Shown here piece by piece: positions 1 to 64,000 of a stretch of DNA of 64,000 bases. Position numbers and translations under genes: made by a program. How positions within the stretch are numbered: position 1 is the stretch's first letter; every line of letters begins with the position of its first letter. The notes beneath the pieces were generated by a model. The model saw only the letters and a program-made list of their open reading frames with translations. It made no database searches and was not told where the DNA came from. Source of the stretch: Acetatifactor muris (GTDB taxonomy: Bacteria; Bacillota; Clostridia; Lachnospirales; Lachnospiraceae); contig JAMPHD010000002.1 of the NCBI GenBank assembly GCA_023663635.1, forward strand, positions 62,001 to 126,000, given 5' to 3'.

Positions 1-1304
1 TAAGAGTACAGATAAGCAAACGCGGCTCCCAGAATGACGGCCTTCTTAAAAAAACGCGTCTCCATCAGAGCGACCACAAAGATTCCCGCGGCTATGAAAG
101 TGAGCAGATGTTTGCTGCCCTCGATGAGTTTGTACATCAGCAGCAGCGCCACGAGCATTCCCACAAAGGACAGCGCCAGATGCGCCTCCGCCACAAACTG
201 CGCGCGCAGCGAATCCGTCCGGTCCCGTGATCCCGTCCCCGCCGGACTCTTCCGTGAATCCGGATCAGCCAAAACTTCCCGCGGCCCCGGCTCGGCTGCG
301 CTCCTCCGCAGCCGCATCCCGTCCGCAACTGTCTGCCAAATCAAAACGGCCATGGTCACCAGATATCCCACAAAGAACGCCCCCGATGTCCAACCCGTGC
401 GTATTCCCTGAATCGCGTACGCACAGAAATCCAGACCCTTCCAATAAAGGGTGTGCAGGAAATTGAGCAGCCCTTCCCTGAACCCTGCCGTAAAGAAGGT
501 GGTGATCCAATCGGTAAAAAACAAGGGAGCGAAATATTCCGCGCCAAAATAATGCTTGAGCAGCGCGTAGCAGACCAAAAAAGCGCCCGACACCGCCGCG
601 GAGCCCAAAATGCCCTGCCACATCCTGCCCCGTCTGCGGGCAGCGCTGATCCAATAATACGCCGGCAGGAGCAGGAACAGTAACATATACGGGCGCATCA
701 GCGTGAGCAGCCCCGCAATAGCGAAGAGTCCCGCCAACTTGCCCGGATGCTCTCTCCTTCCATGGCTCACGGCCAGACCGTAGAACACGATCAGATGGCT
801 GATGCAGATGATCTCCGGCATACCCGATAGGATATAGCGCACAAAGAGCGTGTAGAGACAAAAGAGAAAGGTCAGCACACCCATCTGCTTCCATGTGGGC
901 TTTACCAACCATACAAACACAAACATGGCCGCCATCATCAGCGCCATATTGCAGAGGACGGGCGACATCAGATTCCAACCGAACAAAAGCCCCCATACCA
1001 CCCAAGGCAGCACCAGCACGGGACTCCACGCGGCAAAGGACAGTTTCAGGCCATGGCTCTCATTAAACCCAAAGTACCCCTGCGGATAACCGAAACGCAC
1101 CATGTTTTCCACCTGCTTATAATAAAAGAGCTCGTCATTCCACTCGGAGCCCGGAAGATATACCTCCCCGATGTTCCTGCCCTCCGCCGCGGCGGAGACG
1201 ATACAACACACCGCCGGCAAGAGCGCCAGGAGCAACGCCTTGCACAGAACGACATAGCGCTTATCCCGTTTCCACCATGCCCAAAATCCGTCAAGCCCCT
1301 TCAT
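1..1304 (-). CDS. Polytopic membrane protein, GT-C-like (3' end outside window)
   Basis: The reading frame is open from ATG at 1304 to the window edge, about 434 residues without a stop, so the C-terminus is missing. It begins MKGLDGFWAWWKRDKRY, followed by a hydrophobic helix, a soluble loop with WNDELFYYKQ, and then a run of membrane helices. This layout is typical of GT-C glycosyltransferases or related polytopic glycan-assembly proteins. A strong ribosome site (GGAGGAGG) lies 9 bases before the ATG. The start overlaps the end of the upstream glycosyltransferase gene by 14 bases, so the two are probably translated together. The specific substrate cannot be told. A role in moving or adding a lipid-linked sugar is an inference from the neighbours. 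Confidence 0.7.
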   Translation of the reverse strand, partial: MKGLDGFWAWWKRDKRYVVLCKALLLALLPAVCCIVSAAAEGRNIGEVYLPGSEWNDELFYYKQVENMVRFGYPQGYFGFNESHGLKLSFAAWSPVLVLPWVVWGLLFGWNLMSPVLCNMALMMAAMFVFVWLVKPTWKQMGVLTFLFCLYTLFVRYILSGMPEIICISHLIVFYGLAVSHGRREHPGKLAGLFAIAGLLTLMRPYMLLFLLLPAYYWISAARRRGRMWQGILGSAAVSGAFLVCYALLKHYFGAEYFAPLFFTDWITTFFTAGFREGLLNFLHTLYWKGLDFCAYAIQGIRTGWTSGAFFVGYLVTMAVLIWQTVADGMRLRRSAAEPGPREVLADPDSRKSPAGTGSRDRTDSLRAQFVAEAHLALSFVGMLVALLLMYKLIEGSKHLLTFIAAGIFVVALMETRFFKKAVILGAAFAYLYS

Positions 1305-2283
1305 CCGCAGTTTCCTCCTCCGGAGACGATGCCCCGCCCTGTTCTCCACAGTTGATCCTCTCACGGATGACATACTGAGGCGAATTGTTCATGCTGATAT
1401 AAATTCTCCCGATGTATTCTCCGATCAATCCGAGCATCAGCATGATCATGCCTCCGAAAAACACCAACGCCGCCATCAGCGCGCTGAATCCCATGGGCAC
1501 ATTGGGATTGATCAATCGTTTGACGATGGTGTAGACTCCATACAGGAATCCCAAAACGGCGCTGAAACCGCCCATCGCCGTGGCAATGCGCAGCGGTTTG
1601 ACGGAGAAAGCCGTGAATCCGTTGAACCAGAGTCCCAAGAGTTTCTTCAGGGTATATCCCGAACTCCCCTCCTCCCGGTCTCTGTGTGTGACCGTCACAT
1701 TGGTGATGTTTTGGGTGGCCCGCAGCACCAGTCCGATCACATAGGGATAGGAATTCTCGTAGCGGATCATATCCTCCACCACAAACCTGCGGACGGCAAA
1801 GTAACTGGACACATACAATTCCTTGGGCTTGCCCAACATCAGTCGGGTCATCAGCTCATTGACCTTACTGCCCATATTGCGGAACATGGAGTGATGCTTG
1901 TGCTCATATTTGGCATAGACCGCGTCATACCCCTCCTCCAGTTTGTTCAAAAGCCTGTCCGCCTCATCGGCCGGTGTCTGACCGTCGTCATCCAGACAGA
2001 TCACATAATCGCCCGAGGACTGCCTGAACCCGGCCATCAGCGCGGCGTGTTGCCCGAAATTGCGCGCAAAACAAATGCCCCTGATATTCTCATGGGTCTC
2101 GCACAGGCGGCGGATCACCGCCTGCGTATTGTCAGGAGAGCAGTCGTTTACGAGAAGGATCTCATAGCTATACTCCGACATTTGTGTCATTTTCTGTCTG
2201 ATCTCTTCCACCACATGCTCCAGAGTCTTCTCCGATCTGTAGCAGGGTATCACAAAGCTTATCTTTTTCATCTTTTCTATCAT
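1291..2283 (-). CDS. Family 2 glycosyltransferase, ArnC/DPM1-like with two C-terminal helices
   Basis: Predicted 330-residue inverting glycosyltransferase that would load a sugar onto undecaprenyl phosphate at the cytoplasmic face. The GT-A fold is recognisable: FVIPCY at residues 10-15, VNDCSPDNT near 45-53, DDDGQ at 98-102, and a GSSGY motif at 206-210 typical of the ArnC/GtrB group. Two hydrophobic segments at about 232-254 and 266-290 anchor it in the membrane. The start chosen is the ATG at 2283, which overlaps the stop of the upstream acetyltransferase (ATGA), a translational-coupling arrangement; ATG 2271 is also possible. The sugar is unknown. Such enzymes usually feed a GT-C transferase, and a polytopic protein follows directly. 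Confidence 0.85.
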   Translation of the reverse strand: MIEKMKKISFVIPCYRSEKTLEHVVEEIRQKMTQMSEYSYEILLVNDCSPDNTQAVIRRLCETHENIRGICFARNFGQHAALMAGFRQSSGDYVICLDDDGQTPADEADRLLNKLEEGYDAVYAKYEHKHHSMFRNMGSKVNELMTRLMLGKPKELYVSSYFAVRRFVVEDMIRYENSYPYVIGLVLRATQNITNVTVTHRDREEGSSGYTLKKLLGLWFNGFTAFSVKPLRIATAMGGFSAVLGFLYGVYTIVKRLINPNVPMGFSALMAALVFFGGMIMLMLGLIGEYIGRIYISMNNSPQYVIRERINCGEQGGASSPEEETADEGA

Positions 2284-2816
2284 TTTCTCACCCCGGCCAC
2301 CGCGGCCATCCATACGATATCCCGATAGATTCCGTCTATGCGCACATCTTCCCTGAGATATCCCTCCCGCAGAAAGCCGGCCTTCTCATAACTGCGGATC
2401 GCCTGCCCATTGTCCGCGAGGGCGCGCAGATAGATCCTGTGAAGTCCCTCCTCCTCAAAACAGTACCGCAACATCAAACGGGCGGCCGCAGTGCCCACGC
2501 CCCTGCCCCGGGCCTCCGCCTCACCGATGAAGATACCATACTCCGCCTTGTTATGCCGCCTGTCAATGTCCCGAATGTACACACTCCCCAAGGGCTTGTC
2601 GTCCGCCAGGTCACAGATGATGGTCTGCACCACATGTCCCGTCTCCACTTGATCGCGTATCCAGTTCTCATGCCCTTCCCTGGTAAAGAGTTCCTGATAT
2701 ATGAAATTTCGGCGCACGGCATCGGAATTTCTCCACGCCACGATCAGATCCGTGTCCTCCGGCGTCATCAGCCGCAGATAAATTCCTGCCTCCTCATCGC
2801 AATATGTTCCCTTCAT
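2280..2816 (-). CDS. GNAT family N-acetyltransferase (RimJ/RimL-like)
   Basis: A 178-residue acetyl-CoA-dependent transferase. The acetyl-CoA loop RGRGVGTA is at residues 103-110, preceded by the strand EYGIFIGE, and the C-terminal part has YEKAGFLREGYLRED, all typical of the RimJ/RimL/PseH branch. A DegT-type sugar aminotransferase lies just upstream on the same strand. A reasonable inference is that this enzyme acetylates the amino sugar made by that aminotransferase, as in dTDP- or UDP-acetamido-sugar pathways. A purine-rich ribosome site (AAGGAAAGG) precedes the ATG. Acetylation of a protein or another amine remains possible. Confidence 0.8.
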   Translation of the reverse strand: MKGTYCDEEAGIYLRLMTPEDTDLIVAWRNSDAVRRNFIYQELFTREGHENWIRDQVETGHVVQTIICDLADDKPLGSVYIRDIDRRHNKAEYGIFIGEAEARGRGVGTAAARLMLRYCFEEEGLHRIYLRALADNGQAIRSYEKAGFLREGYLREDVRIDGIYRDIVWMAAVAGVRK

Positions 2817-2870
2817 GATCGCATCTGCCTTTCCTTCGTCTTTTCTCCCTGCTCAGACCTTCCTGCCCGG

Positions 2871-3974
2871 TCATTTGTACGCGTTGCAGAGCGCGATGAC
2901 TCTCTCCACCTCATCCTCCCGCATTTCAGGGAAGAGAGGCAATGTCACGCAATGCGCAGCCAGTCTCTCCGCGTTGGGACAGTCGCCCTCTCGGTATCCG
3001 AGACCCGCATAGGCCTTCTGTAAATGACAGGGCACGGGGTAATGCATATTGCACTCCACCTTCGCCTCCGCCATGTATCGAATGAAATCATCATGGTCCG
3101 GCACCTGAATGACAAAGAGATGAAACACGGATTCCGTGTTGTCCGGATGCGCCTGCATGGTGATGAGCGGATTGACGATCCGCTCCAGATAGCGTCTCCC
3201 GATCTCCTGTCTGCGGGCCGTCCACTCCGGCAGGAACTTGAGGCTCTCCGAGAGCACGGCTCCCTGCAGACCCTCCAGGCGATAGTTATAACCGATCTCG
3301 TCATGGTAATAGCGCACGTCACAGCCCTGATTTTTCAATCGGGTGATATGGCGGTAATAGTCCTCTTTATCACAGGTGACGCTGCCACCCTCCCCGAAGG
3401 CATAGAGATTCTTGCCCGGGTAAAAGCTAAAGCATCCCATCTCTCCCAGCGTCCCCACATTGCGCCCCTCAAACCGGGCCCCATGGGCCTGAGCGCAGTC
3501 CTCCACCACAAACAGTCCGTGTCTGTCCGCCACGGCCTTCACCCCCGCAAAGTCAAAGGGCTGACCATAGAGATGTACGCCGATGATGCCCTTGGTGCGA
3601 TCCGTGATCCGCTCCTCCGCGGAGACGGGATCGATCTCCCATGTGTCCGACGTGCAGTCCGCGAAGACCGGCGCGGCCCCCGTGTAGCTCACGCCCCAGG
3701 CCGTCGCGATATAGGTGTTGGCCGGCACGATCACCTCGTCCCCCGGCCCCACTCCCAAGGCCAACATGGCACAGTGCAGAGCGGAAGTGCCGTTGTTCAC
3801 GCCGCAGGCATATCTGCTGCCCACGTACTCCGCAAACTCCCTGTCAAACCGGTCCGCGTAGGTTCCTCCGGAAAACGCGGTCTCGCGACACACCTTTTCG
3901 ATAGCCTCCCGGTATATGTCCGCATGGCGCTCATAATCTCTTGTCAGGTCGATCCTCTTGATCGTCTCACTCAT
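2871..3974 (-). CDS. DegT/DnrJ/EryC1/StrS sugar aminotransferase
   Basis: A 367-residue PLP-dependent aminotransferase that would convert a nucleotide-linked keto sugar to an amino sugar. The landmarks are present: NGTSAL at 61-66, the PLP-ring aspartate in VVEDCAQAHG (D159), and the Schiff-base lysine in FSFYPGKN (K188). Length is normal for the family. It sits upstream of a GNAT acetyltransferase on the same strand, so the pair could build an N-acetylated amino sugar for the surface glycan. The nucleotide-sugar dehydratase that would supply the keto substrate is not obvious nearby; the gmd product could be considered, but this is speculative. Confidence 0.9.
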   Translation of the reverse strand: MSETIKRIDLTRDYERHADIYREAIEKVCRETAFSGGTYADRFDREFAEYVGSRYACGVNNGTSALHCAMLALGVGPGDEVIVPANTYIATAWGVSYTGAAPVFADCTSDTWEIDPVSAEERITDRTKGIIGVHLYGQPFDFAGVKAVADRHGLFVVEDCAQAHGARFEGRNVGTLGEMGCFSFYPGKNLYAFGEGGSVTCDKEDYYRHITRLKNQGCDVRYYHDEIGYNYRLEGLQGAVLSESLKFLPEWTARRQEIGRRYLERIVNPLITMQAHPDNTESVFHLFVIQVPDHDDFIRYMAEAKVECNMHYPVPCHLQKAYAGLGYREGDCPNAERLAAHCVTLPLFPEMREDEVERVIALCNAYK

Positions 3975-4020
3975 CTTTGGCTCCTCGAATATAGTGTCCG
4001 GTCTGCATAGTTGATCCGGA

Positions 4021-4746
4021 TCAAATATGTTTTCTGATATTAAACTCCCAAAACAGTCTCGCGATATGGACCATATAATTGCAGATGGTCTTGAAGATCT
4101 TCACGGTGGTGTTGTAGTCCTCCTGCCACTCCACGGGATAGTCCAGGATCGTCACGCCCCGTCTTTCTGCCCGCAGCAGGAACTCGATCATATAGAACCA
4201 CCCGTTGTCCCGGCTGCATCCCTTCACCAGAGAGATCGCCGTCTGTCTGCGCACAAAGGTAAATCCGCAGATGGCGTCCGTGGACTTCATCCCCAGAAAG
4301 ACCTTTAACAGGATCAAAAGTCCCCGCGAGGTGATCTTGCGGTACCACTTTCTGCCTCTGGTGTCGGACTCTTTGGCAAATCTGCTGCCGTTGATGTACT
4401 CCACTTCCTCCACCGTCCGGAAGATGTGTATGGCCTCCCCCAGATGTTTGATATTGGTGGACAGATCGATATCCATATAGCCCACGATATCGCCCTTACT
4501 CAGCGCCACTCCCCTGCGGAATGCCGCCCCTACGCCCCGCACGCCGATGCGCTCATACCTGACACCGGCGTATTTTTCGGCGAGCATCCGCGCAATGTCC
4601 GGGGTCTCATCCTCCGAGCCGTTGTCCACGATGATGATCTCATAGTCGTGAAAATCGATCCTGTCCAGATATTCCACCGTACGGGTGATCCCGCTCTCCA
4701 AGCGGAGCCTCTCGTTCAATACGGGAAAAAGAATCGTCAACATCAT
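4021..4746 (-). CDS. Family 2 glycosyltransferase, dolichyl-phosphate-mannose-synthase-like
   Basis: A 241-residue soluble GT-A enzyme. It starts MMLTILFPVLNE, has the nucleotide-binding DNGSEDET at residues 41-48 and the metal-binding DID at 92-94, and lacks membrane helices. It resembles the polyprenyl-phosphate mannosyl/glucosyl transferases without membrane anchors. The start overlaps the stop of the upstream gene (ATGA), so the two glycosyltransferase genes are coupled. The following C-terminal sequence (EWQEDYNTTVKIFKT) matches the usual acceptor-binding end of this subfamily. Donor and acceptor are not deducible from sequence. Confidence 0.85.
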   Translation of the reverse strand: MMLTILFPVLNERLRLESGITRTVEYLDRIDFHDYEIIIVDNGSEDETPDIARMLAEKYAGVRYERIGVRGVGAAFRRGVALSKGDIVGYMDIDLSTNIKHLGEAIHIFRTVEEVEYINGSRFAKESDTRGRKWYRKITSRGLLILLKVFLGMKSTDAICGFTFVRRQTAISLVKGCSRDNGWFYMIEFLLRAERRGVTILDYPVEWQEDYNTTVKIFKTICNYMVHIARLFWEFNIRKHI

Positions 4747-5717
4747 TTTGTCAGTTTCTCCACTCCTTCCGCCACATAACGCTGCCTCTTAAAACTGATG
4801 TTCAGTATGATGGACAGATATTTGAAGATCAAAGTCAGGAGCACGGACAACATACAGAACCCGAAACTCATCAGCGCCATGATGGAAAGCCAGCCTTCCA
4901 CCGGCCGCACCGTACTGAAAATGGAATATATGATCCACCCGAACATCACAAACATAAATCCCAACAACAGCGCGCTGACCAACATGGAAAATTTCTCCAG
5001 CACATCCGTGAAGATCACCAGCGTGTCCACCGCCAGACCGCTCCTGCTGCCCCGCTCCTCCCTGTTGTTGTATCTGCGTACCGTCTCCCTGTTATCATAG
5101 ACCAGAGTATCCGTTTTTAAACCGCAATTCATATACAGCACTTTGCGGTAAGGCACATAGATATTCATCTGATTCACCCGGTTGACCGCCCTGCGGGAGA
5201 CGATGTGGAACCGCTCTTGGCGAATGTGATACCTGAAGTTGCTGCTCCAATTATAAAGGGCATAGAACACCTTGGATGTCCATGGCACACCGTGTTTGGG
5301 AGCCGCCGCCACCACATCGTAGCCCTCCAATGCCCGCCTGTAGACCTGCATGATCAGCTCCGGCGAAAAATCCGCGCTGCACCGGTCAAATTCAAACAAA
5401 AAGTCTCCCACCGCCAGATCGCTTCCCGCGCTCATGGCGGTCTCCACTCCCTGATAAAAACTTAAGTTGATCAGACTCACCGCCCCTATATTGTCCTGCT
5501 CCCGCACAAAGGCCTGAATCTGCTCCACGGTATCATCCGTACAGCCGTCGTTTACACATACGATCTCGTATTTCTCGAAGTGATCCTGCATGACACCACA
5601 GATCAGATGCAAAAATTCCTTTACCGCGTCACTGTCATTATGCAGATAAACCACGCAGGACACAAAGTTTTTCTCTTTTCCCGTCTGCTCCATTCCCCGC
5701 TCCATTCCCTGTCTCAT
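4743..5717 (-). CDS. Family 2 glycosyltransferase-like protein with an altered metal site
   Basis: A 324-residue protein with a GT-A N-terminal half (VCVNDGCTDDT at 54-63) and two C-terminal hydrophobic helices at about 240-265 and 275-300. The position where family members carry a DxD metal-binding motif reads FEFDRCSAD (about 108-116), so the canonical DDDGQ-like motif is not preserved. It may have relaxed metal binding or be a non-catalytic partner of the coupled enzyme downstream. The N-terminus has three possible ATG starts (residues 1, 5 and 9), each preceded by purine-rich sequence; the first is given here. Its ArnC/GtrB-like topology suggests work on a polyprenyl-linked sugar. Confidence 0.75.
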   Translation of the reverse strand: MRQGMERGMEQTGKEKNFVSCVVYLHNDSDAVKEFLHLICGVMQDHFEKYEIVCVNDGCTDDTVEQIQAFVREQDNIGAVSLINLSFYQGVETAMSAGSDLAVGDFLFEFDRCSADFSPELIMQVYRRALEGYDVVAAAPKHGVPWTSKVFYALYNWSSNFRYHIRQERFHIVSRRAVNRVNQMNIYVPYRKVLYMNCGLKTDTLVYDNRETVRRYNNREERGSRSGLAVDTLVIFTDVLEKFSMLVSALLLGFMFVMFGWIIYSIFSTVRPVEGWLSIMALMSFGFCMLSVLLTLIFKYLSIILNISFKRQRYVAEGVEKLTK

Positions 5718-5744
5718 TTTCCGCCCCCGGATCCTCCGCCGCGG

Positions 5745-6920
5745 TCAGTCCAAAAATTCATCCAGATCATACACTGTGTTGACCTTGCCGGAGAGCACGC
5801 TGATAAACACGGGGCCTTTCTCATTATCAGGCTCAAGACGCCTGATCAACGTAGGCCGGGAGTCATCTATCTCCGATGCCTTGAGGATGGGTTTCATGGA
5901 AAACAGCGATCTCTCATAGTTAAACTCATACTCATCCCGCATGTACTTGCGGGCTAATGCCGACATATATCCCCATGCACTCTTTGGCTTTGCCGGACAG
6001 TCATTGCAGTTGGCCAGCCGGTCCGCGCTGCAGATCCCCTCCTCCATGCACTCAAACCGGGGCACCGTCTCATGACAGGTCCTGTGGGGCGTAAAGGTCA
6101 CGGAAGTCAGCGAGTGATACCCCGTCCGCCCGAAAGGCATGATGGAGAAGAAAGGCCCGTCCATCACCGTCAATCCCACATTTTTGAGTTTCTCATTCGC
6201 ACTGCACAATATGATCTCGCACAGCTCATATTTCAGACCGAAATCCTCCGTCTCCACTCCCTCCACACGTTCCAACACCCGGTTGACGGACGCGTAAGTG
6301 GCGTTCAGCACAAAGGGAGCGCTGTATTGCTCCTCTTTTTCCCCGTGCATGGCACAGATCTCCCAGACATCCCCCCGCTTTACAATGCGGGTGATCTCCC
6401 GCTCAAACCGCAGGGACACGTTGGAAAGTTGCCCCAACTCCTCCATCAGATGATCCCTCAGGATATGAGCGTCATAGGTATACTCCTCCGTCACAAAGGC
6501 GCCGTCACACATACCCGGCCGGAAATACTGCTCCGCCGGCAGATCCATGCAGGGGATACCGGCGTTTGCGCAAAACTTTCGAAATTCCTTCGCGTCCGTC
6601 CAGGAAAAATGCCTCGAGGTGGCATAGATCTGTTGAAACTTATCATGAATACAAAACCCGTAATCCTCCACAAATCTCCTGAAATACCCGGCGGACTTCA
6701 TGGCCGTGGAGAGGGAGCGGGGATAATGATATCCCATGTGCACCCTGGCCTGATTGATGTAAGTGGCCCGCGTAAAAGGCGCCGCCTCTATCTCCAGAAC
6801 GGTCACTTTCTGTCCCTTTCTGCCGCAGTAGAGCGCGGAATAGAGTCCGTAAAGCCCCGCTCCGATGATCAGTTTGTCGCTCGTGGTACGCTTGTCCGCG
6901 CCGTCATGCTTTTCGCTCAT
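5745..6920 (-). CDS. FAD-dependent oxidoreductase (DAO-like) in the glycan cluster
   Basis: A 391-residue protein with an N-terminal Rossmann dinucleotide-binding site, LIIGAGLYGLYSA, with glycines at 20, 22 and 25 and an acidic residue (E43) ending the second strand. These are hallmarks of FAD-binding D-amino-acid-oxidase-type enzymes. A cysteine-bearing segment CNDCPAKP lies in the C-terminal third. The gene overlaps the upstream membrane-protein gene by 17 bases and is followed after a short gap by a glycosyltransferase, so it belongs to the glycan operon. The substrate is unknown; modification of a sugar or of a lipid-linked intermediate is a guess from location. Confidence 0.75.
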   Translation of the reverse strand: MSEKHDGADKRTTSDKLIIGAGLYGLYSALYCGRKGQKVTVLEIEAAPFTRATYINQARVHMGYHYPRSLSTAMKSAGYFRRFVEDYGFCIHDKFQQIYATSRHFSWTDAKEFRKFCANAGIPCMDLPAEQYFRPGMCDGAFVTEEYTYDAHILRDHLMEELGQLSNVSLRFEREITRIVKRGDVWEICAMHGEKEEQYSAPFVLNATYASVNRVLERVEGVETEDFGLKYELCEIILCSANEKLKNVGLTVMDGPFFSIMPFGRTGYHSLTSVTFTPHRTCHETVPRFECMEEGICSADRLANCNDCPAKPKSAWGYMSALARKYMRDEYEFNYERSLFSMKPILKASEIDDSRPTLIRRLEPDNEKGPVFISVLSGKVNTVYDLDEFLD

Positions 6921-8676
6921 GATCCCTTTCCTTATCCCGGTCCCCCGTCAGTGTCAGCCATGCCGTAAAAGGCAGCGCCAGCATCAGGGGATATATATAT
7001 CGCAACTGTACGGTGGGGCCCAAAAACAATGTCAGATAATACCCCATCACCAATCCCAAGGGCATACATTCGGCATATCGCCGTCTCGCCGCCAGACACC
7101 CGGCCAACAACAGATACAGCCACAAAAACACTCCCGGCACAAACAGATATTTTAACACCGGCATTTTCAGATAGGCATTTTCGTCCGCCCACTCCTCCAA
7201 TATCTCATGCAGACTCTCCCATTTGGAGTCCTTGTAGAGTCCACGGGGGTTCAGTTCCTCCTCCACCCACCTGGTCTGCACATAACCCAATCCCCTGTCC
7301 CGTCCGTTTTTATTGATCACGGCGTGGGTCTCGTCCCCCACATACAGATAACCCGCGTTGACAGCCAACGCGGCGTTGAGGAAATCTCCGGGGTATTGAC
7401 ACAACAGATGCAGATATGCGCGCGCGAAATCACCGGCGCGATACCTGGCCACATAGGTGTTGGTATGCCTTTTGACGGGATCCGATATATCCGGCCGGTA
7501 CTCCCGCCAAGCCTCATCCAGGATAAAGTCATTGATCAGCGCCCGATCCTGCTCCTCCATGCTGCCGTCATCCCCGGGGAGCGCTCCCGAGCCTCCGTGA
7601 TAGAGCATACACCGGGCAAGCTGTTGGATCGGCATACTCAGCATCTCTCTGCGGTCTCCCTGCTCGGCCTTGGTCACGCGGAACAATCCCGACAACAGCA
7701 GGCTGCCCGCCACAAGACATACCGCGCAATTTAGGACAAGTCTTCCCCAGAGACGCCTGTTGGCCCTGCCGAACACGCAGGCTCCCAAGAGCAGCACCAA
7801 CAGCGCCAACAACGCGTATCTGCCGTTGGTGCGGAATAACTGCATCCCGATCGAGGAGATCGCGAACAGGCCGTCATAGAGATCCGGACTGCTCTTTCTC
7901 CGCCTTATTGTCTCACACAACGCGATCATCTGCAACAGAAAAAATATGCTGAAGAACACATCCTTGATCACGCTGACGCTCATATACCAGTGAAAGGGAT
8001 ACAGCATACTCCCCAACTGCAGACACCCGATGACGATACCCGAGGCCCCCCGCCCGCGCAACAGCGTGATCCCCCAGGCCAAGGCCGCCGCCAAACAACA
8101 CATCTGCGCCAACACCATAATGCCGAGTCCCGTATTGGCATCCCCGAACAGCGCCGTGCCCATCCGCATACTGCCCTCGATCAGCAGGGTGTGCAAAATG
8201 GGATGATGGTCGTTGTAGGCATGATCCTCGATCTGTCCGGTCTGCATGGTGACATCATAGGCGCAGATTCCCGGATAGTAGGCCGGATAACAGGGCAGCC
8301 AACACAAGAAGATCAGCGCGAAACAGACCGCCCAAAACTGCCATGCCTTCAGGCTGCCGCAGAGGACGTTCCCGCCGCCAAGGATGCTGCTGCCGCAATG
8401 CGGGCTCCCGCCACGGGAAATTTCTTCGCCGCGCGCAAGCCCTCCGCGAGACCGCAGGATCCGCTCACGCAGCATCCCATACCACACCGGCGCCGCAACA
8501 CTGCATGCCCCCGCGAGGGCACCGCCCATGAGGCTCCAAAGACACAGGCGCAGCGCATATCCGCCGCTCCAGACAATATTGCCCTGTCCCGCCAAGTCTC
8601 TCCCAGTCAGTTGAAAAAAACAGAACAGAAATCCCAAAGGGACAAAGATCCAAAGATTTCTTATATATTTCCTCAT
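6904..8676 (-). CDS. Large polytopic membrane protein, DUF6020-like
   Basis: A 590-residue protein with about a dozen hydrophobic segments. It carries the sequence YPGICAYDVTMQTGQ and then NDHHPILHTL near residues 135-165, features I associate with the DUF6020 family of clostridial membrane proteins located beside glycosyltransferase genes. The large extracytoplasmic loop (about 340-490) and the distribution of helices resemble GT-C enzymes. Its start overlaps the stop of the upstream glycosyltransferase by 4 bases (ATGA) and its end overlaps the FAD oxidoreductase gene. The family assignment is from memory and should be treated as likely, not proven. No catalytic residues can be named. Confidence 0.65.
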   Translation of the reverse strand: MRKYIRNLWIFVPLGFLFCFFQLTGRDLAGQGNIVWSGGYALRLCLWSLMGGALAGACSVAAPVWYGMLRERILRSRGGLARGEEISRGGSPHCGSSILGGGNVLCGSLKAWQFWAVCFALIFLCWLPCYPAYYPGICAYDVTMQTGQIEDHAYNDHHPILHTLLIEGSMRMGTALFGDANTGLGIMVLAQMCCLAAALAWGITLLRGRGASGIVIGCLQLGSMLYPFHWYMSVSVIKDVFFSIFFLLQMIALCETIRRRKSSPDLYDGLFAISSIGMQLFRTNGRYALLALLVLLLGACVFGRANRRLWGRLVLNCAVCLVAGSLLLSGLFRVTKAEQGDRREMLSMPIQQLARCMLYHGGSGALPGDDGSMEEQDRALINDFILDEAWREYRPDISDPVKRHTNTYVARYRAGDFARAYLHLLCQYPGDFLNAALAVNAGYLYVGDETHAVINKNGRDRGLGYVQTRWVEEELNPRGLYKDSKWESLHEILEEWADENAYLKMPVLKYLFVPGVFLWLYLLLAGCLAARRRYAECMPLGLVMGYYLTLFLGPTVQLRYIYPLMLALPFTAWLTLTGDRDKERDHERKA

Positions 8677-9608
8677 TCCGCAACCTTTTTGGCATCATGA
8701 ACCCTGTTCAGGCGATACTCAAAATCCCTTCTGTCCTTGGCTCCCATGACCTCCAGAATCATTCCCGCGAAGAAGGACTGCACTCCCGCCAACGCCATAA
8801 AGCCGCACACGATCAGAGTGGGGAAACGCTGCACCAGACCGCTCTCCAGATAGGCCAGTCCCACGGGCACAAACAACACCGCCGCCACAAGAACCAACAA
8901 CAGGCCCGCCATGCCGAAGAAGGCAAAGGGCTTATAGTTCTTGTAGAGCTGCAGCATCTTGCGGATGACTCTGGCGCCGTCGCTGTAGGTGTTCAATTTG
9001 GACACACTGCCCTCCGGCCTGTCGCGGTACTCCACCACCACATTTTCCACCTGCATATTATAATATACCGCGTGAATGGTCATCTCCGTCTCGATCTCAA
9101 ACCCCTTGGAGAACACAGGGAAAGTCTTTACAAACTCATAGCTGAATGCCCTGTAACCCGTCATGATGTCCTTGATGTCGGATCGGAAGAGGCTGTTGAT
9201 CCCCGCGCGCATCAGGCTGTTGCCAAAATTGTGGAAAGGTCTCTTGTTCTCCGAGAAATAGGTGGAGGAAAGTCTGTCTCCCACCACCATGTCCGCTCCC
9301 TTCTCCAGGACAAGACGCACCATCTCCTCCGCACAGTCCAAGGGGTAGGTGTCGTCCCCGTCTATCATGAGATAGCACTGCGCGTTGATCTCCCGAAACA
9401 TCCGCCGCATGACATTGCCCTTGCCCTGCTTGTACTCATTTCGCACAATGGCGCCGCACTCCCCGGCGATCTTGGCCGTGCGGTCCGTGGAGTTGTTGTT
9501 GTAAACATAGATCACCGCCTCGGGCAGAGCCTTTTGCACGTCCCCGATCACCTTCGCGATGGTCTGTTCCTCATTATAGCAGGGTATCAGCACTGCGATC
9601 TTATCCAT
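8673..9608 (-). CDS. Family 2 glycosyltransferase with two C-terminal helices
   Basis: A 311-residue polyprenyl-phosphate glycosyltransferase-like enzyme. It begins MDKIAVLIPCYNEEQTI, has NNNSTDRT at 37-44 and the metal-binding DGDD at 83-86, and ends in two membrane helices at about 229-251 and 263-285. This is the first gene of the leftward glycan operon; an AT-rich 160-base region separates it from the divergent membrane-protein gene at 9769. The overlapping downstream gene encodes a polytopic protein, so the pair could form a sugar-loading enzyme and its extracytoplasmic user. The sugar cannot be identified. Confidence 0.88.
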   Translation of the reverse strand: MDKIAVLIPCYNEEQTIAKVIGDVQKALPEAVIYVYNNNSTDRTAKIAGECGAIVRNEYKQGKGNVMRRMFREINAQCYLMIDGDDTYPLDCAEEMVRLVLEKGADMVVGDRLSSTYFSENKRPFHNFGNSLMRAGINSLFRSDIKDIMTGYRAFSYEFVKTFPVFSKGFEIETEMTIHAVYYNMQVENVVVEYRDRPEGSVSKLNTYSDGARVIRKMLQLYKNYKPFAFFGMAGLLLVLVAAVLFVPVGLAYLESGLVQRFPTLIVCGFMALAGVQSFFAGMILEVMGAKDRRDFEYRLNRVHDAKKVAE

Positions 9609-9768
9609 TTAAATCCCCTTTTCCCGTCTTTTTCCTGTCACATATTTCCATATTTTAACATTATTCTATCACGATTATTCTTTTACAGCCACTGTTTTTA
9701 TGAATAATATTATGCTATAATGTAGAAACTATAAAAAAAATGTCGATTTGTTTTCAGGGTGGAATGAT

Positions 9769-11376
9769 ATGAACAAACTGCTTGCAAAAATATATGATCT
9801 CTCCTACAACTCCATACAGATCCTGTCCCTGGCGTTCATGGGTCTGCTGTTTATATCAGGGTTTCTGTTCACATGCCACGCCACGGACATGACTTCCCAA
9901 CAGGTGCTGACGCGGATCGACAATCCGCTGTGGAACATTCTCGGCACGGCGGGGCTGTTGACGGTATTTGGGTTTATCTGCCATATTGTCTGCCGCAGAC
10001 CGGCTCTCGGCAAAAAGATCCTGCTCATCCTCACTTTCGGATGGATCATCCTGTTGGGAGCCGTGCTCATCCTGTTCGGAAGGACCGCTCCGGCGGCGGA
10101 CGCGTGGTCGGTGTACTCCGCGGCGGGAAGTCTGGCGGCGGGAGATACCTCCGTCATTCATCCCACGGATTCCTATCTGTCCTACTATCCTCAACAGGTA
10201 GGCCTGACGGCCTTTCTGGAGCTGCTGATCCGCGTTTGGAATCTGTTTCCCATTGATCTGCAAGCCTATCACTTCATCAAATGCCTGTATGTAGTATTGA
10301 CCTGTTTGATCGTTTATTATCAATACGCCACCGTCCATCTCCTGTGGGAGGACGATCGGGCGGACTGCCTGTATCTGATCCTCGCCGGGGGCAATCTGCC
10401 GCTGATCTTCTACAGTTCCTTCGTATATGGAGAGATTCCCTCCTTCGCGGCCCTGTCCGCCGGAATTTATCTGTTGCTGCGGCTGCTCCAAAACAGAGAA
10501 GAAAAGCATCTCAAACGGATCGCCGTCTGCCCGCTCGTCCTGTTGACACTGTCGGTCATGCTGCGCAAAAATTCTCTCATCATCCTGATCGCCGTGATCC
10601 TGACGGTGTTGGCGGAGGGCATAAAGACCCGCCGGAGAGGGCTGTTCCTCTTCGCGGCGCTCTGTACGGCCGGCGCTCTCACCATCCTGCCGGCCACGCA
10701 GAAGATCTACGAACTGCGGGCGGGAAATACTTTGAGATCGGGCGTGCCCGCCATGTCCTACTTTGCCATGGGTATGCAGGAATCCTCCCGGGGAAACGGA
10801 TGGTACAACGGTTTTAATTTCGACACTTATCGGGACACCGGCATGGATACGGCGGCCACATCCGAGCTCAGCCGGCAATTTATGGAGGAGCGCTCCGCCT
10901 ACTTCCTGCAGCATCCCGGCTATACCGCGGACTTCTATTTCCACAAATTTCTGTCCCAGTGGGCGGACGGCACCTATGCGTCCCGTCAGGCCACCCTGGC
11001 CACGTTGGGCGAAAGACATCCCGCGGTGGAATCCGTATACACCGGATCCGCCTCAAGGTTTTATGTGGAATACTGCAATTTGTACCAAAATCTGACATGG
11101 CTGTGCTGCCTGACCTGGGTATTGTCCGGGATCCTTAGCCGGAAGGACCGCCGTCTCTACCCGTGGATCGGTCTGATCGGCGCCTTCGGCGGATTCCTGT
11201 TCCACATGATCTGGGAAGCCAATGCCCGCTATATCTTCCTCTACGGTCTGCTGCTGATGCCCTACGCGGCCCGCGGAATGTCTCTGCTCAGTAGTACATT
11301 TTCCCTTGGCAGATTCCGTAAAAATAATAGAGACCGCAGCTTAAATGCCACAGAAAAGCCAACCACTGCAGCGTGA
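9769..11376 (+). CDS. Polytopic membrane protein, GT-C glycosyltransferase-like
   Basis: A 535-residue protein with about eleven hydrophobic helices. The first large loop holds PAADAWSVYSAAGSL, where GT-C enzymes (GT39/GT83 type) usually place an acidic catalytic residue. The start was set to the ATG at 9769 because AGGGTGG precedes it at good spacing; an upstream TTG in frame has no such site. A TATAAT hexamer at 9716-9721 may serve as its -10 element. Its 3' end overlaps the convergent gene by 89 bases, which is unusual and implies antisense pairing of the two mRNA tails. Specificity is unknown. Confidence 0.75.
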   Translation: MNKLLAKIYDLSYNSIQILSLAFMGLLFISGFLFTCHATDMTSQQVLTRIDNPLWNILGTAGLLTVFGFICHIVCRRPALGKKILLILTFGWIILLGAVLILFGRTAPAADAWSVYSAAGSLAAGDTSVIHPTDSYLSYYPQQVGLTAFLELLIRVWNLFPIDLQAYHFIKCLYVVLTCLIVYYQYATVHLLWEDDRADCLYLILAGGNLPLIFYSSFVYGEIPSFAALSAGIYLLLRLLQNREEKHLKRIAVCPLVLLTLSVMLRKNSLIILIAVILTVLAEGIKTRRRGLFLFAALCTAGALTILPATQKIYELRAGNTLRSGVPAMSYFAMGMQESSRGNGWYNGFNFDTYRDTGMDTAATSELSRQFMEERSAYFLQHPGYTADFYFHKFLSQWADGTYASRQATLATLGERHPAVESVYTGSASRFYVEYCNLYQNLTWLCCLTWVLSGILSRKDRRLYPWIGLIGAFGGFLFHMIWEANARYIFLYGLLLMPYAARGMSLLSSTFSLGRFRKNNRDRSLNATEKPTTAA

Positions 11377-12550
11377 TGAGCCACTTTCGCTTTCCCTCTA
11401 TCGTGGCGCGCATAAGCACCGTCAGCGCCCCGAAGAACGCAAAGAAAATACCGTACATGTAACTCCACGAAAAATTAAAGTCCTTATCGCGAAAACCCTT
11501 TTCATACAGGAAAAATGTCATGACAAAGCTCATGAGCCAGATCTGCCAGGAAAAGCGATATAAAGTATTCGTCTTCAATTCCTTGAAATTCAGCAGCAGC
11601 ACCAGAATCGGAAATCCCATCGCCAACCCCACCGCCAGCGGGATATTGTCACAGTACAGCCTCCAGATGCTCCCCAGACAAAAACCGATACCGCCCTCCT
11701 CGCCCTCCGCGGGCACGAACACGCCCCGAAACTGATAGAGCAGATCCGCGAAGGTGGGAAGAAAGGTCATGCCCAACAGAACGGTCTGTCTGAAATTTTG
11801 AAAGCGGGAGCGGAACAGGCGATACAGCATGATGAGCCCCGCCGCCCCCACCAACACGATGGTAAAACTCGGCTTGGCCATGGTGGCCAACAAGAGCAGG
11901 GCTGAAAAGCACAGATAATCTCTCAGGTTCACGCCCTTCTCATACTCGTCCAGGATTTTCACATACCACAGAAAAGCCGGGACGGCGAAGGGCCTTGCCG
12001 CCATGTAAGTGGCATTGTGCAGGGGATTGGCCGTGAAGACTCCCAGATAATTGTACAGGATGCCGGGCAGATACATTCCCTTGGGCGGATACACCATGGA
12101 TACAAAAAACAGGGCAATGGACACCAGACTGATACCGATCCCCGCCAGTCTGCGATATCCGGGCGTTTTCTCTGCCAGAGGTTCCCGCATCAACCCGTTC
12201 AGCGCCACCTTGACGGCAAGGACCGCCAACCCGTTCAGCAGCGTTACGGCAAGGGCCGTGGCCGTCTCGGGCGTCACAAACAGATGAAAGAACGCCGACA
12301 GCCAAAAGAGAATGGGATACGGAAAACTGTAACCGCTGTCCAATCCCTGCATCTCCAGAATATAGGCCTTCATGTCGGAGTGATAAAGCCCGCTGCCCGT
12401 CAGACTCTCCACACACTGTCTGTGAAACAGGCAGAACCAGACCGCCATCACTCCCGCCAGAAGTATGGCAAACAGGATAGGATCCGTTAATGCCTCTTTT
12501 GAGAATTGTTTTGTCAGACTCGATCGCTTTGTATTGGAATCTCTTTTCAT
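11288..12550 (-). CDS. Polytopic membrane protein of unknown function
   Basis: A 420-residue protein with about ten hydrophobic segments and no soluble domain. The early loop GLYHSDMKAYILEMQGLDSG (about 53-72) carries acidic residues after the first helix, as in GT-C glycosyltransferases, and the PPKGMYLP segment lies in a later loop. No family is recognised with certainty. It ends inside the 3' part of the convergent membrane-protein gene. Given its place between glycosyltransferases and GDP-sugar genes, a role in surface-glycan assembly is likely but inferred. Confidence 0.65.
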   Translation of the reverse strand: MKRDSNTKRSSLTKQFSKEALTDPILFAILLAGVMAVWFCLFHRQCVESLTGSGLYHSDMKAYILEMQGLDSGYSFPYPILFWLSAFFHLFVTPETATALAVTLLNGLAVLAVKVALNGLMREPLAEKTPGYRRLAGIGISLVSIALFFVSMVYPPKGMYLPGILYNYLGVFTANPLHNATYMAARPFAVPAFLWYVKILDEYEKGVNLRDYLCFSALLLLATMAKPSFTIVLVGAAGLIMLYRLFRSRFQNFRQTVLLGMTFLPTFADLLYQFRGVFVPAEGEEGGIGFCLGSIWRLYCDNIPLAVGLAMGFPILVLLLNFKELKTNTLYRFSWQIWLMSFVMTFFLYEKGFRDKDFNFSWSYMYGIFFAFFGALTVLMRATIEGKRKWLITLQWLAFLWHLSCGLYYFYGICQGKMYY

Positions 12551-12632
12551 AGACTTTTGTCCTCTTTTCCATTGTCCCGGTCACCGCGCCCGGACGGCTC
12601 AGTCTTATTTATTCCGGGTGTGTCCCGTCCGG

Positions 12633-13511
12633 TCACCACATCCGCCGAAACTGCCCTGCCGTCACACCTTCCACCTTTTTGAACTGCCTGGCAAAATAAT
12701 TGGCGTCATGCATACCGCACTCATGGGCGATCTCCTCGATGGATTTATCCGTGAAACGCAATCTCTGCTTGGCCTGCGTGATGCGCGCCTGTAAGAGATA
12801 CTCCGTGACGGACTCCCCGAACTGCTCCTTGAACACCCGCGTCAGATAAAATTTGTTGATATAAAACCGTCCCGCCAACATATCCAATGTGATCTTCTCA
12901 TCATAATGCGCGTCCAGATATTCTTTCACGGCCTGAAGATTCTGTTTCTTCGTCGCCTGCCGAAAGCCGCCCCCGGACTCCGCGCCCTCCGCCCCTCTCC
13001 AGCTCTGTCCCATGAGCAGAGTCAGCAGCGAGGTTAATTTCTCACAGATCTGCATATCCTTAATGTAAGTGTCCGAGGCGGCTATGGCATAAATCTCATT
13101 CAGGATCCTCTCAAAGGCATCCGCATCCCGCGGATGCAATACCGGTCTCCCTCCGCGCTCCACATACTTCCCGTAGATGCCGCCCATGTTGGGCCCGTAA
13201 AAATGAACCCATTTCAGTCGCCAGAGCGGCTCTTTGCAGCTGTGGGCATAGGTCTTGTGGCAATCCACAAACACACAGTCCCCCGGCCCCAGAGCATAAG
13301 TCCGCCCCTCATACTCCAACTCGCCCTCCCCCTCCGACACCATAAAGAAGAGATAGGAAGACAGATTCCGGCGTCTGCTGGTGTGGGGCTGTTTTGCTCT
13401 GAGACTTCCCACCTCCTGCAGATGGATCAGATTGGATTTGGCAAAATCAGAGGGCGTATATAATATTCTGTCAGATTGTACCGGTGTTTCATCAAACATC
13501 ATAGGATCCAT
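12633..13511 (-). CDS. AraC family transcriptional regulator
   Basis: A 292-residue regulator with an N-terminal cupin-like sensor (about 50-95, with the strand GEGELEYEGRTYALGPGDCVF) and a C-terminal AraC/XylS DNA-binding domain (about 195-292) holding two helix-turn-helix motifs, the second around KSIEEIAHECGMHDANYFAR. This layout is typical of sugar-responsive activators in Clostridia. It is divergent from gmd-fcl-manC-manA across 164 bases, so it is a natural candidate to control GDP-fucose/GDP-mannose supply. The ATG at 13511 is used; an ATG three codons later is also possible. The ligand is not known. Confidence 0.9.
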   Translation of the reverse strand: MDPMMFDETPVQSDRILYTPSDFAKSNLIHLQEVGSLRAKQPHTSRRRNLSSYLFFMVSEGEGELEYEGRTYALGPGDCVFVDCHKTYAHSCKEPLWRLKWVHFYGPNMGGIYGKYVERGGRPVLHPRDADAFERILNEIYAIAASDTYIKDMQICEKLTSLLTLLMGQSWRGAEGAESGGGFRQATKKQNLQAVKEYLDAHYDEKITLDMLAGRFYINKFYLTRVFKEQFGESVTEYLLQARITQAKQRLRFTDKSIEEIAHECGMHDANYFARQFKKVEGVTAGQFRRMW

Positions 13512-13675
13512 GCCCGGCCGCCTTTCCGATCAGTGTATACCGATCCCTACCGCAGTATAACACAAAAGTCAATATTATGCTAGTAATTCTCAAAATATAC
13601 CCTTAAATACGGTTTTCGAAACTTGTAAAATAGTTTTGTTTAGCGATAAAATTCTTTCAGAAAAGAGGTTTTCTC

Positions 13676-14716
13676 ATGAAAAAAGCTTTGATCACGGGTA
13701 TCACGGGACAGGACGGCTCCTATCTCGCTGAATTTCTGTTAAAAAAGGGCTATGAGGTACATGGGATCGTTCGCCGGTCCTCCGGTTCCAATACCAACCA
13801 TATTGACCATATGATCGCGGCGGGAAGCATCCGACTCCACGACGGGGATCTGACGGACACGTCCTCTTTGATCCGCATCATCGGATTGGTGCAGCCGGAT
13901 GAATTATACAATCTGGCCGCCCAATCCCATGTGCAGGTCTCTTTCGACGTGCCGGAATACTCCGGGGAGGTGGACGCCATGGGCGTGCTCAGAATCCTGG
14001 AAGCCGTCCGCATCCTGGGACTGACACGGAAGACCCGGATCTATCAGGCCTCCACCTCCGAACTGTTCGGCAAGGTGGAAGAGATCCCGCAGCGGGAGAC
14101 GACTCCTTTTCATCCCTACAGCCCTTACGCCGTGGCCAAGCAGTACGGCTTTTGGATCGTGAAGGAATACAGAGAGGCCTACGGAATGTTCGCGGTGAAC
14201 GGAATCCTGTTCAACCATGAATCCGAGCGGCGGGGAGCCAACTTCGTCACCCGCAAGATCACTCTGGCCGCCGGCCGCATTGCCGAGGGACTTCAGGATC
14301 ATCTGGAACTGGGGAATCTGGACTCCCTGAGGGATTGGGGATATGCGGGGGACTATGTGGAATGCATGTGGCTGATGCTGCAGCATGAAACCCCCGAAGA
14401 TTTCGTCATTGCCACCGGCAATCAACATACGGTGCGGGACTTCACCGAGAAGGCATTTGCCGCCAACGGCATCACTCTCCGCTGGGAAGGCAAGGGATTG
14501 GAGGAGAAGGGCTATGACACCGCCACGGGCAAAATGCTCGTATGCGTCAATTCCACATGGTTTCGCCCCACGGATGTGGACAACCTTTTGGGCGATCCCA
14601 CCAAGGCCAAAGAGGTTTTGGGATGGAATCCCGAAAAGACCTCCTATGAGGAATTGATCCGCATCATGGCCGAACATGACAGGGCACTCGCGCGAGAGGA
14701 GGCAGATGCAAAGTGA
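13676..14716 (+). CDS. gmd: GDP-mannose 4,6-dehydratase
   Basis: A 346-residue short-chain dehydratase that converts GDP-D-mannose to GDP-4-keto-6-deoxy-mannose. The NADP-binding motif is [11 protein letters not shown] at 7-17, the catalytic triad is visible as T127 in STSELFG and Y151-x3-K155 in YAVAK, and [16 protein letters not shown] matches the substrate-binding region. Length is normal. It opens a four-gene block with fcl, manC and manA, so the products together make GDP-mannose and GDP-L-fucose. A weak promoter (TTGTAA with TAAAAT about 18 bases later) and an AAGAGG ribosome site precede it. The divergent AraC regulator may control it. Confidence 0.95.
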
Positions 14717-15654
14717 ATGCCGAAGATAAGATTTATGTGGCGGGACACAGAGGCATGGTGGGCTCCGCCATCGTCCGCGCGCTGCAGGCACAGGGCTATC
14801 ACAATATCCTCACCGCGGAACACAGGGAACTGGATCTGTGCAGACAGACAGACGTGGAAGAATTTTTTGATCGGGAGAAACCCGACTATGTGTTCCTGGC
14901 GGCGGCCAAGGTGGGCGGTATCCTCGCCAACTCAGAGGCTCTGGCTGACTTTATGTATGAGAATATGACCCTGGAGATGAATGTGATCCATTCCGCATGG
15001 CAGAACGGCTGCAAAAAGCTTTTGTTTCTGGGATCCTCCTGCATTTATCCCCGCATGGCTCCGCAGCCCATGCCGGAGAGCTGCCTTCTGACCTCGGAAT
15101 TGGAAAAGACCAACGAGGCCTACGCGCTGGCCAAGATCTCCGGGCTGAAATACTGCGAATTTCTGAACAGGCAGTATGGCACGGATTATATCTCCGCCAT
15201 GCCCACCAATCTCTACGGCCCCAACGATAATTACCACCCCACCCACAGCCATGTGCTGCCCGCGCTGATACGCCGTTTTCACGAGGCGAAGGAATCAGGG
15301 CTTGCGGAAGTCGTCTGTTGGGGCAGCGGCGCGCCTCTGCGGGAGTTTCTCTATGTGGATGATCTGGCGGATGCCTGTGTCTTTCTCATGAATCACTACT
15401 CGGGAAATGAGACCGTGAACGTGGGAACAGGTAAGGAACTGACCATCCGCGAACTCACGGAACTGGTGGCCGGGATCATCGGCTATGACGGCGAGATCAA
15501 ATGGGATACCTCCAAGCCGGACGGCACCCCCAGAAAGCTTTTGGATGTGTCCAAACTGGAGAGACTGGGCTGGCATTATCACACGGAACTGAAGGAAGGC
15601 ATCCGTCTCACCTACGATGACTTCCTGCACAATACCATGCGCGCCGAGCGCTGA
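14713..15654 (+). CDS. fcl: GDP-L-fucose synthase
   Basis: A 313-residue epimerase/reductase that turns GDP-4-keto-6-deoxy-mannose into GDP-L-fucose. The nucleotide site is GHRGMVG at 11-17, SSCIYP at 108-113 holds the catalytic serine, and Y137-x3-K141 (YALAK) is the catalytic pair. The start is a GTG whose last bases overlap the gmd stop (GTGA), with GAGGAGG ten bases upstream, so the two enzymes of the pathway are translationally coupled. GDP-fucose would supply fucosylation of the capsule or exopolysaccharide encoded by the surrounding genes. Confidence 0.95.
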
Positions 15655-15740
15655 AACCTCATGATATGCAATATGTGAACCGACAGCCTGAATCAAATGC
15701 TCGCGGGAATCAACGCCTTTACGGGCAGAAACGGAGTTTT

Positions 15741-17057
15741 ATGAACATCATATTATTGTCCGGCGGATCGGGAAAACGGCTCTGGCCGCTCTCCAATGAC
15801 ATCCGCTCCAAACAGTTTATCAAATTGTTCCGCACCCCCGACGGGGAGTATGAATCCATGGTACAGCGTGTCTACAGACAGATCCGCAGCACGGATGACA
15901 AGGCACTCGTCACCATCGCCACCTCCAAATCTCAGGTGTCCTCCATCCACAGCCAGTTGGGGGATGATGTGGGCATCTGTGTGGAGCCCTGCAGGCGGGA
16001 CACTTTTCCCGCCATCGCTCTGGCCACCGCCTATCTCCATGAAGTGATGGGTGTGGATGAGAAGGAATCCGTGGTCGTATGTCCCGTGGATCCCTATGTC
16101 AACGAGGACTATTTTCAAGCCCTTGAAAAACTGAGCCGACTGGCCTTGGAGACCTCCGCCAATCTGGTCCTCATGGGTATTGAACCCACATATCCCAGCG
16201 AGAAATACGGTTATATCATCCCTGAGAACACGCAGGATGTGAGTTCCGTGCAGACCTTTAAAGAAAAGCCGGATAAAGAGACAGCACAAAAATACATGGA
16301 GCAGGGCGCGCTGTGGAACGGCGGCGTGTTTGCCTACAAATTGAGCTATCTGTTGGACCGCGCCCGCGCCCTCCTAAACTACACGGATTATCAGGATCTC
16401 TTTGACAGATATGACTCTCTGAAACCCATCAGCTTTGATTACGCGGTGGTGGAGAAGGAAACCGCCATCCAAGTGCTGCGTTTCAAAGGGAGCTGGAAGG
16501 ATATCGGCACATGGAACACCCTGACCGAGGCCATGGACGATGACCGGGTGGGCAAAGCGATCCTGAACGAGACCTGCGAGAATGTCCATGTGGTCAATGA
16601 GTTGGACATGCCCATTCTCTGCATGGGACTTAAAGATGTGGTGGTCTCCGCCAGTCCGGAGGGAATCCTTGTGTCCGACAAGGAGCAATCCAGTTATATC
16701 AAGCCTTTTGTGGATACCCTTGACCAACAGATCATGTTCGCGGAGAAATCCTGGGGCAGTTTCAGAGTGTTGGATGTGGAGGAGGAAAGCCTCACCATCA
16801 AGGTGACTCTGAATCCCGGACATCGGATGAATTATCACAGCCATCAGTATCGGGATGAGATGTGGACGATCCTGTCAGGCCGCGGGCGCACCATCGTGGA
16901 CGGCATGGAACAGCCGGTGCAGGCCGGGGATGTGATCACCATGCAGGCGGGCTGCCGCCACACGGTCATCGCCGACACGGAGCTTAAGATAATGGAGGTG
17001 CAGTTGGGCAGGGATATCAGTGTCCATGACAAGATCAAATATGAGTTGGAAGAATGA
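15741..17057 (+). CDS. manC: Mannose-1-phosphate guanylyltransferase (bifunctional type)
   Basis: A 438-residue enzyme that forms GDP-mannose from mannose-1-phosphate and GTP. The pyrophosphorylase signature GGSGKRLWP is at 8-16 and the sugar-binding FKEKP lies near residue 175. The C-terminal cupin domain (about 340-438, with GHRMNYHSHQYRDEMW) resembles type II phosphomannose isomerase, so it may also isomerise. The start was placed at ATG 15741, preceded by GGAG at proper spacing; an in-frame ATG further upstream lacks a ribosome site. A separate manA overlaps its end, so isomerase activity may be redundant. Confidence 0.92.
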   Translation: MNIILLSGGSGKRLWPLSNDIRSKQFIKLFRTPDGEYESMVQRVYRQIRSTDDKALVTIATSKSQVSSIHSQLGDDVGICVEPCRRDTFPAIALATAYLHEVMGVDEKESVVVCPVDPYVNEDYFQALEKLSRLALETSANLVLMGIEPTYPSEKYGYIIPENTQDVSSVQTFKEKPDKETAQKYMEQGALWNGGVFAYKLSYLLDRARALLNYTDYQDLFDRYDSLKPISFDYAVVEKETAIQVLRFKGSWKDIGTWNTLTEAMDDDRVGKAILNETCENVHVVNELDMPILCMGLKDVVVSASPEGILVSDKEQSSYIKPFVDTLDQQIMFAEKSWGSFRVLDVEEESLTIKVTLNPGHRMNYHSHQYRDEMWTILSGRGRTIVDGMEQPVQAGDVITMQAGCRHTVIADTELKIMEVQLGRDISVHDKIKYELEE

Positions 17058-18051
17058 ACCTTTTCTGCTCTCCCCCGCGGGCAAAGATTACCTCTGGGGC
17101 GGAGACAGATTAAATCTGGATTTCCATAAGAATATCGATCTCTCGCCTCTGGCGGAGACTTGGGAATGCTCCACTCATCCCGACGGACTCAGCATGGTGG
17201 CGAGCGGTCCTCACAAGGGGTTGAATCTGCGCCGGGTCCTGGCTGAACATCCGGAATATCTGGGCAGCCATGCCTCCGCCACAGGGGCTCAGACAAACAA
17301 CGGCTCGCGCGAACTGCCTGTTCTGGTCAAACTGATCGACGCAAGACAGAAACTGTCCGTGCAGGTACACCCTGACGATGACTATGCCGGACGGTATGAA
17401 CAGGGTTCCCTCGGCAAATCCGAAATGTGGTATGTGTTGGACGCCGTTCCCGGCGCTCATCTCATCTATGGCTTTACGAGAACCATGAGTGAATCTCTCG
17501 TGAGGCAGAGCCTGCAGCAGGGCGATATAGAGAAATATCTCCGCAAAGTCCCCGTGCAAAAGGATGATGTGTTCTTTGTCAAAGCGGGAACCGTCCATGC
17601 CATCGGCGCGGGTATCCTGTTGGCCGAGGTGCAGGAAAATTCCAATCTCACTTACAGACTGTATGACTTTGACCGCACGGACAAAAACGGCCTGAAACGC
17701 CCCCTGCACATAGACAAAGCCCTACAGGTCGCAGATCTGACGGGCGGCGCAAATCCCAGACAGCCTATACGCGTCCTGCGCTATCGCCCCGGATACGCGT
17801 CGGAGTTTCTGTGTCGCTGCAAATATTTTCAGGTGGAACGGATTCTGATCAACACATCCGCCGATGCGCCCTGCGATTGTTCCACCACAGAATATTCCTT
17901 CCGGATCCTGTTGTGTCCGGAGGGACGGGGAAGTCTGCTCTTCGGATCAAAAATATTGTCTTTCGACAAAGGCGACTGTATGTTCCTGCCCGCCGCATCC
18001 TGCCCCATCGGAATCTGCGGCAACGCAGTCCTTCTGTGCATCAGCTGCTAA
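17041..18051 (+). CDS. manA: Class I mannose-6-phosphate isomerase
   Basis: A 336-residue zinc-dependent isomerase that links fructose-6-phosphate to mannose-6-phosphate. Metal ligands are visible in QVHPDD, in KSEMWYVL and in AGTVHAIGAG. Length matches short bacterial ManA enzymes. The start is uncertain: ATG 17041 (MSWKNEPF) overlaps manC by 17 bases, while GTG 17020 and ATG 17026 are also in frame. Coupling to manC makes the order gmd-fcl-manC-manA a complete route from fructose-6-phosphate to GDP-fucose, except for a phosphomannomutase, which is not in the window. The 3' end overlaps the convergent gene by 4 bases. Confidence 0.92.
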   Translation: MSWKNEPFLLSPAGKDYLWGGDRLNLDFHKNIDLSPLAETWECSTHPDGLSMVASGPHKGLNLRRVLAEHPEYLGSHASATGAQTNNGSRELPVLVKLIDARQKLSVQVHPDDDYAGRYEQGSLGKSEMWYVLDAVPGAHLIYGFTRTMSESLVRQSLQQGDIEKYLRKVPVQKDDVFFVKAGTVHAIGAGILLAEVQENSNLTYRLYDFDRTDKNGLKRPLHIDKALQVADLTGGANPRQPIRVLRYRPGYASEFLCRCKYFQVERILINTSADAPCDCSTTEYSFRILLCPEGRGSLLFGSKILSFDKGDCMFLPAASCPIGICGNAVLLCISC

Positions 18052-19625
18052 CGCGGCACTGCCACATACCAGTCCTCAAACTTGGTCAGTTCAAAATCCT
18101 GCTCAAAGATCTCCCGGTCGATAAAATACAGAATGTACACGCTCTCCCTGTCGATCCGGTCATAGTCGATGCGGGTGCGGATCATAAGATCCCCCGTCCT
18201 AAAGCTCGCCGGGGCGGGTGGCACGTCATAGACCACGGACTTCAGATACTCCGAGGGCAGTGTCTCTGTGTACAACAACAGTCTGGGCCACTGCGCCGCT
18301 TTCTCCACGGTGATGGTGTCAAGCCCCGTCTCCCCGCACACTGCCACGGCATAGTCCACGCACTCCCTGATCCCCTCTCCAAAGTAGGCGTTTACCACCT
18401 CCCGGTACTCCGTGTAATAATCCGCGGTAAAGCCCGCCAACAGGAACAGATATACCCCCGTCAGCAAAACGGCGCAACCCTTGGCGAGAAGGGCTTTCCG
18501 CTTTCCAATGATCTCAAGTGTCTTCCAAATGCCGTATCCCTCGCAGAGCACCAACGGAATATAGAGCGCGTTGATCTGATGCAGCACGGCCGCCACAAAG
18601 AGACAGAGGATCCCGCCTCCGAGCAGTTGAATGAACAGAAAAGTCTCCCCCGTGTACTCTCTGCGCCACAGTCCGCGCAGCACTTTCACCGTCATGGCCA
18701 CCGCTCCGATCACGATAAAGACCCTGCCGATGTCATAAAACAGGCCCCAGGGCAACAATACATCATAGGGAGCTCCCGTGTTCTGATGCCACAGAAGGGA
18801 GAGAGCCGTGCGCAGATTGATCCACATCCGACGCGGATCACCCGCGACCTCACCGCCCCGATATCCGCTCATGGACGGAATCGTCATAAAGGGAAGCCGG
18901 ATCTCTTCGATCACCCCCTGATTCACCAACACAAACAGCATAAGGGGCAGAGCCATGACAAAGAGGATCGCCGCCGACAACCACCCGACACGGTCGATCC
19001 GCAGCTTTTTATGCCACAAGCCATAGCCGATCTCCAACAGCAGAATGACCGGTACGATCAGCCAGACCACCGCGTAGCAGTACAGGCTCAGGCCGTAGAA
19101 AAAGGCGGACACCGGCAAAAACTTTTTCTCCTCCAGGCCTCTCACAAAAAAGTACAGGCCGAAGATGAGAAATCCGGGCGCCAGATTGGCCTCCAGGCCC
19201 CACCGGTTCATCATGATGTGCCAGGGACAGACCGCCAGCGCAAAAAGGCTCCACAGGGCCAATTTGCGCTCCCCCGTCAGCCTCTTCACGATGCCGTATA
19301 CCGCCGCCAGAGTGAAGATACCCGTGACCGCCTGGGGCAGCCTGGTGACAAAGGGCAGGGCATGTCCGCCCGTCAGAAACAGGAGCGGCACCGTCAGCCA
19401 TACATAGAGGGCGCTCTGCCCATCGCCCCACCCCGCCATATAGACCGGCCAAACATTGCCCGCCGAGTCGATCCCCTCGTGAAACATGGCAAAGGCATTC
19501 CATGCCGTCAGCGCCTCGTCCTGATGCATTCCTCCGGGCATGGCCCCCAAATACGCGAGACGCAGGACCGCCCCCAACAGGACGATCCCTAACGGAAGGT
19601 ATTTTGCCAATCTCTCTCTCTTCAT
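18048..19625 (-). CDS. GT-C glycosyltransferase, PMT/ArnT-like
   Basis: A 525-residue polytopic protein with about eleven helices and a C-terminal soluble tail. The first extracytoplasmic loop carries GGMHQDEALTAWNA (about 31-44), whose Asp-Glu pair after the first helix is the catalytic signature of GT39/GT83 enzymes. Such enzymes use a polyprenyl-phosphate sugar donor on the outer face of the membrane. It is convergent with manA. The donor may be made by one of the ArnC-like enzymes in the left part of the window, but this is inference. Confidence 0.82.
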   Translation of the reverse strand: MKRERLAKYLPLGIVLLGAVLRLAYLGAMPGGMHQDEALTAWNAFAMFHEGIDSAGNVWPVYMAGWGDGQSALYVWLTVPLLFLTGGHALPFVTRLPQAVTGIFTLAAVYGIVKRLTGERKLALWSLFALAVCPWHIMMNRWGLEANLAPGFLIFGLYFFVRGLEEKKFLPVSAFFYGLSLYCYAVVWLIVPVILLLEIGYGLWHKKLRIDRVGWLSAAILFVMALPLMLFVLVNQGVIEEIRLPFMTIPSMSGYRGGEVAGDPRRMWINLRTALSLLWHQNTGAPYDVLLPWGLFYDIGRVFIVIGAVAMTVKVLRGLWRREYTGETFLFIQLLGGGILCLFVAAVLHQINALYIPLVLCEGYGIWKTLEIIGKRKALLAKGCAVLLTGVYLFLLAGFTADYYTEYREVVNAYFGEGIRECVDYAVAVCGETGLDTITVEKAAQWPRLLLYTETLPSEYLKSVVYDVPPAPASFRTGDLMIRTRIDYDRIDRESVYILYFIDREIFEQDFELTKFEDWYVAVPR

Positions 19626-19643
19626 ACATTCGCTCCCATGGAA

Positions 19644-19748
19644 CTACGCAGCCTCCAAATATTCCCTGTAGTCCTCCTCGCTGGCGAACAGAATATATCT
19701 GCCCTCCACCAGTCCCATATAACCGTTCGCAGTGATATAACCTTTCAT
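19644..19748 (-). CDS. 34-residue conserved-looking small protein
   Basis: A very short gene supported mainly by its translation start: AAGGAGGTAAAGGAT directly precedes the ATG at 19748. The product begins MKGYITANGYMGLVEGRYIL and ends ASEEDYREYLEAA. The layout, with an aromatic-rich N-terminal half and an acidic C-terminal helix, is compact and resembles small uncharacterised proteins I recall from Lachnospiraceae, though I cannot name a family. It lies 95 bases downstream of mfd on the same strand and may be transcribed with it. The frame is open further upstream to 19838, but that longer form has no ribosome site. Confidence 0.6.
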   Translation of the reverse strand: MKGYITANGYMGLVEGRYILFASEEDYREYLEAA

Positions 19749-19843
19749 ATCCTTTACCTCCTTCAGAATCATTTGATCCGATTTACTTTGAATTAATCTG
19801 ATCTGTTCTGATAAGAAGATACCGGATATGTTGTCCAATAAAT

Positions 19844-22800
19844 CTACCTCAATTCATCTGACATGACTGTCAGAATCTCGCGGGTCCTGTTCAACAACAG
19901 CTCCTCATCCCGCTCCAAGAGCCCCGTCTTTTTGTATTTACAGGTAAAATAGGGCGTACCGTAAGCCGTGAAGGACAGATCATTCCCCACCTGCCGCAGG
20001 ACCTTGGGAATCCCCGCGGGATTCACCGCCGCATCCGGCTTAAAGGTAAAGACGATCTTCTCATTCTTGCCCTTCACCTCCGTGAGATACAGACTGTGGG
20101 CCGCCACCCTGAGCAGGGCGATCTCAAGGAGATTTTCCACCGACTGCGGCACCGCGCCGAAACGGTCCAGCAGCTCGTCCCGCATGTCGTCCCGCTCCCT
20201 CTCGCTCTCAATGCCGGCGATCCGCTTGTAGATATCCAGTTTCTGCACCTCATTGACGATATAGGTCGGCGGAATGAAAGCGTCCACATCCAGATCGATG
20301 ACCGTGGCGAAAGAGTCCATGTCCGCCTCCCGGGAATCCCCCTTCAGACGCTGCACCGCCTCGTTTAACATCTTGCAGTACAGATCGTATCCCACAGCCT
20401 CCATATGGCCGTGCTGGCGCATCCCCAGAAGATTTCCCGCTCCCCGGATCTCCAGATCCCGCATGGCGATCTTGAAACCGCTGCCCAGATCCGTGAACTC
20501 CCGAATGGCCTCCAGACGTTTCTCCGCCACTTCCTTGAGCATCTTGTCCCGCTTATACATCAGAAAAGCATAGGCCGTGCGGTTGGAGCGCCCCACGCGC
20601 CCTCTGAGCTGATAGAGCTGTGCCAGTCCCATATTGTCGGAGTCATGAATGATCATGGTGTTCACATTGGGTATATCCAATCCCGTCTCGATGATGGTGG
20701 TGGTCACGAGCACATCCACGTCCCCGTTGACAAAGTCGAACATGATGCGCTCAAGCTCCTGCTCCTTCATCTGTCCGTGGGCAAAGGCCACCACCGCGTC
20801 AGGAACCAACGCGGCGATCGCGGCGGTGATATCCCCGATCGTATTGACTCTGTTGTATACATAATATACCTGTCCGCCCCTGGCCAGTTCACGGGAAATG
20901 GCCTCTCTCACCATCTCCTCATTGTATTCGCACACAAAAGTCTGAATGGGCTGCCTGTCCCCGGGCGCCTCCTCCAGCACACTCATATCGCGTATACCGA
21001 TGAGGCTCATGTGCAATGTGCGGGGAATGGGAGTGGCCGTCAGCGTCAGCACATCCACATTCTCCTTCAGTTTCTTGATCTTCTCCTTGTGGGCCACACC
21101 GAAACGTTGTTCCTCGTCCACGATCAACAGTCCCAGATCCTTGAATTTTACGTCCGCGGACAATACCCTGTGAGTGCCGATGACGATATCCACCAGTCCC
21201 TTTTGCAGATCAGTCACCGTCTTTTTCTGCTCCGCCGCGGACCTGAAACGGCTGAGCAGATCGACGCGCACCGGGAAATCCTTCATGCGCTGCACGAAAG
21301 TATTGTAATGCTGTCCCGCCAAAATGGTGGTGGGCGCCAGATACACCACCTGTCTTCCCTCCTGCACCGCCTTAAAGGCGGCGCGCAGCGCGACTTCCGT
21401 CTTGCCGTATCCCACATCCCCGCAGATCAGACGATCCATGATCTTGCGGCTCTCCATATCGGCTTTGGTGTCCGCGATGGCCGCCAACTGATCCTCCGTC
21501 TCCTCAAAGGGGAACATCTCCTCAAACTCCCGCTGCCATACCGTGTCCTTGCCGTATTGATAGCCCTCGGACTGCTGCCGCAGCGCATAGAGGTTCACCA
21601 GATCCGCGGCCACCTCGTCCACGGCGGAGCGGACCTTGGTCTTGGTGCGCTCCCACTCCTTATTGCCCAGCTTGTTGAGTTTCGGTTTCTTGGCATCGGC
21701 GGAGGCGTACTTTTGGATCACATCCAGACCAGTGGCCAACACATAGAGATTGCCGCCGTCCCGATATTCTATCTTGATGTAGTCCTTGACCACATGCTCC
21801 ATCTCCACTTTCTCGATACCCTTGTAGATACCCAGCCCGTGGCTCTCATGGACCACATAGTCTCCCACTTTCAACTCGTTAAAATCATTGATCTTCTGAC
21901 CCTGATAATGCTTGCGTTTCTTTTTCTTCTTTTTCTCCGCGCCGAAGATATCCGTCTCCGACAGCACCACGAATTTTAACAGCGGGTATTCAAATCCTCT
22001 GCTCACATATCCGTAACAGGTCAGTACCTCTCCCGCCTGCACTTCCCGCATGGGATCCTCCGTGTACACCGCCGCAAGCTCCTGATCCCGCAGATCTTCC
22101 GCCAGACGCTTGGCCCTGGTGCGGGAACCGGACAGCAAAAGCACCCGATACCCTTTCCTGCGGTAATTCTTCAGATCCCTGACCAAGGCCTCAAAACTGT
22201 TATTGTAGGGCGCCAAATTTCTGACATGAATGTCAAATTTCTGTTCCGGCTTAAAAAATCCATACTGCCCCTCCAGAGTGGAGAGCGTAAAGACCATGCC
22301 GGAGGCCAGTTTGGCCGCCAACTGTTCCCCGCCGTAGAGAATGTCCATCTGCCCGGGCAGGATATAGCCCTTCAGAGCGCGCTGCTCCATACTCTCCCGA
22401 AACTCAAGCTCCACCGCGTCCGCCTGCTCCTTCACCCGCGCGGGCTCATCAATAAAAAATACCGCAGCCGGATCCATACTCCGCAGGATCTCAGGCAGTG
22501 TCACCTTATCTTCATAAAAATAATGGATATAGCTCTCCAGATTCACCTTGTTCTGAAATTCCAAAAGCTGCTCTCTGAGCTCCTTTACCTGGGTAACAAT
22601 GCGGTGCGCCTCCTCAGGCTTGTGTCTGTCCCTGAAATAAGCCTCTCTCTCCTTGGCCTCCCGCTCCACCCTGTCAAGTCCCGCCCGCATGCGCTCGTCC
22701 GACAGCACAAACTCCGTGGCGGGATAGACGCGGATACTCTCCAGTTTCTCGATGGAGCGCTGGCTCAACACATCAAAACTTCGGATGGAGTCCACCTCAT

Positions 22801-23416
22801 CCCCCCACAGCTCTATGCGATAGGGATTCTCCTCCGTCAGATCGAACACATCCACGATGCCGCCGCGGATGGAGAACTGCCCTGGACTCTCCACCTGATA
22901 AACCTTCTCATATCCCATGGCCACCAAACGCCCGGACAGGCCGCTCTCATCCAAACTTCCCCCTCTGCTCAGCCGGATGACGTCCCGCTCCTCATCCCAC
23001 AGCACCTGCGGCGTCATGAGCGCCGCGTAGGTGGTGATGATCGTGAGCGGCTTGCGCTCCATGATCCTGCGCATGGTCCGGATGCGCTCCCCCGTGAGCT
23101 GATTGCCGTGAATATCCGCCTGAAAAAAGATCAGATCCTTGGCGGGATATAATGTGACATTTCTGTCATAAAACTTATACTCCTCGTACAGCTCCTTCGC
23201 TTTCAGATCACTATAAGTAACGATGACCCTGCATCGAAGGCCATCGCTCAATCCGTATATCATATGCAGTTTCTGGGAGTCCACGCATCCTGTGACGGCC
23301 AGGACCCTGCCTGACGACTTTAGGGTCGTCCCCGTCCTGCCGCTCCGTCTTAAGATGATCTCCCTCATAGAGCCGTATTCCGCAAGCTCCTCCAAAGGTG
23401 CAAGCAAAGCCTGCAT
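19844..23416 (-). CDS. mfd: Transcription-repair coupling factor
   Basis: A 1190-residue ATP-dependent translocase that removes stalled RNA polymerase from DNA lesions and recruits UvrA. In order it has a UvrB-like N-terminal module (about 1-300), a CarD-like RNA polymerase-interaction domain around [18 protein letters not shown] (about 505-575), a RecG-type helicase core with Walker [13 protein letters not shown] (about 660-672) and DEEQ box (about 766), and a C-terminal TRCF regulatory domain. Length is typical. It starts one base after the pth stop, so pth and mfd form an operon, a common clostridial arrangement. Confidence 0.97.
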
Positions 23417-23417
23417 A

Positions 23418-23993
23418 TCACGCCTCCTTCTTGGTGTTGAACCTGTTCATGGCGGCATCCGCCTCACCTGCGATCATCATGCGGATCGCTTCCACGGCCC
23501 GCTCACAGGCCTCGTCCATCGTCTTGCGCTCTTCGTCCGAAAAATGTCCCAACACATAGTCAACGAGATCCCAACCCTTGGGTTTCTCTCCGACTCCCAT
23601 CTTCACCCGCATGAATTCCTCATGCCCCAGATTCGCGATGATATTTTTCAGTCCGTTGTGGCCGCCGGCGCTGCCCTTCTTGCGCACCCGGATCTGCCCC
23701 ACGTCCAGGCTGATGTCATCGGATATCACGATGAGCTGTGCGGTCTCGTCCAACTTATAATAGTCCGTCAACTCCCGGATGCTCTCGCCGCTCAGATTCA
23801 TAAAGGTCACCGGCTTGGCCAGAATGCATTTCTCCCCCGCCACGATTCCCTTGCCGATGATGGCCTTATGCTTCTTCTCCAAGACGGAAATGTTCTCCGC
23901 CTCCGCCAGCCGGTCTATGACATCGTATCCGATATTGTGACGTGTGTTTACATATTTGGGGCCGGGATTGCCCAAGCCTGCGATGACATACAT
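23418..23993 (-). CDS. pth: Peptidyl-tRNA hydrolase
   Basis: A 191-residue enzyme that frees tRNA from prematurely released peptidyl-tRNA. The family pattern is complete: GLGNPGPKY at 6-14, the catalytic histidine in TRHNIGYD, VTFMNLSGES, and KGSAGGHNGLKN. The start was set at ATG 23993 (MYVIAGLGNPG) because GGTGGAGGG lies just upstream; the frame remains open further upstream but without family similarity. It is the upstream partner of mfd, separated by a single base. Confidence 0.96.
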   Translation of the reverse strand: MYVIAGLGNPGPKYVNTRHNIGYDVIDRLAEAENISVLEKKHKAIIGKGIVAGEKCILAKPVTFMNLSGESIRELTDYYKLDETAQLIVISDDISLDVGQIRVRKKGSAGGHNGLKNIIANLGHEEFMRVKMGVGEKPKGWDLVDYVLGHFSDEERKTMDEACERAVEAIRMMIAGEADAAMNRFNTKKEA

Positions 23994-24070
23994 GCGCCGT
24001 TCCCTCCACCTGATCAATATGGGTATATTGTCGCATTTTTCCCGCAAAAAGTCAATAACAGCTCAGTGGC

Positions 24071-24144
24071 CTTATTAAACAACGGACAGCTCGCTCCGCG
24101 GACTGTCCTTATTAAACAACGGACAGCTCGCTCCGCGGACTGTC
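24071..24144. repeat. Two head-to-tail copies of a 37-base hairpin unit
   Basis: Units 24071-24107 and 24108-24144 are identical. Each contains the inverted arms GGACAG and CTGTCC around a GC-rich centre (GCTCGCTCCGCGGA), so each copy can fold into a hairpin. The pair lies between the spoVG terminator and the start of pth. The exact duplication suggests a recent slippage or a mobile palindromic unit. Confidence 0.85.
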
Positions 24145-24151
24145 CTTATGT

Positions 24152-24190
24152 TAATAAAAGAGCCGCCCGACTCGGGCAGCCCTTTTATTT
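24152..24190 (-). terminator. Rho-independent terminator after spoVG
   Basis: A GC-rich stem (AGCCGCCCGA paired with TCGGGCAGCC, one mismatch) is flanked by TTTTATT on both strands. Read leftward it follows the spoVG stop by about 80 bases and ends the glgC-glgD-spoVG transcript. The symmetric T tracts would let it act in both directions. Confidence 0.8.
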
Positions 24191-24271
24191 AACCCTTGTC
24201 CTTTCGGACCATTCAAATGTTTCGGATAACGGTTATCATGTGGTGTGCAATCAGTTTCTATGCAATCTGCT

Positions 24272-24547
24272 CTATGCAAAAACTTCCGGCTCGTCCAACG
24301 CCTTCTCATAGGCGCCCAGAATAAGATTCTGTATACTCTCTCTGGTGTCTGAGTTGATGGGATGTGCAATATCCCGATATTCTCCATCCGAAGATTTCTT
24401 GCTGGGCATGGCGATGAACATTCCTTTCTCTCCCTCAATGACTTTGATGTCATGTACCACGAACTCGTCGTCAAGCGTGATGGATACTACCGCCTTCATC
24501 TTGCCTTCCTTAGAAATTTTCCGCACTCGTACATCTGTAATCTGCAT
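24272..24547 (-). CDS. spoVG: SpoVG family RNA/DNA-binding regulator
   Basis: A 91-residue protein matching SpoVG along its length: [11 protein letters not shown] at the start, [11 protein letters not shown] in the middle and [20 protein letters not shown], the conserved nucleic-acid-binding block. In Firmicutes SpoVG binds nucleic acid and affects division, sporulation and capsule genes. Here it follows glgD by 48 bases on the same strand and is followed by a terminator, so it may be co-transcribed with glycogen synthesis genes, not the more familiar purR-yabJ or glmU contexts. Confidence 0.95.
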
Positions 24548-24595
24548 AACCCTTAGCCCTCCTGTTACATTTGTCGCCTATATGGCTAAAACATT

Positions 24596-25714
24596 TTACA
24601 ACACATACCTCTCATTCTGCTCCACCACAATCTTAATACCGTCCTCCCCTACAAAGCGCGAATTTGCGCGAATGGTATCCCGACTCTCCACTATACAATT
24701 CTCAATATAGGAGTTGTCGCCTATATATACATCGTTCAAGACGATGGAATTTTTGATGACACAGTTGTTACCGATATAGCTCTTCTTGAAGATGACAGAG
24801 TTCTCCACCACCCCGTTGACGATACAGCCGCTGGAGATCAGGCTGTTCTTTCCGGCGGCGCCCACATTGTACTTGGCGGGCGGCAGATCGTCCACCTTGG
24901 AGTAAATATCGGGATATTGTTTGAAGAAATAATCCCGCACCTCCGCCTTCAAAAAGTCCATATTCGTGTTGAAATAGTCCTCGATGGAGGCGATATTGCG
25001 CCAGTAATCCCTCATCTTATAGCCATATATCCGTTTCATATCTTTGTAGCGGATCAGAATATCCCGCACGAAATCATAGCGATCCTCCTCGGCGCATTTC
25101 TCGATCATCTCGATCAGAAGCCGTCTGCGGATGATATAGATACCGCAGGAGATGGTGTTGGTCTTGGCCTGAATGGGTTTCTCCTCAAATTCCTCAATGC
25201 GGCATTCTTCATTCATGCGCACCGTGCCGAAACGCTCCACGTTGATCCCCGGCTCCATATCCCGACATACCACCGTGATATCGGCCTTCTTATTGATATG
25301 GTATTCCAGAACCCTGTTAAAATCCAATTTGTACACACAGTCTCCGGACGCGATCACCACATAGGGCTCATGGCTGTTCTTCAGGAAGTGAAGATTCTGC
25401 CAGATGGCATCCGCCGTGCCGCGATACCAGTTGCTGTTGTCCGATGTCACGGCGGGGGTGAACACGTACAGCCCGCCCTGCTTGCGCCCGAAGTCCCACC
25501 ACTTGGAGGAATTGAGATGCTCATTCAGACTTCTGGCGTTGTACTGTGTAAACACCGCCACTTTCTGAATATGGGAATTGGACATATTGCTCAAGGTGAA
25601 GTCGATGCTGCGATAACTTCCCGCAATGGGCATCGCGCAGATGGCCCTCTTCTGTGACAGCTCTTTCATCCTGTGATTGTTTCCGCCCGCTAAAATTATC
25701 CCGATTGCTCTCAC
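24596..25714 (-). CDS. glgD: GlgD, glucose-1-phosphate adenylyltransferase-like subunit
   Basis: A 372-residue protein of the ADP-glucose pyrophosphorylase family. It has the N-terminal IILAGG but lacks the full GxGxRL pyrophosphate loop (reads [10 protein letters not shown]), as expected for GlgD, which is the weakly catalytic or regulatory partner of GlgC in Clostridia and bacilli. The C-terminal half shows left-handed beta-helix hexapeptide repeats ([19 protein letters not shown]). The start is GTG 25714, overlapping the glgC stop (GTGA), so both subunits are made together. Confidence 0.95.
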
Positions 25715-26985
25715 CGCTGTTCACCTGCCTTAATCAATGTTTTGCCGCTTGCAAGTTTGGAGTCCGCATAGTCGGAAATGTCCGTGACTCCGAAGACCAC
25801 CGCGTTCTTACCGACAGTCACGCCCTTCGGGATCACACTCCTCTCTCCCACGGTCACCAACCCGTGATTGTAAATATGCGGCGCCGCCTCATTGGGTGTC
25901 TCCTCTCCCGCGCCCAATGTGACATGATCGGCAATGGTGACATTCTCCGCCACGATGGCCTTGTTCAGCTCGCAGTTCTCACCGATCACCGTCCCATTCA
26001 TGATGATGGAGTCGCGTACCACGGAACCCTTGCCCACGATCACGCCGCATCCGATGACGGAATTGTACACCTCGCCATAAATATTGGTGCCCTCGCCCAC
26101 AATGCTGCGCTCTATCACGCTGTCCGCGGAAAAGTATTGCGGCGGCTGTATCTCGCTCTTGGTATAGATCTTCCAATATTCCTCATAGAGATTGAACTCC
26201 GGCACGATATCGATCAGTTCCATATTGGCCTCCCAGTAGGAGTGCAGCGTGCCCACATCCTTCCAGTAGCCCGTGAATTCATAAGCGTAAAGAGGCGCCC
26301 CCTTGTCGTGGCAATAGGGAATGACATGCTTGCCAAAATCCAATGCCGGCTGCTCCGCCATATCGATCAGCGCCTCGCGCAGGATCTTCCAATTAAATAT
26401 GTAGATGCCCATACTGGCCAGATTGCTCCTAGGATGCTCCGGTTTCTCCTCAAACTCCGTGATCCGCTTATTCTCATCGGCGATCATGATACCGAAACGG
26501 CTTGCCTCCTCCATGGGAACGGGCATGACCGCGATGGTCACCTCCGCGTTGTTCCTCTTGTGGAAATCCAACATCACCTCATAGTCCATCTTATAGATAT
26601 GGTCGCCCGACAGGATCAGCACATACTCGGGATTAAAACTCTCCATATATTCCAAGTTCTGATAGATCGCGTTGGCCGTCCCCGTATACCACTCGCTGTT
26701 GGCGCTCTTCTCATAAGGCGGCAACACGGTCACGCCACCGATATTGCGGTCTAAGTCCCATGGAATACCGATACCGATGTGCGTGTTCAGCCGCAGAGGC
26801 TGATATTGGGTCAGCACGCCCACCGTATCCACGCCGGAATTGATACAGTTAGAGAGCGGAAAGTCAATAATGCGGTATTTTCCCCCGAATGCCACGGCGG
26901 GCTTGGCCACCTTGGATGTGAGAACTCCCAACCGGCTTCCCTGTCCCCCTGCCAACAACATGGCTATCATTTCTTTTTTGATCAT
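25711..26985 (-). CDS. glgC: Glucose-1-phosphate adenylyltransferase
   Basis: A 424-residue ADP-glucose pyrophosphorylase that makes ADP-glucose for glycogen. The pyrophosphate loop [12 protein letters not shown] is at 12-23, sugar-binding FEEKP is near residue 175, and hexapeptide repeats form the C-terminal helix. A ribosome site GGAAGAGGTGATGAC precedes the ATG. It is first in glgC-glgD-spoVG. Glycogen synthase and branching enzyme are not in the window. A 12-3-12 palindrome overlaps its likely promoter. Confidence 0.96.
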
Positions 26986-27029
26986 GTCATCACCTCTTCC
27001 AGCCTTTTACCGTCCGTAACGGTGTAAGT

Positions 27030-27061
27030 ATTATATCGTAAATTGCTACGCAATTTGCGAT
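27030..27061 (-). promoter_or_regulatory. glgC promoter -10 with adjoining 12-3-12 palindrome
   Basis: TATAAT lies on the minus strand at 27035-27030. Directly upstream, 27035-27046 and 27050-27061 form an inverted repeat (ATCGTAAATTGC and GCAATTTGCGAT, 11 of 12 paired, 3-base centre) that covers the spacer and -35 region. The -35 itself is weak. The geometry fits an operator for a dimeric regulator. Confidence 0.6.
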
Positions 27062-27204
27062 GAATGGCCATCCGGCCGTTTCCTGCCGTGAGTAAGGATA
27101 TTATATCATATTTACCATGGAAAGTGAATATTTTTCACCAAAAAAATCCACTTTTTTTCGTTTTTTATAGATATATTTCACAATTTTTCTTTTTGGCGAA
27201 ATAA

Positions 27205-27237
27205 TTGTTTTTTCACGCCGCGTGTATATAATATAAT
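27205..27237 (+). promoter_or_regulatory. Likely murC promoter
   Basis: TTGTTT at 27205-27210 and TATAAT at 27227-27232 are 16 bases apart; a second overlapping TATAAT is at 27232-27237. The start codon of murC follows after about 45 bases with GGAAAGGA as ribosome site. The rest of 27062-27204 is AT-rich and holds no gene. Confidence 0.6.
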
Positions 27238-27278
27238 GTATATTATGTATGTATCACTCATCGGAAAGGACATTCATT

Positions 27279-28703
27279 ATGTATAAGATCGATTTCTCAC
27301 ATCCGTCGTTCATCTATTTTGTGGGCATCGGCGGCATCAGTATGAGCGGCCTGGCCGAGATCCTGGCGGATGCCGGATTTCAGGTGGCGGGCTCCGACCG
27401 CAGCCCGAGCCCTCTGACCGAGAGACTGGAACAAAAGGGAATACACATTCTGTACGGACAGCGGGCCGCCAACATCACCCCCGACATTGACTGCGTGATC
27501 TTTACCAGCGCCATCCGTCCGGACAATCCCGAATATGTGGCGACCCTTGAGCAGAATATCCCGCACCTGACCCGCGCGGAGCTCTTGGGACAACTGATGC
27601 GCAATTACCGCCACTCCATCGCCGTCAGCGGTACCCACGGCAAGACCACCACCACGTCCATGGTCAGCGAGATCCTGCTGCAGGCAGGCGCGGATCCCAC
27701 CCTGTCCATCGGGGGCATCTACAAGAGCATCGGGGGCAATATCCGGGTGGGCGGATCGGAGTGTTTCGTGACGGAGGCCTGCGAATACACCAACAGTTTC
27801 TTAAGTTTCTTCCCCACGATCGGCATCATCTTAAACATTGAGGAAGACCATATGGACTTCTTTAAAGATCTGGCGGATATACGTCACTCTTTCCGCAGAT
27901 TTGCCGAGCTGATCCCTGCGGACGGCTGCCTGATCATAAACGCGGATATCCCCGACTATAGGGAGATCACCGAGGGCCTTGACTGTCAGGTGATCACCTG
28001 GTCTCTGACGGACACCTCCGTGGACTATTATCCCACGGAAATCCGGTATGACGGGCAGGGGCATATCTCTTTCCTGGCCCACGGGCCCCTCTTCCAAGAG
28101 TCCCCCGCGGCTCCTCCCTCCAAAGCGGTATCTCCGGCTCCCCGCCCCGTGACCCTGCAGGTGTCCGGGGAGCATAACGTGAGCAACGCGCTGGCTGCCC
28201 TGGCTCTGGCCGACCGGATGCAGGTGGATCCGAAGATCTCCGTGAAAGCCTTGGGAGACTTCACCGGCACGGACAGACGTTTCGAACTCAAGGGCAGCAT
28301 CGGCGGAGTCACTATAATAGATGATTATGCGCATCATCCCACAGAAATTACCGCCACTTTGAAAGCGGCCGCAAATTATCCCCACAAGACCCTCTGGTGC
28401 GTCTTCCAGCCCCACACCTACACCCGCACCAAGGCATTTATGGAAGATTTTGCCAAAGCCCTGTGCATGGCTGATAAGGTGGTCCTGGCCGATATCTTTG
28501 CTGCCCGGGAGACCGATACTCTGGGCATCAGCTCACGCACTCTGCAGGAGCGCGTACGGGCCGCCGGAGGAGAATGTTATTACTTCCCCACCTTTGATGA
28601 GATTGAAAATTTTCTTTTGAAAAATTGCACAAAAGGAGACCTGTTGATAACCATGGGGGCCGGAGACGTGCAGAAAATCGGTGAAAATCTGTTGGGAATT
28701 TAA
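27279..28703 (+). CDS. murC: UDP-N-acetylmuramate--L-alanine ligase
   Basis: A 474-residue Mur ligase that adds the first amino acid to UDP-MurNAc in peptidoglycan synthesis. The N-terminal Rossmann motif FVGIGGISMSG is at 14-24, the ATP loop SGTHGKTTTTS at 117-127, and the central NIEEDHMD and C-terminal DDYAHHPTEI match the family. The start is ATG 27279 with GGAAAGGA upstream, ten codons inside the longest frame. It is a single gene here, followed by a hairpin terminator embedded in a region rich in DnaA-box-like sequences. Confidence 0.97.
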   Translation: MYKIDFSHPSFIYFVGIGGISMSGLAEILADAGFQVAGSDRSPSPLTERLEQKGIHILYGQRAANITPDIDCVIFTSAIRPDNPEYVATLEQNIPHLTRAELLGQLMRNYRHSIAVSGTHGKTTTTSMVSEILLQAGADPTLSIGGIYKSIGGNIRVGGSECFVTEACEYTNSFLSFFPTIGIILNIEEDHMDFFKDLADIRHSFRRFAELIPADGCLIINADIPDYREITEGLDCQVITWSLTDTSVDYYPTEIRYDGQGHISFLAHGPLFQESPAAPPSKAVSPAPRPVTLQVSGEHNVSNALAALALADRMQVDPKISVKALGDFTGTDRRFELKGSIGGVTIIDDYAHHPTEITATLKAAANYPHKTLWCVFQPHTYTRTKAFMEDFAKALCMADKVVLADIFAARETDTLGISSRTLQERVRAAGGECYYFPTFDEIENFLLKNCTKGDLLITMGAGDVQKIGENLLGI

Positions 28704-28862
28704 TTGTCCACAATGTCCACAGAGATAAAGTTTTTCCAAAATTTTATTCTCTGTGGATATTTTATGTTTTGGTGTGGATAGTATTTTGAATCGATTTCGG
28801 TATGGGTGGGAACATTTCGAGAAACCCGCTCTCCCCTATACACATTTTCCACATTATCCACA
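28704..28862 (+). promoter_or_regulatory. Cluster of DnaA-box-like 9-mers upstream of dnaD-dnaI
   Basis: Seven 9-mers resemble the DnaA box TTATCCACA. On the plus strand they are TTGTCCACA (28704-28712), ATGTCCACA (28713-28721), CTATACACA (28836-28844), TTTTCCACA (28845-28853) and the exact TTATCCACA (28854-28862). On the minus strand they are ATATCCACA (28752-28760) and CTATCCACA (28773-28781). The last three plus-strand boxes are directly contiguous and a T-rich tract follows. Five have one mismatch and one has two. The region sits between murC and the helicase-loader genes. Confidence 0.6.
28716..28757 (+). terminator. Hairpin after murC
   Basis: TCCACAGAGATAAA pairs with TTTATTCTCTGTGGA, with a short A/T loop and an ATATTTTATGTTTT tail. 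It can act as a terminator 12 bases after the murC stop. Both arms also contain DnaA-box-like sequence, so one function may not exclude the other. Confidence 0.55.
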
Positions 28863-28970
28863 TTTTTTGTCGATTTTTTCCGCTTTTTTGGTTTCAGAAA
28901 TTTGCCTATTTCATTTTCAAATCGGTTGTGCTATACTCAAAAATACTTTGATGAGGAAGGGTTTGAGAGA

Positions 28971-30137
28971 ATGGCGCGATTAAAGATCTATAAGGATTCT
29001 AACTGCAATTCCACGGCAATTTCCAATCGTTTTATTGATGAATATATGGATGGAGCGAACGAGGCTCAGCTGAAGGTATATCTCTACCTTCTCCGTATGT
29101 TAGGCGCCGATCGGGCTACCAGTGTGTCCGATCTCGCGGACAAGTTCAACCACACGGAGCGGGAGATCATCCGCTCCCTGAAATATTGGGAGAAAAAGCA
29201 GCTTCTGACCATGGATTACGATGCCGCCGGCATCCCCACAGGCATTCACTTCAGGGATCTGGAGGCGGAAACCGATGCGGGACACTCCTCTACCTCCCGT
29301 TCTCTGGCCGTATTTATGGAGAATGGCTCAAAGCCCGAGGGACAGGCTGTCGATACCGCACCCGCGCCTTCCTACGGACAGGTTCCGGATACCGCACCCG
29401 CGCTTTCCTACGGGCAGGTTCCGAATGCCGGATCCGCGCTTTCCTACGGGCAGGTTCCGAATGCCGGATCCGCGTCTCCCTACGGGAAGCCTTCCTACAG
29501 CGCGGAGCAGCTCAGAGAGTTCAAATCACGGCAGGAGACCGCCAGGCTTCTGTTTATCGCGGAATCCTACATAGGACGTCCCCTGACCCCGGCAGAGATG
29601 AAGTCCATCCTGTTCTTCACCGATGTCCTGCACTTTTCCGAGGATCTGATCGACTATCTGATCGCCTACTGCATGGACAGGGGCAAGAAAGATTTCAAGT
29701 ATATGGAGAAAGTGGCCGTCAGTTGGGCGGAGAACGGTGTGACCACGCCCGCCGAGGCACGCAAACACGCCTCCAAATACGACAAGAATGTCTATGCCAT
29801 CATGAACGCCCTCGGCAAAAACAATGTCCCCACCGCCAAGGAGGCCGAGTATATCACCCGTTGGACGGGCGAGTACGGTTTTGATCTGGATATCATTCTG
29901 GAGGCCTGCGAGCGCACGGTACTGGCCACGGACCGCCATCGTCTGGAATACGCGGAGAGCATCCTGAGCAGTTGGCGGCAGGAAAATGTACATCACAAGG
30001 CCGATATCCACAAGATTGACGAGCTCTATCACCGCCGCAAATCCGGCGCCAAGCCGTCAACCAACAATAAATTCAATCAGTTCTCTCAAAACAGCTATGA
30101 TTTTGACGCGCTGGAGAAAGAACTGCTGCGCAACTAG
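28971..30137 (+). CDS. DnaD-like replication initiation protein
   Basis: A 388-residue primosomal protein. The N-terminal winged helix (about 20-85, AQLKVYLYLLRMLGADRATS) and the C-terminal DnaD/DnaB2 domains (about 185-345, with repeated helices ending VYAIMNALGKNN and TRWTGEYGFD) match DnaD/DnaB-type helicase-loading proteins of Firmicutes. Between them lies a Pro/Ala-rich linker made of four 12-residue repeats. The start at ATG 28971 has AGGAAGGG upstream; an open frame continues further upstream but has no family similarity. The helicase loader follows after 17 bases. Confidence 0.88.
   Translation: MARLKIYKDSNCNSTAISNRFIDEYMDGANEAQLKVYLYLLRMLGADRATSVSDLADKFNHTEREIIRSLKYWEKKQLLTMDYDAAGIPTGIHFRDLEAETDAGHSSTSRSLAVFMENGSKPEGQAVDTAPAPSYGQVPDTAPALSYGQVPNAGSALSYGQVPNAGSASPYGKPSYSAEQLREFKSRQETARLLFIAESYIGRPLTPAEMKSILFFTDVLHFSEDLIDYLIAYCMDRGKKDFKYMEKVAVSWAENGVTTPAEARKHASKYDKNVYAIMNALGKNNVPTAKEAEYITRWTGEYGFDLDIILEACERTVLATDRHRLEYAESILSSWRQENVHHKADIHKIDELYHRRKSGAKPSTNNKFNQFSQNSYDFDALEKELLRN
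29352..29495 (+). repeat. Four 36-base in-frame repeats in the DnaD linker
   Basis: Units at 29352, 29388, 29424 and 29460, each encoding a version of DTAPALSYGQVP. The two middle units are nearly identical and the outer ones are diverged. The repeats keep the frame, so gain or loss changes only linker length between the two DnaD domains. Confidence 0.9.
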
Positions 30138-30154
30138 AGCCGAAAGGAGCCATT

Positions 30155-31147
30155 ATGTCACTGAGCAGTCAGCAATACGCGTCCATCATGAGGCGATATG
30201 AGCGAACCCGTGATGACAACCGGCATCTCTTGGAGGAGCGCAGGGCGGCCGTCTACCGCCGTATTCCCGAGTATGAGGAATTGGAGAACTCCGTAGGCGC
30301 CATTGCCCGCCAAAAGGCTGAATGTCTCCTGGACGGGGATGACACGGCTCCTGCGGCGCTGCATGAGCGTCTGGAGGAGATCGGGCGCCGGAGACAGGCT
30401 CTGCTCACCGGGGCGGGATTTCCGCCCGATTTTCTGAATCCCGTTTACACCTGCGCCGACTGCAGGGACACCGGCTATCTCCACTCCCCCGAACACCGGG
30501 GCGAAAAATGTCATTGCCTGCGTCAGCAGGAGATTTCCATTCTCTATGAACAGTCCAATATCCGCGACGTGATCGCCCGGGAAAATTTCTCCACACTCTC
30601 CTATGAGTATCATCAGGGGGAGGATTTGGAGCGCTTTCAGGGCGCGGTCAGGGTCTGTCAGGCCTTTGTGGAAGATTTTGACCGGGAATACCGCAATCTC
30701 TTCCTCTACGGCACAGTGGGCACCGGCAAGAGCTTTTTGTCCGGCTGCATTGCCGGGGAATTGCTGAAGAGGGGGCGATCCGTCATCTATTTCAGCAGCG
30801 CCGGGCTCTTTGACACTATGGCGCGATACACTTTTGACACAAAAGAGAAAGAAACTCTTTACAATTTCTACGAAGACCTTTACAATTGTGAATTGGTAAT
30901 AATCGATGATCTGGGCACGGAAATGACCAATAATTTTGTGTCGGCACAGCTCTTTTCCTGTCTGAACGAGCGCCATCTCCGCCAAAAGTCCACGATCATT
31001 TCCACCAACTTAAGTTTGGAGGAGTTGCGGGATCGCTACTCGGACAGAATCTTTTCGCGGATCACAAGCAATTACGCGATCTGCAAGCTGACCGGAGAGG
31101 ATATCCGCATGCGCAGGAAACTATCAAACCTACATACGACAGAATAG
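30155..31147 (+). CDS. dnaI: Helicase loader, DnaI/DnaC-like AAA+ ATPase
   Basis: A 330-residue protein that would load replicative helicase DnaC/DnaB at the origin or restarted forks. It has an N-terminal helical part, a zinc-binding cluster with C100, C103, C119 and C121, a Walker A loop YGTVGTGKS at 185-193, and Walker B LVIIDDLG (D251, D252), followed by sensor residues in STNLS and RIFSRI. This order is that of DnaI of Bacillus. It follows the DnaD-like gene by 17 bases, giving a primosome operon. Confidence 0.93.
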   Translation: MSLSSQQYASIMRRYERTRDDNRHLLEERRAAVYRRIPEYEELENSVGAIARQKAECLLDGDDTAPAALHERLEEIGRRRQALLTGAGFPPDFLNPVYTCADCRDTGYLHSPEHRGEKCHCLRQQEISILYEQSNIRDVIARENFSTLSYEYHQGEDLERFQGAVRVCQAFVEDFDREYRNLFLYGTVGTGKSFLSGCIAGELLKRGRSVIYFSSAGLFDTMARYTFDTKEKETLYNFYEDLYNCELVIIDDLGTEMTNNFVSAQLFSCLNERHLRQKSTIISTNLSLEELRDRYSDRIFSRITSNYAICKLTGEDIRMRRKLSNLHTTE

Positions 31148-31163
31148 AAAGTGAGGACAATTT

Positions 31164-32348
31164 ATGGGTAACCGTGAAGAAAAACGGAATTTGGAGACGA
31201 TACCCGTTGGTTCACTCGGCATTATCTCCCTGGAGAGCTGTAAGCCCTTGGGGGAGATGGTAGACGGATACCTCGTCAAATGGAGAGCGGAGAGAGAGAG
31301 TGAACACAAGGAATCCCTCGCTTTTTCGGGCTATATGAGAGAATCTTATCTCTTGGATGCCGAAGTGCCCCGCTTTGGCTCCGGGGAGGGAAAGGGTGTG
31401 ATCCTAGAGTCCGTCCGCGGTACGGATCTGTATATTTTGGTGGATGTACTCAATCACTCCAAGACCTACTCTCTGTGCGGACATGAGAATCATATGTCCC
31501 CGGACGATCACTATCAGGACCTCAAGCGTGTCATTGCCGCCGTGGGCGGCAAGGCCAGACGCATCACCGTGATCATGCCTTTCCTCTATGAGAGCAGACA
31601 GCACAAGCGGACCTCCAGAGAGTCCCTCGACTGCGCATTGGCTCTGCAGGAGCTTGTGGCAATGGGCGTGGACAATATCATCACCTTTGACGCCCATGAC
31701 CCCAGAGTACAGAACGCGATCCCGCTCCACGGATTCGAGACCGTACAGCCCGCCTATCAGTTTATCAAAGGACTGTTGCGCCATGTGAGCGATCTGAACA
31801 TAGATTCCGGGCATATGATGGTCATCAGCCCGGATGAGGGCGGAATGAGCCGCGCGATCTATATCGCCAATGTGTTGGGACTGGACATGGGTATGTTCTA
31901 CAAGCGCCGTGACTACACGCGCGTGGAAAACGGCCGAAACCCCATTGTGGCGCATGAATTTTTGGGCAGCAGCGTGGAGGGCAAGGACATGATCATCATT
32001 GACGACATGATCTCCTCCGGAGAGAGCGTGTTGGAGGTTGCCACCGCGCTGAAGGAGCGCAAGGCCAACAAGATCTTCGTGTGCGCTACCTTCGGACTGT
32101 TTACCGGCGGTTTGGACAAATTCGATCAGGCATACGCAAACGGTATTTTTGACCGTGTGCTGACCACCAATCTGATCTATCAGACACCGGAACTTTTGAA
32201 ACGCGAATGGTATATCAACTGTGACATGAGCAAATACATCGCCTATATCATCGACACACTGAACCATGATTCCTCCATCAGCGATCTGTTGAACCCCAAT
32301 GAGAGGATTCAAAACATTGTGGCCAGGTATAAGGCCAAGGAATTGTAA
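31164..32348 (+). CDS. prs: Ribose-phosphate pyrophosphokinase family protein
   Basis: A 394-residue PRPP synthetase-like enzyme. It contains the ATP-binding area RITVIMPFLYESRQHKRTSRE, the FDAHDP motif, and the PRPP loop IIIDDMISSGES (about 276-287). It is longer than the usual 310-320 residues because of an N-terminal extension of about 60 residues and insertions, a form seen in Lachnospiraceae. It would supply PRPP for nucleotide, histidine and tryptophan synthesis. It follows the helicase loader by 16 bases and is closed by a clear terminator. Confidence 0.9.
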   Translation: MGNREEKRNLETIPVGSLGIISLESCKPLGEMVDGYLVKWRAERESEHKESLAFSGYMRESYLLDAEVPRFGSGEGKGVILESVRGTDLYILVDVLNHSKTYSLCGHENHMSPDDHYQDLKRVIAAVGGKARRITVIMPFLYESRQHKRTSRESLDCALALQELVAMGVDNIITFDAHDPRVQNAIPLHGFETVQPAYQFIKGLLRHVSDLNIDSGHMMVISPDEGGMSRAIYIANVLGLDMGMFYKRRDYTRVENGRNPIVAHEFLGSSVEGKDMIIIDDMISSGESVLEVATALKERKANKIFVCATFGLFTGGLDKFDQAYANGIFDRVLTTNLIYQTPELLKREWYINCDMSKYIAYIIDTLNHDSSISDLLNPNERIQNIVARYKAKEL

Positions 32349-32414
32349 GCATCCTGAATGCCGCAAACACCCGCAACTCCGGCTGCACCGGTCAAAGACG
32401 GAATATAAAGCATG

Positions 32415-32461
32415 AGAGAATGTCAACTCTATTGAATTTATAGTTGACATTCTCTTTTTAT
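32415..32461 (+). terminator. Rho-independent terminator after prs
   Basis: GAGAATGTCAACT (from 32415) pairs perfectly with AGTTGACATTCTC (to 32454) and is followed by TTTTTA. The stem is 13 bp with a 14-base loop. This ends the dnaD-dnaI-prs transcript. Confidence 0.92.
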
Positions 32462-32477
32462 TGGAGTATCTTCTATA

Positions 32478-32512
32478 TATAATGTAAACCATTTTTCTCG
32501 TTATGTTTACAT
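32478..32512 (+). promoter_or_regulatory. bioY promoter -10 with BirA-type operator
   Basis: A TATAAT hexamer at 32478-32483 is overlapped by an inverted repeat: ATGTAAAC (32482-32489), 15-base spacer, GTTTACAT (32505-32512). This matches the Firmicutes BirA operator layout (TGTTAAC-like half-sites about 15 bases apart). Biotin-bound BirA would block transcription of bioY. The -35 region is weak. Confidence 0.75.
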
Positions 32513-32538
32513 TTTGCATAGAAAGGTGTTATACGAAA

Positions 32539-33090
32539 ATGAACGAACATGCATCCAAGATCAAAGAGATGGCCGTGATCGGCCTTATGACCGCCGTAGT
32601 CTGCGTTTTGGCTCCGATTTCCTTCTATATTCCCATCAGCCCCGTCCCCATCTCCCTAGGCTCCATGATGATCTATTTTGTCGTCACCGTGTTGGGCGCA
32701 AGGCGTGGAACCGTCAGCGTCCTGCTCTATATCCTGTTGGGTCTGGCCGGTCTCCCGGTCCTGTCCGGTTTCACCGGAGGCGCCGGCAAGTTGTTTGGCC
32801 CCACGGGAGGATATATCATCGGGTATATCTTTCTGGCACTGATCTTCGGTTTCTTCACGGATCATTGGAAGGACCGCCTCGCCATGCAGATATTGGGCGC
32901 CATCCTCGGCACTCTGGCGCTCTATCTCTTCGGCACCCTGTGGCTCGGCAGACAACTGGGTATAGATTTTATGGCCGCCCTGTGGGCGGGCGTCATCCCC
33001 TATATCCCCGGAGACATCGTCAAACTGATCCTCGCCATGACCCTGGGGATCAAACTTCGCAAGAGACTGCACGCCGCGGAGCTGCTGTGA
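32539..33090 (+). CDS. bioY: Biotin transporter BioY (ECF substrate-binding subunit)
   Basis: A 183-residue membrane protein with six hydrophobic helices. The family signature is present in the SPVPISLGSMMIYFVV segment and the FTGGAGKLFGPTGGYIIGY loop, which bind biotin. It takes up biotin together with the shared ECF energising module or alone at low rate; the module genes are not in the window. The start was put at ATG 32539 (MNEHASK) after GAAAGGTG. Regulation by BirA is suggested by the operator just upstream. An inverted-repeat element follows the stop. Confidence 0.95.
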   Translation: MNEHASKIKEMAVIGLMTAVVCVLAPISFYIPISPVPISLGSMMIYFVVTVLGARRGTVSVLLYILLGLAGLPVLSGFTGGAGKLFGPTGGYIIGYIFLALIFGFFTDHWKDRLAMQILGAILGTLALYLFGTLWLGRQLGIDFMAALWAGVIPYIPGDIVKLILAMTLGIKLRKRLHAAELL

Positions 33091-33331
33091 TCCGCCCAAG
33101 GTCTGACTTTTCATAAATGTTCGGAAAGTCAGGCTCCGCCAGACAATTGTTCCTATGAGGACCGTTGAAAAACACCGGCGCTTAACGAGGTATTTTCGAG
33201 TTTAGCGCCACTGTGTTTTTCGCTGAGCGAAAGCGTGTCCGAATAGAAATAATTGCCTGGCGGGGCACATATTCTATCATTACCATGAAAAGTGAAAGTC
33301 AGGCGGATATGATATCCGCCCAAGTCTTGAC
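33090..33331. repeat. Nested inverted-repeat element between bioY and queT
   Basis: The 240-base gap is structured on several levels. Arms at 33133-33156 and 33243-33266 pair over 24 positions (20 identical to the reverse complement). Inside them, AAAAACAC...GGCGCT (33168-33186) pairs with the complementary run ending at 33220. Side hairpins occur at 33103-33132 (CTGACTTT/AAAGTCAG) and 33302-33320 (GGCGGATA/TATCCGCC). A 17-base imperfect direct repeat (TCCGCCCAAG plus TCTGAC-like) borders it at 33091 and 33315. No protein is encoded. Confidence 0.7.
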
Positions 33332-33354
33332 ATTCCCGGCTTTTTCAGTATAAT
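33327..33354 (+). promoter_or_regulatory. queT promoter
   Basis: A consensus TTGACA at 33327-33332 and TATAAT at 33349-33354 are separated by 16 bases. Transcription would start near 33361 and give an 84-base leader before queT, long enough for a riboswitch. Confidence 0.85.
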
Positions 33355-33395
33355 GTTTGATTGGACAGACTCCTCCGCGGAATCTGCCCGATATC

Positions 33396-33437
33396 CGTGT
33401 GTTCGAAACCATCCACACGTAAAACAAAACTAAGGAG
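33396..33437 (+). promoter_or_regulatory. Possible preQ1-I-like riboswitch in the queT leader
   Basis: CGTGTG (33396-33401) pairs with CACACG (33414-33419) around a 12-base loop with TTC and ACC positions as in preQ1 class I. The 3' tail TAAAACAAAACTAAGGAG contains the A-rich strand and ribosome site typical of that class. The loop-to-tail pairing of the Bacillus example is not obvious here, so the call is tentative. The downstream gene is a queuosine-precursor transporter, which supports it. Confidence 0.45.
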
Positions 33438-33444
33438 ATTAAAA

Positions 33445-33966
33445 ATGAACGGGAAAGTATTGTCACTGGTCCACGCGGCAGTCATTGCCGCTCTTTATGT
33501 CGTGCTGACAGAGTTGGCCAACGCCTTTGGCTTGGCCAATCATGCCATCCAACTCCGTTTCTCGGAGGCTCTCACCATCCTGCCTTTCTTTACACCGGCC
33601 GCCATCCCCGGACTGTTCGCGGGATGCTTTCTGGCCAATCTGCTCACCGGCGCCGTCCCTTGGGATGTGCTGTTCGGCAGTCTCGCCACGCTTTTGGGCG
33701 CGGTGGGAACCTGGTGGATCTGCGGTCGCTGCAGATCAGAGAAACAGACAGGCCGACTCAGGATGTGGCTCGCTCCCCTGCCCCCCATTCTCGCCAACAC
33801 CATCATCGTGCCCTTTGTGTTGGCCTACGCGTATCACTTGGAGGGCGGTATTCCCTATTTTATGCTGACAGTGGGCATCGGGGAAATTCTCTCCTGCGGC
33901 GTGTTGGGCATTCTGCTCCTCAGACTCCTGCAGAGATACCGCAGATTCCTCTTCCCTACTCCCTGA
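33445..33966 (+). CDS. queT: QueT family queuosine-precursor transporter
   Basis: A 173-residue ECF-type substrate-binding membrane protein with about five helices. The N-terminal block AALYVVLTELANAFGLANHAIQ and RFSEALTILPFFTPAAIPGL are typical of QueT, which imports a queuosine precursor such as preQ1. The start is ATG 33445 after AAGGAGA; the open frame extends upstream through the leader but is not coding. Its 3' end overlaps the convergent large gene by 11 bases. The shared ECF module must be encoded elsewhere. Confidence 0.92.
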   Translation: MNGKVLSLVHAAVIAALYVVLTELANAFGLANHAIQLRFSEALTILPFFTPAAIPGLFAGCFLANLLTGAVPWDVLFGSLATLLGAVGTWWICGRCRSEKQTGRLRMWLAPLPPILANTIIVPFVLAYAYHLEGGIPYFMLTVGIGEILSCGVLGILLLRLLQRYRRFLFPTP

Positions 33967-36484
33967 TATAGGTGACAAAATTATTTCCGTTCTCACGGAA
34001 TTTTTCCGCGGAATCGTTCTTGCCCTGCTTGGACAGAGTGCCCGTGACGGGATCCATCACAATGATATTGAACTCGTCAAATCCGGTGATCAGCACGGCA
34101 TCCCCATTGTTCATCAGGGCGAGAACCGGAATATTGCGGTTGACATAATAGAGTACCGCATCCGGATCGCAGCCCGTCAGATCCAATATCTGCGCGTTTT
34201 CCAGATTTTCCTCCAAAATCTCCATGACCGTTTGACCCTGTGACAGCAGATAATCGGAATTGCGTATGATGCCCTCGTATTTCAGCATGGTATCCAGGCA
34301 TACGGCGAGACTGTTCTTCTCCTCCGACACCTTTGCCGCGGCAATATCCCGAATCTGATTGCGCAGCGCGCGATTTCCTCTCATCCACACCATATTTCCC
34401 CTATGATCCACTACCACTCCCGAAATGCTGTTGGCCAGATTGACCGCCTTGGCCGGAGCATAATAGATCCCGTCCACCCCATAGGCGCCGTAAATATAGT
34501 ATTTGAAACTGCCGCCCGCCATATCCGGCTCCAGATTTCTTCCACCCTCAAAGACCACTTCCTTGGGGTTTAAGATCTGTATGGTCTTATCATCAATATT
34601 GTTCCTCGTCTGTATCTGCACATATTGTTCATAGACATCGATAACGGGAGCCACGACCAGATATTTTCCGGCAGTGTCCTCCACACTGTTCATAATATGA
34701 TCCCCCGCGGCCTCCACATAGTTCCCGTCGTCATTGCGCCGCACCCTCTCTAACGTGATCTGATTATCCTCCACGCCGCAGTCCGTGACATACAAGCCCT
34801 CCTGACTGTATGTTTTTAAGATCTCCCCGTCAGAATTGCAGATGCAGACCTTGTACATGGGATATACGATCCTGCCGGAGTTCTCCATGTAGACATCCTC
34901 CTGTGCTGCCACTCCATAGATGATATCCTCTTCCATGAATCCCAGAGGGCGAATGATCTCCCCGTTGCCCGCCGTGATGACCCTCTGCGCCTCCGTGTTG
35001 AGATTTCGCACATTCAGCCGGTTGCCGTAATAGCCGTCCGCGTCGTCCTGCCACACCATGATGCGATGATTGTCAGATACCCGGATACTGTCATCCCGGG
35101 TCACCTCCACCATGGGGTAATAGGTCTTCTCCTCCAGATCAATGCCATACACCGTATCCTCCAACATCAGATACAGTTTCTGATCCCTGTTCAGATAGAG
35201 CAGTTGCTCCATCTGATACTTCAACACCGCGTAATTTTTGTTGTAGGGAATATAGACATTCTCCTCAATGGTGTTGAGGGCGCTGTCATAGGTATAGATC
35301 TGTATGCCCACCTCGCCCTCATGGCGCCCTCTGTTCATATATCCGTACACCGCGAAACTGACATTGCCTCCCTCCGTTACGTCCAACATCTTGATGGAAT
35401 GCGCATCATACAGGGTGCGGCTGTCCGCGTGTTCATCATCGTAAAAACTGAAGATCACCGTCAGCTTATTGCTGTCCGCGTTGTAGCTGTAGAGCTGATT
35501 ATCCGCCTCAAAGACCACATTGCTGCCGTCCTCGCTCTCCATCATGGGCACATCCGTCCCCGTGATCCCCAACAGGATCTTGTCGTTGGCGCACATATTG
35601 TGCGCGTCCGGTATCTGTGTCATGGTGCGCTCATAATCCAGCAGATAGGTGCGCTCCGCGGTGTAACGTATGCGATAGTGCTCCTGCACACGATAATAAA
35701 CGGTGGACTGCCCGCCGCCGTACACAAAGTAATTGATCAGAAAAGAGGCCGTCTGCTCACCGATCTCCGTGAGTTGAATGACCGGAGGCGCAGCCTCCTT
35801 TATATTCAGATTGCCCCAGGTGATCTGCCTGAAACTGCTGTGAATATTGACCTTGTGAAAAGAAGTGTTATCCTCCAAATGCGCATTGCTCTCCAGATAC
35901 TTGGTCAGTTCCGTGGCCGCCTCCCGATCGTAGAGTTTCTCGTGAAAATCTTTCACAAAAGCCAGTTTCTCGTCCACATGCAGATTGTCGCTCCATATCA
36001 CACGGGTGTAATAATAGACCGGGCAATCCTCATCCAACGTGAGCGTCAGCATCAGGGCATATTCCGTGTCACGGTCTATCAGATCCTTCAGTGTAAAGTC
36101 CGCGGACAGCACATTATTTTCCAAGGTATAGTTCGTGATATCCGTCCTTTCCACCAGACGATCCCCGTCTATGCTCCTCACCTCCATGGACAGCCCGGAC
36201 ACGGATCGGCCATAGGTGTCCGCCCGGACGGACAGACTGCGCCCCTCTCCCAACACGGTCACCGTGTTGCGCTCAAAGGCGATATCCATGAGTACCGTGT
36301 ATCCATGCAGTTCATTATATCGTATGCCGTCTCTCTCCATCATCAGGACAGGGAGAGAGGCATCCGCCATCTCCATGGTCATATTATCGTGACCCTTGTT
36401 CATCACTTTGCCCGCCACCACCAGCGCGGCCAAAAACACCAGCACAAAGACTGCCGGCTTAATCAGCATTTTTTTCATCCCCAA
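33956..36484 (-). CDS. Large membrane-anchored extracytoplasmic protein with a C39-like end
   Basis: An 842-residue protein with one N-terminal signal anchor (about 5-26) and a long extracytoplasmic part. The middle has repeating beta-strand blocks (for example KLTVIFSFYDDEHADS, YPMVEVTRDDS) that suggest a propeller-like fold. The last 130 residues resemble the peptidase C39_2 fold: SLAVCLDTMLKYEG near residue 728 holds the Cys-like position, and NNGDAVLITGFDEFNIIVMD near 795 matches the strand that usually has the catalytic His, which here is missing (Asp). The domain may bind without cleaving. No name is known. It overlaps the upstream small gene by 10 bases. Confidence 0.7.
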   Translation of the reverse strand: MGMKKMLIKPAVFVLVFLAALVVAGKVMNKGHDNMTMEMADASLPVLMMERDGIRYNELHGYTVLMDIAFERNTVTVLGEGRSLSVRADTYGRSVSGLSMEVRSIDGDRLVERTDITNYTLENNVLSADFTLKDLIDRDTEYALMLTLTLDEDCPVYYYTRVIWSDNLHVDEKLAFVKDFHEKLYDREAATELTKYLESNAHLEDNTSFHKVNIHSSFRQITWGNLNIKEAAPPVIQLTEIGEQTASFLINYFVYGGGQSTVYYRVQEHYRIRYTAERTYLLDYERTMTQIPDAHNMCANDKILLGITGTDVPMMESEDGSNVVFEADNQLYSYNADSNKLTVIFSFYDDEHADSRTLYDAHSIKMLDVTEGGNVSFAVYGYMNRGRHEGEVGIQIYTYDSALNTIEENVYIPYNKNYAVLKYQMEQLLYLNRDQKLYLMLEDTVYGIDLEEKTYYPMVEVTRDDSIRVSDNHRIMVWQDDADGYYGNRLNVRNLNTEAQRVITAGNGEIIRPLGFMEEDIIYGVAAQEDVYMENSGRIVYPMYKVCICNSDGEILKTYSQEGLYVTDCGVEDNQITLERVRRNDDGNYVEAAGDHIMNSVEDTAGKYLVVAPVIDVYEQYVQIQTRNNIDDKTIQILNPKEVVFEGGRNLEPDMAGGSFKYYIYGAYGVDGIYYAPAKAVNLANSISGVVVDHRGNMVWMRGNRALRNQIRDIAAAKVSEEKNSLAVCLDTMLKYEGIIRNSDYLLSQGQTVMEILEENLENAQILDLTGCDPDAVLYYVNRNIPVLALMNNGDAVLITGFDEFNIIVMDPVTGTLSKQGKNDSAEKFRENGNNFVTYIRE

Positions 36485-36894
36485 AAGCTCCCACGCCTGC
36501 CTCCATGTCTGCGCTTGTAGATCTCGTCACACAGCAGCACTTGGATCATATCCGTCATCCACGATTGTTTTGCCTTATCCATGCGCTGTTCCTCCGGCAG
36601 TTCTCCGTCCTCGTTCTGCAATATCTTCATCATGCTCTCCGCCATCCTTCGCATACTCCCGAAATCAGGGTACTCATCATAGATCATGCTGCCTTCATAA
36701 TCCATTTTGTCCAATATTTCCGCCACTCTTCGCTGATAGCGTTTCACTTCCGCGGGATACACCTGCTGAAGGTATTCCAGATCCTGCAGAAGAGTGCGCT
36801 CCTGTTCCGCCGCTCTGTAACCCGGATAGGTCATATAGAAGGGAAGGGGTACGCGCCCGGGAAAGGCATGAAGTATTTTCGGCTTGATATCCAT
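36475..36894 (-). CDS. Conserved-looking hypothetical protein, 139 residues
   Basis: A soluble, helix-rich protein without recognised domain. It begins MDIKPKILHAFPGRVPLPF and later has DLEYLQQVYPAEVKRYQRRV and a charged C-terminus. The start at ATG 36894 has GAGG at correct spacing; the frame extends further upstream without a ribosome site. It overlaps the start of the large anchored-protein gene by 10 bases, implying coupled translation and perhaps a joint role. It lies downstream of the ATP synthase operon and may partly share its transcript. Confidence 0.65.
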   Translation of the reverse strand: MDIKPKILHAFPGRVPLPFYMTYPGYRAAEQERTLLQDLEYLQQVYPAEVKRYQRRVAEILDKMDYEGSMIYDEYPDFGSMRRMAESMMKILQNEDGELPEEQRMDKAKQSWMTDMIQVLLCDEIYKRRHGGRRGSFWG

Positions 36895-36972
36895 ACACAG
36901 TGCCTCATTGCCATTTTTTATAAAATATGCACCGTCTGTGGGTTCCGTGCGAATATTTCCGCACGATAGCAA

Positions 36973-37008
36973 GAAGCTCCCGGGTGAATAACATCGCCTG
37001 AGAGCTTC
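36973..37008 (-). terminator. Weak hairpin after atpC
   Basis: GAAGCTCCCGGG pairs with CCTGAGAGCTTC at 10 of 12 positions over a 12-base loop. Read leftward it follows atpC by a few bases. The T tract is short (TTCTTGC), so termination may be incomplete and allow read-through into the two genes downstream. Confidence 0.4.
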
Positions 37009-37018
37009 CCTCGCTCTA

Positions 37019-37423
37019 TTATCTTAAGACATTGATCCTCGCCATCGCCCGCAAAAGAGCGGTTTCCGCGCGAGCCACATCCGTCTCGGGTGTTTTGCTT
37101 GCAAGACGCTCGCGTGCGCGGTTCATGGCCTCCTCCGCGCGGTGCGCGTCAATCTCATTCGGCCATTCCACAATCTCCGCCAGTATCGTGATACCCTCAG
37201 GCAGAATCTCTGCGAATCCGGCATGAAGAGCAGCTTCCTTCTCCCCATCCTTCTCGGTGATCACCAAAATCCCCGGTTTCACGATGACCGTCAGAGGAAT
37301 ATGTCCCGGAAGTACACCTATTTCGCCTTCCGTGGTGTTGAATTCCACCATGTCCACATCGCCCTCGTAAAACAGCCGTTCCGGTGTGATAATGCGCAGA
37401 TAAAAGTTTTGATTGTCTGCCAT
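37019..37423 (-). CDS. atpC: ATP synthase epsilon subunit
   Basis: A 134-residue central-stalk subunit that inhibits and couples the rotary F1 motor. The N-terminal beta-sandwich (LRIITPERLFYEGDVDMVEF, then GEIGVLPGHIPL) and the C-terminal helical hairpin (HRAEEAMNRARERLAS) are both present. It is the last gene of the operon, 18 bases after atpD, with AGGA as ribosome site. Confidence 0.96.
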   Translation of the reverse strand: MADNQNFYLRIITPERLFYEGDVDMVEFNTTEGEIGVLPGHIPLTVIVKPGILVITEKDGEKEAALHAGFAEILPEGITILAEIVEWPNEIDAHRAEEAMNRARERLASKTPETDVARAETALLRAMARINVLR

Positions 37424-37441
37424 TTTATCTGTCCTTTCCCT

Positions 37442-39752
<2,311 letters not shown>

Positions 39753-39788
39753 AACTTACTCCTATCTGCCGCTTTGACGGCAAAGGGA

Positions 39789-41309
39789 TCATTTATTGAA
39801 TCCCTGCTTGAATTCCCCGATTGCCTTCTTGAGCGTTTCTTCCGTCGCATCGGAGATCACTTTCTCCGCCGCAATGCTTGCGGGAACCTCCGAATACTTG
39901 GTATCCAGGAACTCAAAGAACTCTTTTTCAAATCGGATGATATCCTCCACAGCCACATCCAACAGATATTTGTTGGTCACCACATAGATGATGATAACCT
40001 GATACTGCACGGGCATGGGCTGATACTGAGTCTGCTTGAGCACTTCCTTGATGCGCTCGCCCTGCGCCAGTTTCTCCTTGGTGTCCGCGTCGAGCTCTGA
40101 GCCGAACTGCGCGAAGGACGCCAACTCTCTGTACTGCGCCAACTCGGTACGGATGGGGGCCGCGATCTTCTTCATGGCCTTGATCTGGGCCGCGCCGCCT
40201 ACACGGGATACGGAAAGTCCTGCGTTGACCGCAGGGCGGAAACCTGCGTTGAACATCTCGGTCTCCAGATAGATCTGGCCGTCGGTGATGGAGATCACGT
40301 TGGTGGGAATATACGCGGATACGTCACCCGCCTGCGTCTCAATGATGGGCAGCGCCGTGAGGGATCCTCCGCCGTACTCATCGCTCATTCTGGCCGCGCG
40401 CTCCAACAGTCTGGAATGCAGATAGAACACATCACCGGGATATGCCTCACGCCCGGGCGGACGACGAAGCAGCAAAGAGAGTGTGCGGTAAGCGGTGGCG
40501 TGTTTGCTCAGGTCATCATACACCACCAACACATCCTCGCCGTTCTCCATCCACTCCTCACCGATGGCACAACCCGAATAGGGAGCGATATACTGCAGGG
40601 GAGCCAGGTCGCTGGCCGTAGATACCACGATGGTGGTATAGCTCATGGCGCCGTACTCCTCCAGTGTCTTAACGATATTGGCAACGGTAGATGCCTTCTG
40701 TCCGATTGCCACATAGATACATTTTACGTTCTGTCCTTTTTGATTGATGATGGTATCAATGGCGATGGCCGTCTTGCCTGTCTGACGGTCTCCGATGATC
40801 AACTCACGCTGGCCCCTTCCGATGGGCACCATGGAGTCGATGGCCTTGATACCGGTCTGCAGAGGCGTGTCCACGCTCTTTCTGGTGATAACGCCGCTTG
40901 CCACACGCTCGATCTTGCGGAACTTGTCGGTCTGCAGGGGTCCCTTGCCGTCAAGCGGCTGCCCCAGCGAATTGACCACGCGGCCGAGCAGAGCGTCACC
41001 CACGGGAACTTCTACCACGCGTCCCGTAGTCTTTACGATATCACCCTCGTTGATGTTGTGCGCACTGCCGAGAAGAACCGCGCCTACGTTGTCCTCCTCC
41101 AGGTTCAACACCATTCCGTATATATCTCCGGGGAACAACAGAAGTTCTCCCTGCATGGCGTTTTCCAAACCATGCACACGGGCGATACCGTCCGCCACTT
41201 GGATTACAGTGCCTACATCAGACACATCCAGCGTGGAAGCGTATCTCTGAATCTGTTCCTTAATGACAGAACTTATTTCTTCCGGTTTCAAATTCATGTT
41301 CTGTAGCAC
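39789..41309 (-). CDS. atpA: ATP synthase alpha subunit
   Basis: A 506-residue non-catalytic F1 subunit. The nucleotide loop GDRQTGKT is at 173-180 and the arginine-finger region reads VSRVGGAAQ. The start is ambiguous: GTG 41309 is four bases after GGAGG, while ATG 41297 gives the usual MNLKPEEIS terminus but is further from that site. The GTG form is listed. It follows atpH by 14 bases. Confidence 0.97.
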
Positions 41310-41323
41310 CTTTCCTCCAACTC

Positions 41324-41902
41324 TTATCCGAGTCGGATTTGTAATAATTGTCTTGTCAGATCATCGATCTTGGAGCGGACACTGCTGTCCACCACTCTGT
41401 CGTTGATACGGATGACCATGCCGCCGATCAGGGTCTCATCCACCTTAAAATGTGACTCGATACTTTGGTAGGAAGTGGTCTCCAAAAGTCTTGCCACCGT
41501 GGCCGCTTTCTGCCCGTCGGTGAGAGCCTTGGCCGATGTGATATACGCCACACCGATCCCCTTCACTTCCTTGACCCTGTCGATGAAATAGCTGAAAATA
41601 TCCTGCAGATCTCCGTACCGTTCCTTCCGGATCACGATCTCCATCAGCCCCGTGAGTTCATCGCTCACCCTGCCTTTGAAGACCGCCTCCATGGCAGCCA
41701 CTTTCTCCTGCTTGGGAATGCCCGGATGTAACATCATCTTGTCAAAATCCCGATTCTCCTGCAAGAGGTCGCTGATCTGCTGCACCTGCGCAAACAGTTC
41801 GTCCACCTTTCCGGATTCTCCCCCTGCAGTCACATCCGGCTGAGCATCCATGGCTGTCTGAAACAGAGCTTCTCCATATGTTTTAGAAACTAACTTAGCC
41901 AT
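41324..41902 (-). CDS. atpH: ATP synthase delta subunit
   Basis: A 192-residue stator protein (OSCP-like) that ties F1 to the b subunits. It starts [18 protein letters not shown] and ends with the family motif [20 protein letters not shown]. It contains a 15-residue low-complexity insertion ([13 protein letters not shown] region, about 17-31) absent from shorter homologues. The start lies inside the end of atpF (13-base overlap). Confidence 0.95.
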
Positions 41903-42432
41903 GTGTTCTTACCCATCTCCTTCAGAGTCTCGTCAATCAGCTGATCCTGAACTTTGGTGTCGATGGATGCGGCCACAACCTTGCCCGCCATCAGGGAAGC
42001 TACGGAGATGATCTCCCTCTTCACCTCGTCGGACACCTTCTGTTTCTCCAGTTCGGCCTCCACGCGCGCTCTCTCCATAATGCGGGCAGCTTCCTCCTTG
42101 GCCTCGGCAATGATCTTGTTCTCACCTGCCAACGCTCTCTTGCGGGCATCGCTCAGGATGCTCTCCGCCTCCTTGTCAATGTCGCGGAGCTTTGCCTCGT
42201 ACTCCTCGCGCAAGCGGTTTGCCTCCTCCATGCTGTTCTTCGCGTCATCCAACTCGCCCTTGATCTTCGCCTGACGGTCGTTCAGCATCTTGCGGGCCGG
42301 ATTGAACAGGAAGTAGCTCATTATGGCAAACAGAACAAAGACTGCTATGATGGTCAGCGTGGAATCGGCCAACAACTGCCAGTCGATGCCAAACATTCTC
42401 TCATAGGTCTCTCCTGCGGTTAATAGTATCAT
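41890..42432 (-). CDS. atpF: ATP synthase b subunit
   Basis: A 180-residue peripheral-stalk protein. A single N-terminal membrane helix (about 22-44, LTIIAVFVLFAIMSYFLF) is followed by a long charged coiled coil rich in Glu, Lys and Arg (about 45-160). The ATG has GGAGG seven bases upstream. It lies 33 bases after atpE and overlaps atpH. Confidence 0.95.
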   Translation of the reverse strand: MILLTAGETYERMFGIDWQLLADSTLTIIAVFVLFAIMSYFLFNPARKMLNDRQAKIKGELDDAKNSMEEANRLREEYEAKLRDIDKEAESILSDARKRALAGENKIIAEAKEEAARIMERARVEAELEKQKVSDEVKREIISVASLMAGKVVAASIDTKVQDQLIDETLKEMGKNTWLS

Positions 42433-42465
42433 TTCTGCCTCCTTTCCGGTAATTCTTACCGTATC

Positions 42466-43493
<1,028 letters not shown>

Positions 43494-43509
43494 ATTCTCA
43501 CCCCCCTTT

Positions 43510-44004
43510 CTATTGATTTAAGTTATTTAAGCTTTCCGGTTCCAACGGTTCCTCCGCAAGCGGTTCCGGCTCCGGATCCGCCTCGTGAAAGAGCCCGTTG
43601 TAAAGCTTATGGGTAAACGGCTGTGAATAAACCGCTACTTTCATAATTAAAAGATAACCCAAACATAAGATCAAAGGATTCAATATATTCGTCAAAACGG
43701 TAATTATCAAAATCAGGCCAAAGGCCACATAGCGTATCAGGTAGCCCCTGACGATCAGCTTGGAGGCCGTTCCCTCGTCAAAATCCAGAGCCCTGTCCAG
43801 ACATCTGTACATATGCAGCAGAGAGATCACGGACAGTATCCCCGCGGTCCAGACCGCCGCGCACCAATCCCACCGGCTCATCCCCCAATTTGTCCAATTT
43901 ACCGGCAGACCCGCCGCCGTGGCCGCCAATGTCCAAAACAAAACTCCCGTATTTACTTCAAGCAAAGTTCTATTTCTGTTTCGTAATGTCTCGATGATCT
44001 TCAT
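43510..44004 (-). CDS. atpI: ATP synthase assembly protein AtpI-like
   Basis: A 164-residue membrane protein with four hydrophobic helices and a Pro/Glu-rich tail. Its position between atpZ and atpB and its topology match AtpI, which helps assemble the c ring. ATG 44004 (MKIIETLRNRN) is used because it gives the shortest sensible N-terminus; ATG 44040 is also in frame. It overlaps atpZ by 35 bases. Sequence conservation in this family is low, so the name rests mostly on context. Confidence 0.8.
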   Translation of the reverse strand: MKIIETLRNRNRTLLEVNTGVLFWTLAATAAGLPVNWTNWGMSRWDWCAAVWTAGILSVISLLHMYRCLDRALDFDEGTASKLIVRGYLIRYVAFGLILIITVLTNILNPLILCLGYLLIMKVAVYSQPFTHKLYNGLFHEADPEPEPLAEEPLEPESLNNLNQ

Positions 44005-44266
44005 GGGATGTGATCCGTTCCTCCCCATCATCCGCCTCATAGATCTTCCGGGCCATGCGGTAGATATTCTGCGCGCCGGCTATGGCGCCGACAAAGAACA
44101 GCAGTATCGTCCAGAAAGAAGTATGATATCTTCCGTCCAACCAAATTCCCAACGCGGACATCATGCCTATGGGCACCAACATATTGATGCCGAACTGTGT
44201 GATCAATATGACGGAACGATACACACTCCTGTCGTATTTGGAATTATTCTTGCGCCCGCGACTCAT
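43970..44266 (-). CDS. atpZ: AtpZ/AtpI-type small membrane protein
   Basis: A 98-residue protein with two membrane helices separated by a short loop (GINMLVPIGMMSALGIWLDG, then FWTILLFFVGAIAGAQNIYR). This is the AtpZ pattern found as first gene of clostridial atp operons, proposed to act in c-ring assembly or Mg/Ca handling. A promoter lies about 45 bases upstream, confirming it as operon start. Confidence 0.85.
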   Translation of the reverse strand: MSRGRKNNSKYDRSVYRSVILITQFGINMLVPIGMMSALGIWLDGRYHTSFWTILLFFVGAIAGAQNIYRMARKIYEADDGEERITSHEDHRDITKQK

Positions 44267-44308
44267 GCGTCCGTCTCACCGCCCCATCATTGATTCAGAC
44301 ATACTATG

Positions 44309-44337
44309 ATTATACCCGGTTTTCCAAAAAATGTCTA
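44309..44337 (-). promoter_or_regulatory. atp operon promoter
   Basis: On the minus strand TAGACA (44337-44332) and TATAAT (44314-44309) are 17 bases apart. Only one base differs from the -35 consensus. The first codon of atpZ follows after 43 bases. Confidence 0.75.
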
Positions 44338-44398
44338 CCCAAAAACAACAAGGCAATGCCAAAAAACCAAAAATTCTACCCCGGGAAACAAATTATCG

Positions 44399-44428
44399 TT
44401 GACTTGTCCCCGGTGGAGGGGGTAGTAT
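44399..44428 (+). promoter_or_regulatory. Promoter for the acetyltransferase gene
   Basis: TTGACT (44399-44404) and TAGTAT (44423-44428) are 18 bases apart. The start codon of the acetyltransferase gene is only 22 bases further, with GAGGAG between. Confidence 0.55.
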
Positions 44429-44449
44429 TTTACAAAAGAGGAGTTATGC

Positions 44450-45028
44450 ATGAATCAACCACACAACATTCAACTGAAGACCGCCACCCCCGAGGACGCC
44501 CCCGGGCTGTTGTCCGTCTATGCTCCCTATGTGGAGAACACGGTCATCACCTTTGAATACGAACTCCCCACCGCAGAGGAGTTCGCCGCCCGCGTACGCC
44601 ATACCCTGGAGCGCTACCCCTGGCTTACGGCCACGGACGGAAACGGGATTTTGGGTTACGCGTACGCCTCCCCTTTCAAGGACAGAGCGGCTTACGCCTG
44701 GTCCGCGGAGACCTCCATCTATGTGCGGGAGGACGTAAAGGGGCAGGGCATCGGCAGCGCCCTGTATCGGGCTCTGGAAAGCGTACTCTACAGACAGCGC
44801 GTCTGCAATCTCTGCGCCTGTATCGCCCATCCCCACCCCGAGAGCGAGCTTTTTCACCAACGGTTCGGCTACCGGCAGACCGCTCATTTTCACCGCTCCG
44901 GATACAAGAACGGCCGCTGGATCGACATGATCTGGATGGAAAAGGAACTATATCCCCATAAAACGCCGCCCGAGCCCTTCATCCCCTTTCCGCTGATCGG
45001 GTTTGACCCGGAACACCCGGAACCGTAA
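44450..45028 (+). CDS. GNAT acetyltransferase, phosphinothricin-acetyltransferase-like
   Basis: A 192-residue N-acetyltransferase. The acetyl-CoA loop VREDVKGQGIGSALY is at about 93-107 and the preceding AYAWSAETSIYV strand fits the PAT/Pat-YncA branch, whose members acetylate methionine sulfone/sulfoximine or phosphinothricin-like compounds. The C-terminus has a Pro-rich tail not essential to the fold. The natural substrate is unknown. Start ATG 44450 has GAGGAG six bases upstream. Confidence 0.85.
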   Translation: MNQPHNIQLKTATPEDAPGLLSVYAPYVENTVITFEYELPTAEEFAARVRHTLERYPWLTATDGNGILGYAYASPFKDRAAYAWSAETSIYVREDVKGQGIGSALYRALESVLYRQRVCNLCACIAHPHPESELFHQRFGYRQTAHFHRSGYKNGRWIDMIWMEKELYPHKTPPEPFIPFPLIGFDPEHPEP

Positions 45029-45127
45029 AGTCAACACCCCCGCTGCAGGCAACGGTGTATCAGTATCTGATCATATCCGTTCCAAACGCAAGCTGAAATA
45101 TACCGCTACACCAAGAGGAGAAATATC

Positions 45128-45688
45128 ATGTCCAACGAGAACACACTTGAGAAAAAGCCCGAGAACCAATCTGAGAGTATCCCTGAGAACCAACCCGGCC
45201 GCGGACCCGAAAACCGGCTGCAGATATACCGCAAACGCTACATCCCCGCCGAGTGCGTCCTTCTCAAGGACGATGTGATCGTGGAGCAGAACGATGAATT
45301 CATACTCACCACCTGGCACACTCTCCGCCCCAAGGCGCAGTTTGACCACGGCAGCTCCTGCTACATGTTGAAAGAAGGTCTCAAGATCAGCAAGTTCTAC
45401 CGTCCGGACAACTCGCTGTTGTTCTGGTACTGCGATATAGTGGATTACGAATTGGATACGGCCCGAAATATCCTCACCGTGACCGATCTTCTGGCAGACG
45501 TGACCCTCTATCCCGACGGCCACATGAAAGTGTTGGATCTGGATGAACTGGCGGAAGCGTTGGAGAGAGGTCTCATCACGCAGGAACAGATGACCGCCGG
45601 TCTGCGCCGGCTGCATCATCTGCTCTCTCTGGTCTATCGCGATAAATTTGATCGTCTGCAGGCCATTTTGAACGACAGAAATCTGTGA
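45128..45688 (+). CDS. DUF402 domain protein
   Basis: A 186-residue protein with a charged, disordered N-terminus (1-30) and a DUF402 domain: LRPKAQFDHGSSCYMLKEG, then FYRPDNSLLFWYCDIVDYE and DLLADVTLYPDGHMKVLDLDEL. DUF402 includes FomD and nucleoside di/triphosphate phosphatases; the Asp and Tyr residues of the metal site are in place. It likely hydrolyses a nucleotide or related phosphate. It is 100 bases after the acetyltransferase gene and converges on the wall hydrolase. Confidence 0.85.
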   Translation: MSNENTLEKKPENQSESIPENQPGRGPENRLQIYRKRYIPAECVLLKDDVIVEQNDEFILTTWHTLRPKAQFDHGSSCYMLKEGLKISKFYRPDNSLLFWYCDIVDYELDTARNILTVTDLLADVTLYPDGHMKVLDLDELAEALERGLITQEQMTAGLRRLHHLLSLVYRDKFDRLQAILNDRNL

Positions 45689-45698
45689 TCCCGGCCTG

Positions 45699-46886
45699 TC
45701 AATAAAACACATGTCCCCCTATATTGATTCCGCTCAGTCCCTCCACGGGTGTGCGGAAATACACACAATACCCCACATTGCTCACGCCGCTCATAGCCTC
45801 GTCGGCCGCCTGATAGCACTCCACGGTGGCCTTGTTGGTGTCGAGCGCCAGAGCCAGTCTTCCGCTGGCCACGGGGGAGAACTGCTTGTTCTGATAGATC
45901 ACCCCCAACACACTGTCGGGATATTTGCTGCTGAGCACGCGATTGATCACCACGCTGCCCACGGCCAGCTTGCCCGCGTAGGGCTCCGCCCCCGCCTCAC
46001 AGTAGATCAGATTGGCCAGAAGATATCTGTCGCTGTCCGCAAAGCTGACCTCCGAGATGTCGCGCCATACACCCGCGGCCGCCGCCTGGGACATGGCCAA
46101 CTCCTCCGCCAGTTTCTGTCGCAGATACTCCAGATCCTCCTCTTTCTTTTTGATCTCCTCCTCATTGGCCCGCGCCAAGGCCTCCGCCTCGGATATCTGA
46201 TCGGCATAGTCCGCGATGGAGAGCGATGTCTGACTGATCAGTCCCGCCACCTTGCTCTTCTCGGCCTCCGCCTCCACCTTCAGCCCGTCCAGATCAATCT
46301 TCTCCTGCTGCAGACGCGCCTCATGTTCCTCTATCAGACGGCGGTTTTCCTTGTATTCATCCAACATATTCTTGTCATAGCTGGCGATCTTCTCAAAACC
46401 GTCCGCCGCATTGAGCATGTCCGAAAAGCTGCCCGCGCTGAACACGGTGCTGATGATGGCATTGAGAGAGCTTGTATCATTGCGCTCATACATCTTGCGC
46501 ACCCGCAGGACCATGTTTTCGTATTGGCTCTGCTCCGTTGCCTTCGCCTCATCCAACGCCGCCTGCGTATCCGCGATATCCTGCTCCTTAGCCGCGATCT
46601 GTGACTCCAGATCCGCCAGCCGGTCGCTGATCTCCGTCAGCTGTGTGTTTAATTGATTTAATTCGCCCTGCAGCGTCTTCTTATCACTCTGCAGCCCGCT
46701 GATATCATTCTCAATCTGCTCCTGCCGGTTCTCCAGTTCATTCTTTTCTCTCTCGGCCTGCTCGATCTGCTCCCTGGTGCCGGTGGCAGAGGCGTGTATG
46801 GATCCCGTCAGTCTGCCGTCGGATCCTGCCATACACACCAATGTCAGGGCAATCAGAACCGCTGCCGCTCTCCTCACATGTCTCAA
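45699..46886 (-). CDS. Secreted coiled-coil protein with SleB-type wall hydrolase domain
   Basis: A 395-residue exported protein. A signal peptide (about 1-33) is followed by a PcsB-like long coiled coil (about 35-265, Glu/Lys/Gln-rich heptads with a helical break around 130-170) and a C-terminal cell-wall hydrolase domain (about 285-395). The hydrolase shows LANLIYCEAGAEPYAGKLAV, in which the Glu is the presumed catalytic acid of SleB/CwlJ-type enzymes. Coiled coils of this type are used to regulate septal peptidoglycan cleavage by FtsEX. It may serve cell separation instead of spore germination. Confidence 0.88.
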   Translation of the reverse strand: MRHVRRAAAVLIALTLVCMAGSDGRLTGSIHASATGTREQIEQAEREKNELENRQEQIENDISGLQSDKKTLQGELNQLNTQLTEISDRLADLESQIAAKEQDIADTQAALDEAKATEQSQYENMVLRVRKMYERNDTSSLNAIISTVFSAGSFSDMLNAADGFEKIASYDKNMLDEYKENRRLIEEHEARLQQEKIDLDGLKVEAEAEKSKVAGLISQTSLSIADYADQISEAEALARANEEEIKKKEEDLEYLRQKLAEELAMSQAAAAGVWRDISEVSFADSDRYLLANLIYCEAGAEPYAGKLAVGSVVINRVLSSKYPDSVLGVIYQNKQFSPVASGRLALALDTNKATVECYQAADEAMSGVSNVGYCVYFRTPVEGLSGINIGGHVFY

Positions 46887-46897
46887 TGTCTCACTCC

Positions 46898-47386
46898 TTA
46901 TACTTCGATCTCAATCCTGCGACCCGTGTGCGCGTACGCGACACATTTTACTCCTGCCGCCCGAAACATCCGCTTGGATGTCTTATTGGCGGGCGTGCCG
47001 TTATACTTGTCCCCCGCGTACACCACGGTTTTGATGCCGGCCTGAATGATGGCCTTGGCGCATTCATTGCAGGGGAACAGAGACACATACAATTTGCTGC
47101 CCTCCAGAGAACCTCCGCGATAATTTAAGATCGCGTTCAATTCACTGTGGGTCACGAAAGCATACTTGGTGTCCTCCATGTCGCCCTCCCTCTCCCACGG
47201 GAACTCATCATCGGAACAGCCCCGCGGGAAACCGTTGTAACCCATGGACAGGATCTTGTTGTCCTCGCTCACGATACAGGCTCCCACCTGCGTATTGGGA
47301 TCTTTGGAGCGCATTCCGGACAGTCTGGCCACCCCCATGAAATATTCATCCCAACTGATGTAATCCTCTCTCTTCAATCTACTCAC
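46898..47386 (-). CDS. dCMP deaminase family protein
   Basis: A 162-residue zinc-dependent deaminase that converts dCMP to dUMP in thymidylate supply. The active site is HSELNAI (zinc-binding His and proton-shuttling Glu) with the other zinc ligands in FPCNEC. Length and the SKDPNTQVGACIV motif match the ComEB/dCMP deaminase group. Its GTG start overlaps the rpiB stop by 8 bases. Confidence 0.93.
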   Translation of the reverse strand: MSRLKREDYISWDEYFMGVARLSGMRSKDPNTQVGACIVSEDNKILSMGYNGFPRGCSDDEFPWEREGDMEDTKYAFVTHSELNAILNYRGGSLEGSKLYVSLFPCNECAKAIIQAGIKTVVYAGDKYNGTPANKTSKRMFRAAGVKCVAYAHTGRRIEIEV

Positions 47387-47810
47387 CCTCTATCAGTCCA
47401 ATCCTTCTTATGTGTTTCTCTTCCCCGGAGAACTCCGTGTCCAGAAATGTGTCCACGATCTCCATGGCCAGATTGCTCCCCACGATACCGCCGCCCATGG
47501 CCAACATATTGGCATCATTGTGCAGTCTGGTCATTTTGGCGGAGAACACATCCGAACAGAGCGCGCAGCGGATGCCCTTCACCTTGTTGGCGACCATGCT
47601 GATCCCGATCCCCGTGGTGCAGATCACGATTCCCTTATCGCACTCTCCGGATGCCACCGCCTCCGCCGCCGCGCGTCCAAACACGGGATAATCGCAGCTC
47701 GACATATCCTTACATCCCACATCCCGGCACTCAAATCCCCGCTCTCTCAGGTGGGCGACCACCTTTTCCTTCAACTCAAAACCACCGTGGTCACATCCGA
47801 TCGCAATCAT
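47379..47810 (-). CDS. rpiB: Ribose-5-phosphate isomerase B
   Basis: A 143-residue RpiB/LacAB isomerase that interconverts ribose-5-P and ribulose-5-P. The family motifs IAIGCDHGGFELK, SCDYPVFG, CTTGIGISMVANKVKGIR and DANMLAMGG are all present. The ATG at 47810 is chosen since GGAGG is eight bases ahead; a longer form from 47825 would put that site inside the gene. It is in a run with tsaC upstream and a dCMP deaminase downstream. Confidence 0.95.
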   Translation of the reverse strand: MIAIGCDHGGFELKEKVVAHLRERGFECRDVGCKDMSSCDYPVFGRAAAEAVASGECDKGIVICTTGIGISMVANKVKGIRCALCSDVFSAKMTRLHNDANMLAMGGGIVGSNLAMEIVDTFLDTEFSGEEKHIRRIGLIEGE

Positions 47811-47840
47811 CCTTTTATCCTCCATCTCATTTTATGTCAT

Positions 47841-48917
47841 TCACACTTCTATCATTTTGTGTCCCGCCGCCTTCAGCAGCCGGTTCATGATGGCCTGTCC
47901 AAGCCCTTCCGAGGAAAATGCCTCCGAATAGATCCTGGTCACGCCCTCCCCGTCAAACTCCCTTAAGATCGCGTAAAGCCGCCCGGCGATCATCTCCTCG
48001 TCAGCCCTGCTGCCAATATTTTTGACTACATCCGCCCTATACAGGTCGAGCAATTCCTCCGTGCCGATGACACCCGTCTTCTCGCCCGCCGCCCTGTCCG
48101 CGTCCGTTCGGGCATTTATGTACTCCACCACCGCCTCCGGCCGGCCGCGCACGATGAGCAGCTCACCCTTCGGCGCGTAGTGCCTGTATTTCATTCCGGG
48201 AGCTTTGGGCGCCTGTCCGCAATCCTCCGCCGACTTCAGTATCGTGACATCCGTCTCCACCTCGCCGATCACCTGTTTGAGCATCCCGCGGGTGATGTAA
48301 CCCGGGCGCAAAATGCGGGGCGGGTCCACGGTCAGATCCACGATGGTTGACTCCAACCCGATCACCGGCTCTCCCCCGTCCAAGATCATGTCTATGCGGC
48401 CATCCATATCCTCCGCCACATGAGCCGCCAGAGTGGGACTGGGTTTGCCCGACGTGTTGGCGCTGGGAGCCGCCACATACCCTCCGCTCTCCCGTATCAG
48501 CCCGAGCGCCACCGGATGGGACGGCATACGCACCGCCACCGTATCCAGACCGCCCGTGGTCTCATAAGGCACCGCGTCCGATTTGGGCAGGATCATGGTG
48601 AGAGGGCCCGGCCAGAATGCCTCGGCCAACCGCCGCGCGCTCTCGGGAATCCCGGAGACGATGGCGGGCAATGCCTCTCTGTCCGCTATGTGCACGATCA
48701 GCGGGTTGTCGGACGGACGGCCCTTCGCCTCGTAGATCCTGCGGGCTGAATCCGGATTCAGCGCGTCTCCCCCCAGACCATACACCGTCTCCGTGGGAAA
48801 AGCCACCAGACCGCCCCGTCTGATCACCGCGCCGGCCTCCCGCAGTCCCGCCGTCTCCTCCGCGGAAAACTCTCCTCCGTCATTCTTTACGGATATAACG
48901 ATCCATCTCGTCTCCAT
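47841..48917 (-). CDS. L-threonylcarbamoyladenylate synthase (Sua5/TsaC)
   Basis: A 358-residue enzyme for the first step of the tRNA t6A37 modification. The N-terminal YrdC domain has GGLVAFPTETVYGLGGDA (about 34-51) and the PSANTSGKPSPT loop. The C-terminal Sua5 domain (about 230-358) is present, so this is the long Sua5 form. The start is ATG 48917 (METRWIV) after AGGAAGTG; an open frame extends upstream but is AT-rich and unlike the family. Confidence 0.95.
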   Translation of the reverse strand: METRWIVISVKNDGGEFSAEETAGLREAGAVIRRGGLVAFPTETVYGLGGDALNPDSARRIYEAKGRPSDNPLIVHIADREALPAIVSGIPESARRLAEAFWPGPLTMILPKSDAVPYETTGGLDTVAVRMPSHPVALGLIRESGGYVAAPSANTSGKPSPTLAAHVAEDMDGRIDMILDGGEPVIGLESTIVDLTVDPPRILRPGYITRGMLKQVIGEVETDVTILKSAEDCGQAPKAPGMKYRHYAPKGELLIVRGRPEAVVEYINARTDADRAAGEKTGVIGTEELLDLYRADVVKNIGSRADEEMIAGRLYAILREFDGEGVTRIYSEAFSSEGLGQAIMNRLLKAAGHKMIEV

Positions 48918-49015
48918 GAGATCACACTTCCTGACATTCTTAGTCAGATATAGTATAACACAGCTCTTTTCAAAAAAAAAGATAAAGCTGCCCGATCCGC
49001 ATACTGATTCAAATA

Positions 49016-49720
49016 CTAATCCGTATAAAGATACTGCAGAATACCGATATGTACCGCCCATGCAACTCTCTCCCGGTAAAATTTGTCACAGAGTTTCTCC
49101 GCCTCCTCCCCGTTGGAGAGAAATCCACACTCCACGATCACAATGGGCGATGTGGTCTTCTTCAACAGATAGTAACTGTCGTTGGCCTTCACCTGCCTGT
49201 GGTTGTCGGGGTCCAGTCTCTCCACAAGGCTGTCCTGCAGAAGCTCCGCCAGTCTCTCCCCCTCCTTGCTGCCCGTGTAATAAAACACCTGCGCTCCATG
49301 GACATATTCCTCCGGATAACTGTTCTGGTGAATGCTGACGGTCAGGTCGGGATCCGTCTCCTCGATGATCGCGATCCGCCTTTTCATATCCTGCACCTTT
49401 TTGTTTGAGGCGTCCGCGTCGTACAGACCGTCCTGTGTCTCCCTCGTCAGGACCACCTTCACATCCTGCATCTCCAGATAACTTTTGACCAACAGCGCAA
49501 TCTCCAGATTGACATCCTTCTCCGCCGCGCCGTTGATCCCTATTTTGCCCGGATCAATACCGCCGTGCCCCGCGTCTATCACCACACAAAACCTCTCATC
49601 CTCCCCGAGCAACCGGGTCCCGCTCACAGACGCGGCCTGCTCCTGCTGCGCCAACAGCAAAACCGCAAACAGCATACCCGTCACGACCACGGTCAGAAAC
49701 TTCTGGTCTCCCGCTTTCAT
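49016..49720 (-). CDS. N-acetylmuramoyl-L-alanine amidase, CwlD-like
   Basis: A 234-residue exported zinc amidase. After a signal anchor (about 9-30) the amidase_3 domain shows the four expected residues: His in VIDAGHGG, Glu in AAEKDVNL, His in SIHQNSYP and the catalytic Glu in VECGFLSN. Size and sequence resemble CwlD, which makes muramic-delta-lactam in spore cortex, but vegetative roles are possible. It is divergent from the sortase gene. Confidence 0.9.
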   Translation of the reverse strand: MKAGDQKFLTVVVTGMLFAVLLLAQQEQAASVSGTRLLGEDERFCVVIDAGHGGIDPGKIGINGAAEKDVNLEIALLVKSYLEMQDVKVVLTRETQDGLYDADASNKKVQDMKRRIAIIEETDPDLTVSIHQNSYPEEYVHGAQVFYYTGSKEGERLAELLQDSLVERLDPDNHRQVKANDSYYLLKKTTSPIVIVECGFLSNGEEAEKLCDKFYRERVAWAVHIGILQYLYTD

Positions 49721-49804
49721 TTTCCCTCACATTTCGCCGCATACACGGCAATTTCATCATTTCTTAATTACATATTTATTCCATATAAATTCTTTCTAAA
49801 ACTA

Positions 49805-49834
49805 TTGCATTCTATATTTGAAATATCGTATAAT
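49805..49834 (+). promoter_or_regulatory. Promoter reaching directly to the sortase start codon
   Basis: TTGCAT (49805-49810) and TATAAT (49829-49834) are 18 bases apart. The predicted transcription start, six to eight bases after TATAAT, falls on the ATG at 49841, so the mRNA may have no leader. Confidence 0.5.
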
Positions 49835-49840
49835 GGCCTT

Positions 49841-50743
49841 ATGAGTAACATGAGGATTAAAATTTATGTCCTGTCCGGCATTGCCGCCGTGATCTGTGTT
49901 GCCGCCGCCATTTCTCTGTTGGTGTATCAGCGCTCCGCGGATCAGTTGGCCGAGGACCGGTTGGAGGAGATGCGCAGACAGGCACAGGAGCGGACCGAGG
50001 CCCCCGCGGAGAGTTCAGCCGAGTCCTCCGAACCCGCGGATGAGACGGTTTCTTCCCCGGAAATCCCCGAGGAGACCGCATCCGAGCCGGCTCCCGTCTT
50101 AACGGACAACCCGTATCGGGACAGTTTCCTGGCCAATGAGGATATGGCCGCATGGCTGAAGATTGAGGGCACCAACATCGACTATCCCGTCATGTGGACC
50201 CCCCGGGATGAGAACTACTATCTTCTCCGCAACTTTCAGGGACAGAGCGACCAAAACGGCTGCCTGATCCTGGACACGGACAGTTGCCTGAACCCTCTGA
50301 CCACCAATCAGATCATACACGGGCACAATATGCGCTCCGGCGCGATGTTCGGCAACCTGACGGACTACGAGGACGAAAATTACTGCGAGGAACACAACAT
50401 CATCACCCTGTATACGGAGGAGTGTGAGCGCCGCTATGAGGTCATTGCGGTCTTTCGCTCCCAAGTATATAAGAAGACGGATCAGGTATTTAAGTTCTAC
50501 AAATTCTTTCAGGCGGATACCCCTGAAGAATTTGATGATTTTTATAAAAATATAAAAGATTTATCCCTGTATGACACAGGAGTGACGGCGGAATTTGGCG
50601 ATTATTTCATCACGCTCTCGACCTGCGCTTACCATGTGGAAATGGGTCGGTTTGTGGTGGTTGCCAAGGAAATCGAAAGCGGCGATCAATATGCCGCCTT
50701 TCGGGAAACATCTGCTCTCCCCGAGCAGAATCACACCAATTAA
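49841..50743 (+). CDS. srtB: Class B sortase
   Basis: A 300-residue membrane-anchored transpeptidase. An N-terminal helix (about 6-28) is followed by an Ala/Glu/Pro-rich linker (50-86) and the sortase domain. The catalytic set is H162 in HGHNM, C262 in TLSTC and R270 in GRFVVVAK. The DYEDENYCEEHNIITLYT segment is typical of class B. No ribosome site is seen before ATG 49841 (ATG 49850 is an alternative). A likely substrate with a VPKTG signal is 17 bases downstream, so the pair is probably dedicated. Confidence 0.93.
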   Translation: MSNMRIKIYVLSGIAAVICVAAAISLLVYQRSADQLAEDRLEEMRRQAQERTEAPAESSAESSEPADETVSSPEIPEETASEPAPVLTDNPYRDSFLANEDMAAWLKIEGTNIDYPVMWTPRDENYYLLRNFQGQSDQNGCLILDTDSCLNPLTTNQIIHGHNMRSGAMFGNLTDYEDENYCEEHNIITLYTEECERRYEVIAVFRSQVYKKTDQVFKFYKFFQADTPEEFDDFYKNIKDLSLYDTGVTAEFGDYFITLSTCAYHVEMGRFVVVAKEIESGDQYAAFRETSALPEQNHTN

Positions 50744-50760
50744 CTTAGGAGGTTATATCT

Positions 50761-51609
50761 ATGAAAGGTTTTAAGAAATTTATTTCCGTATGCACGGCCC
50801 TCACTTCGGCCTGTATGTTGGCGTTGGTTCCCGCAGGCAATACCCTGCAGGTTTCCGCCGACAGCCCCACCACTTTCTATATAAAATGTAATGACGGCGA
50901 CTGGCGTATGCAGGTTGCCGGCGCGGATGACACCGGTTGGAGAGCGGAAGACGCGGGCAGAGAGCTCTACTATCTCAACGAGGGGGATGAGCGGGTGAAG
51001 GATGGCGATATCGTGGTGATCCTGGCGGACGATGACGGCTCCGCCGGAAGTTCCGAAATCCGTATCAACGCCCGCCTGAGCAATCTGACCGTCAGCCACA
51101 CCAACTGCGTGATATACACCGGCGGCATCGATGACTGCTATGTATTGAGTGACAGCTTTGCAGCCATCAACGGCAATGTGACCAATGCCTATGTGTACGA
51201 TAACGCGATCAGTAACTTCAACAATAACGTGGGCAATCTTCGCCTGATCTCCAGCGAGGAGAATTCCGTCAACACGGACGTATATGTGGTCGGCACCGTG
51301 GGATACGCGTCCACGGCCAATCCGGGCGGCGTATTGACCGAGTATTATAACTTCAAGGCCGATTGTTTCCACTTTGCTCCCCACGGCGGATTGATGACCG
51401 ATCCCGCCAACTACAGCACTTCCGGCTCGGGCCCCGTGAGCGCGCCCGCTGCCACGACGTCTTCCAACGCACCTGCGGCATCCTCTTCTTCCTCCGCGAG
51501 CGGGTATGACGACGTTCCCAAGACCGGCGAGAGCAATCTGATCGTATGGCTGTTCGCGATCTCCGCGATCTGCCTGACAGGCCATCTGGTGATGAGGAAG
51601 AGCCTGTAA
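50761..51609 (+). CDS. Sortase-anchored surface protein with VPKTG signal
   Basis: A 282-residue exported protein. It has a signal peptide (1-34), a compact domain (about 36-215) rich in beta strands and Asn repeats, a Ser/Ala/Thr linker (219-248), and a sorting signal: VPKTG at 252-256, a hydrophobic helix (259-277) and the tail RKSL. The middle has no recognised family. AGGAGG lies ahead of the ATG, and the sortase gene is immediately upstream, so this is the expected substrate. A terminator follows. Confidence 0.88.
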   Translation: MKGFKKFISVCTALTSACMLALVPAGNTLQVSADSPTTFYIKCNDGDWRMQVAGADDTGWRAEDAGRELYYLNEGDERVKDGDIVVILADDDGSAGSSEIRINARLSNLTVSHTNCVIYTGGIDDCYVLSDSFAAINGNVTNAYVYDNAISNFNNNVGNLRLISSEENSVNTDVYVVGTVGYASTANPGGVLTEYYNFKADCFHFAPHGGLMTDPANYSTSGSGPVSAPAATTSSNAPAASSSSSASGYDDVPKTGESNLIVWLFAISAICLTGHLVMRKSL

Positions 51610-51656
51610 AACAACGGATTAAAATTCTTATGCCACAATTTTATACTATGACAGAT

Positions 51657-51691
51657 TTAGGGAGATGCCGATTCAATCGACATCTCCCTAA
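51657..51691. terminator. Bidirectional terminator
   Basis: TTAGGGAGATGCCGATT pairs with AATCGACATCTCCCTAA at 16 of 17 positions, followed by T-rich sequence. It lies between the convergent surface-protein and AlbA_2 genes. Confidence 0.85.
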
Positions 51692-51702
51692 TTTCATTTC
51701 TT

Positions 51703-53145
51703 TCATTCAATCTGATCTATCAACAGATCCCAATGTCCATTGTGGCTGCTGCCTACTCTATTGATGATCCGCTGTGTTTTCATTTTCCTTAAATAATATT
51801 TCACTCTGTCCACCGTCCATCCAAGTTCTAATGCATATTCTTTTTGCGTCATTGTTGGATGTTCACATACGATTGTAAGAATTGCTTTATCGTCCTCAGA
51901 CAATTTCAGAGTATCACTTTGGGTAGTTTGGGTAGTTTGGGTAGTTTGGGTAGTTTGGGTAGTTTTTCTATTTGCCTTTCGATACATATTCACTCTAAAA
52001 TCACCGGCAAAATCAATAAGCTCCGGCTCCGGAAGTCCATATTCCTTACATTCTCTAAAAATTCTTGGAATACCTGTTCCCCATTTCTCAATAATCTTCA
52101 TGTAGGCAAATGCCTTTGCAATAGCCGGATTTCTCAGTTTAGAATAGCCTTCCCTCATCTTTTGAATGGAAACACTATTTAACAACATCCCCGGCGAAGT
52201 CACTTCCAAACGATCATCAAAAATTGCCACTTGGATATTTCCCGGATCCAGATAGCTGCGGTGCGCAACGGCATTTGCGATCAGCTCTCTCACACTGTCT
52301 GCCGGGAGTTCATATATATCCTGTCGGTAAATGCCCTGAATCCTCATGCCTAAATTAATTTTCTCCAGTACATATTGAAACGCAGTATCCACCTGTTCCT
52401 GAATAGAACCCTCAAACTCCCGCCTATCCACAAAATAGGTTCTGTCCGTCCCTTTGAATACACCGCATTGAATAATCGGTTGCATACGCATATTTCCGGT
52501 AAGAAGTGCATACGCATTCGTCGGAACAGCTTTTCCATCTTCTTCCGCAAGTATGCCCCATGAGATCAAGGTATTCTTTGTGATGTCCTTGATTTTTGCT
52601 TTCTCACTGTCCTGCCATGTATTCTTTAAAGCAATTCTTTTCATACTTTTACAAAGAGTCTCAATTTCCGCGTCTGTTACCGGTATGTCACTATAAGGTT
52701 CACTGTCATAATATCGATTTTGTCCCTCCAAAATCCATTCTTTTAACATATATTCTTCAACCGGTCTGGTCGTTCCGGACACCCTCACATAAGTACCTGC
52801 CATCATCCCTTTTGACTTAATATAATAGGGCCGCATGGCACCGGGTAAAATTTCCACAATAATGATTGTCTTATCCTCTATCGTCTGCAAAGTTACTTCC
52901 GGTCTGATACGAGGTTCACACGCATCAGAAATCGCATTTGTTATTGCATCCATTGTTTTAAAAATATTCTCTGAATCTATACCAATGGCCTTCAATGTCT
53001 TATCATCTACGCCAAAAACAATCCGGCCGCCGTTGCCATTGGCAAAAGCCACTACTGTTTTCATATATTTCTCGCTCTTGTCCGGTACTGTCACCTTGTA
53101 CTCAATATTTTGTGATTCGCAGGAAAACAGTGTCTCTTCAGCCAT
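51703..53145 (-). CDS. Schlafen/AlbA_2 domain ATP-binding regulator
   Basis: A 480-residue protein. The N-terminal AlbA_2 (Schlafen-like) domain has EYKVTVPDKSEKYMKTVVAFAN and GGRIVFGVDD; the middle contains a HATPase_c_4-like block with ELIANAVAHRSY; the C-terminus is a winged helix (about 420-480, MTQKEYALELGWTVDRVKYYLRKM). Such proteins are common in Clostridia and thought to be transcription regulators or stress proteins. A linker of TTQ repeats (about 398-412) precedes the winged helix. It follows feoAB on the same strand after 34 bases. Confidence 0.88.
   Translation of the reverse strand: MAEETLFSCESQNIEYKVTVPDKSEKYMKTVVAFANGNGGRIVFGVDDKTLKAIGIDSENIFKTMDAITNAISDACEPRIRPEVTLQTIEDKTIIIVEILPGAMRPYYIKSKGMMAGTYVRVSGTTRPVEEYMLKEWILEGQNRYYDSEPYSDIPVTDAEIETLCKSMKRIALKNTWQDSEKAKIKDITKNTLISWGILAEEDGKAVPTNAYALLTGNMRMQPIIQCGVFKGTDRTYFVDRREFEGSIQEQVDTAFQYVLEKINLGMRIQGIYRQDIYELPADSVRELIANAVAHRSYLDPGNIQVAIFDDRLEVTSPGMLLNSVSIQKMREGYSKLRNPAIAKAFAYMKIIEKWGTGIPRIFRECKEYGLPEPELIDFAGDFRVNMYRKANRKTTQTTQTTQTTQTTQSDTLKLSEDDKAILTIVCEHPTMTQKEYALELGWTVDRVKYYLRKMKTQRIINRVGSSHNGHWDLLIDQIE
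51921..51965 (-). repeat. Five 9-base repeats encoding (TTQ)5
   Basis: The plus-strand unit GGGTAGTTT is repeated five times without change from 51921 to 51965. On the coding strand it gives Thr-Thr-Gln repeats between the ATPase part and the winged helix. Copy changes keep the frame. Confidence 0.95.
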
Positions 53146-53179
53146 TACATTACCTCACCATAAAATTTGTTATTCCGCC

Positions 53180-55567
53180 CTACATAAATCCCAACAGCAC
53201 TCCCACGCCATGTACCGCAAAGGCCACCAGCCACGCGATCAGGCATTGCGCCACCACCGTCACCGCGGCGGCCCTCGCGCCGCCCATCTCCCGTTTTACG
53301 GTGGCGATGGCCGCCACGCAGGGCGTGTAGAGCAGAGTGAACACCAGAAATACCAACGCCGTAAAAGGTGTAAACAGGGTGGGGAGCAGAGCGGTCTCCC
53401 CGTCCAACAATATGGTCAGTGTGGACACCACACTCTCCTTGGCGGTGAATCCCGTCAAGAGAGCCGTGGCCACGCGCCAGTCCCCGAATCCCAAAGGCGC
53501 AAAGAGCGGCGCGATCACACCGCCCAACAGGGCGAGCAGACTGGTGTCCGGCGATGCCGCCACATTCAGTCTGTAGTCAAAATTCTGCAGAAACCATATG
53601 ACGATCGTTGCCATGAAGATAATGGTAAACGCCTTTTGGAGAAAATCCTTGGCCTTTTCCCAGATCAGCCTTCCCACGCTCCCTGCCCCGGGCAGTCTGT
53701 AGTTGGGCAGTTCCATCACAAACGGGACAGGCTCCCCCCTGAACCAAGTCTTGCGCAGGAACAGCGCATACACGATCCCGCACAAAATGCCGAAGAAATA
53801 AAGTCCCACCATCACCGCAGCCCGCCACCTTCTCGGGAAAAATGTCTGCGTCAGCAGACCATAGATAGGCAGCTTGGCGCTGCAGCTCATAAAGGGCGTA
53901 AGCAGGATCGTCATTTTTCTGTCCCGCTCACTGGAGAGCGTCCTCGTGGACATGATCGCCGGAACGGAACAGCCGAATCCGATGAGCATGGGCACGATAC
54001 TCCTGCCGGACAGTCCGATCTTTCTGAGCAGTTTGTCCATGACGAAGGCCACCCGCGCCATATATCCCGTATCTTCCAAGATAGAGAGAAAGAAAAACAA
54101 TGTGACAATAGTGGGCAGGAAACTGATGACGCTCCCCACGCCGCTGCAGATGCCGTCCGTCACCAGAGAATGCACCACGGGATTGACTTCCCACGCGTTC
54201 AGCCCCCTGTCGATCAGATCCGTGACACAATCCACTCCCATGGACATCAGATCCGACAGCCAAACACCTATAAAGTTGAATGTCATCACAAACACCAACG
54301 CCATGATTCCCACAAAACAGGGGATGGCCGTGTACCTGCCCGTGAGCACCGAGTCGATGCGCACACTGCGCCTGTGCTCCCTGCTCTCGCCCGGTTTCAT
54401 CACCGTCCGCTGACAGAGCTTTTCGATAAAGTCAAAGCGCATATTGGCCAGCGCCGCCTCTCTCTCCAAGCCGCCCTCCCTTTCCATATTGGCGATGATC
54501 CTCTCCAGAGCCGCCCTCTCCTCTTCGGGCAGATTCAGGGTCTCCGTCACCAACGCATCTCCCTCCACCATCTTGGTGGCCGCAAATCGCACCGGCAGAC
54601 CGGCCTCCCCGGCAAAGGGCTCCAACAGATGAACCGACGCGTGAATGCATCTGTGTACGGCTCCGATGCAATCTCCCTTTTCCCCGCTGTCCCTGCAGAA
54701 ATCGATCCTACCCGGGGCCTCCCTGTGTCTCGCCACATGGAGCGCGTGATCGATCAACTCCTCGATCCCCTCGTCCCTGACCGCGGAGATGGGAACCACG
54801 GGGATACCCAGGATTGCCTCCAGTTCATTGATATGTATGGTGCCACCGTTGGCCCGCACCTCATCCATCATATTCAACGCCAACACCATAGGCATGTTCA
54901 GTTCCATCAGCTGCATGGTGAGGCAGAGATTTCTCTCGATATTGGAGGCGTCCACGATATTGATGATCCCATCCGGCTTTTCTTTGAGAAGAAAATCTCT
55001 CGTGACGATCTCCTCATTAGAATAGGGCGACAGAGAATAGATACCCGGAAGATCCGTCACCGTCGCCTCCGGGTGACTGCGTATCGTCCCGTCCTTTCGA
55101 TCCACTGTCACTCCCGGGAAATTTCCCACATGTTGGTTAGCCCCCGTGAGCTGATTGAAGAGCGTGGTCTTGCCGCAGTTCTGATTGCCCACAAGGGCAA
55201 ACGTCACCGGCTTTCCCTTGGGTATGGTCGCGCCGATCTTATTCCTGTGATAGTCGCCGGCCTCCCCCAACTCTCCCACGCGGGGATGAGCTGTCTGCTG
55301 CCTTCTCTCCCCGGCGCGGGAAGGTCCCTCCGGTCTCTCGGCCGGCTCGACCTCAATATTTTCCGCCTCCGCAAGCCGCAGAGTCAGCTCATATCCGCGC
55401 AGTTCTATCTCCACGGGATCCCCCATGGGCGCCACTTTCCTCAGTGTCACCACCGTCCGCGGTGTCAGTCCCATGTCCAACAGATGATGTTTCAGGGCGC
55501 CCTTTCCGCCCACATTCAGAATACGGGCGCTCTCGCCTTCCTTTAATTCATCCAGTGTCACTGTCAT
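53180..55567 (-). CDS. feoB: Ferrous iron transport fusion FeoA-FeoB
   Basis: A 795-residue protein joining FeoA (1-75, SH3-like) to FeoB. The GTPase domain has G1 GNQNCGKTT (127-135), G3 DLPG (172-175) and G4 NMMD (232-235); the membrane part (about 400-795) has the core Gate motifs with GFGCSVPAIMSTRTL and PFMSCSAKLPIY, holding the cysteines that line the iron pathway. It imports Fe2+ across the membrane, useful in anaerobic habitats. It lies 24 bases after the GH18 gene. Confidence 0.96.
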   Translation of the reverse strand: MTVTLDELKEGESARILNVGGKGALKHHLLDMGLTPRTVVTLRKVAPMGDPVEIELRGYELTLRLAEAENIEVEPAERPEGPSRAGERRQQTAHPRVGELGEAGDYHRNKIGATIPKGKPVTFALVGNQNCGKTTLFNQLTGANQHVGNFPGVTVDRKDGTIRSHPEATVTDLPGIYSLSPYSNEEIVTRDFLLKEKPDGIINIVDASNIERNLCLTMQLMELNMPMVLALNMMDEVRANGGTIHINELEAILGIPVVPISAVRDEGIEELIDHALHVARHREAPGRIDFCRDSGEKGDCIGAVHRCIHASVHLLEPFAGEAGLPVRFAATKMVEGDALVTETLNLPEEERAALERIIANMEREGGLEREAALANMRFDFIEKLCQRTVMKPGESREHRRSVRIDSVLTGRYTAIPCFVGIMALVFVMTFNFIGVWLSDLMSMGVDCVTDLIDRGLNAWEVNPVVHSLVTDGICSGVGSVISFLPTIVTLFFFLSILEDTGYMARVAFVMDKLLRKIGLSGRSIVPMLIGFGCSVPAIMSTRTLSSERDRKMTILLTPFMSCSAKLPIYGLLTQTFFPRRWRAAVMVGLYFFGILCGIVYALFLRKTWFRGEPVPFVMELPNYRLPGAGSVGRLIWEKAKDFLQKAFTIIFMATIVIWFLQNFDYRLNVAASPDTSLLALLGGVIAPLFAPLGFGDWRVATALLTGFTAKESVVSTLTILLDGETALLPTLFTPFTALVFLVFTLLYTPCVAAIATVKREMGGARAAAVTVVAQCLIAWLVAFAVHGVGVLLGFM

Positions 55568-55591
55568 TCCACCTCGATCCCTGCACGGCAG

Positions 55592-57298
55592 TCAGAACGA
55601 ACTGTAAGCGTTGATCAGTTCCCAAACCGCGGGAGTTCCGTATCCCAATCTCCAGACCGCCACACCGCCTATTTCATTGACACTCATCACATTCAATTTC
55701 ACCTTAATGGAATCCGCGTCCTCAAGCCACACCTGTTTCAAACCGCTTCCGCTCTGCCACTCCAGATAATTCTGACAGGTGGTCTCATCCCACTCGGGCT
55801 CTGCGGAAACCTGATTCAAAAATGCAGCCATATTATTCATCGTCAAATACTCATCCGTCACGTCAGCGCCGTTCGTCGTCCATACGATCGTATAGAACGG
55901 CAGCGCGTTGATAACTTTTGCCGCAGGGACTTCCGATATGGTCTTGGCGATCCCGTTGGTCACATAATCAATACTCGCCACACTGCCGGGGTCCCCGCTC
56001 CCATGCCAATGCTCGTCATATCCCATGATGATCACATAGTCCGCGATCTCCCCCTGCACGTCCAACCGGTAATGCTCATTGAAATGGAAGGGCACATAAT
56101 TGTCCACGGAGAGCGCCAGACCGTTCTTCCTGCAGGCCACGGACAACTCCCTCAGAAACTGCACATAATGTTCTCCCGTCTCCTGCGCGATCTGCTCAAA
56201 GTCTATATTGATGCCGTCCAGTCCCAGATTGGCAGCCGTCTCCGTGATGCCGTTCACCAGTTTCCGGCGCTTGGACGTGACGGAAAGCACCGCGTGCTCG
56301 TCCACCGAAGTTCCGGTCTCATTTCTATAATTAAAGTTGTCAAGCACTCCCCAGACCTGCAGGCCCACGGAATGCGCTCCGTCCACATAACTCTTCTCCC
56401 CAAAGCTCCTGAAATTCCCCTCCTCATCACAGAGGCTGAACCATGTGGGGGCGATCACGTTCATGCCCTTGCTCCCAGACACCATCTCGTAGAGCGTGCT
56501 GTTGCCGCCCACGCCTCCGATGGAATGGAATCCCAGACTCACCTTTCCCGCAAGAGGCAGTCCCGTGTAATCCGGCGCCACATAGTCCGTCACAGGCGTC
56601 TCCTGCTCCGTGCTCACATCGCTCAATCTCTTATTCTCCACATAGCCGATCATGGAATCCGATGTCTTCACCTTGCTCCAAGTCTCCATCTGCTCCAGGA
56701 TCTCCACCGTCTCATCCGCCTTCATGTCGCGCAGGATGGGGCTCTTGATGCCGCCCTTCTCGCGAAGCGCCGTAGCTTTACGGATCTGAGCGGTCTGCCG
56801 CTCTCCCCACTGTGTATACACCTGCACATGCCTGTCGAACACTTCATAAGAATAATTGGTAAAAAGACGCACATAATCCGCCGCCACATACACGGTCTCC
56901 CCCTCCATGAGGCAGACGGGATGCCCCAGGCTCTCCTCCCCCGATTCCGTGACATAACCGCCGGCGTTTCCATCCAAAACGGCGCTGACCGTCCCCGTCG
57001 CGTCCGTGTAGAGCAACAGATTCTCCACCCTGTCCGCGTAAAAGATCTCGTTCATATATTTATGCACGGTGTCCAGATCAAAATAACAGACTCCGTCCCT
57101 CACCAACGCCTGTTCCTCCACCTGTTCATCCTGCAGGATGATGGCCGACATCTCTCCGGACACCTGAAAATACGCGTCCAAATCCGCCCTCTCGTCGCTG
57201 TAGGAATATTTTTCCATCAGGGGTTTGCCTATGGCCACCAAAGCCACCAATGCGATGAGAATGATCGCAATTACCACCATCAATATTTTCTTCTTCAT
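55592..57298 (-). CDS. GH18-type hydrolase with SH3 domain
   Basis: A 568-residue exported protein. It has a signal anchor (4-24), an N-terminal region resembling the copper amine oxidase-like domain (about 35-165), an SH3b domain (about 175-220), and a C-terminal GH18 barrel (about 245-568). The catalytic DxxDxDxE pattern reads DGINIDFEQI near residue 360-368. Proteins of this layout (YaaH/YdhD family) act on peptidoglycan or chitin-like polymers, often in spores. The start is ATG 57298 after GGGAGG. Confidence 0.88.
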   Translation of the reverse strand: MKKKILMVVIAIILIALVALVAIGKPLMEKYSYSDERADLDAYFQVSGEMSAIILQDEQVEEQALVRDGVCYFDLDTVHKYMNEIFYADRVENLLLYTDATGTVSAVLDGNAGGYVTESGEESLGHPVCLMEGETVYVAADYVRLFTNYSYEVFDRHVQVYTQWGERQTAQIRKATALREKGGIKSPILRDMKADETVEILEQMETWSKVKTSDSMIGYVENKRLSDVSTEQETPVTDYVAPDYTGLPLAGKVSLGFHSIGGVGGNSTLYEMVSGSKGMNVIAPTWFSLCDEEGNFRSFGEKSYVDGAHSVGLQVWGVLDNFNYRNETGTSVDEHAVLSVTSKRRKLVNGITETAANLGLDGINIDFEQIAQETGEHYVQFLRELSVACRKNGLALSVDNYVPFHFNEHYRLDVQGEIADYVIIMGYDEHWHGSGDPGSVASIDYVTNGIAKTISEVPAAKVINALPFYTIVWTTNGADVTDEYLTMNNMAAFLNQVSAEPEWDETTCQNYLEWQSGSGLKQVWLEDADSIKVKLNVMSVNEIGGVAVWRLGYGTPAVWELINAYSSF

Positions 57299-57429
57299 AA
57301 TCAGCCTCCCTGCCGAGTTTCCCCGGGAACACTTCTGTCTTTCCGGTTCCTTCGCAGCGCAAAATCCGTATGCAGAATGTAACCGCCGCCTCAAGACAAT
57401 CATATTGCAACAGTTACATTCTAACACAC

Positions 57430-58030
57430 GAATTCGACATCGTCATTACCAATTTTGACAAATTTAGATTTCAGGAGGTAACGGCTTGTCAGCAAACTGC
57501 ATCCAAAGGCAATTCCTTCCCAAATATCAGCAGATTTTCCGATCCTCCCTGACCCGACCTTTGTCCGGCCGAACCTGCGGCCAAAAGGAGTGTGATATAC
57601 TAATTGCAAATGCCCCGGCAGTGCCCGTAAAGTGAAAATCTTCACCCGCGCATACAATGATCCCGTTGAAATAAGATACATACAAACAAAAAATACATGC
57701 GCCGGACTGATTAAAATGAATTATATCTGTGAAAATTATAGTTGAAATACCATGAACCTATTGACCAAGCGCTGATGCACCCGTAAGACACTTTCGTACC
57801 GCCAAGTTCCAATTGCACTTTTGCCGTACAAAGCGATATAATAAGTATAGAGATAACGAAAATCCCGTCATCATGATAATATGTCAACTAAGACAATGTG
57901 AACTGCCGACCTCCTCTCCGCACCGGATTGCCGGAGGCATTCACAGATGTGATTATATACTATCATCCGGATTTTGGCAAGTTATTTCCACCGCGGATTT
58001 TATTAAAAATTTTTAAACTGTTGACCGCAT
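57430..58030. other. Non-coding stretch of about 600 bases
   Basis: AT-richer than its neighbours and without a convincing gene. Short open frames occur on both strands but have no ribosome site and no familiar protein features. A TTGCAC/TATAAT pair (57810s to 57840) and a small hairpin CCGGATTGCCGG near 57923-57934 suggest a possible short transcript. Otherwise nothing is recognised. Confidence 0.5.
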
Positions 58031-58033
58031 CTA

Positions 58034-58062
58034 TTGACGAATACTCCGCGAAAGTATAGAAT
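58034..58062 (+). promoter_or_regulatory. mecA promoter
   Basis: TTGACG (58034-58039) and TAGAAT (58057-58062) are 17 bases apart. Two further TATAAT-like words (near 58067 and 58090) follow before the gene. Confidence 0.65.
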
Positions 58063-58144
58063 GCATTATAATAAAAAGTAAAAAACGTATTATAATAGAT
58101 TGAGCCGTTTACTCCGCATCCCGGATGCAGAAAGGAAGAGGCAT

Positions 58145-58879
58145 ATGAAAATAGAAAAAGTGAACGAAAACCAGATTCGCTGCACACTGACCAGGGAAGA
58201 CCTCGCCAGCCGCGAATTGAAGATAAGCGAACTCGCCTATGGCACCGAGAAGGCCAAGAGCCTCTTTCGGGATATGATGCAACAGGCCAACTTTGAGTTC
58301 GGCTTTGAGGCGGAAGACATTCCCCTGATGATCGAGGCAATCCCTCTCAACGCGGAATGTATTGTCCTGATCATCACCAAGGTGGAAGATCCCGAGGAAC
58401 TCGACACCAGATTTTCCCGCTTTGCCCCCTCCGTCACGGAAGATTTCGAGTCGGACGAGGACGAAGAATACAATGACCATGAGGATCATCAGGAAATGTT
58501 GGATCTGTTCCGCAGGCTCAGAGAGACCAAGGCCGATGCCGCCGCGGCAGGGCCTGAGCAAAAGGAAGAAATCGCCGAAGACGAGAGCCGTCGCACCCGC
58601 ATTTTTCGCTTTGACACCCTGCAGCAGGTCATGTCCGCTGCCGCCGTCACGGGTTCCCGGTATGAGGGGCTGAGCACCCTTTACAAGGATGAGCGGACAC
58701 AGAAATACTTTCTGGTGCTGACTCAGGGCGATTCGGGACGGGACGATTTCGACCGTGTGAGCAACATGATCTCTGAATATGGCAATCTGCAGCGCTCCAT
58801 GCCCGCCGGCAAAACTTTCCTGGAGGAGCATTACGAGGCGCTGGTGGCCGATAAGGCATTGGAGCTTTTGTCCCTGTGA
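58145..58879 (+). CDS. mecA: Adaptor protein MecA
   Basis: A 244-residue adaptor that delivers substrates to the ClpC-ClpP protease. The N-terminal domain (1-85, MKIEKVNENQIRCTLTREDL) and C-terminal domain (about 145-244, RIFRFDTLQQVMSAAAV... FLEEHYEALVADKALELL) are joined by an acidic linker rich in Asp/Glu (about 100-118). Length and both domains match MecA/YpbH. The ATG at 58145 has GGAAGAGG upstream. A 12-bp stem overlaps its last codons. Confidence 0.92.
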   Translation: MKIEKVNENQIRCTLTREDLASRELKISELAYGTEKAKSLFRDMMQQANFEFGFEAEDIPLMIEAIPLNAECIVLIITKVEDPEELDTRFSRFAPSVTEDFESDEDEEYNDHEDHQEMLDLFRRLRETKADAAAAGPEQKEEIAEDESRRTRIFRFDTLQQVMSAAAVTGSRYEGLSTLYKDERTQKYFLVLTQGDSGRDDFDRVSNMISEYGNLQRSMPAGKTFLEEHYEALVADKALELLSL

Positions 58880-58889
58880 CAAAAGCTCC
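58861..58889. repeat. Perfect 12-bp inverted repeat over the mecA stop
   Basis: GGAGCTTTTGTC (58861-58872), CCTGT, GACAAAAGCTCC (58878-58889). The mecA stop codon lies in its loop/right arm. Without a T tract it is a weak terminator but may stabilise the 3' ends of both convergent mRNAs. Confidence 0.7.
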
Positions 58890-58900
58890 CGCTTGGCGGC

Positions 58901-59092
58901 TTACAATGCCTCAATGGCTGTCATCAGCTCATCCACGTCGATACCGTGAACCATGGCCGCTTCCTCCAGGGACTCTCCCTGTGCGGAGGGGCATCCCAGA
59001 CAATGCATGCCCGCGTCCATCAGCACGGGCGCCACGTCAGGATTGGCGCGAAGAATCTCACCTATTGTCATTTCTCTTGTAATTCCGGTCAT
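58901..59092 (-). CDS. DUF1858 small redox-type protein
   Basis: A 63-residue protein fully made of a DUF1858 domain (hybrid-cluster-associated disulfide domain). The signature [30 protein letters not shown] has a CxxC pair at residues 31 and 34. Such proteins occur in anaerobes and may sense redox state or hold a metal. It is divergent from the pfl promoter region, with its own promoter. Confidence 0.88.
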
Positions 59093-59129
59093 TTTGCTCT
59101 CCTTTCATCCTGTGGGTTTTCTCCCATCC

Positions 59130-59158
59130 AGTATAATACTTTCCCGAAAATATGACAA
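59130..59158 (-). promoter_or_regulatory. DUF1858 gene promoter
   Basis: On the minus strand TTGTCA (59158-59153) and TATACT (59135-59130) are 17 bases apart, followed by the start codon 38 bases later. Confidence 0.7.
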
Positions 59159-59171
59159 GCTATTCTTGGAC

Positions 59172-59278
59172 TGTACTTTTCCGTGATTTTTGTATGCAAA
59201 AAAGTACACTATCCACCTTGACTCTCCCGCTTGTTTTTTTTATAATAATAAGCAGGATTAAGAGTAACGCAAGTTACT
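59172..59278 (+). promoter_or_regulatory. pfl promoter with two inverted repeats
   Basis: TTGACT (59218-59223) and TATAAT (59241-59246) are 17 bases apart, a near-ideal promoter. Upstream, TGTACTTTT (59172-59180) mirrors AAAAGTACA (59200-59208). In the leader, AGTAAC-GCAA-GTTACT (59263-59278) forms a short palindrome. Both are candidates for control by redox or growth-state factors; neither matches Rex or CcpA consensus well. Confidence 0.8.
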
Positions 59279-59317
59279 TTAAAATAATCAAAAAATAAAA
59301 AGAGGAGGCATTTCAAC

Positions 59318-61357
59318 ATGAGACCAGAATGGACAGATTTTGTAGCCGGCAAATGGGATAAGGAAGTGAATGTTCGCGACTTTATCCAGAGGAACTATCA
59401 CCCCTATGACGGTGATGAGAGTTTCCTTGCGGGAGCTACACAGAACACGAAAGACTTGTGGGCACAGGTGCTTGACCTGCAGAAACAGGAGAGAGAAGCA
59501 GGCGGTGTTCTTGACATGGACACCAAGGTTGTTTCCACCATTACCTCTCACGGCCCCGGCTACCTCGACAAGTCCAAGGAGACGATCGTAGGTTTCCAGA
59601 CCGACAAGCCTTTCAAGAGATCCCTGCAGCCTTACGGCGGTATCCGTATGGCAGAGAAGGCTTGCTCAGACAACGGTTATGAGGTTGATCCCGAGATTTC
59701 CGAGTTCTTCTCCACCCACAGAAAGACCCACAACGCAGGTTGTTTCGATGCTTACAATCAGGAGATGAGAGCATGCCGTTCCTCCCACATCATCACCGGT
59801 CTTCCCGATGCGTATGGCCGCGGCCGTATCATTGGCGACTACAGACGTGTGGCTCTGTACGGTATCGACAGACTGATCGAGGACAAACAGGCTCAGAAGG
59901 ATTCCACCGGCCGCGTGATGACCGATGACGTGATCCGTCTTCGTGAGGAAATCTCCGAGCAGATGATCGCTCTGAAGATGATGAAAGAGATGGCTGCATC
60001 CTACGGCTGCGATATCTCCAAACCCGCTTCCAATGTGCAGGAGGCTATTCAGTGGACCTACTTCGGTTATCTGTGTGCCGTAAAGGAGCAGAACGGCGCT
60101 GCCATGTCCCTTGGACGTACCTCTACCTTCCTTGACTGCTACGCTGAGAGAGATCTGAAGAACGGTACCTTCACCGAGGAGCAGATTCAGGAGTTCGTTG
60201 ACCACTTCATCATGAAACTGCGTCTTATCAAGTTTGCCCGTACTCCCGAGTACAACCAGATTTTCGCAGGCGATCCCGTATGGGTTACTGAGTCCTTGGG
60301 CGGCGTTGGCGTAGACGGCAGACCTATGGTTACCAAGATGAGTTTCCGTTACCTGAACACTCTGACCAACCTTGGACCTTCTCCCGAGCCCAACCTGACT
60401 GTACTTTGGTCCACCAGACTTCCTGAATCTTGGAAGAAATACTGCGCGAAGATGTCCATCCAGACCTCTTCCATCCAGTATGAGAACGATGATCTGATGA
60501 GAGTTACCCATGGCGATGACTACGGTATCGCATGCTGCGTATCCTCCATGGTGATCGGTAAAGAGATGCAGTTCTTCGGCGCCCGCGCAAACGTTGCAAA
60601 ATGTCTGCTGTACGCTTTGAACGGCGGTGTGGACGAAGTGACCAAGAAACAGGTTGGTCCTAAGTATCGTCCCGTTACCGGAGATGTATTGGACTATGAT
60701 GATGTAATGAGCAAGTTCATCGACATGTTGGAGTGGCAGGCAGATGTGTATGTAAACACCTTGAACATCATCCACTACATGCATGACAAATACTGCTATG
60801 AGAGAGCAGAGATGGCTCTCCATGACAGAGACGTAAAGCGCTACTTCGCAACCGGCGTTGCAGGTCTGTCCATCGTGGCTGATTCCCTGTCCGCCATCAA
60901 GTACGCAAAGGTTGAGCCCATCCGTGATGAGGACGGCATCATCGTTGACTTCAAGACCACCGGTGATTTCCCCAAATACGGTAATGATGATGATCGCGTG
61001 GACAGCATCGCACAGGAGATCGTGCATAAGTTCATGACCGCCATCAGAAGACATCACACCTACAGAAACGGTGTGCCTACCACTTCCATCCTGACCATTA
61101 CCTCCAACGTAACCTATGGTAAGGCTACCGGTAATACTCCCGATGGACGTAAGAAAGGCCAGCCTTTCGCTCCTGGCGCTAACCCTATGCACGGCCGCGA
61201 TACCCATGGCGCTGTAGCATCCCTGTCTTCCGTATCCAAGCTGCCCTTCAATGATGCACAGGACGGTATCTCCAATACCTTCACCATCATTCCCGGCGCT
61301 CTGGGCAAAGAGGATCAGGTCTTCGCAGGTGATATCGAACTTGATCTGAACAAATAA
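59318..61357 (+). CDS. Pyruvate formate-lyase catalytic subunit lacking its radical domain
   Basis: A 679-residue glycyl radical enzyme core that would split pyruvate plus CoA into formate and acetyl-CoA. The active-site cysteine pair is C406-C407 in [12 protein letters not shown]. Sequence follows PFL from the start (WTDFVAGKW) to [17 protein letters not shown], the point where ordinary PFL (about 740-760 residues) continues into NLV...RVSGYAVNF. Instead it ends after a short tail, [11 protein letters not shown]. No matching sequence follows in any frame until the separate radical-domain gene. Codon use differs from neighbours (GGT, CGT, GTT frequent), as in highly expressed genes. GAGGAGG precedes the ATG. 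Confidence 0.95.
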
Positions 61358-61412
61358 CTTGTAGGGATCACGATATCACCGTGTGATACTTGAGCTTGAT
61401 CTGAATAAGTAG
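61331..61412 (+). repeat. Degenerate duplicate of the pfl 3' end
   Basis: The last codons and stop at 61331-61357 (GATATCGAACTTGATCTGAA...) recur as 61385-61412 (GATACTTGAGCTTGATCTGA...). Both copies encode ELDLNK then stop in their own frame, separated by 27 bases. Confidence 0.8.
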
Positions 61413-61442
61413 TAATTGTTCTGCAGTATAAGGAGGCACACA

Positions 61443-61646
61443 ATGGACGAGAAACAGATGATCGACGATCTGGTCAAAATGTTGGATTCCGGCATGGCAG
61501 AAGGCGTGGGACATGTGAATGTGGACACCGCCGCTGAGGAAGAGACATCAAAGAACGTTCAGACAATGGGCTGCACGGATTGTTCCAGAACTCCGTTGGC
61601 CTGCAGTGTACCGACACTTCACGAGGGATTGGACGATTACAAATAA
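61443..61646 (+). CDS. 67-residue Cys-rich protein related to the start of the PFL radical domain
   Basis: Residues 5-28 align with the same numbered residues of the adjacent radical-domain protein without gaps; D8, L10, V11, L14, D15, G21, H24, N26 and V27 are identical. The second half is unrelated and carries C44, C47 and C54 (GCTDCSRTPLACSVP). It has no glycyl motif. AAGGAGG lies just before the ATG, a strong start. Likely an assembly, docking or metal-linked accessory of the split PFL; the role is unknown. Confidence 0.85.
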   Translation: MDEKQMIDDLVKMLDSGMAEGVGHVNVDTAAEEETSKNVQTMGCTDCSRTPLACSVPTLHEGLDDYK

Positions 61647-61721
61647 TTCCCCGTCAACAAAACTTCTCCGGAGGGCGGCGGGTCCTCCCTCCGGATATCA
61701 ATTTTAGAGGAGGACAAAACA

Positions 61722-61961
61722 ATGGCAAATTCTGCACAGGTTGATAATCTTGTAAACTTACTGGATGGCTATGCTACCAAGGGCGGTCATCATCTGAACG
61801 TAAACGTGCTCAACAGAGAGACCCTGTTGGATGCTCAGAAACATCCCGAGAACTATCCTCAGCTGACCATTCGCGTGTCCGGGTATGCAGTGAACTTCAT
61901 CAAGCTGACTCCCGAGCAGCAGGCTGACGTTATTTCCCGTACTTTCCATGAGGCTATCTGA
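61722..61961 (+). CDS. Stand-alone glycyl radical domain of pyruvate formate-lyase
   Basis: A 79-residue protein equal to the C-terminal domain of [43 protein letters not shown], then RVSGYAVNF with the radical glycine at residue 54 and the ending ISRTFHEAI. It is smaller than GrcA/YfiD (about 127 residues) because it lacks the extra N-terminal part. GAGGAGG precedes the ATG. With the truncated catalytic subunit it would form a complete enzyme after activation by PflA. A strong terminator follows, marking the operon end. Confidence 0.95.
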
Positions 61962-61977
61962 TCGGCCAAGTAACAGT

Positions 61978-62009
61978 GAGGGTGCCCTTAGCGGGCGCCC
62001 TCTTTTTTG
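61978..62009 (+). terminator. Rho-independent terminator of the pfl operon
   Basis: GAGGGTGCCC (61978-61987), loop TTAGC, GGGCGCCCTC (61993-62002), then TTTTTT. A strong canonical hairpin. Confidence 0.95.
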
Positions 62010-62100
62010 TGAGCTGATACCTCGCTGCGAACATGGCCGTTTTCTCATCATTCACGGGAATAAAGGCAACAAAATTGGAAACACTACGGGAAATCCGGCT

Positions 62101-62128
62101 TTTCATTTGTTTTGCCTTCTGCTATAAT
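62101..62128 (+). promoter_or_regulatory. pflA promoter
   Basis: TTTCAT (62101-62106) and TATAAT (62123-62128) are 16 bases apart, about 80 bases before the pflA start. It lies after the pfl terminator, so pflA can be expressed on its own. Confidence 0.6.
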
Positions 62129-62211
62129 GTTTTTATCAGCTGTTTCAGAATATATAAGCTTGACCTGACTCAGCCTCAAGGTCGATTCAGGTTACGCGGA
62201 AAGAGGTTATC

Positions 62212-62973
62212 ATGCAGGGAAGAATACATTCACTTGAGAGTTTTGGCACGGTAGACGGCCCCGGAACCCGATTTGTGGTCTTTGTGCAGGGCTGTCCCAT
62301 GCGCTGTGCCTACTGCCACAACCCCGATACCTGGGAGATGAACGGCGGTACTCTCATGGAGCCCGCCTATATTATAGAACAATATGAGCGCAACCGAGCC
62401 TTTTATCAGAATGGCGGCGGTCTCACCGTCACGGGCGGCGAACCCCTCATGCAGGTAGATTTCCTGATCGACCTCTTTACTCTGGCCAAAGAACATGGAA
62501 TCCACACCTGCATTGACAGCTCCGGCATCGCCTACAATCCGGACAATACCGCATGGCTGAAGAAATTGGATCACCTCATGACCCTTACCGATCTGGTCAT
62601 GTTGGACATTAAGCATATCGACCCCGAGAAACACAAAGATTTGGTCAAACAGCCCAATACCAACATCCTCAAATTTGCGGCATACCTGGACGAGAAAAAA
62701 GTCGATATGTGGATTCGTCATGTCATCGTCCCCGGCTATACCGATGATGACAAATACCTGTTTGAACTGGGATACTTTATCGGTCAGTTCTCCAATCTCA
62801 AAGCCTTGGACGCGCTGCCCTACCATACCATGGGTGAGTCCAAATATGAGAAACTGGGCATGGAATACCGCCTGAAAGGCGTTCCCGCCATGGACAAAAA
62901 TAAACTGATCGAGAAAAAAGAAGTGATCTTGGACGGGATCCGCAAGCGCCGGGCAGAGATGGATGCGAAATAG
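62212..62973 (+). CDS. pflA: Pyruvate formate-lyase activating enzyme
   Basis: A 253-residue radical SAM enzyme that places the radical on the PFL glycine. The iron-sulfur motif is C28-x3-C32-x2-C35 (GCPMRCAYCHNPDTW), GGEP at 75-78 binds SAM, and the start GRIHSLESFGTVDGPGTR matches PFL activases. Only a single cluster motif is present, as expected. Its substrate here should be the small radical-domain protein, free or bound to the catalytic subunit. AGAGG lies upstream of the ATG. Confidence 0.96.
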   Translation: MQGRIHSLESFGTVDGPGTRFVVFVQGCPMRCAYCHNPDTWEMNGGTLMEPAYIIEQYERNRAFYQNGGGLTVTGGEPLMQVDFLIDLFTLAKEHGIHTCIDSSGIAYNPDNTAWLKKLDHLMTLTDLVMLDIKHIDPEKHKDLVKQPNTNILKFAAYLDEKKVDMWIRHVIVPGYTDDDKYLFELGYFIGQFSNLKALDALPYHTMGESKYEKLGMEYRLKGVPAMDKNKLIEKKEVILDGIRKRRAEMDAK

Positions 62974-63017
62974 TCACATGCAGACATTCATTCGATAAAC
63001 TATATGATACTCTCAGA

Positions 63018-63060
63018 GCAGCTCATACTAAACAATCCGTGTGGGCTGCCCGCTTTTTTA
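63018..63060 (+). terminator. Terminator after pflA
   Basis: GCAGCTCATAC (63018-63028) pairs with GTGTGGGCTGC (63039-63049), including two wobble pairs, and is followed by CCGCTTTTTT. Confidence 0.75.
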
Positions 63061-63164
63061 TCAGGCTCCTTCCGGGGACCCGTGGAAGTCCGGATTCTCG
63101 TCCGCACTCCCACTCTTTCAGGGCGGCTGTATGCCGGAATCGGATAAAAATTATGCCGCTTACC

Positions 63165-63548
63165 TTAGATTATCCCCATGGTTATCTTGTATTTCGTGAT
63201 CACATTGATTATCAGCTCCAACAATTCCAATTCGTTTGGAGTCATCTTAAGAATCTTATGCTGAATTTTCCGCAACTGTCTCGGAGATACCCCATTGACG
63301 TCCCCATCCTTTTCGGATTCACCGGATTCAAGGGAAACCTCGTCTCTCCCCAACAGATAATCTGTAGACACTCCATAAAAATCCGCCAAACGGCACAACA
63401 TTTCCAAACTCGGTTGATGGATGCCGTTCTCGTAATTGGACATCGTACCGATAGAAATATGTAGATGACACGCGATTTCTTTCAAATACATACCGCTCAA
63501 AGCTCTCAGTTTTGTTAATCTTTTTGCGAATCCGCTTGTTTGTTCCAT
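63165..63548 (-). CDS. XRE-family helix-turn-helix regulator
   Basis: A 127-residue protein with an N-terminal lambda-repressor-like domain (about 8-65: LRALSGMYLKEIACHLHISIGTMSNYENGIHQPS, with the FYGVSTDYLLGRDE end). A short acidic linker leads to a C-terminal helical tail of unknown role. A GGAGG site precedes the ATG. It is divergent from the AT-rich glycosyltransferase gene on the right and may control it or an accessory locus beyond the window. Confidence 0.9.
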   Translation of the reverse strand: MEQTSGFAKRLTKLRALSGMYLKEIACHLHISIGTMSNYENGIHQPSLEMLCRLADFYGVSTDYLLGRDEVSLESGESEKDGDVNGVSPRQLRKIQHKILKMTPNELELLELIINVITKYKITMGII

Positions 63549-63715
63549 GATTGTTTTCCTCCTTGGGATTATTAGATATATACAACACTATACATCTACT
63601 TTACACCCAAGGCAGAGAAAAATCTTGATATTTTTGTTATTTTTCCTTTTGTCCTATTTCTCCGATCCTGAACAACGGATAATTGCAAATTATCCTCGAA
63701 TAATCGGAGAAATGA

Positions 63716-64000
63716 ATGAACAGCTTTATCAAAAAGTGCTACACCTATATGACAGATGAGAAAAGGATTGATTTCTTCAGGAAAATAGACGGTGGATTAA
63801 GAAAGATTGGCGGATCCGCTTATACAAAGACATTGGGGCAACTTAAATATAAGCTTCGTTTTTCTGCTGCATCAGAAGTTCGGATCAAAGGGGCCAATAC
63901 TGATGGCAGTATTTTTGAAAGTTTATGTTGGAAGTATGACAAGGAAGAAAGACCTCAAAAAGACCCCTTGGTCAGTATTATTGTACCTAACTATAATCAT
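63716..64000 (+). CDS. Family 2 glycosyltransferase, N-terminal part (runs off window)
   Basis: Ninety-five codons are open to the window edge from ATG 63716. The translated start MNSFIKKCYTYMTDEKRI is followed by about 70 residues of charged sequence and then LVSIIVPNYNH, the first strand of a GT-A fold. GGAGA lies five bases ahead. An overlapping ATG at 63712 leads quickly to a stop. Base use is clearly more AT-rich than in the rest of the window, suggesting acquired DNA. The enzyme belongs to surface-polysaccharide type transferases. Confidence 0.75.
   Translation, partial: MNSFIKKCYTYMTDEKRIDFFRKIDGGLRKIGGSAYTKTLGQLKYKLRFSAASEVRIKGANTDGSIFESLCWKYDKEERPQKDPLVSIIVPNYNH

Follow-up and report, generated by a model that had tools for sequence, protein, structure and literature searches.

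X, a 67-aa protein encoded between the two parts of a split PFL in Acetatifactor muris, appears on balance to be a third component of the enzyme, a detachable thiol tail that would supply the active site of PFL with a pair of cysteines. This reading is based on operon structure, N-terminal homology, cysteine conservation and the mutually exclusive occurrence of the cysteine pair in cis and in trans, all of which are read from sequence; the docking site of X, its thiol chemistry and a link to oxygen recovery are what we infer from them. In the fermentation of gut anaerobes PFL is a central enzyme, which oxygen destroys at its glycyl radical. Since the radical domain is a separate protein in 114 of 299 Lachnospiraceae genomes, exchange of a 79-aa part could repair such damage, and since the cysteine pair is found in cis or in trans and not in both, splitting the enzyme seems to create a need at the active site. 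The wider reading, that a thiol module at the active site, absent from ordinary PFLs, is a requirement of split ones, is offered tentatively. The system amounts to a naturally modular PFL, in which the protection and reloading of a radical enzyme in anaerobes are open to clear and cheap tests.

The P-X-G operon and the two halves of X

The stretch of DNA analysed (64,000 nt, hereafter the window) carries on its plus strand, in this order, a promoter-like site, the PFL catalytic subunit without a radical domain (P), X, GrcA3 (G), a terminator, a second promoter-like site and pflA; judged from the window sequence, P-X-G form one promoter-to-terminator unit. The upstream site is a sigma-70-like promoter (TTGACT-17-TATAAT, 59218..59246, 11 of 12 consensus matches), assigned by consensus only. 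P (59318..61357, 679 aa) matches TIGR01255 with 1102 bits and only over model positions 2-665 of 744, from which it follows that the radical domain is missing; the protein stops before this domain, and its 15-aa C-terminal tail contains no cysteine. X (61443..61646) is recognised as an open reading frame with AAGGAGG upstream and by its conservation in relatives, among which Acetatifactor and other Lachnospiraceae are close. G (61722..61961, 79 aa, with the RVSGYAV motif) is the radical domain missing from P as a separate protein, the autonomous glycyl-radical subunit GrcA3 (NF038360, 162 bits against a cut-off of 158). The unit is closed by a strong intrinsic terminator (61978..62002; a 10-bp stem with eight G-C pairs, and T6), and a promoter-like site (62100..62128, 10 of 12 matches, with TG) lies 5' of pflA (62212..62973), which encodes the PFL-activating radical SAM enzyme (TIGR02493, 294 bits). 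No Rfam element was found in the P-X-G operon, and a family search found P as the sole PFL catalytic gene of the source genome. The codons of the P C-terminus (ELDLNK-stop) recur 55 bases downstream in the gap between P and X (61337-61411; 85% identical, 20 nt), and similar remnants are seen at locus L252.

X consists of a GrcA-like N-terminal part and a tail of its own. The initial annotation had described it as a partial mimic of the radical domain, with nine identities in 24 residues; the likeness holds, with a gap-free register and ten identities, including the start methionine, over residues 1-28. The best ungapped BLOSUM62 score between X and GrcA3 is 52, shuffled sequences score 20.9 +/- 3.7, and none of 5000 shuffles scored as high. 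Profile-profile comparison with hhalign gives a probability of 96.7% and an E-value of 4e-10 over 34 columns, which take in the N-terminal helix and the GGHHLNVNV strand of GrcA. The putative docking segment thus delimited (residues 6-28, 61458..61526, plus strand) is composed of the helix MIDDLVKMLDSGM and a beta10-like GVGHVNVD. The NCBIfam GrcA3 model matches X weakly (NF038360, E 0.005, residues 4-32; 16.9 bits, far below the cut-off of 158), and with this as its only NCBIfam match and none in Pfam, X falls into no family. The two proteins differ after about residue 32, where X continues into the cysteine tail GCTDCSRTPLACSVPTLHEGLDD (residues 43-65, 61569..61637, plus strand), delimited by conservation and by its match to P C-termini; the codons for C44, C47 and C54 lie at 61572, 61581 and 61602 of the same strand. 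That the tail lacks a glycine loop, as annotated at the outset, agrees with the lack of RVSGYAV in the window protein and in the X alignment. The X profile has no significant relative in the PDB. AlphaFold2 predicts only helix 3-19 for X alone (pLDDT 56), and a P-X-G read-through chain from locus L222 (47 rows) reaches a pLDDT of 44, values too low for either model to be of use. Selenocysteine insertion or stop read-through was checked for, and the in-frame TGA (L030, L284) and TAA (L042) codons fall after the cysteine tail and not at a cysteine position; at L075 and L076 the X reading frame ends just after CxxC.

Occurrence of X and of the cysteine pair in cis and in trans

Among the 299 genomes, sampled as a rule at one per genus, X occurs in 77, and 76 of these also encode a standalone GrcA3 (Fisher p about 1e-40, with relatedness ignored); the single exception is a 67%-complete genome in which X lies near a contig end. 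X adjoins GrcA3 in the order P-X-G in 73 of the 77. A scan of GTDB genomes, with 11 closer X rows as the query, returned 444 places, and P-X-G was found at 75 of the 80 loci that were read, the remaining five showing X-G-A with little sequence upstream. X also extends to other families of the order and to two further families of the class. The conservation inside the operon that the initial annotation had named as an argument for function is thus present, and X keeps the company expected of a split-PFL subunit, namely a truncated PFL and a standalone radical domain. Across 47 diverse rows, D15, G23, H24, N26, C47, A53, C54, P57 and T58 are invariant or nearly so. C47 and C54 are each conserved in 75 of the 77 X proteins of the family; position 44 is a cysteine in 55 and a serine in 20. 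Not every GrcA3 copy in X genomes adjoins X: the source genome has an unlinked second copy (G000:C11:512125-512355, L108), and there are 23 further places of this kind. Of 20 such places that were read, 17 lack a PFL catalytic gene in the sequence inspected, which is what a spare part would lead one to expect.

The absence of X from other split-PFL operons had been put forward as evidence against a function. No X-gene match was found in 38 of the 114 GrcA3 genomes (G130, among these, has a divergent X at another site), but in nearly all X-less split PFLs P itself bears a short two-cysteine C-terminal tail, often with the C-x(2-6)-C-x-[IV]-P-[NT] core of X, which strengthens the case for function. 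The X profile matches P C-termini in some X-less genomes unprompted (e.g. G092, E 2.7e-5), and P tails such as RLEAECGNMACNIPNIEESIDRE, CEAGSCAIPNLEEGLDRE and CPDEACRIPNLMEGLDREF are close to X tails such as DCAAGNLACSVPTLFEGMD; ECGNMACNIPNIEESIDRE is likewise the cis tail of a relative. P proteins encoded beside X end in a short tail, for example of 12 aa, without cysteine. The C-terminal cysteine pair is accordingly found in trans, on X, and in relatives in cis, on P.

The two arrangements exclude each other. Among 125 split-type P rows, in which two genomes are entered twice, 88 combine X with a tail-less P and 36 a tailed P with no X; one has neither and none has both. The rule used here for a cis tail, two or more cysteines after ALGK, is loose; a strict core, C-x(2-6)-C-x-[IV]-P-[NTI], is found in 16 of 35 cis tails, in none of the 88 tails of X-type P proteins and at most once in shuffled sets. 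One clade of about ten cis tails has a different two-cysteine pattern, EPDCACCEPN, and some of the cis tails could therefore have arisen as a separate invention. The exclusion extends to genomes in which X lies far from the PFL operon (G002, G297, G282 and G130), where P is still without a cysteine pair, and to the class-level X loci L284-L286, where P has no cysteine tail in all three. G288 (L106, L272) is the only split PFL for which neither X nor a cysteine tail was detected; its X may be too diverged or lie in a gap.

On a maximum-likelihood tree of P, obtained by a quick search with SH-aLRT support only, the X state requires 16 changes and the cis tail 12, of which at least six each are forced by starred branches. 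Where independent pairs differ in X, the cis tail always goes the opposite way; only five such pairs lie on starred branches, and a sign test on these cannot therefore reach 0.05. As far as the P tree and tail sequences tell, the two states are switched repeatedly and exclusively. Genome G096 (L258, L317; G096:C26) encodes P and the radical domain as a single chain, nested among split PFLs (support 94), with the cysteine motif TCGCEEVTCAVD in the linker, whereas the other unsplit PFLs that were read have a short cysteine-free linker; its PFL is apparently a re-fused split enzyme. The C-terminus of the G096 protein reads RTFHCCM.

A gene of the DUF1858/TIGR03980 'redox disulfide' type (58901..59092, minus strand; TIGR03980, E 3e-29) is divergent from the PFL operon of the window. 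Of 37 X genera, 18 have such a gene no more than 1 kb upstream of P; the corresponding counts are 3 of 20 for cis-tail genera and 1 of 12 for unsplit loci (G096). From this association, its product is a possible thiol partner; the neighbourhood fits a thiol tail but may reflect inherited gene order.

A proposed thiol tail and its alternatives

The first 28 or so residues of X reproduce the helix and tenth strand by which the radical domain (GrcA3, YfiD) would plug into the barrel, and X would dock at the place of the radical domain on the catalytic barrel or beside GrcA3. The C-x(6)-C-x-V-P-T-L tail would then deliver its cysteine pair to the active site, whose adjacent catalytic cysteines (C406/C407 in the locus L222 protein, corresponding to C418/C419 in E. 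coli) should lie open because P itself contains no radical domain. Placed there, the pair could hold the catalytic cysteines in a reduced or covered state whenever the radical subunit is missing, oxygen-damaged or under exchange, in a manner reminiscent of the C-terminal cysteines that serve the active sites of ribonucleotide reductases (RNRs); in lineages without X, the pair on the C-terminus of P would take this part. What is common to all these systems, to judge from their sequences, is the cysteine tail and not the mimic. The GrcA-like segment is present only where the cysteine pair resides on a separate protein and is for this reason read as an anchor; an anchor of this kind should dock at the radical-domain site and place the pair near the open active site. 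The earlier proposal that X uses the GrcA docking surface is, on the basis of the shared segment, probably right. PFL turnover does not oxidise the enzyme's cysteines. As its cycle consumes no thiols, the function is placed in the protection or re-reduction of the catalytic cysteines, and an RNR-like shuttle would serve repair rather than the cycle.

Published work on the E. coli system bears on this docking and underlies the strongest rival explanation. In YfiD, the y-beta1 strand is the proposed substitute for beta10 in the PFL barrel, and residues 696-733 of PFL serve YfiD as a recognition element (PMC8683613). X could be mainly a placeholder or loader that fills the beta10 place, keeps the barrel folded and recruits GrcA3, much as YfiD is recruited in E. 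coli by the 696-733 stump left after oxygen cleavage of PFL; its cysteines would only lock it in position or sense oxygen. The weight of this explanation comes from the observation that truncation of E. coli PFL before residue 696 makes YfiD binding too weak to measure and lowers activation about 32-fold (PMC8683613); P is naturally truncated close to the equivalent place, and X supplies a helix and a beta10-like strand. The stump would resemble X in filling the radical-domain place of the barrel and in affecting spare-part binding (PMC8683613), but it is a damage product in cis and has no cysteine tail. X-less systems, however, replace only the cysteine tail and not the strand, which makes the cysteines appear to be the shared need, and we regard the placeholder reading as unlikely.

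The cysteines themselves invite other readings. A CxxC...C pattern is present in 55 of 77 X proteins and class II RNR has cysteine-rich zinc tails (PMC5704485), so the tail, perhaps with H24 or residues of P, might bind zinc or iron and either clamp the split interface or sense metals. The first cysteine is nevertheless a serine in 20 of 77, cis tails keep only a pair with variable spacing, and no metal-domain match was obtained for X in Pfam or NCBIfam; with only two cysteines constant, a metal site is a weaker rival and improbable, and iron delivery by X, a role that had been suggested earlier, is rejected on the same grounds. Sharing its docking segment with GrcA3, X could also compete with it, and a quencher might displace GrcA3 or donate a hydrogen atom from a cysteine, a plausible donor, and so extinguish the glycyl radical ahead of exposure to oxygen. 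We consider this quite improbable: the placement of X in one short transcription unit with P and G, and the fact that only a cis tail takes its place, are more in keeping with a constitutive part than with an inhibitor that acts conditionally. That only the N-terminal part is common to X and GrcA3 would also be expected of a decaying, functionless partial duplicate of grcA3, a reading effectively ruled out by the retention of X over dozens of genera under strong constraint on its own tail.

Known systems and related small proteins

If X is indeed a thiol tail, its best parallel, by analogy, is NrdJb of the split class II RNR of Pseudomonas aeruginosa, a small trans subunit with C-terminal cysteines for a barrel radical enzyme, whose relatives carry these cysteines in cis as X-less PFLs do. 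NrdJb serves mainly to supply the active site in trans with C-terminal cysteines (PMC4520616). The likeness would be one of working, with no sign of homology in that X matches no RNR family in Pfam or NCBIfam, and RNR, unlike PFL, forms an active-site disulfide at each turnover. X is related by descent to the spare part GrcA/YfiD and to GrcA3 (NF038360), which are likewise small PFL partners with a homologous N-terminal helix and beta10-like strand, but it lacks the RVSGYAV loop and the C-terminal helix, has a cysteine tail instead, and adjoins GrcA3 as a separate gene. BssB and BssC of benzylsuccinate synthase are small cysteine-containing accessory subunits of a glycyl radical enzyme as well, and BssB promotes thiyl radical formation (PMC12590467). 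Both, however, hold [4Fe-4S] clusters in HiPIP-like folds; X has no detected similarity to them, and its two strictly conserved cysteines, with a third in 55 of 77, do not provide four cluster ligands. A literature search, with subscription papers and most preprints outside its reach, returned no description of X, the cis tail or GrcA3. GrcA3 is already a named NCBIfam family; what would be new is the detachable thiol tail of a split glycyl radical enzyme.

Two further types of small protein resemble X at the N-terminus. One has a GrcA-like N-terminus as in X and a different tail, YHHGRCDVGSPWAKG; it is encoded in the source genome outside the window (G000:C24:21138-21323, minus strand), is matched strongly in 38 of 299 genomes, all but one of which also have X, and is also seen at loci L171, L172, L175-L177 and L273-L282, with no adjoining PFL in the loci inspected. 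It is perhaps another PFL-docking protein. The other, at L173 and L174 (G060:C117 and G501:C3), combines a similar N-terminal helix with the tail SHxCCNxYGRPAxETVGLLDMYTDxNxGxPDR.
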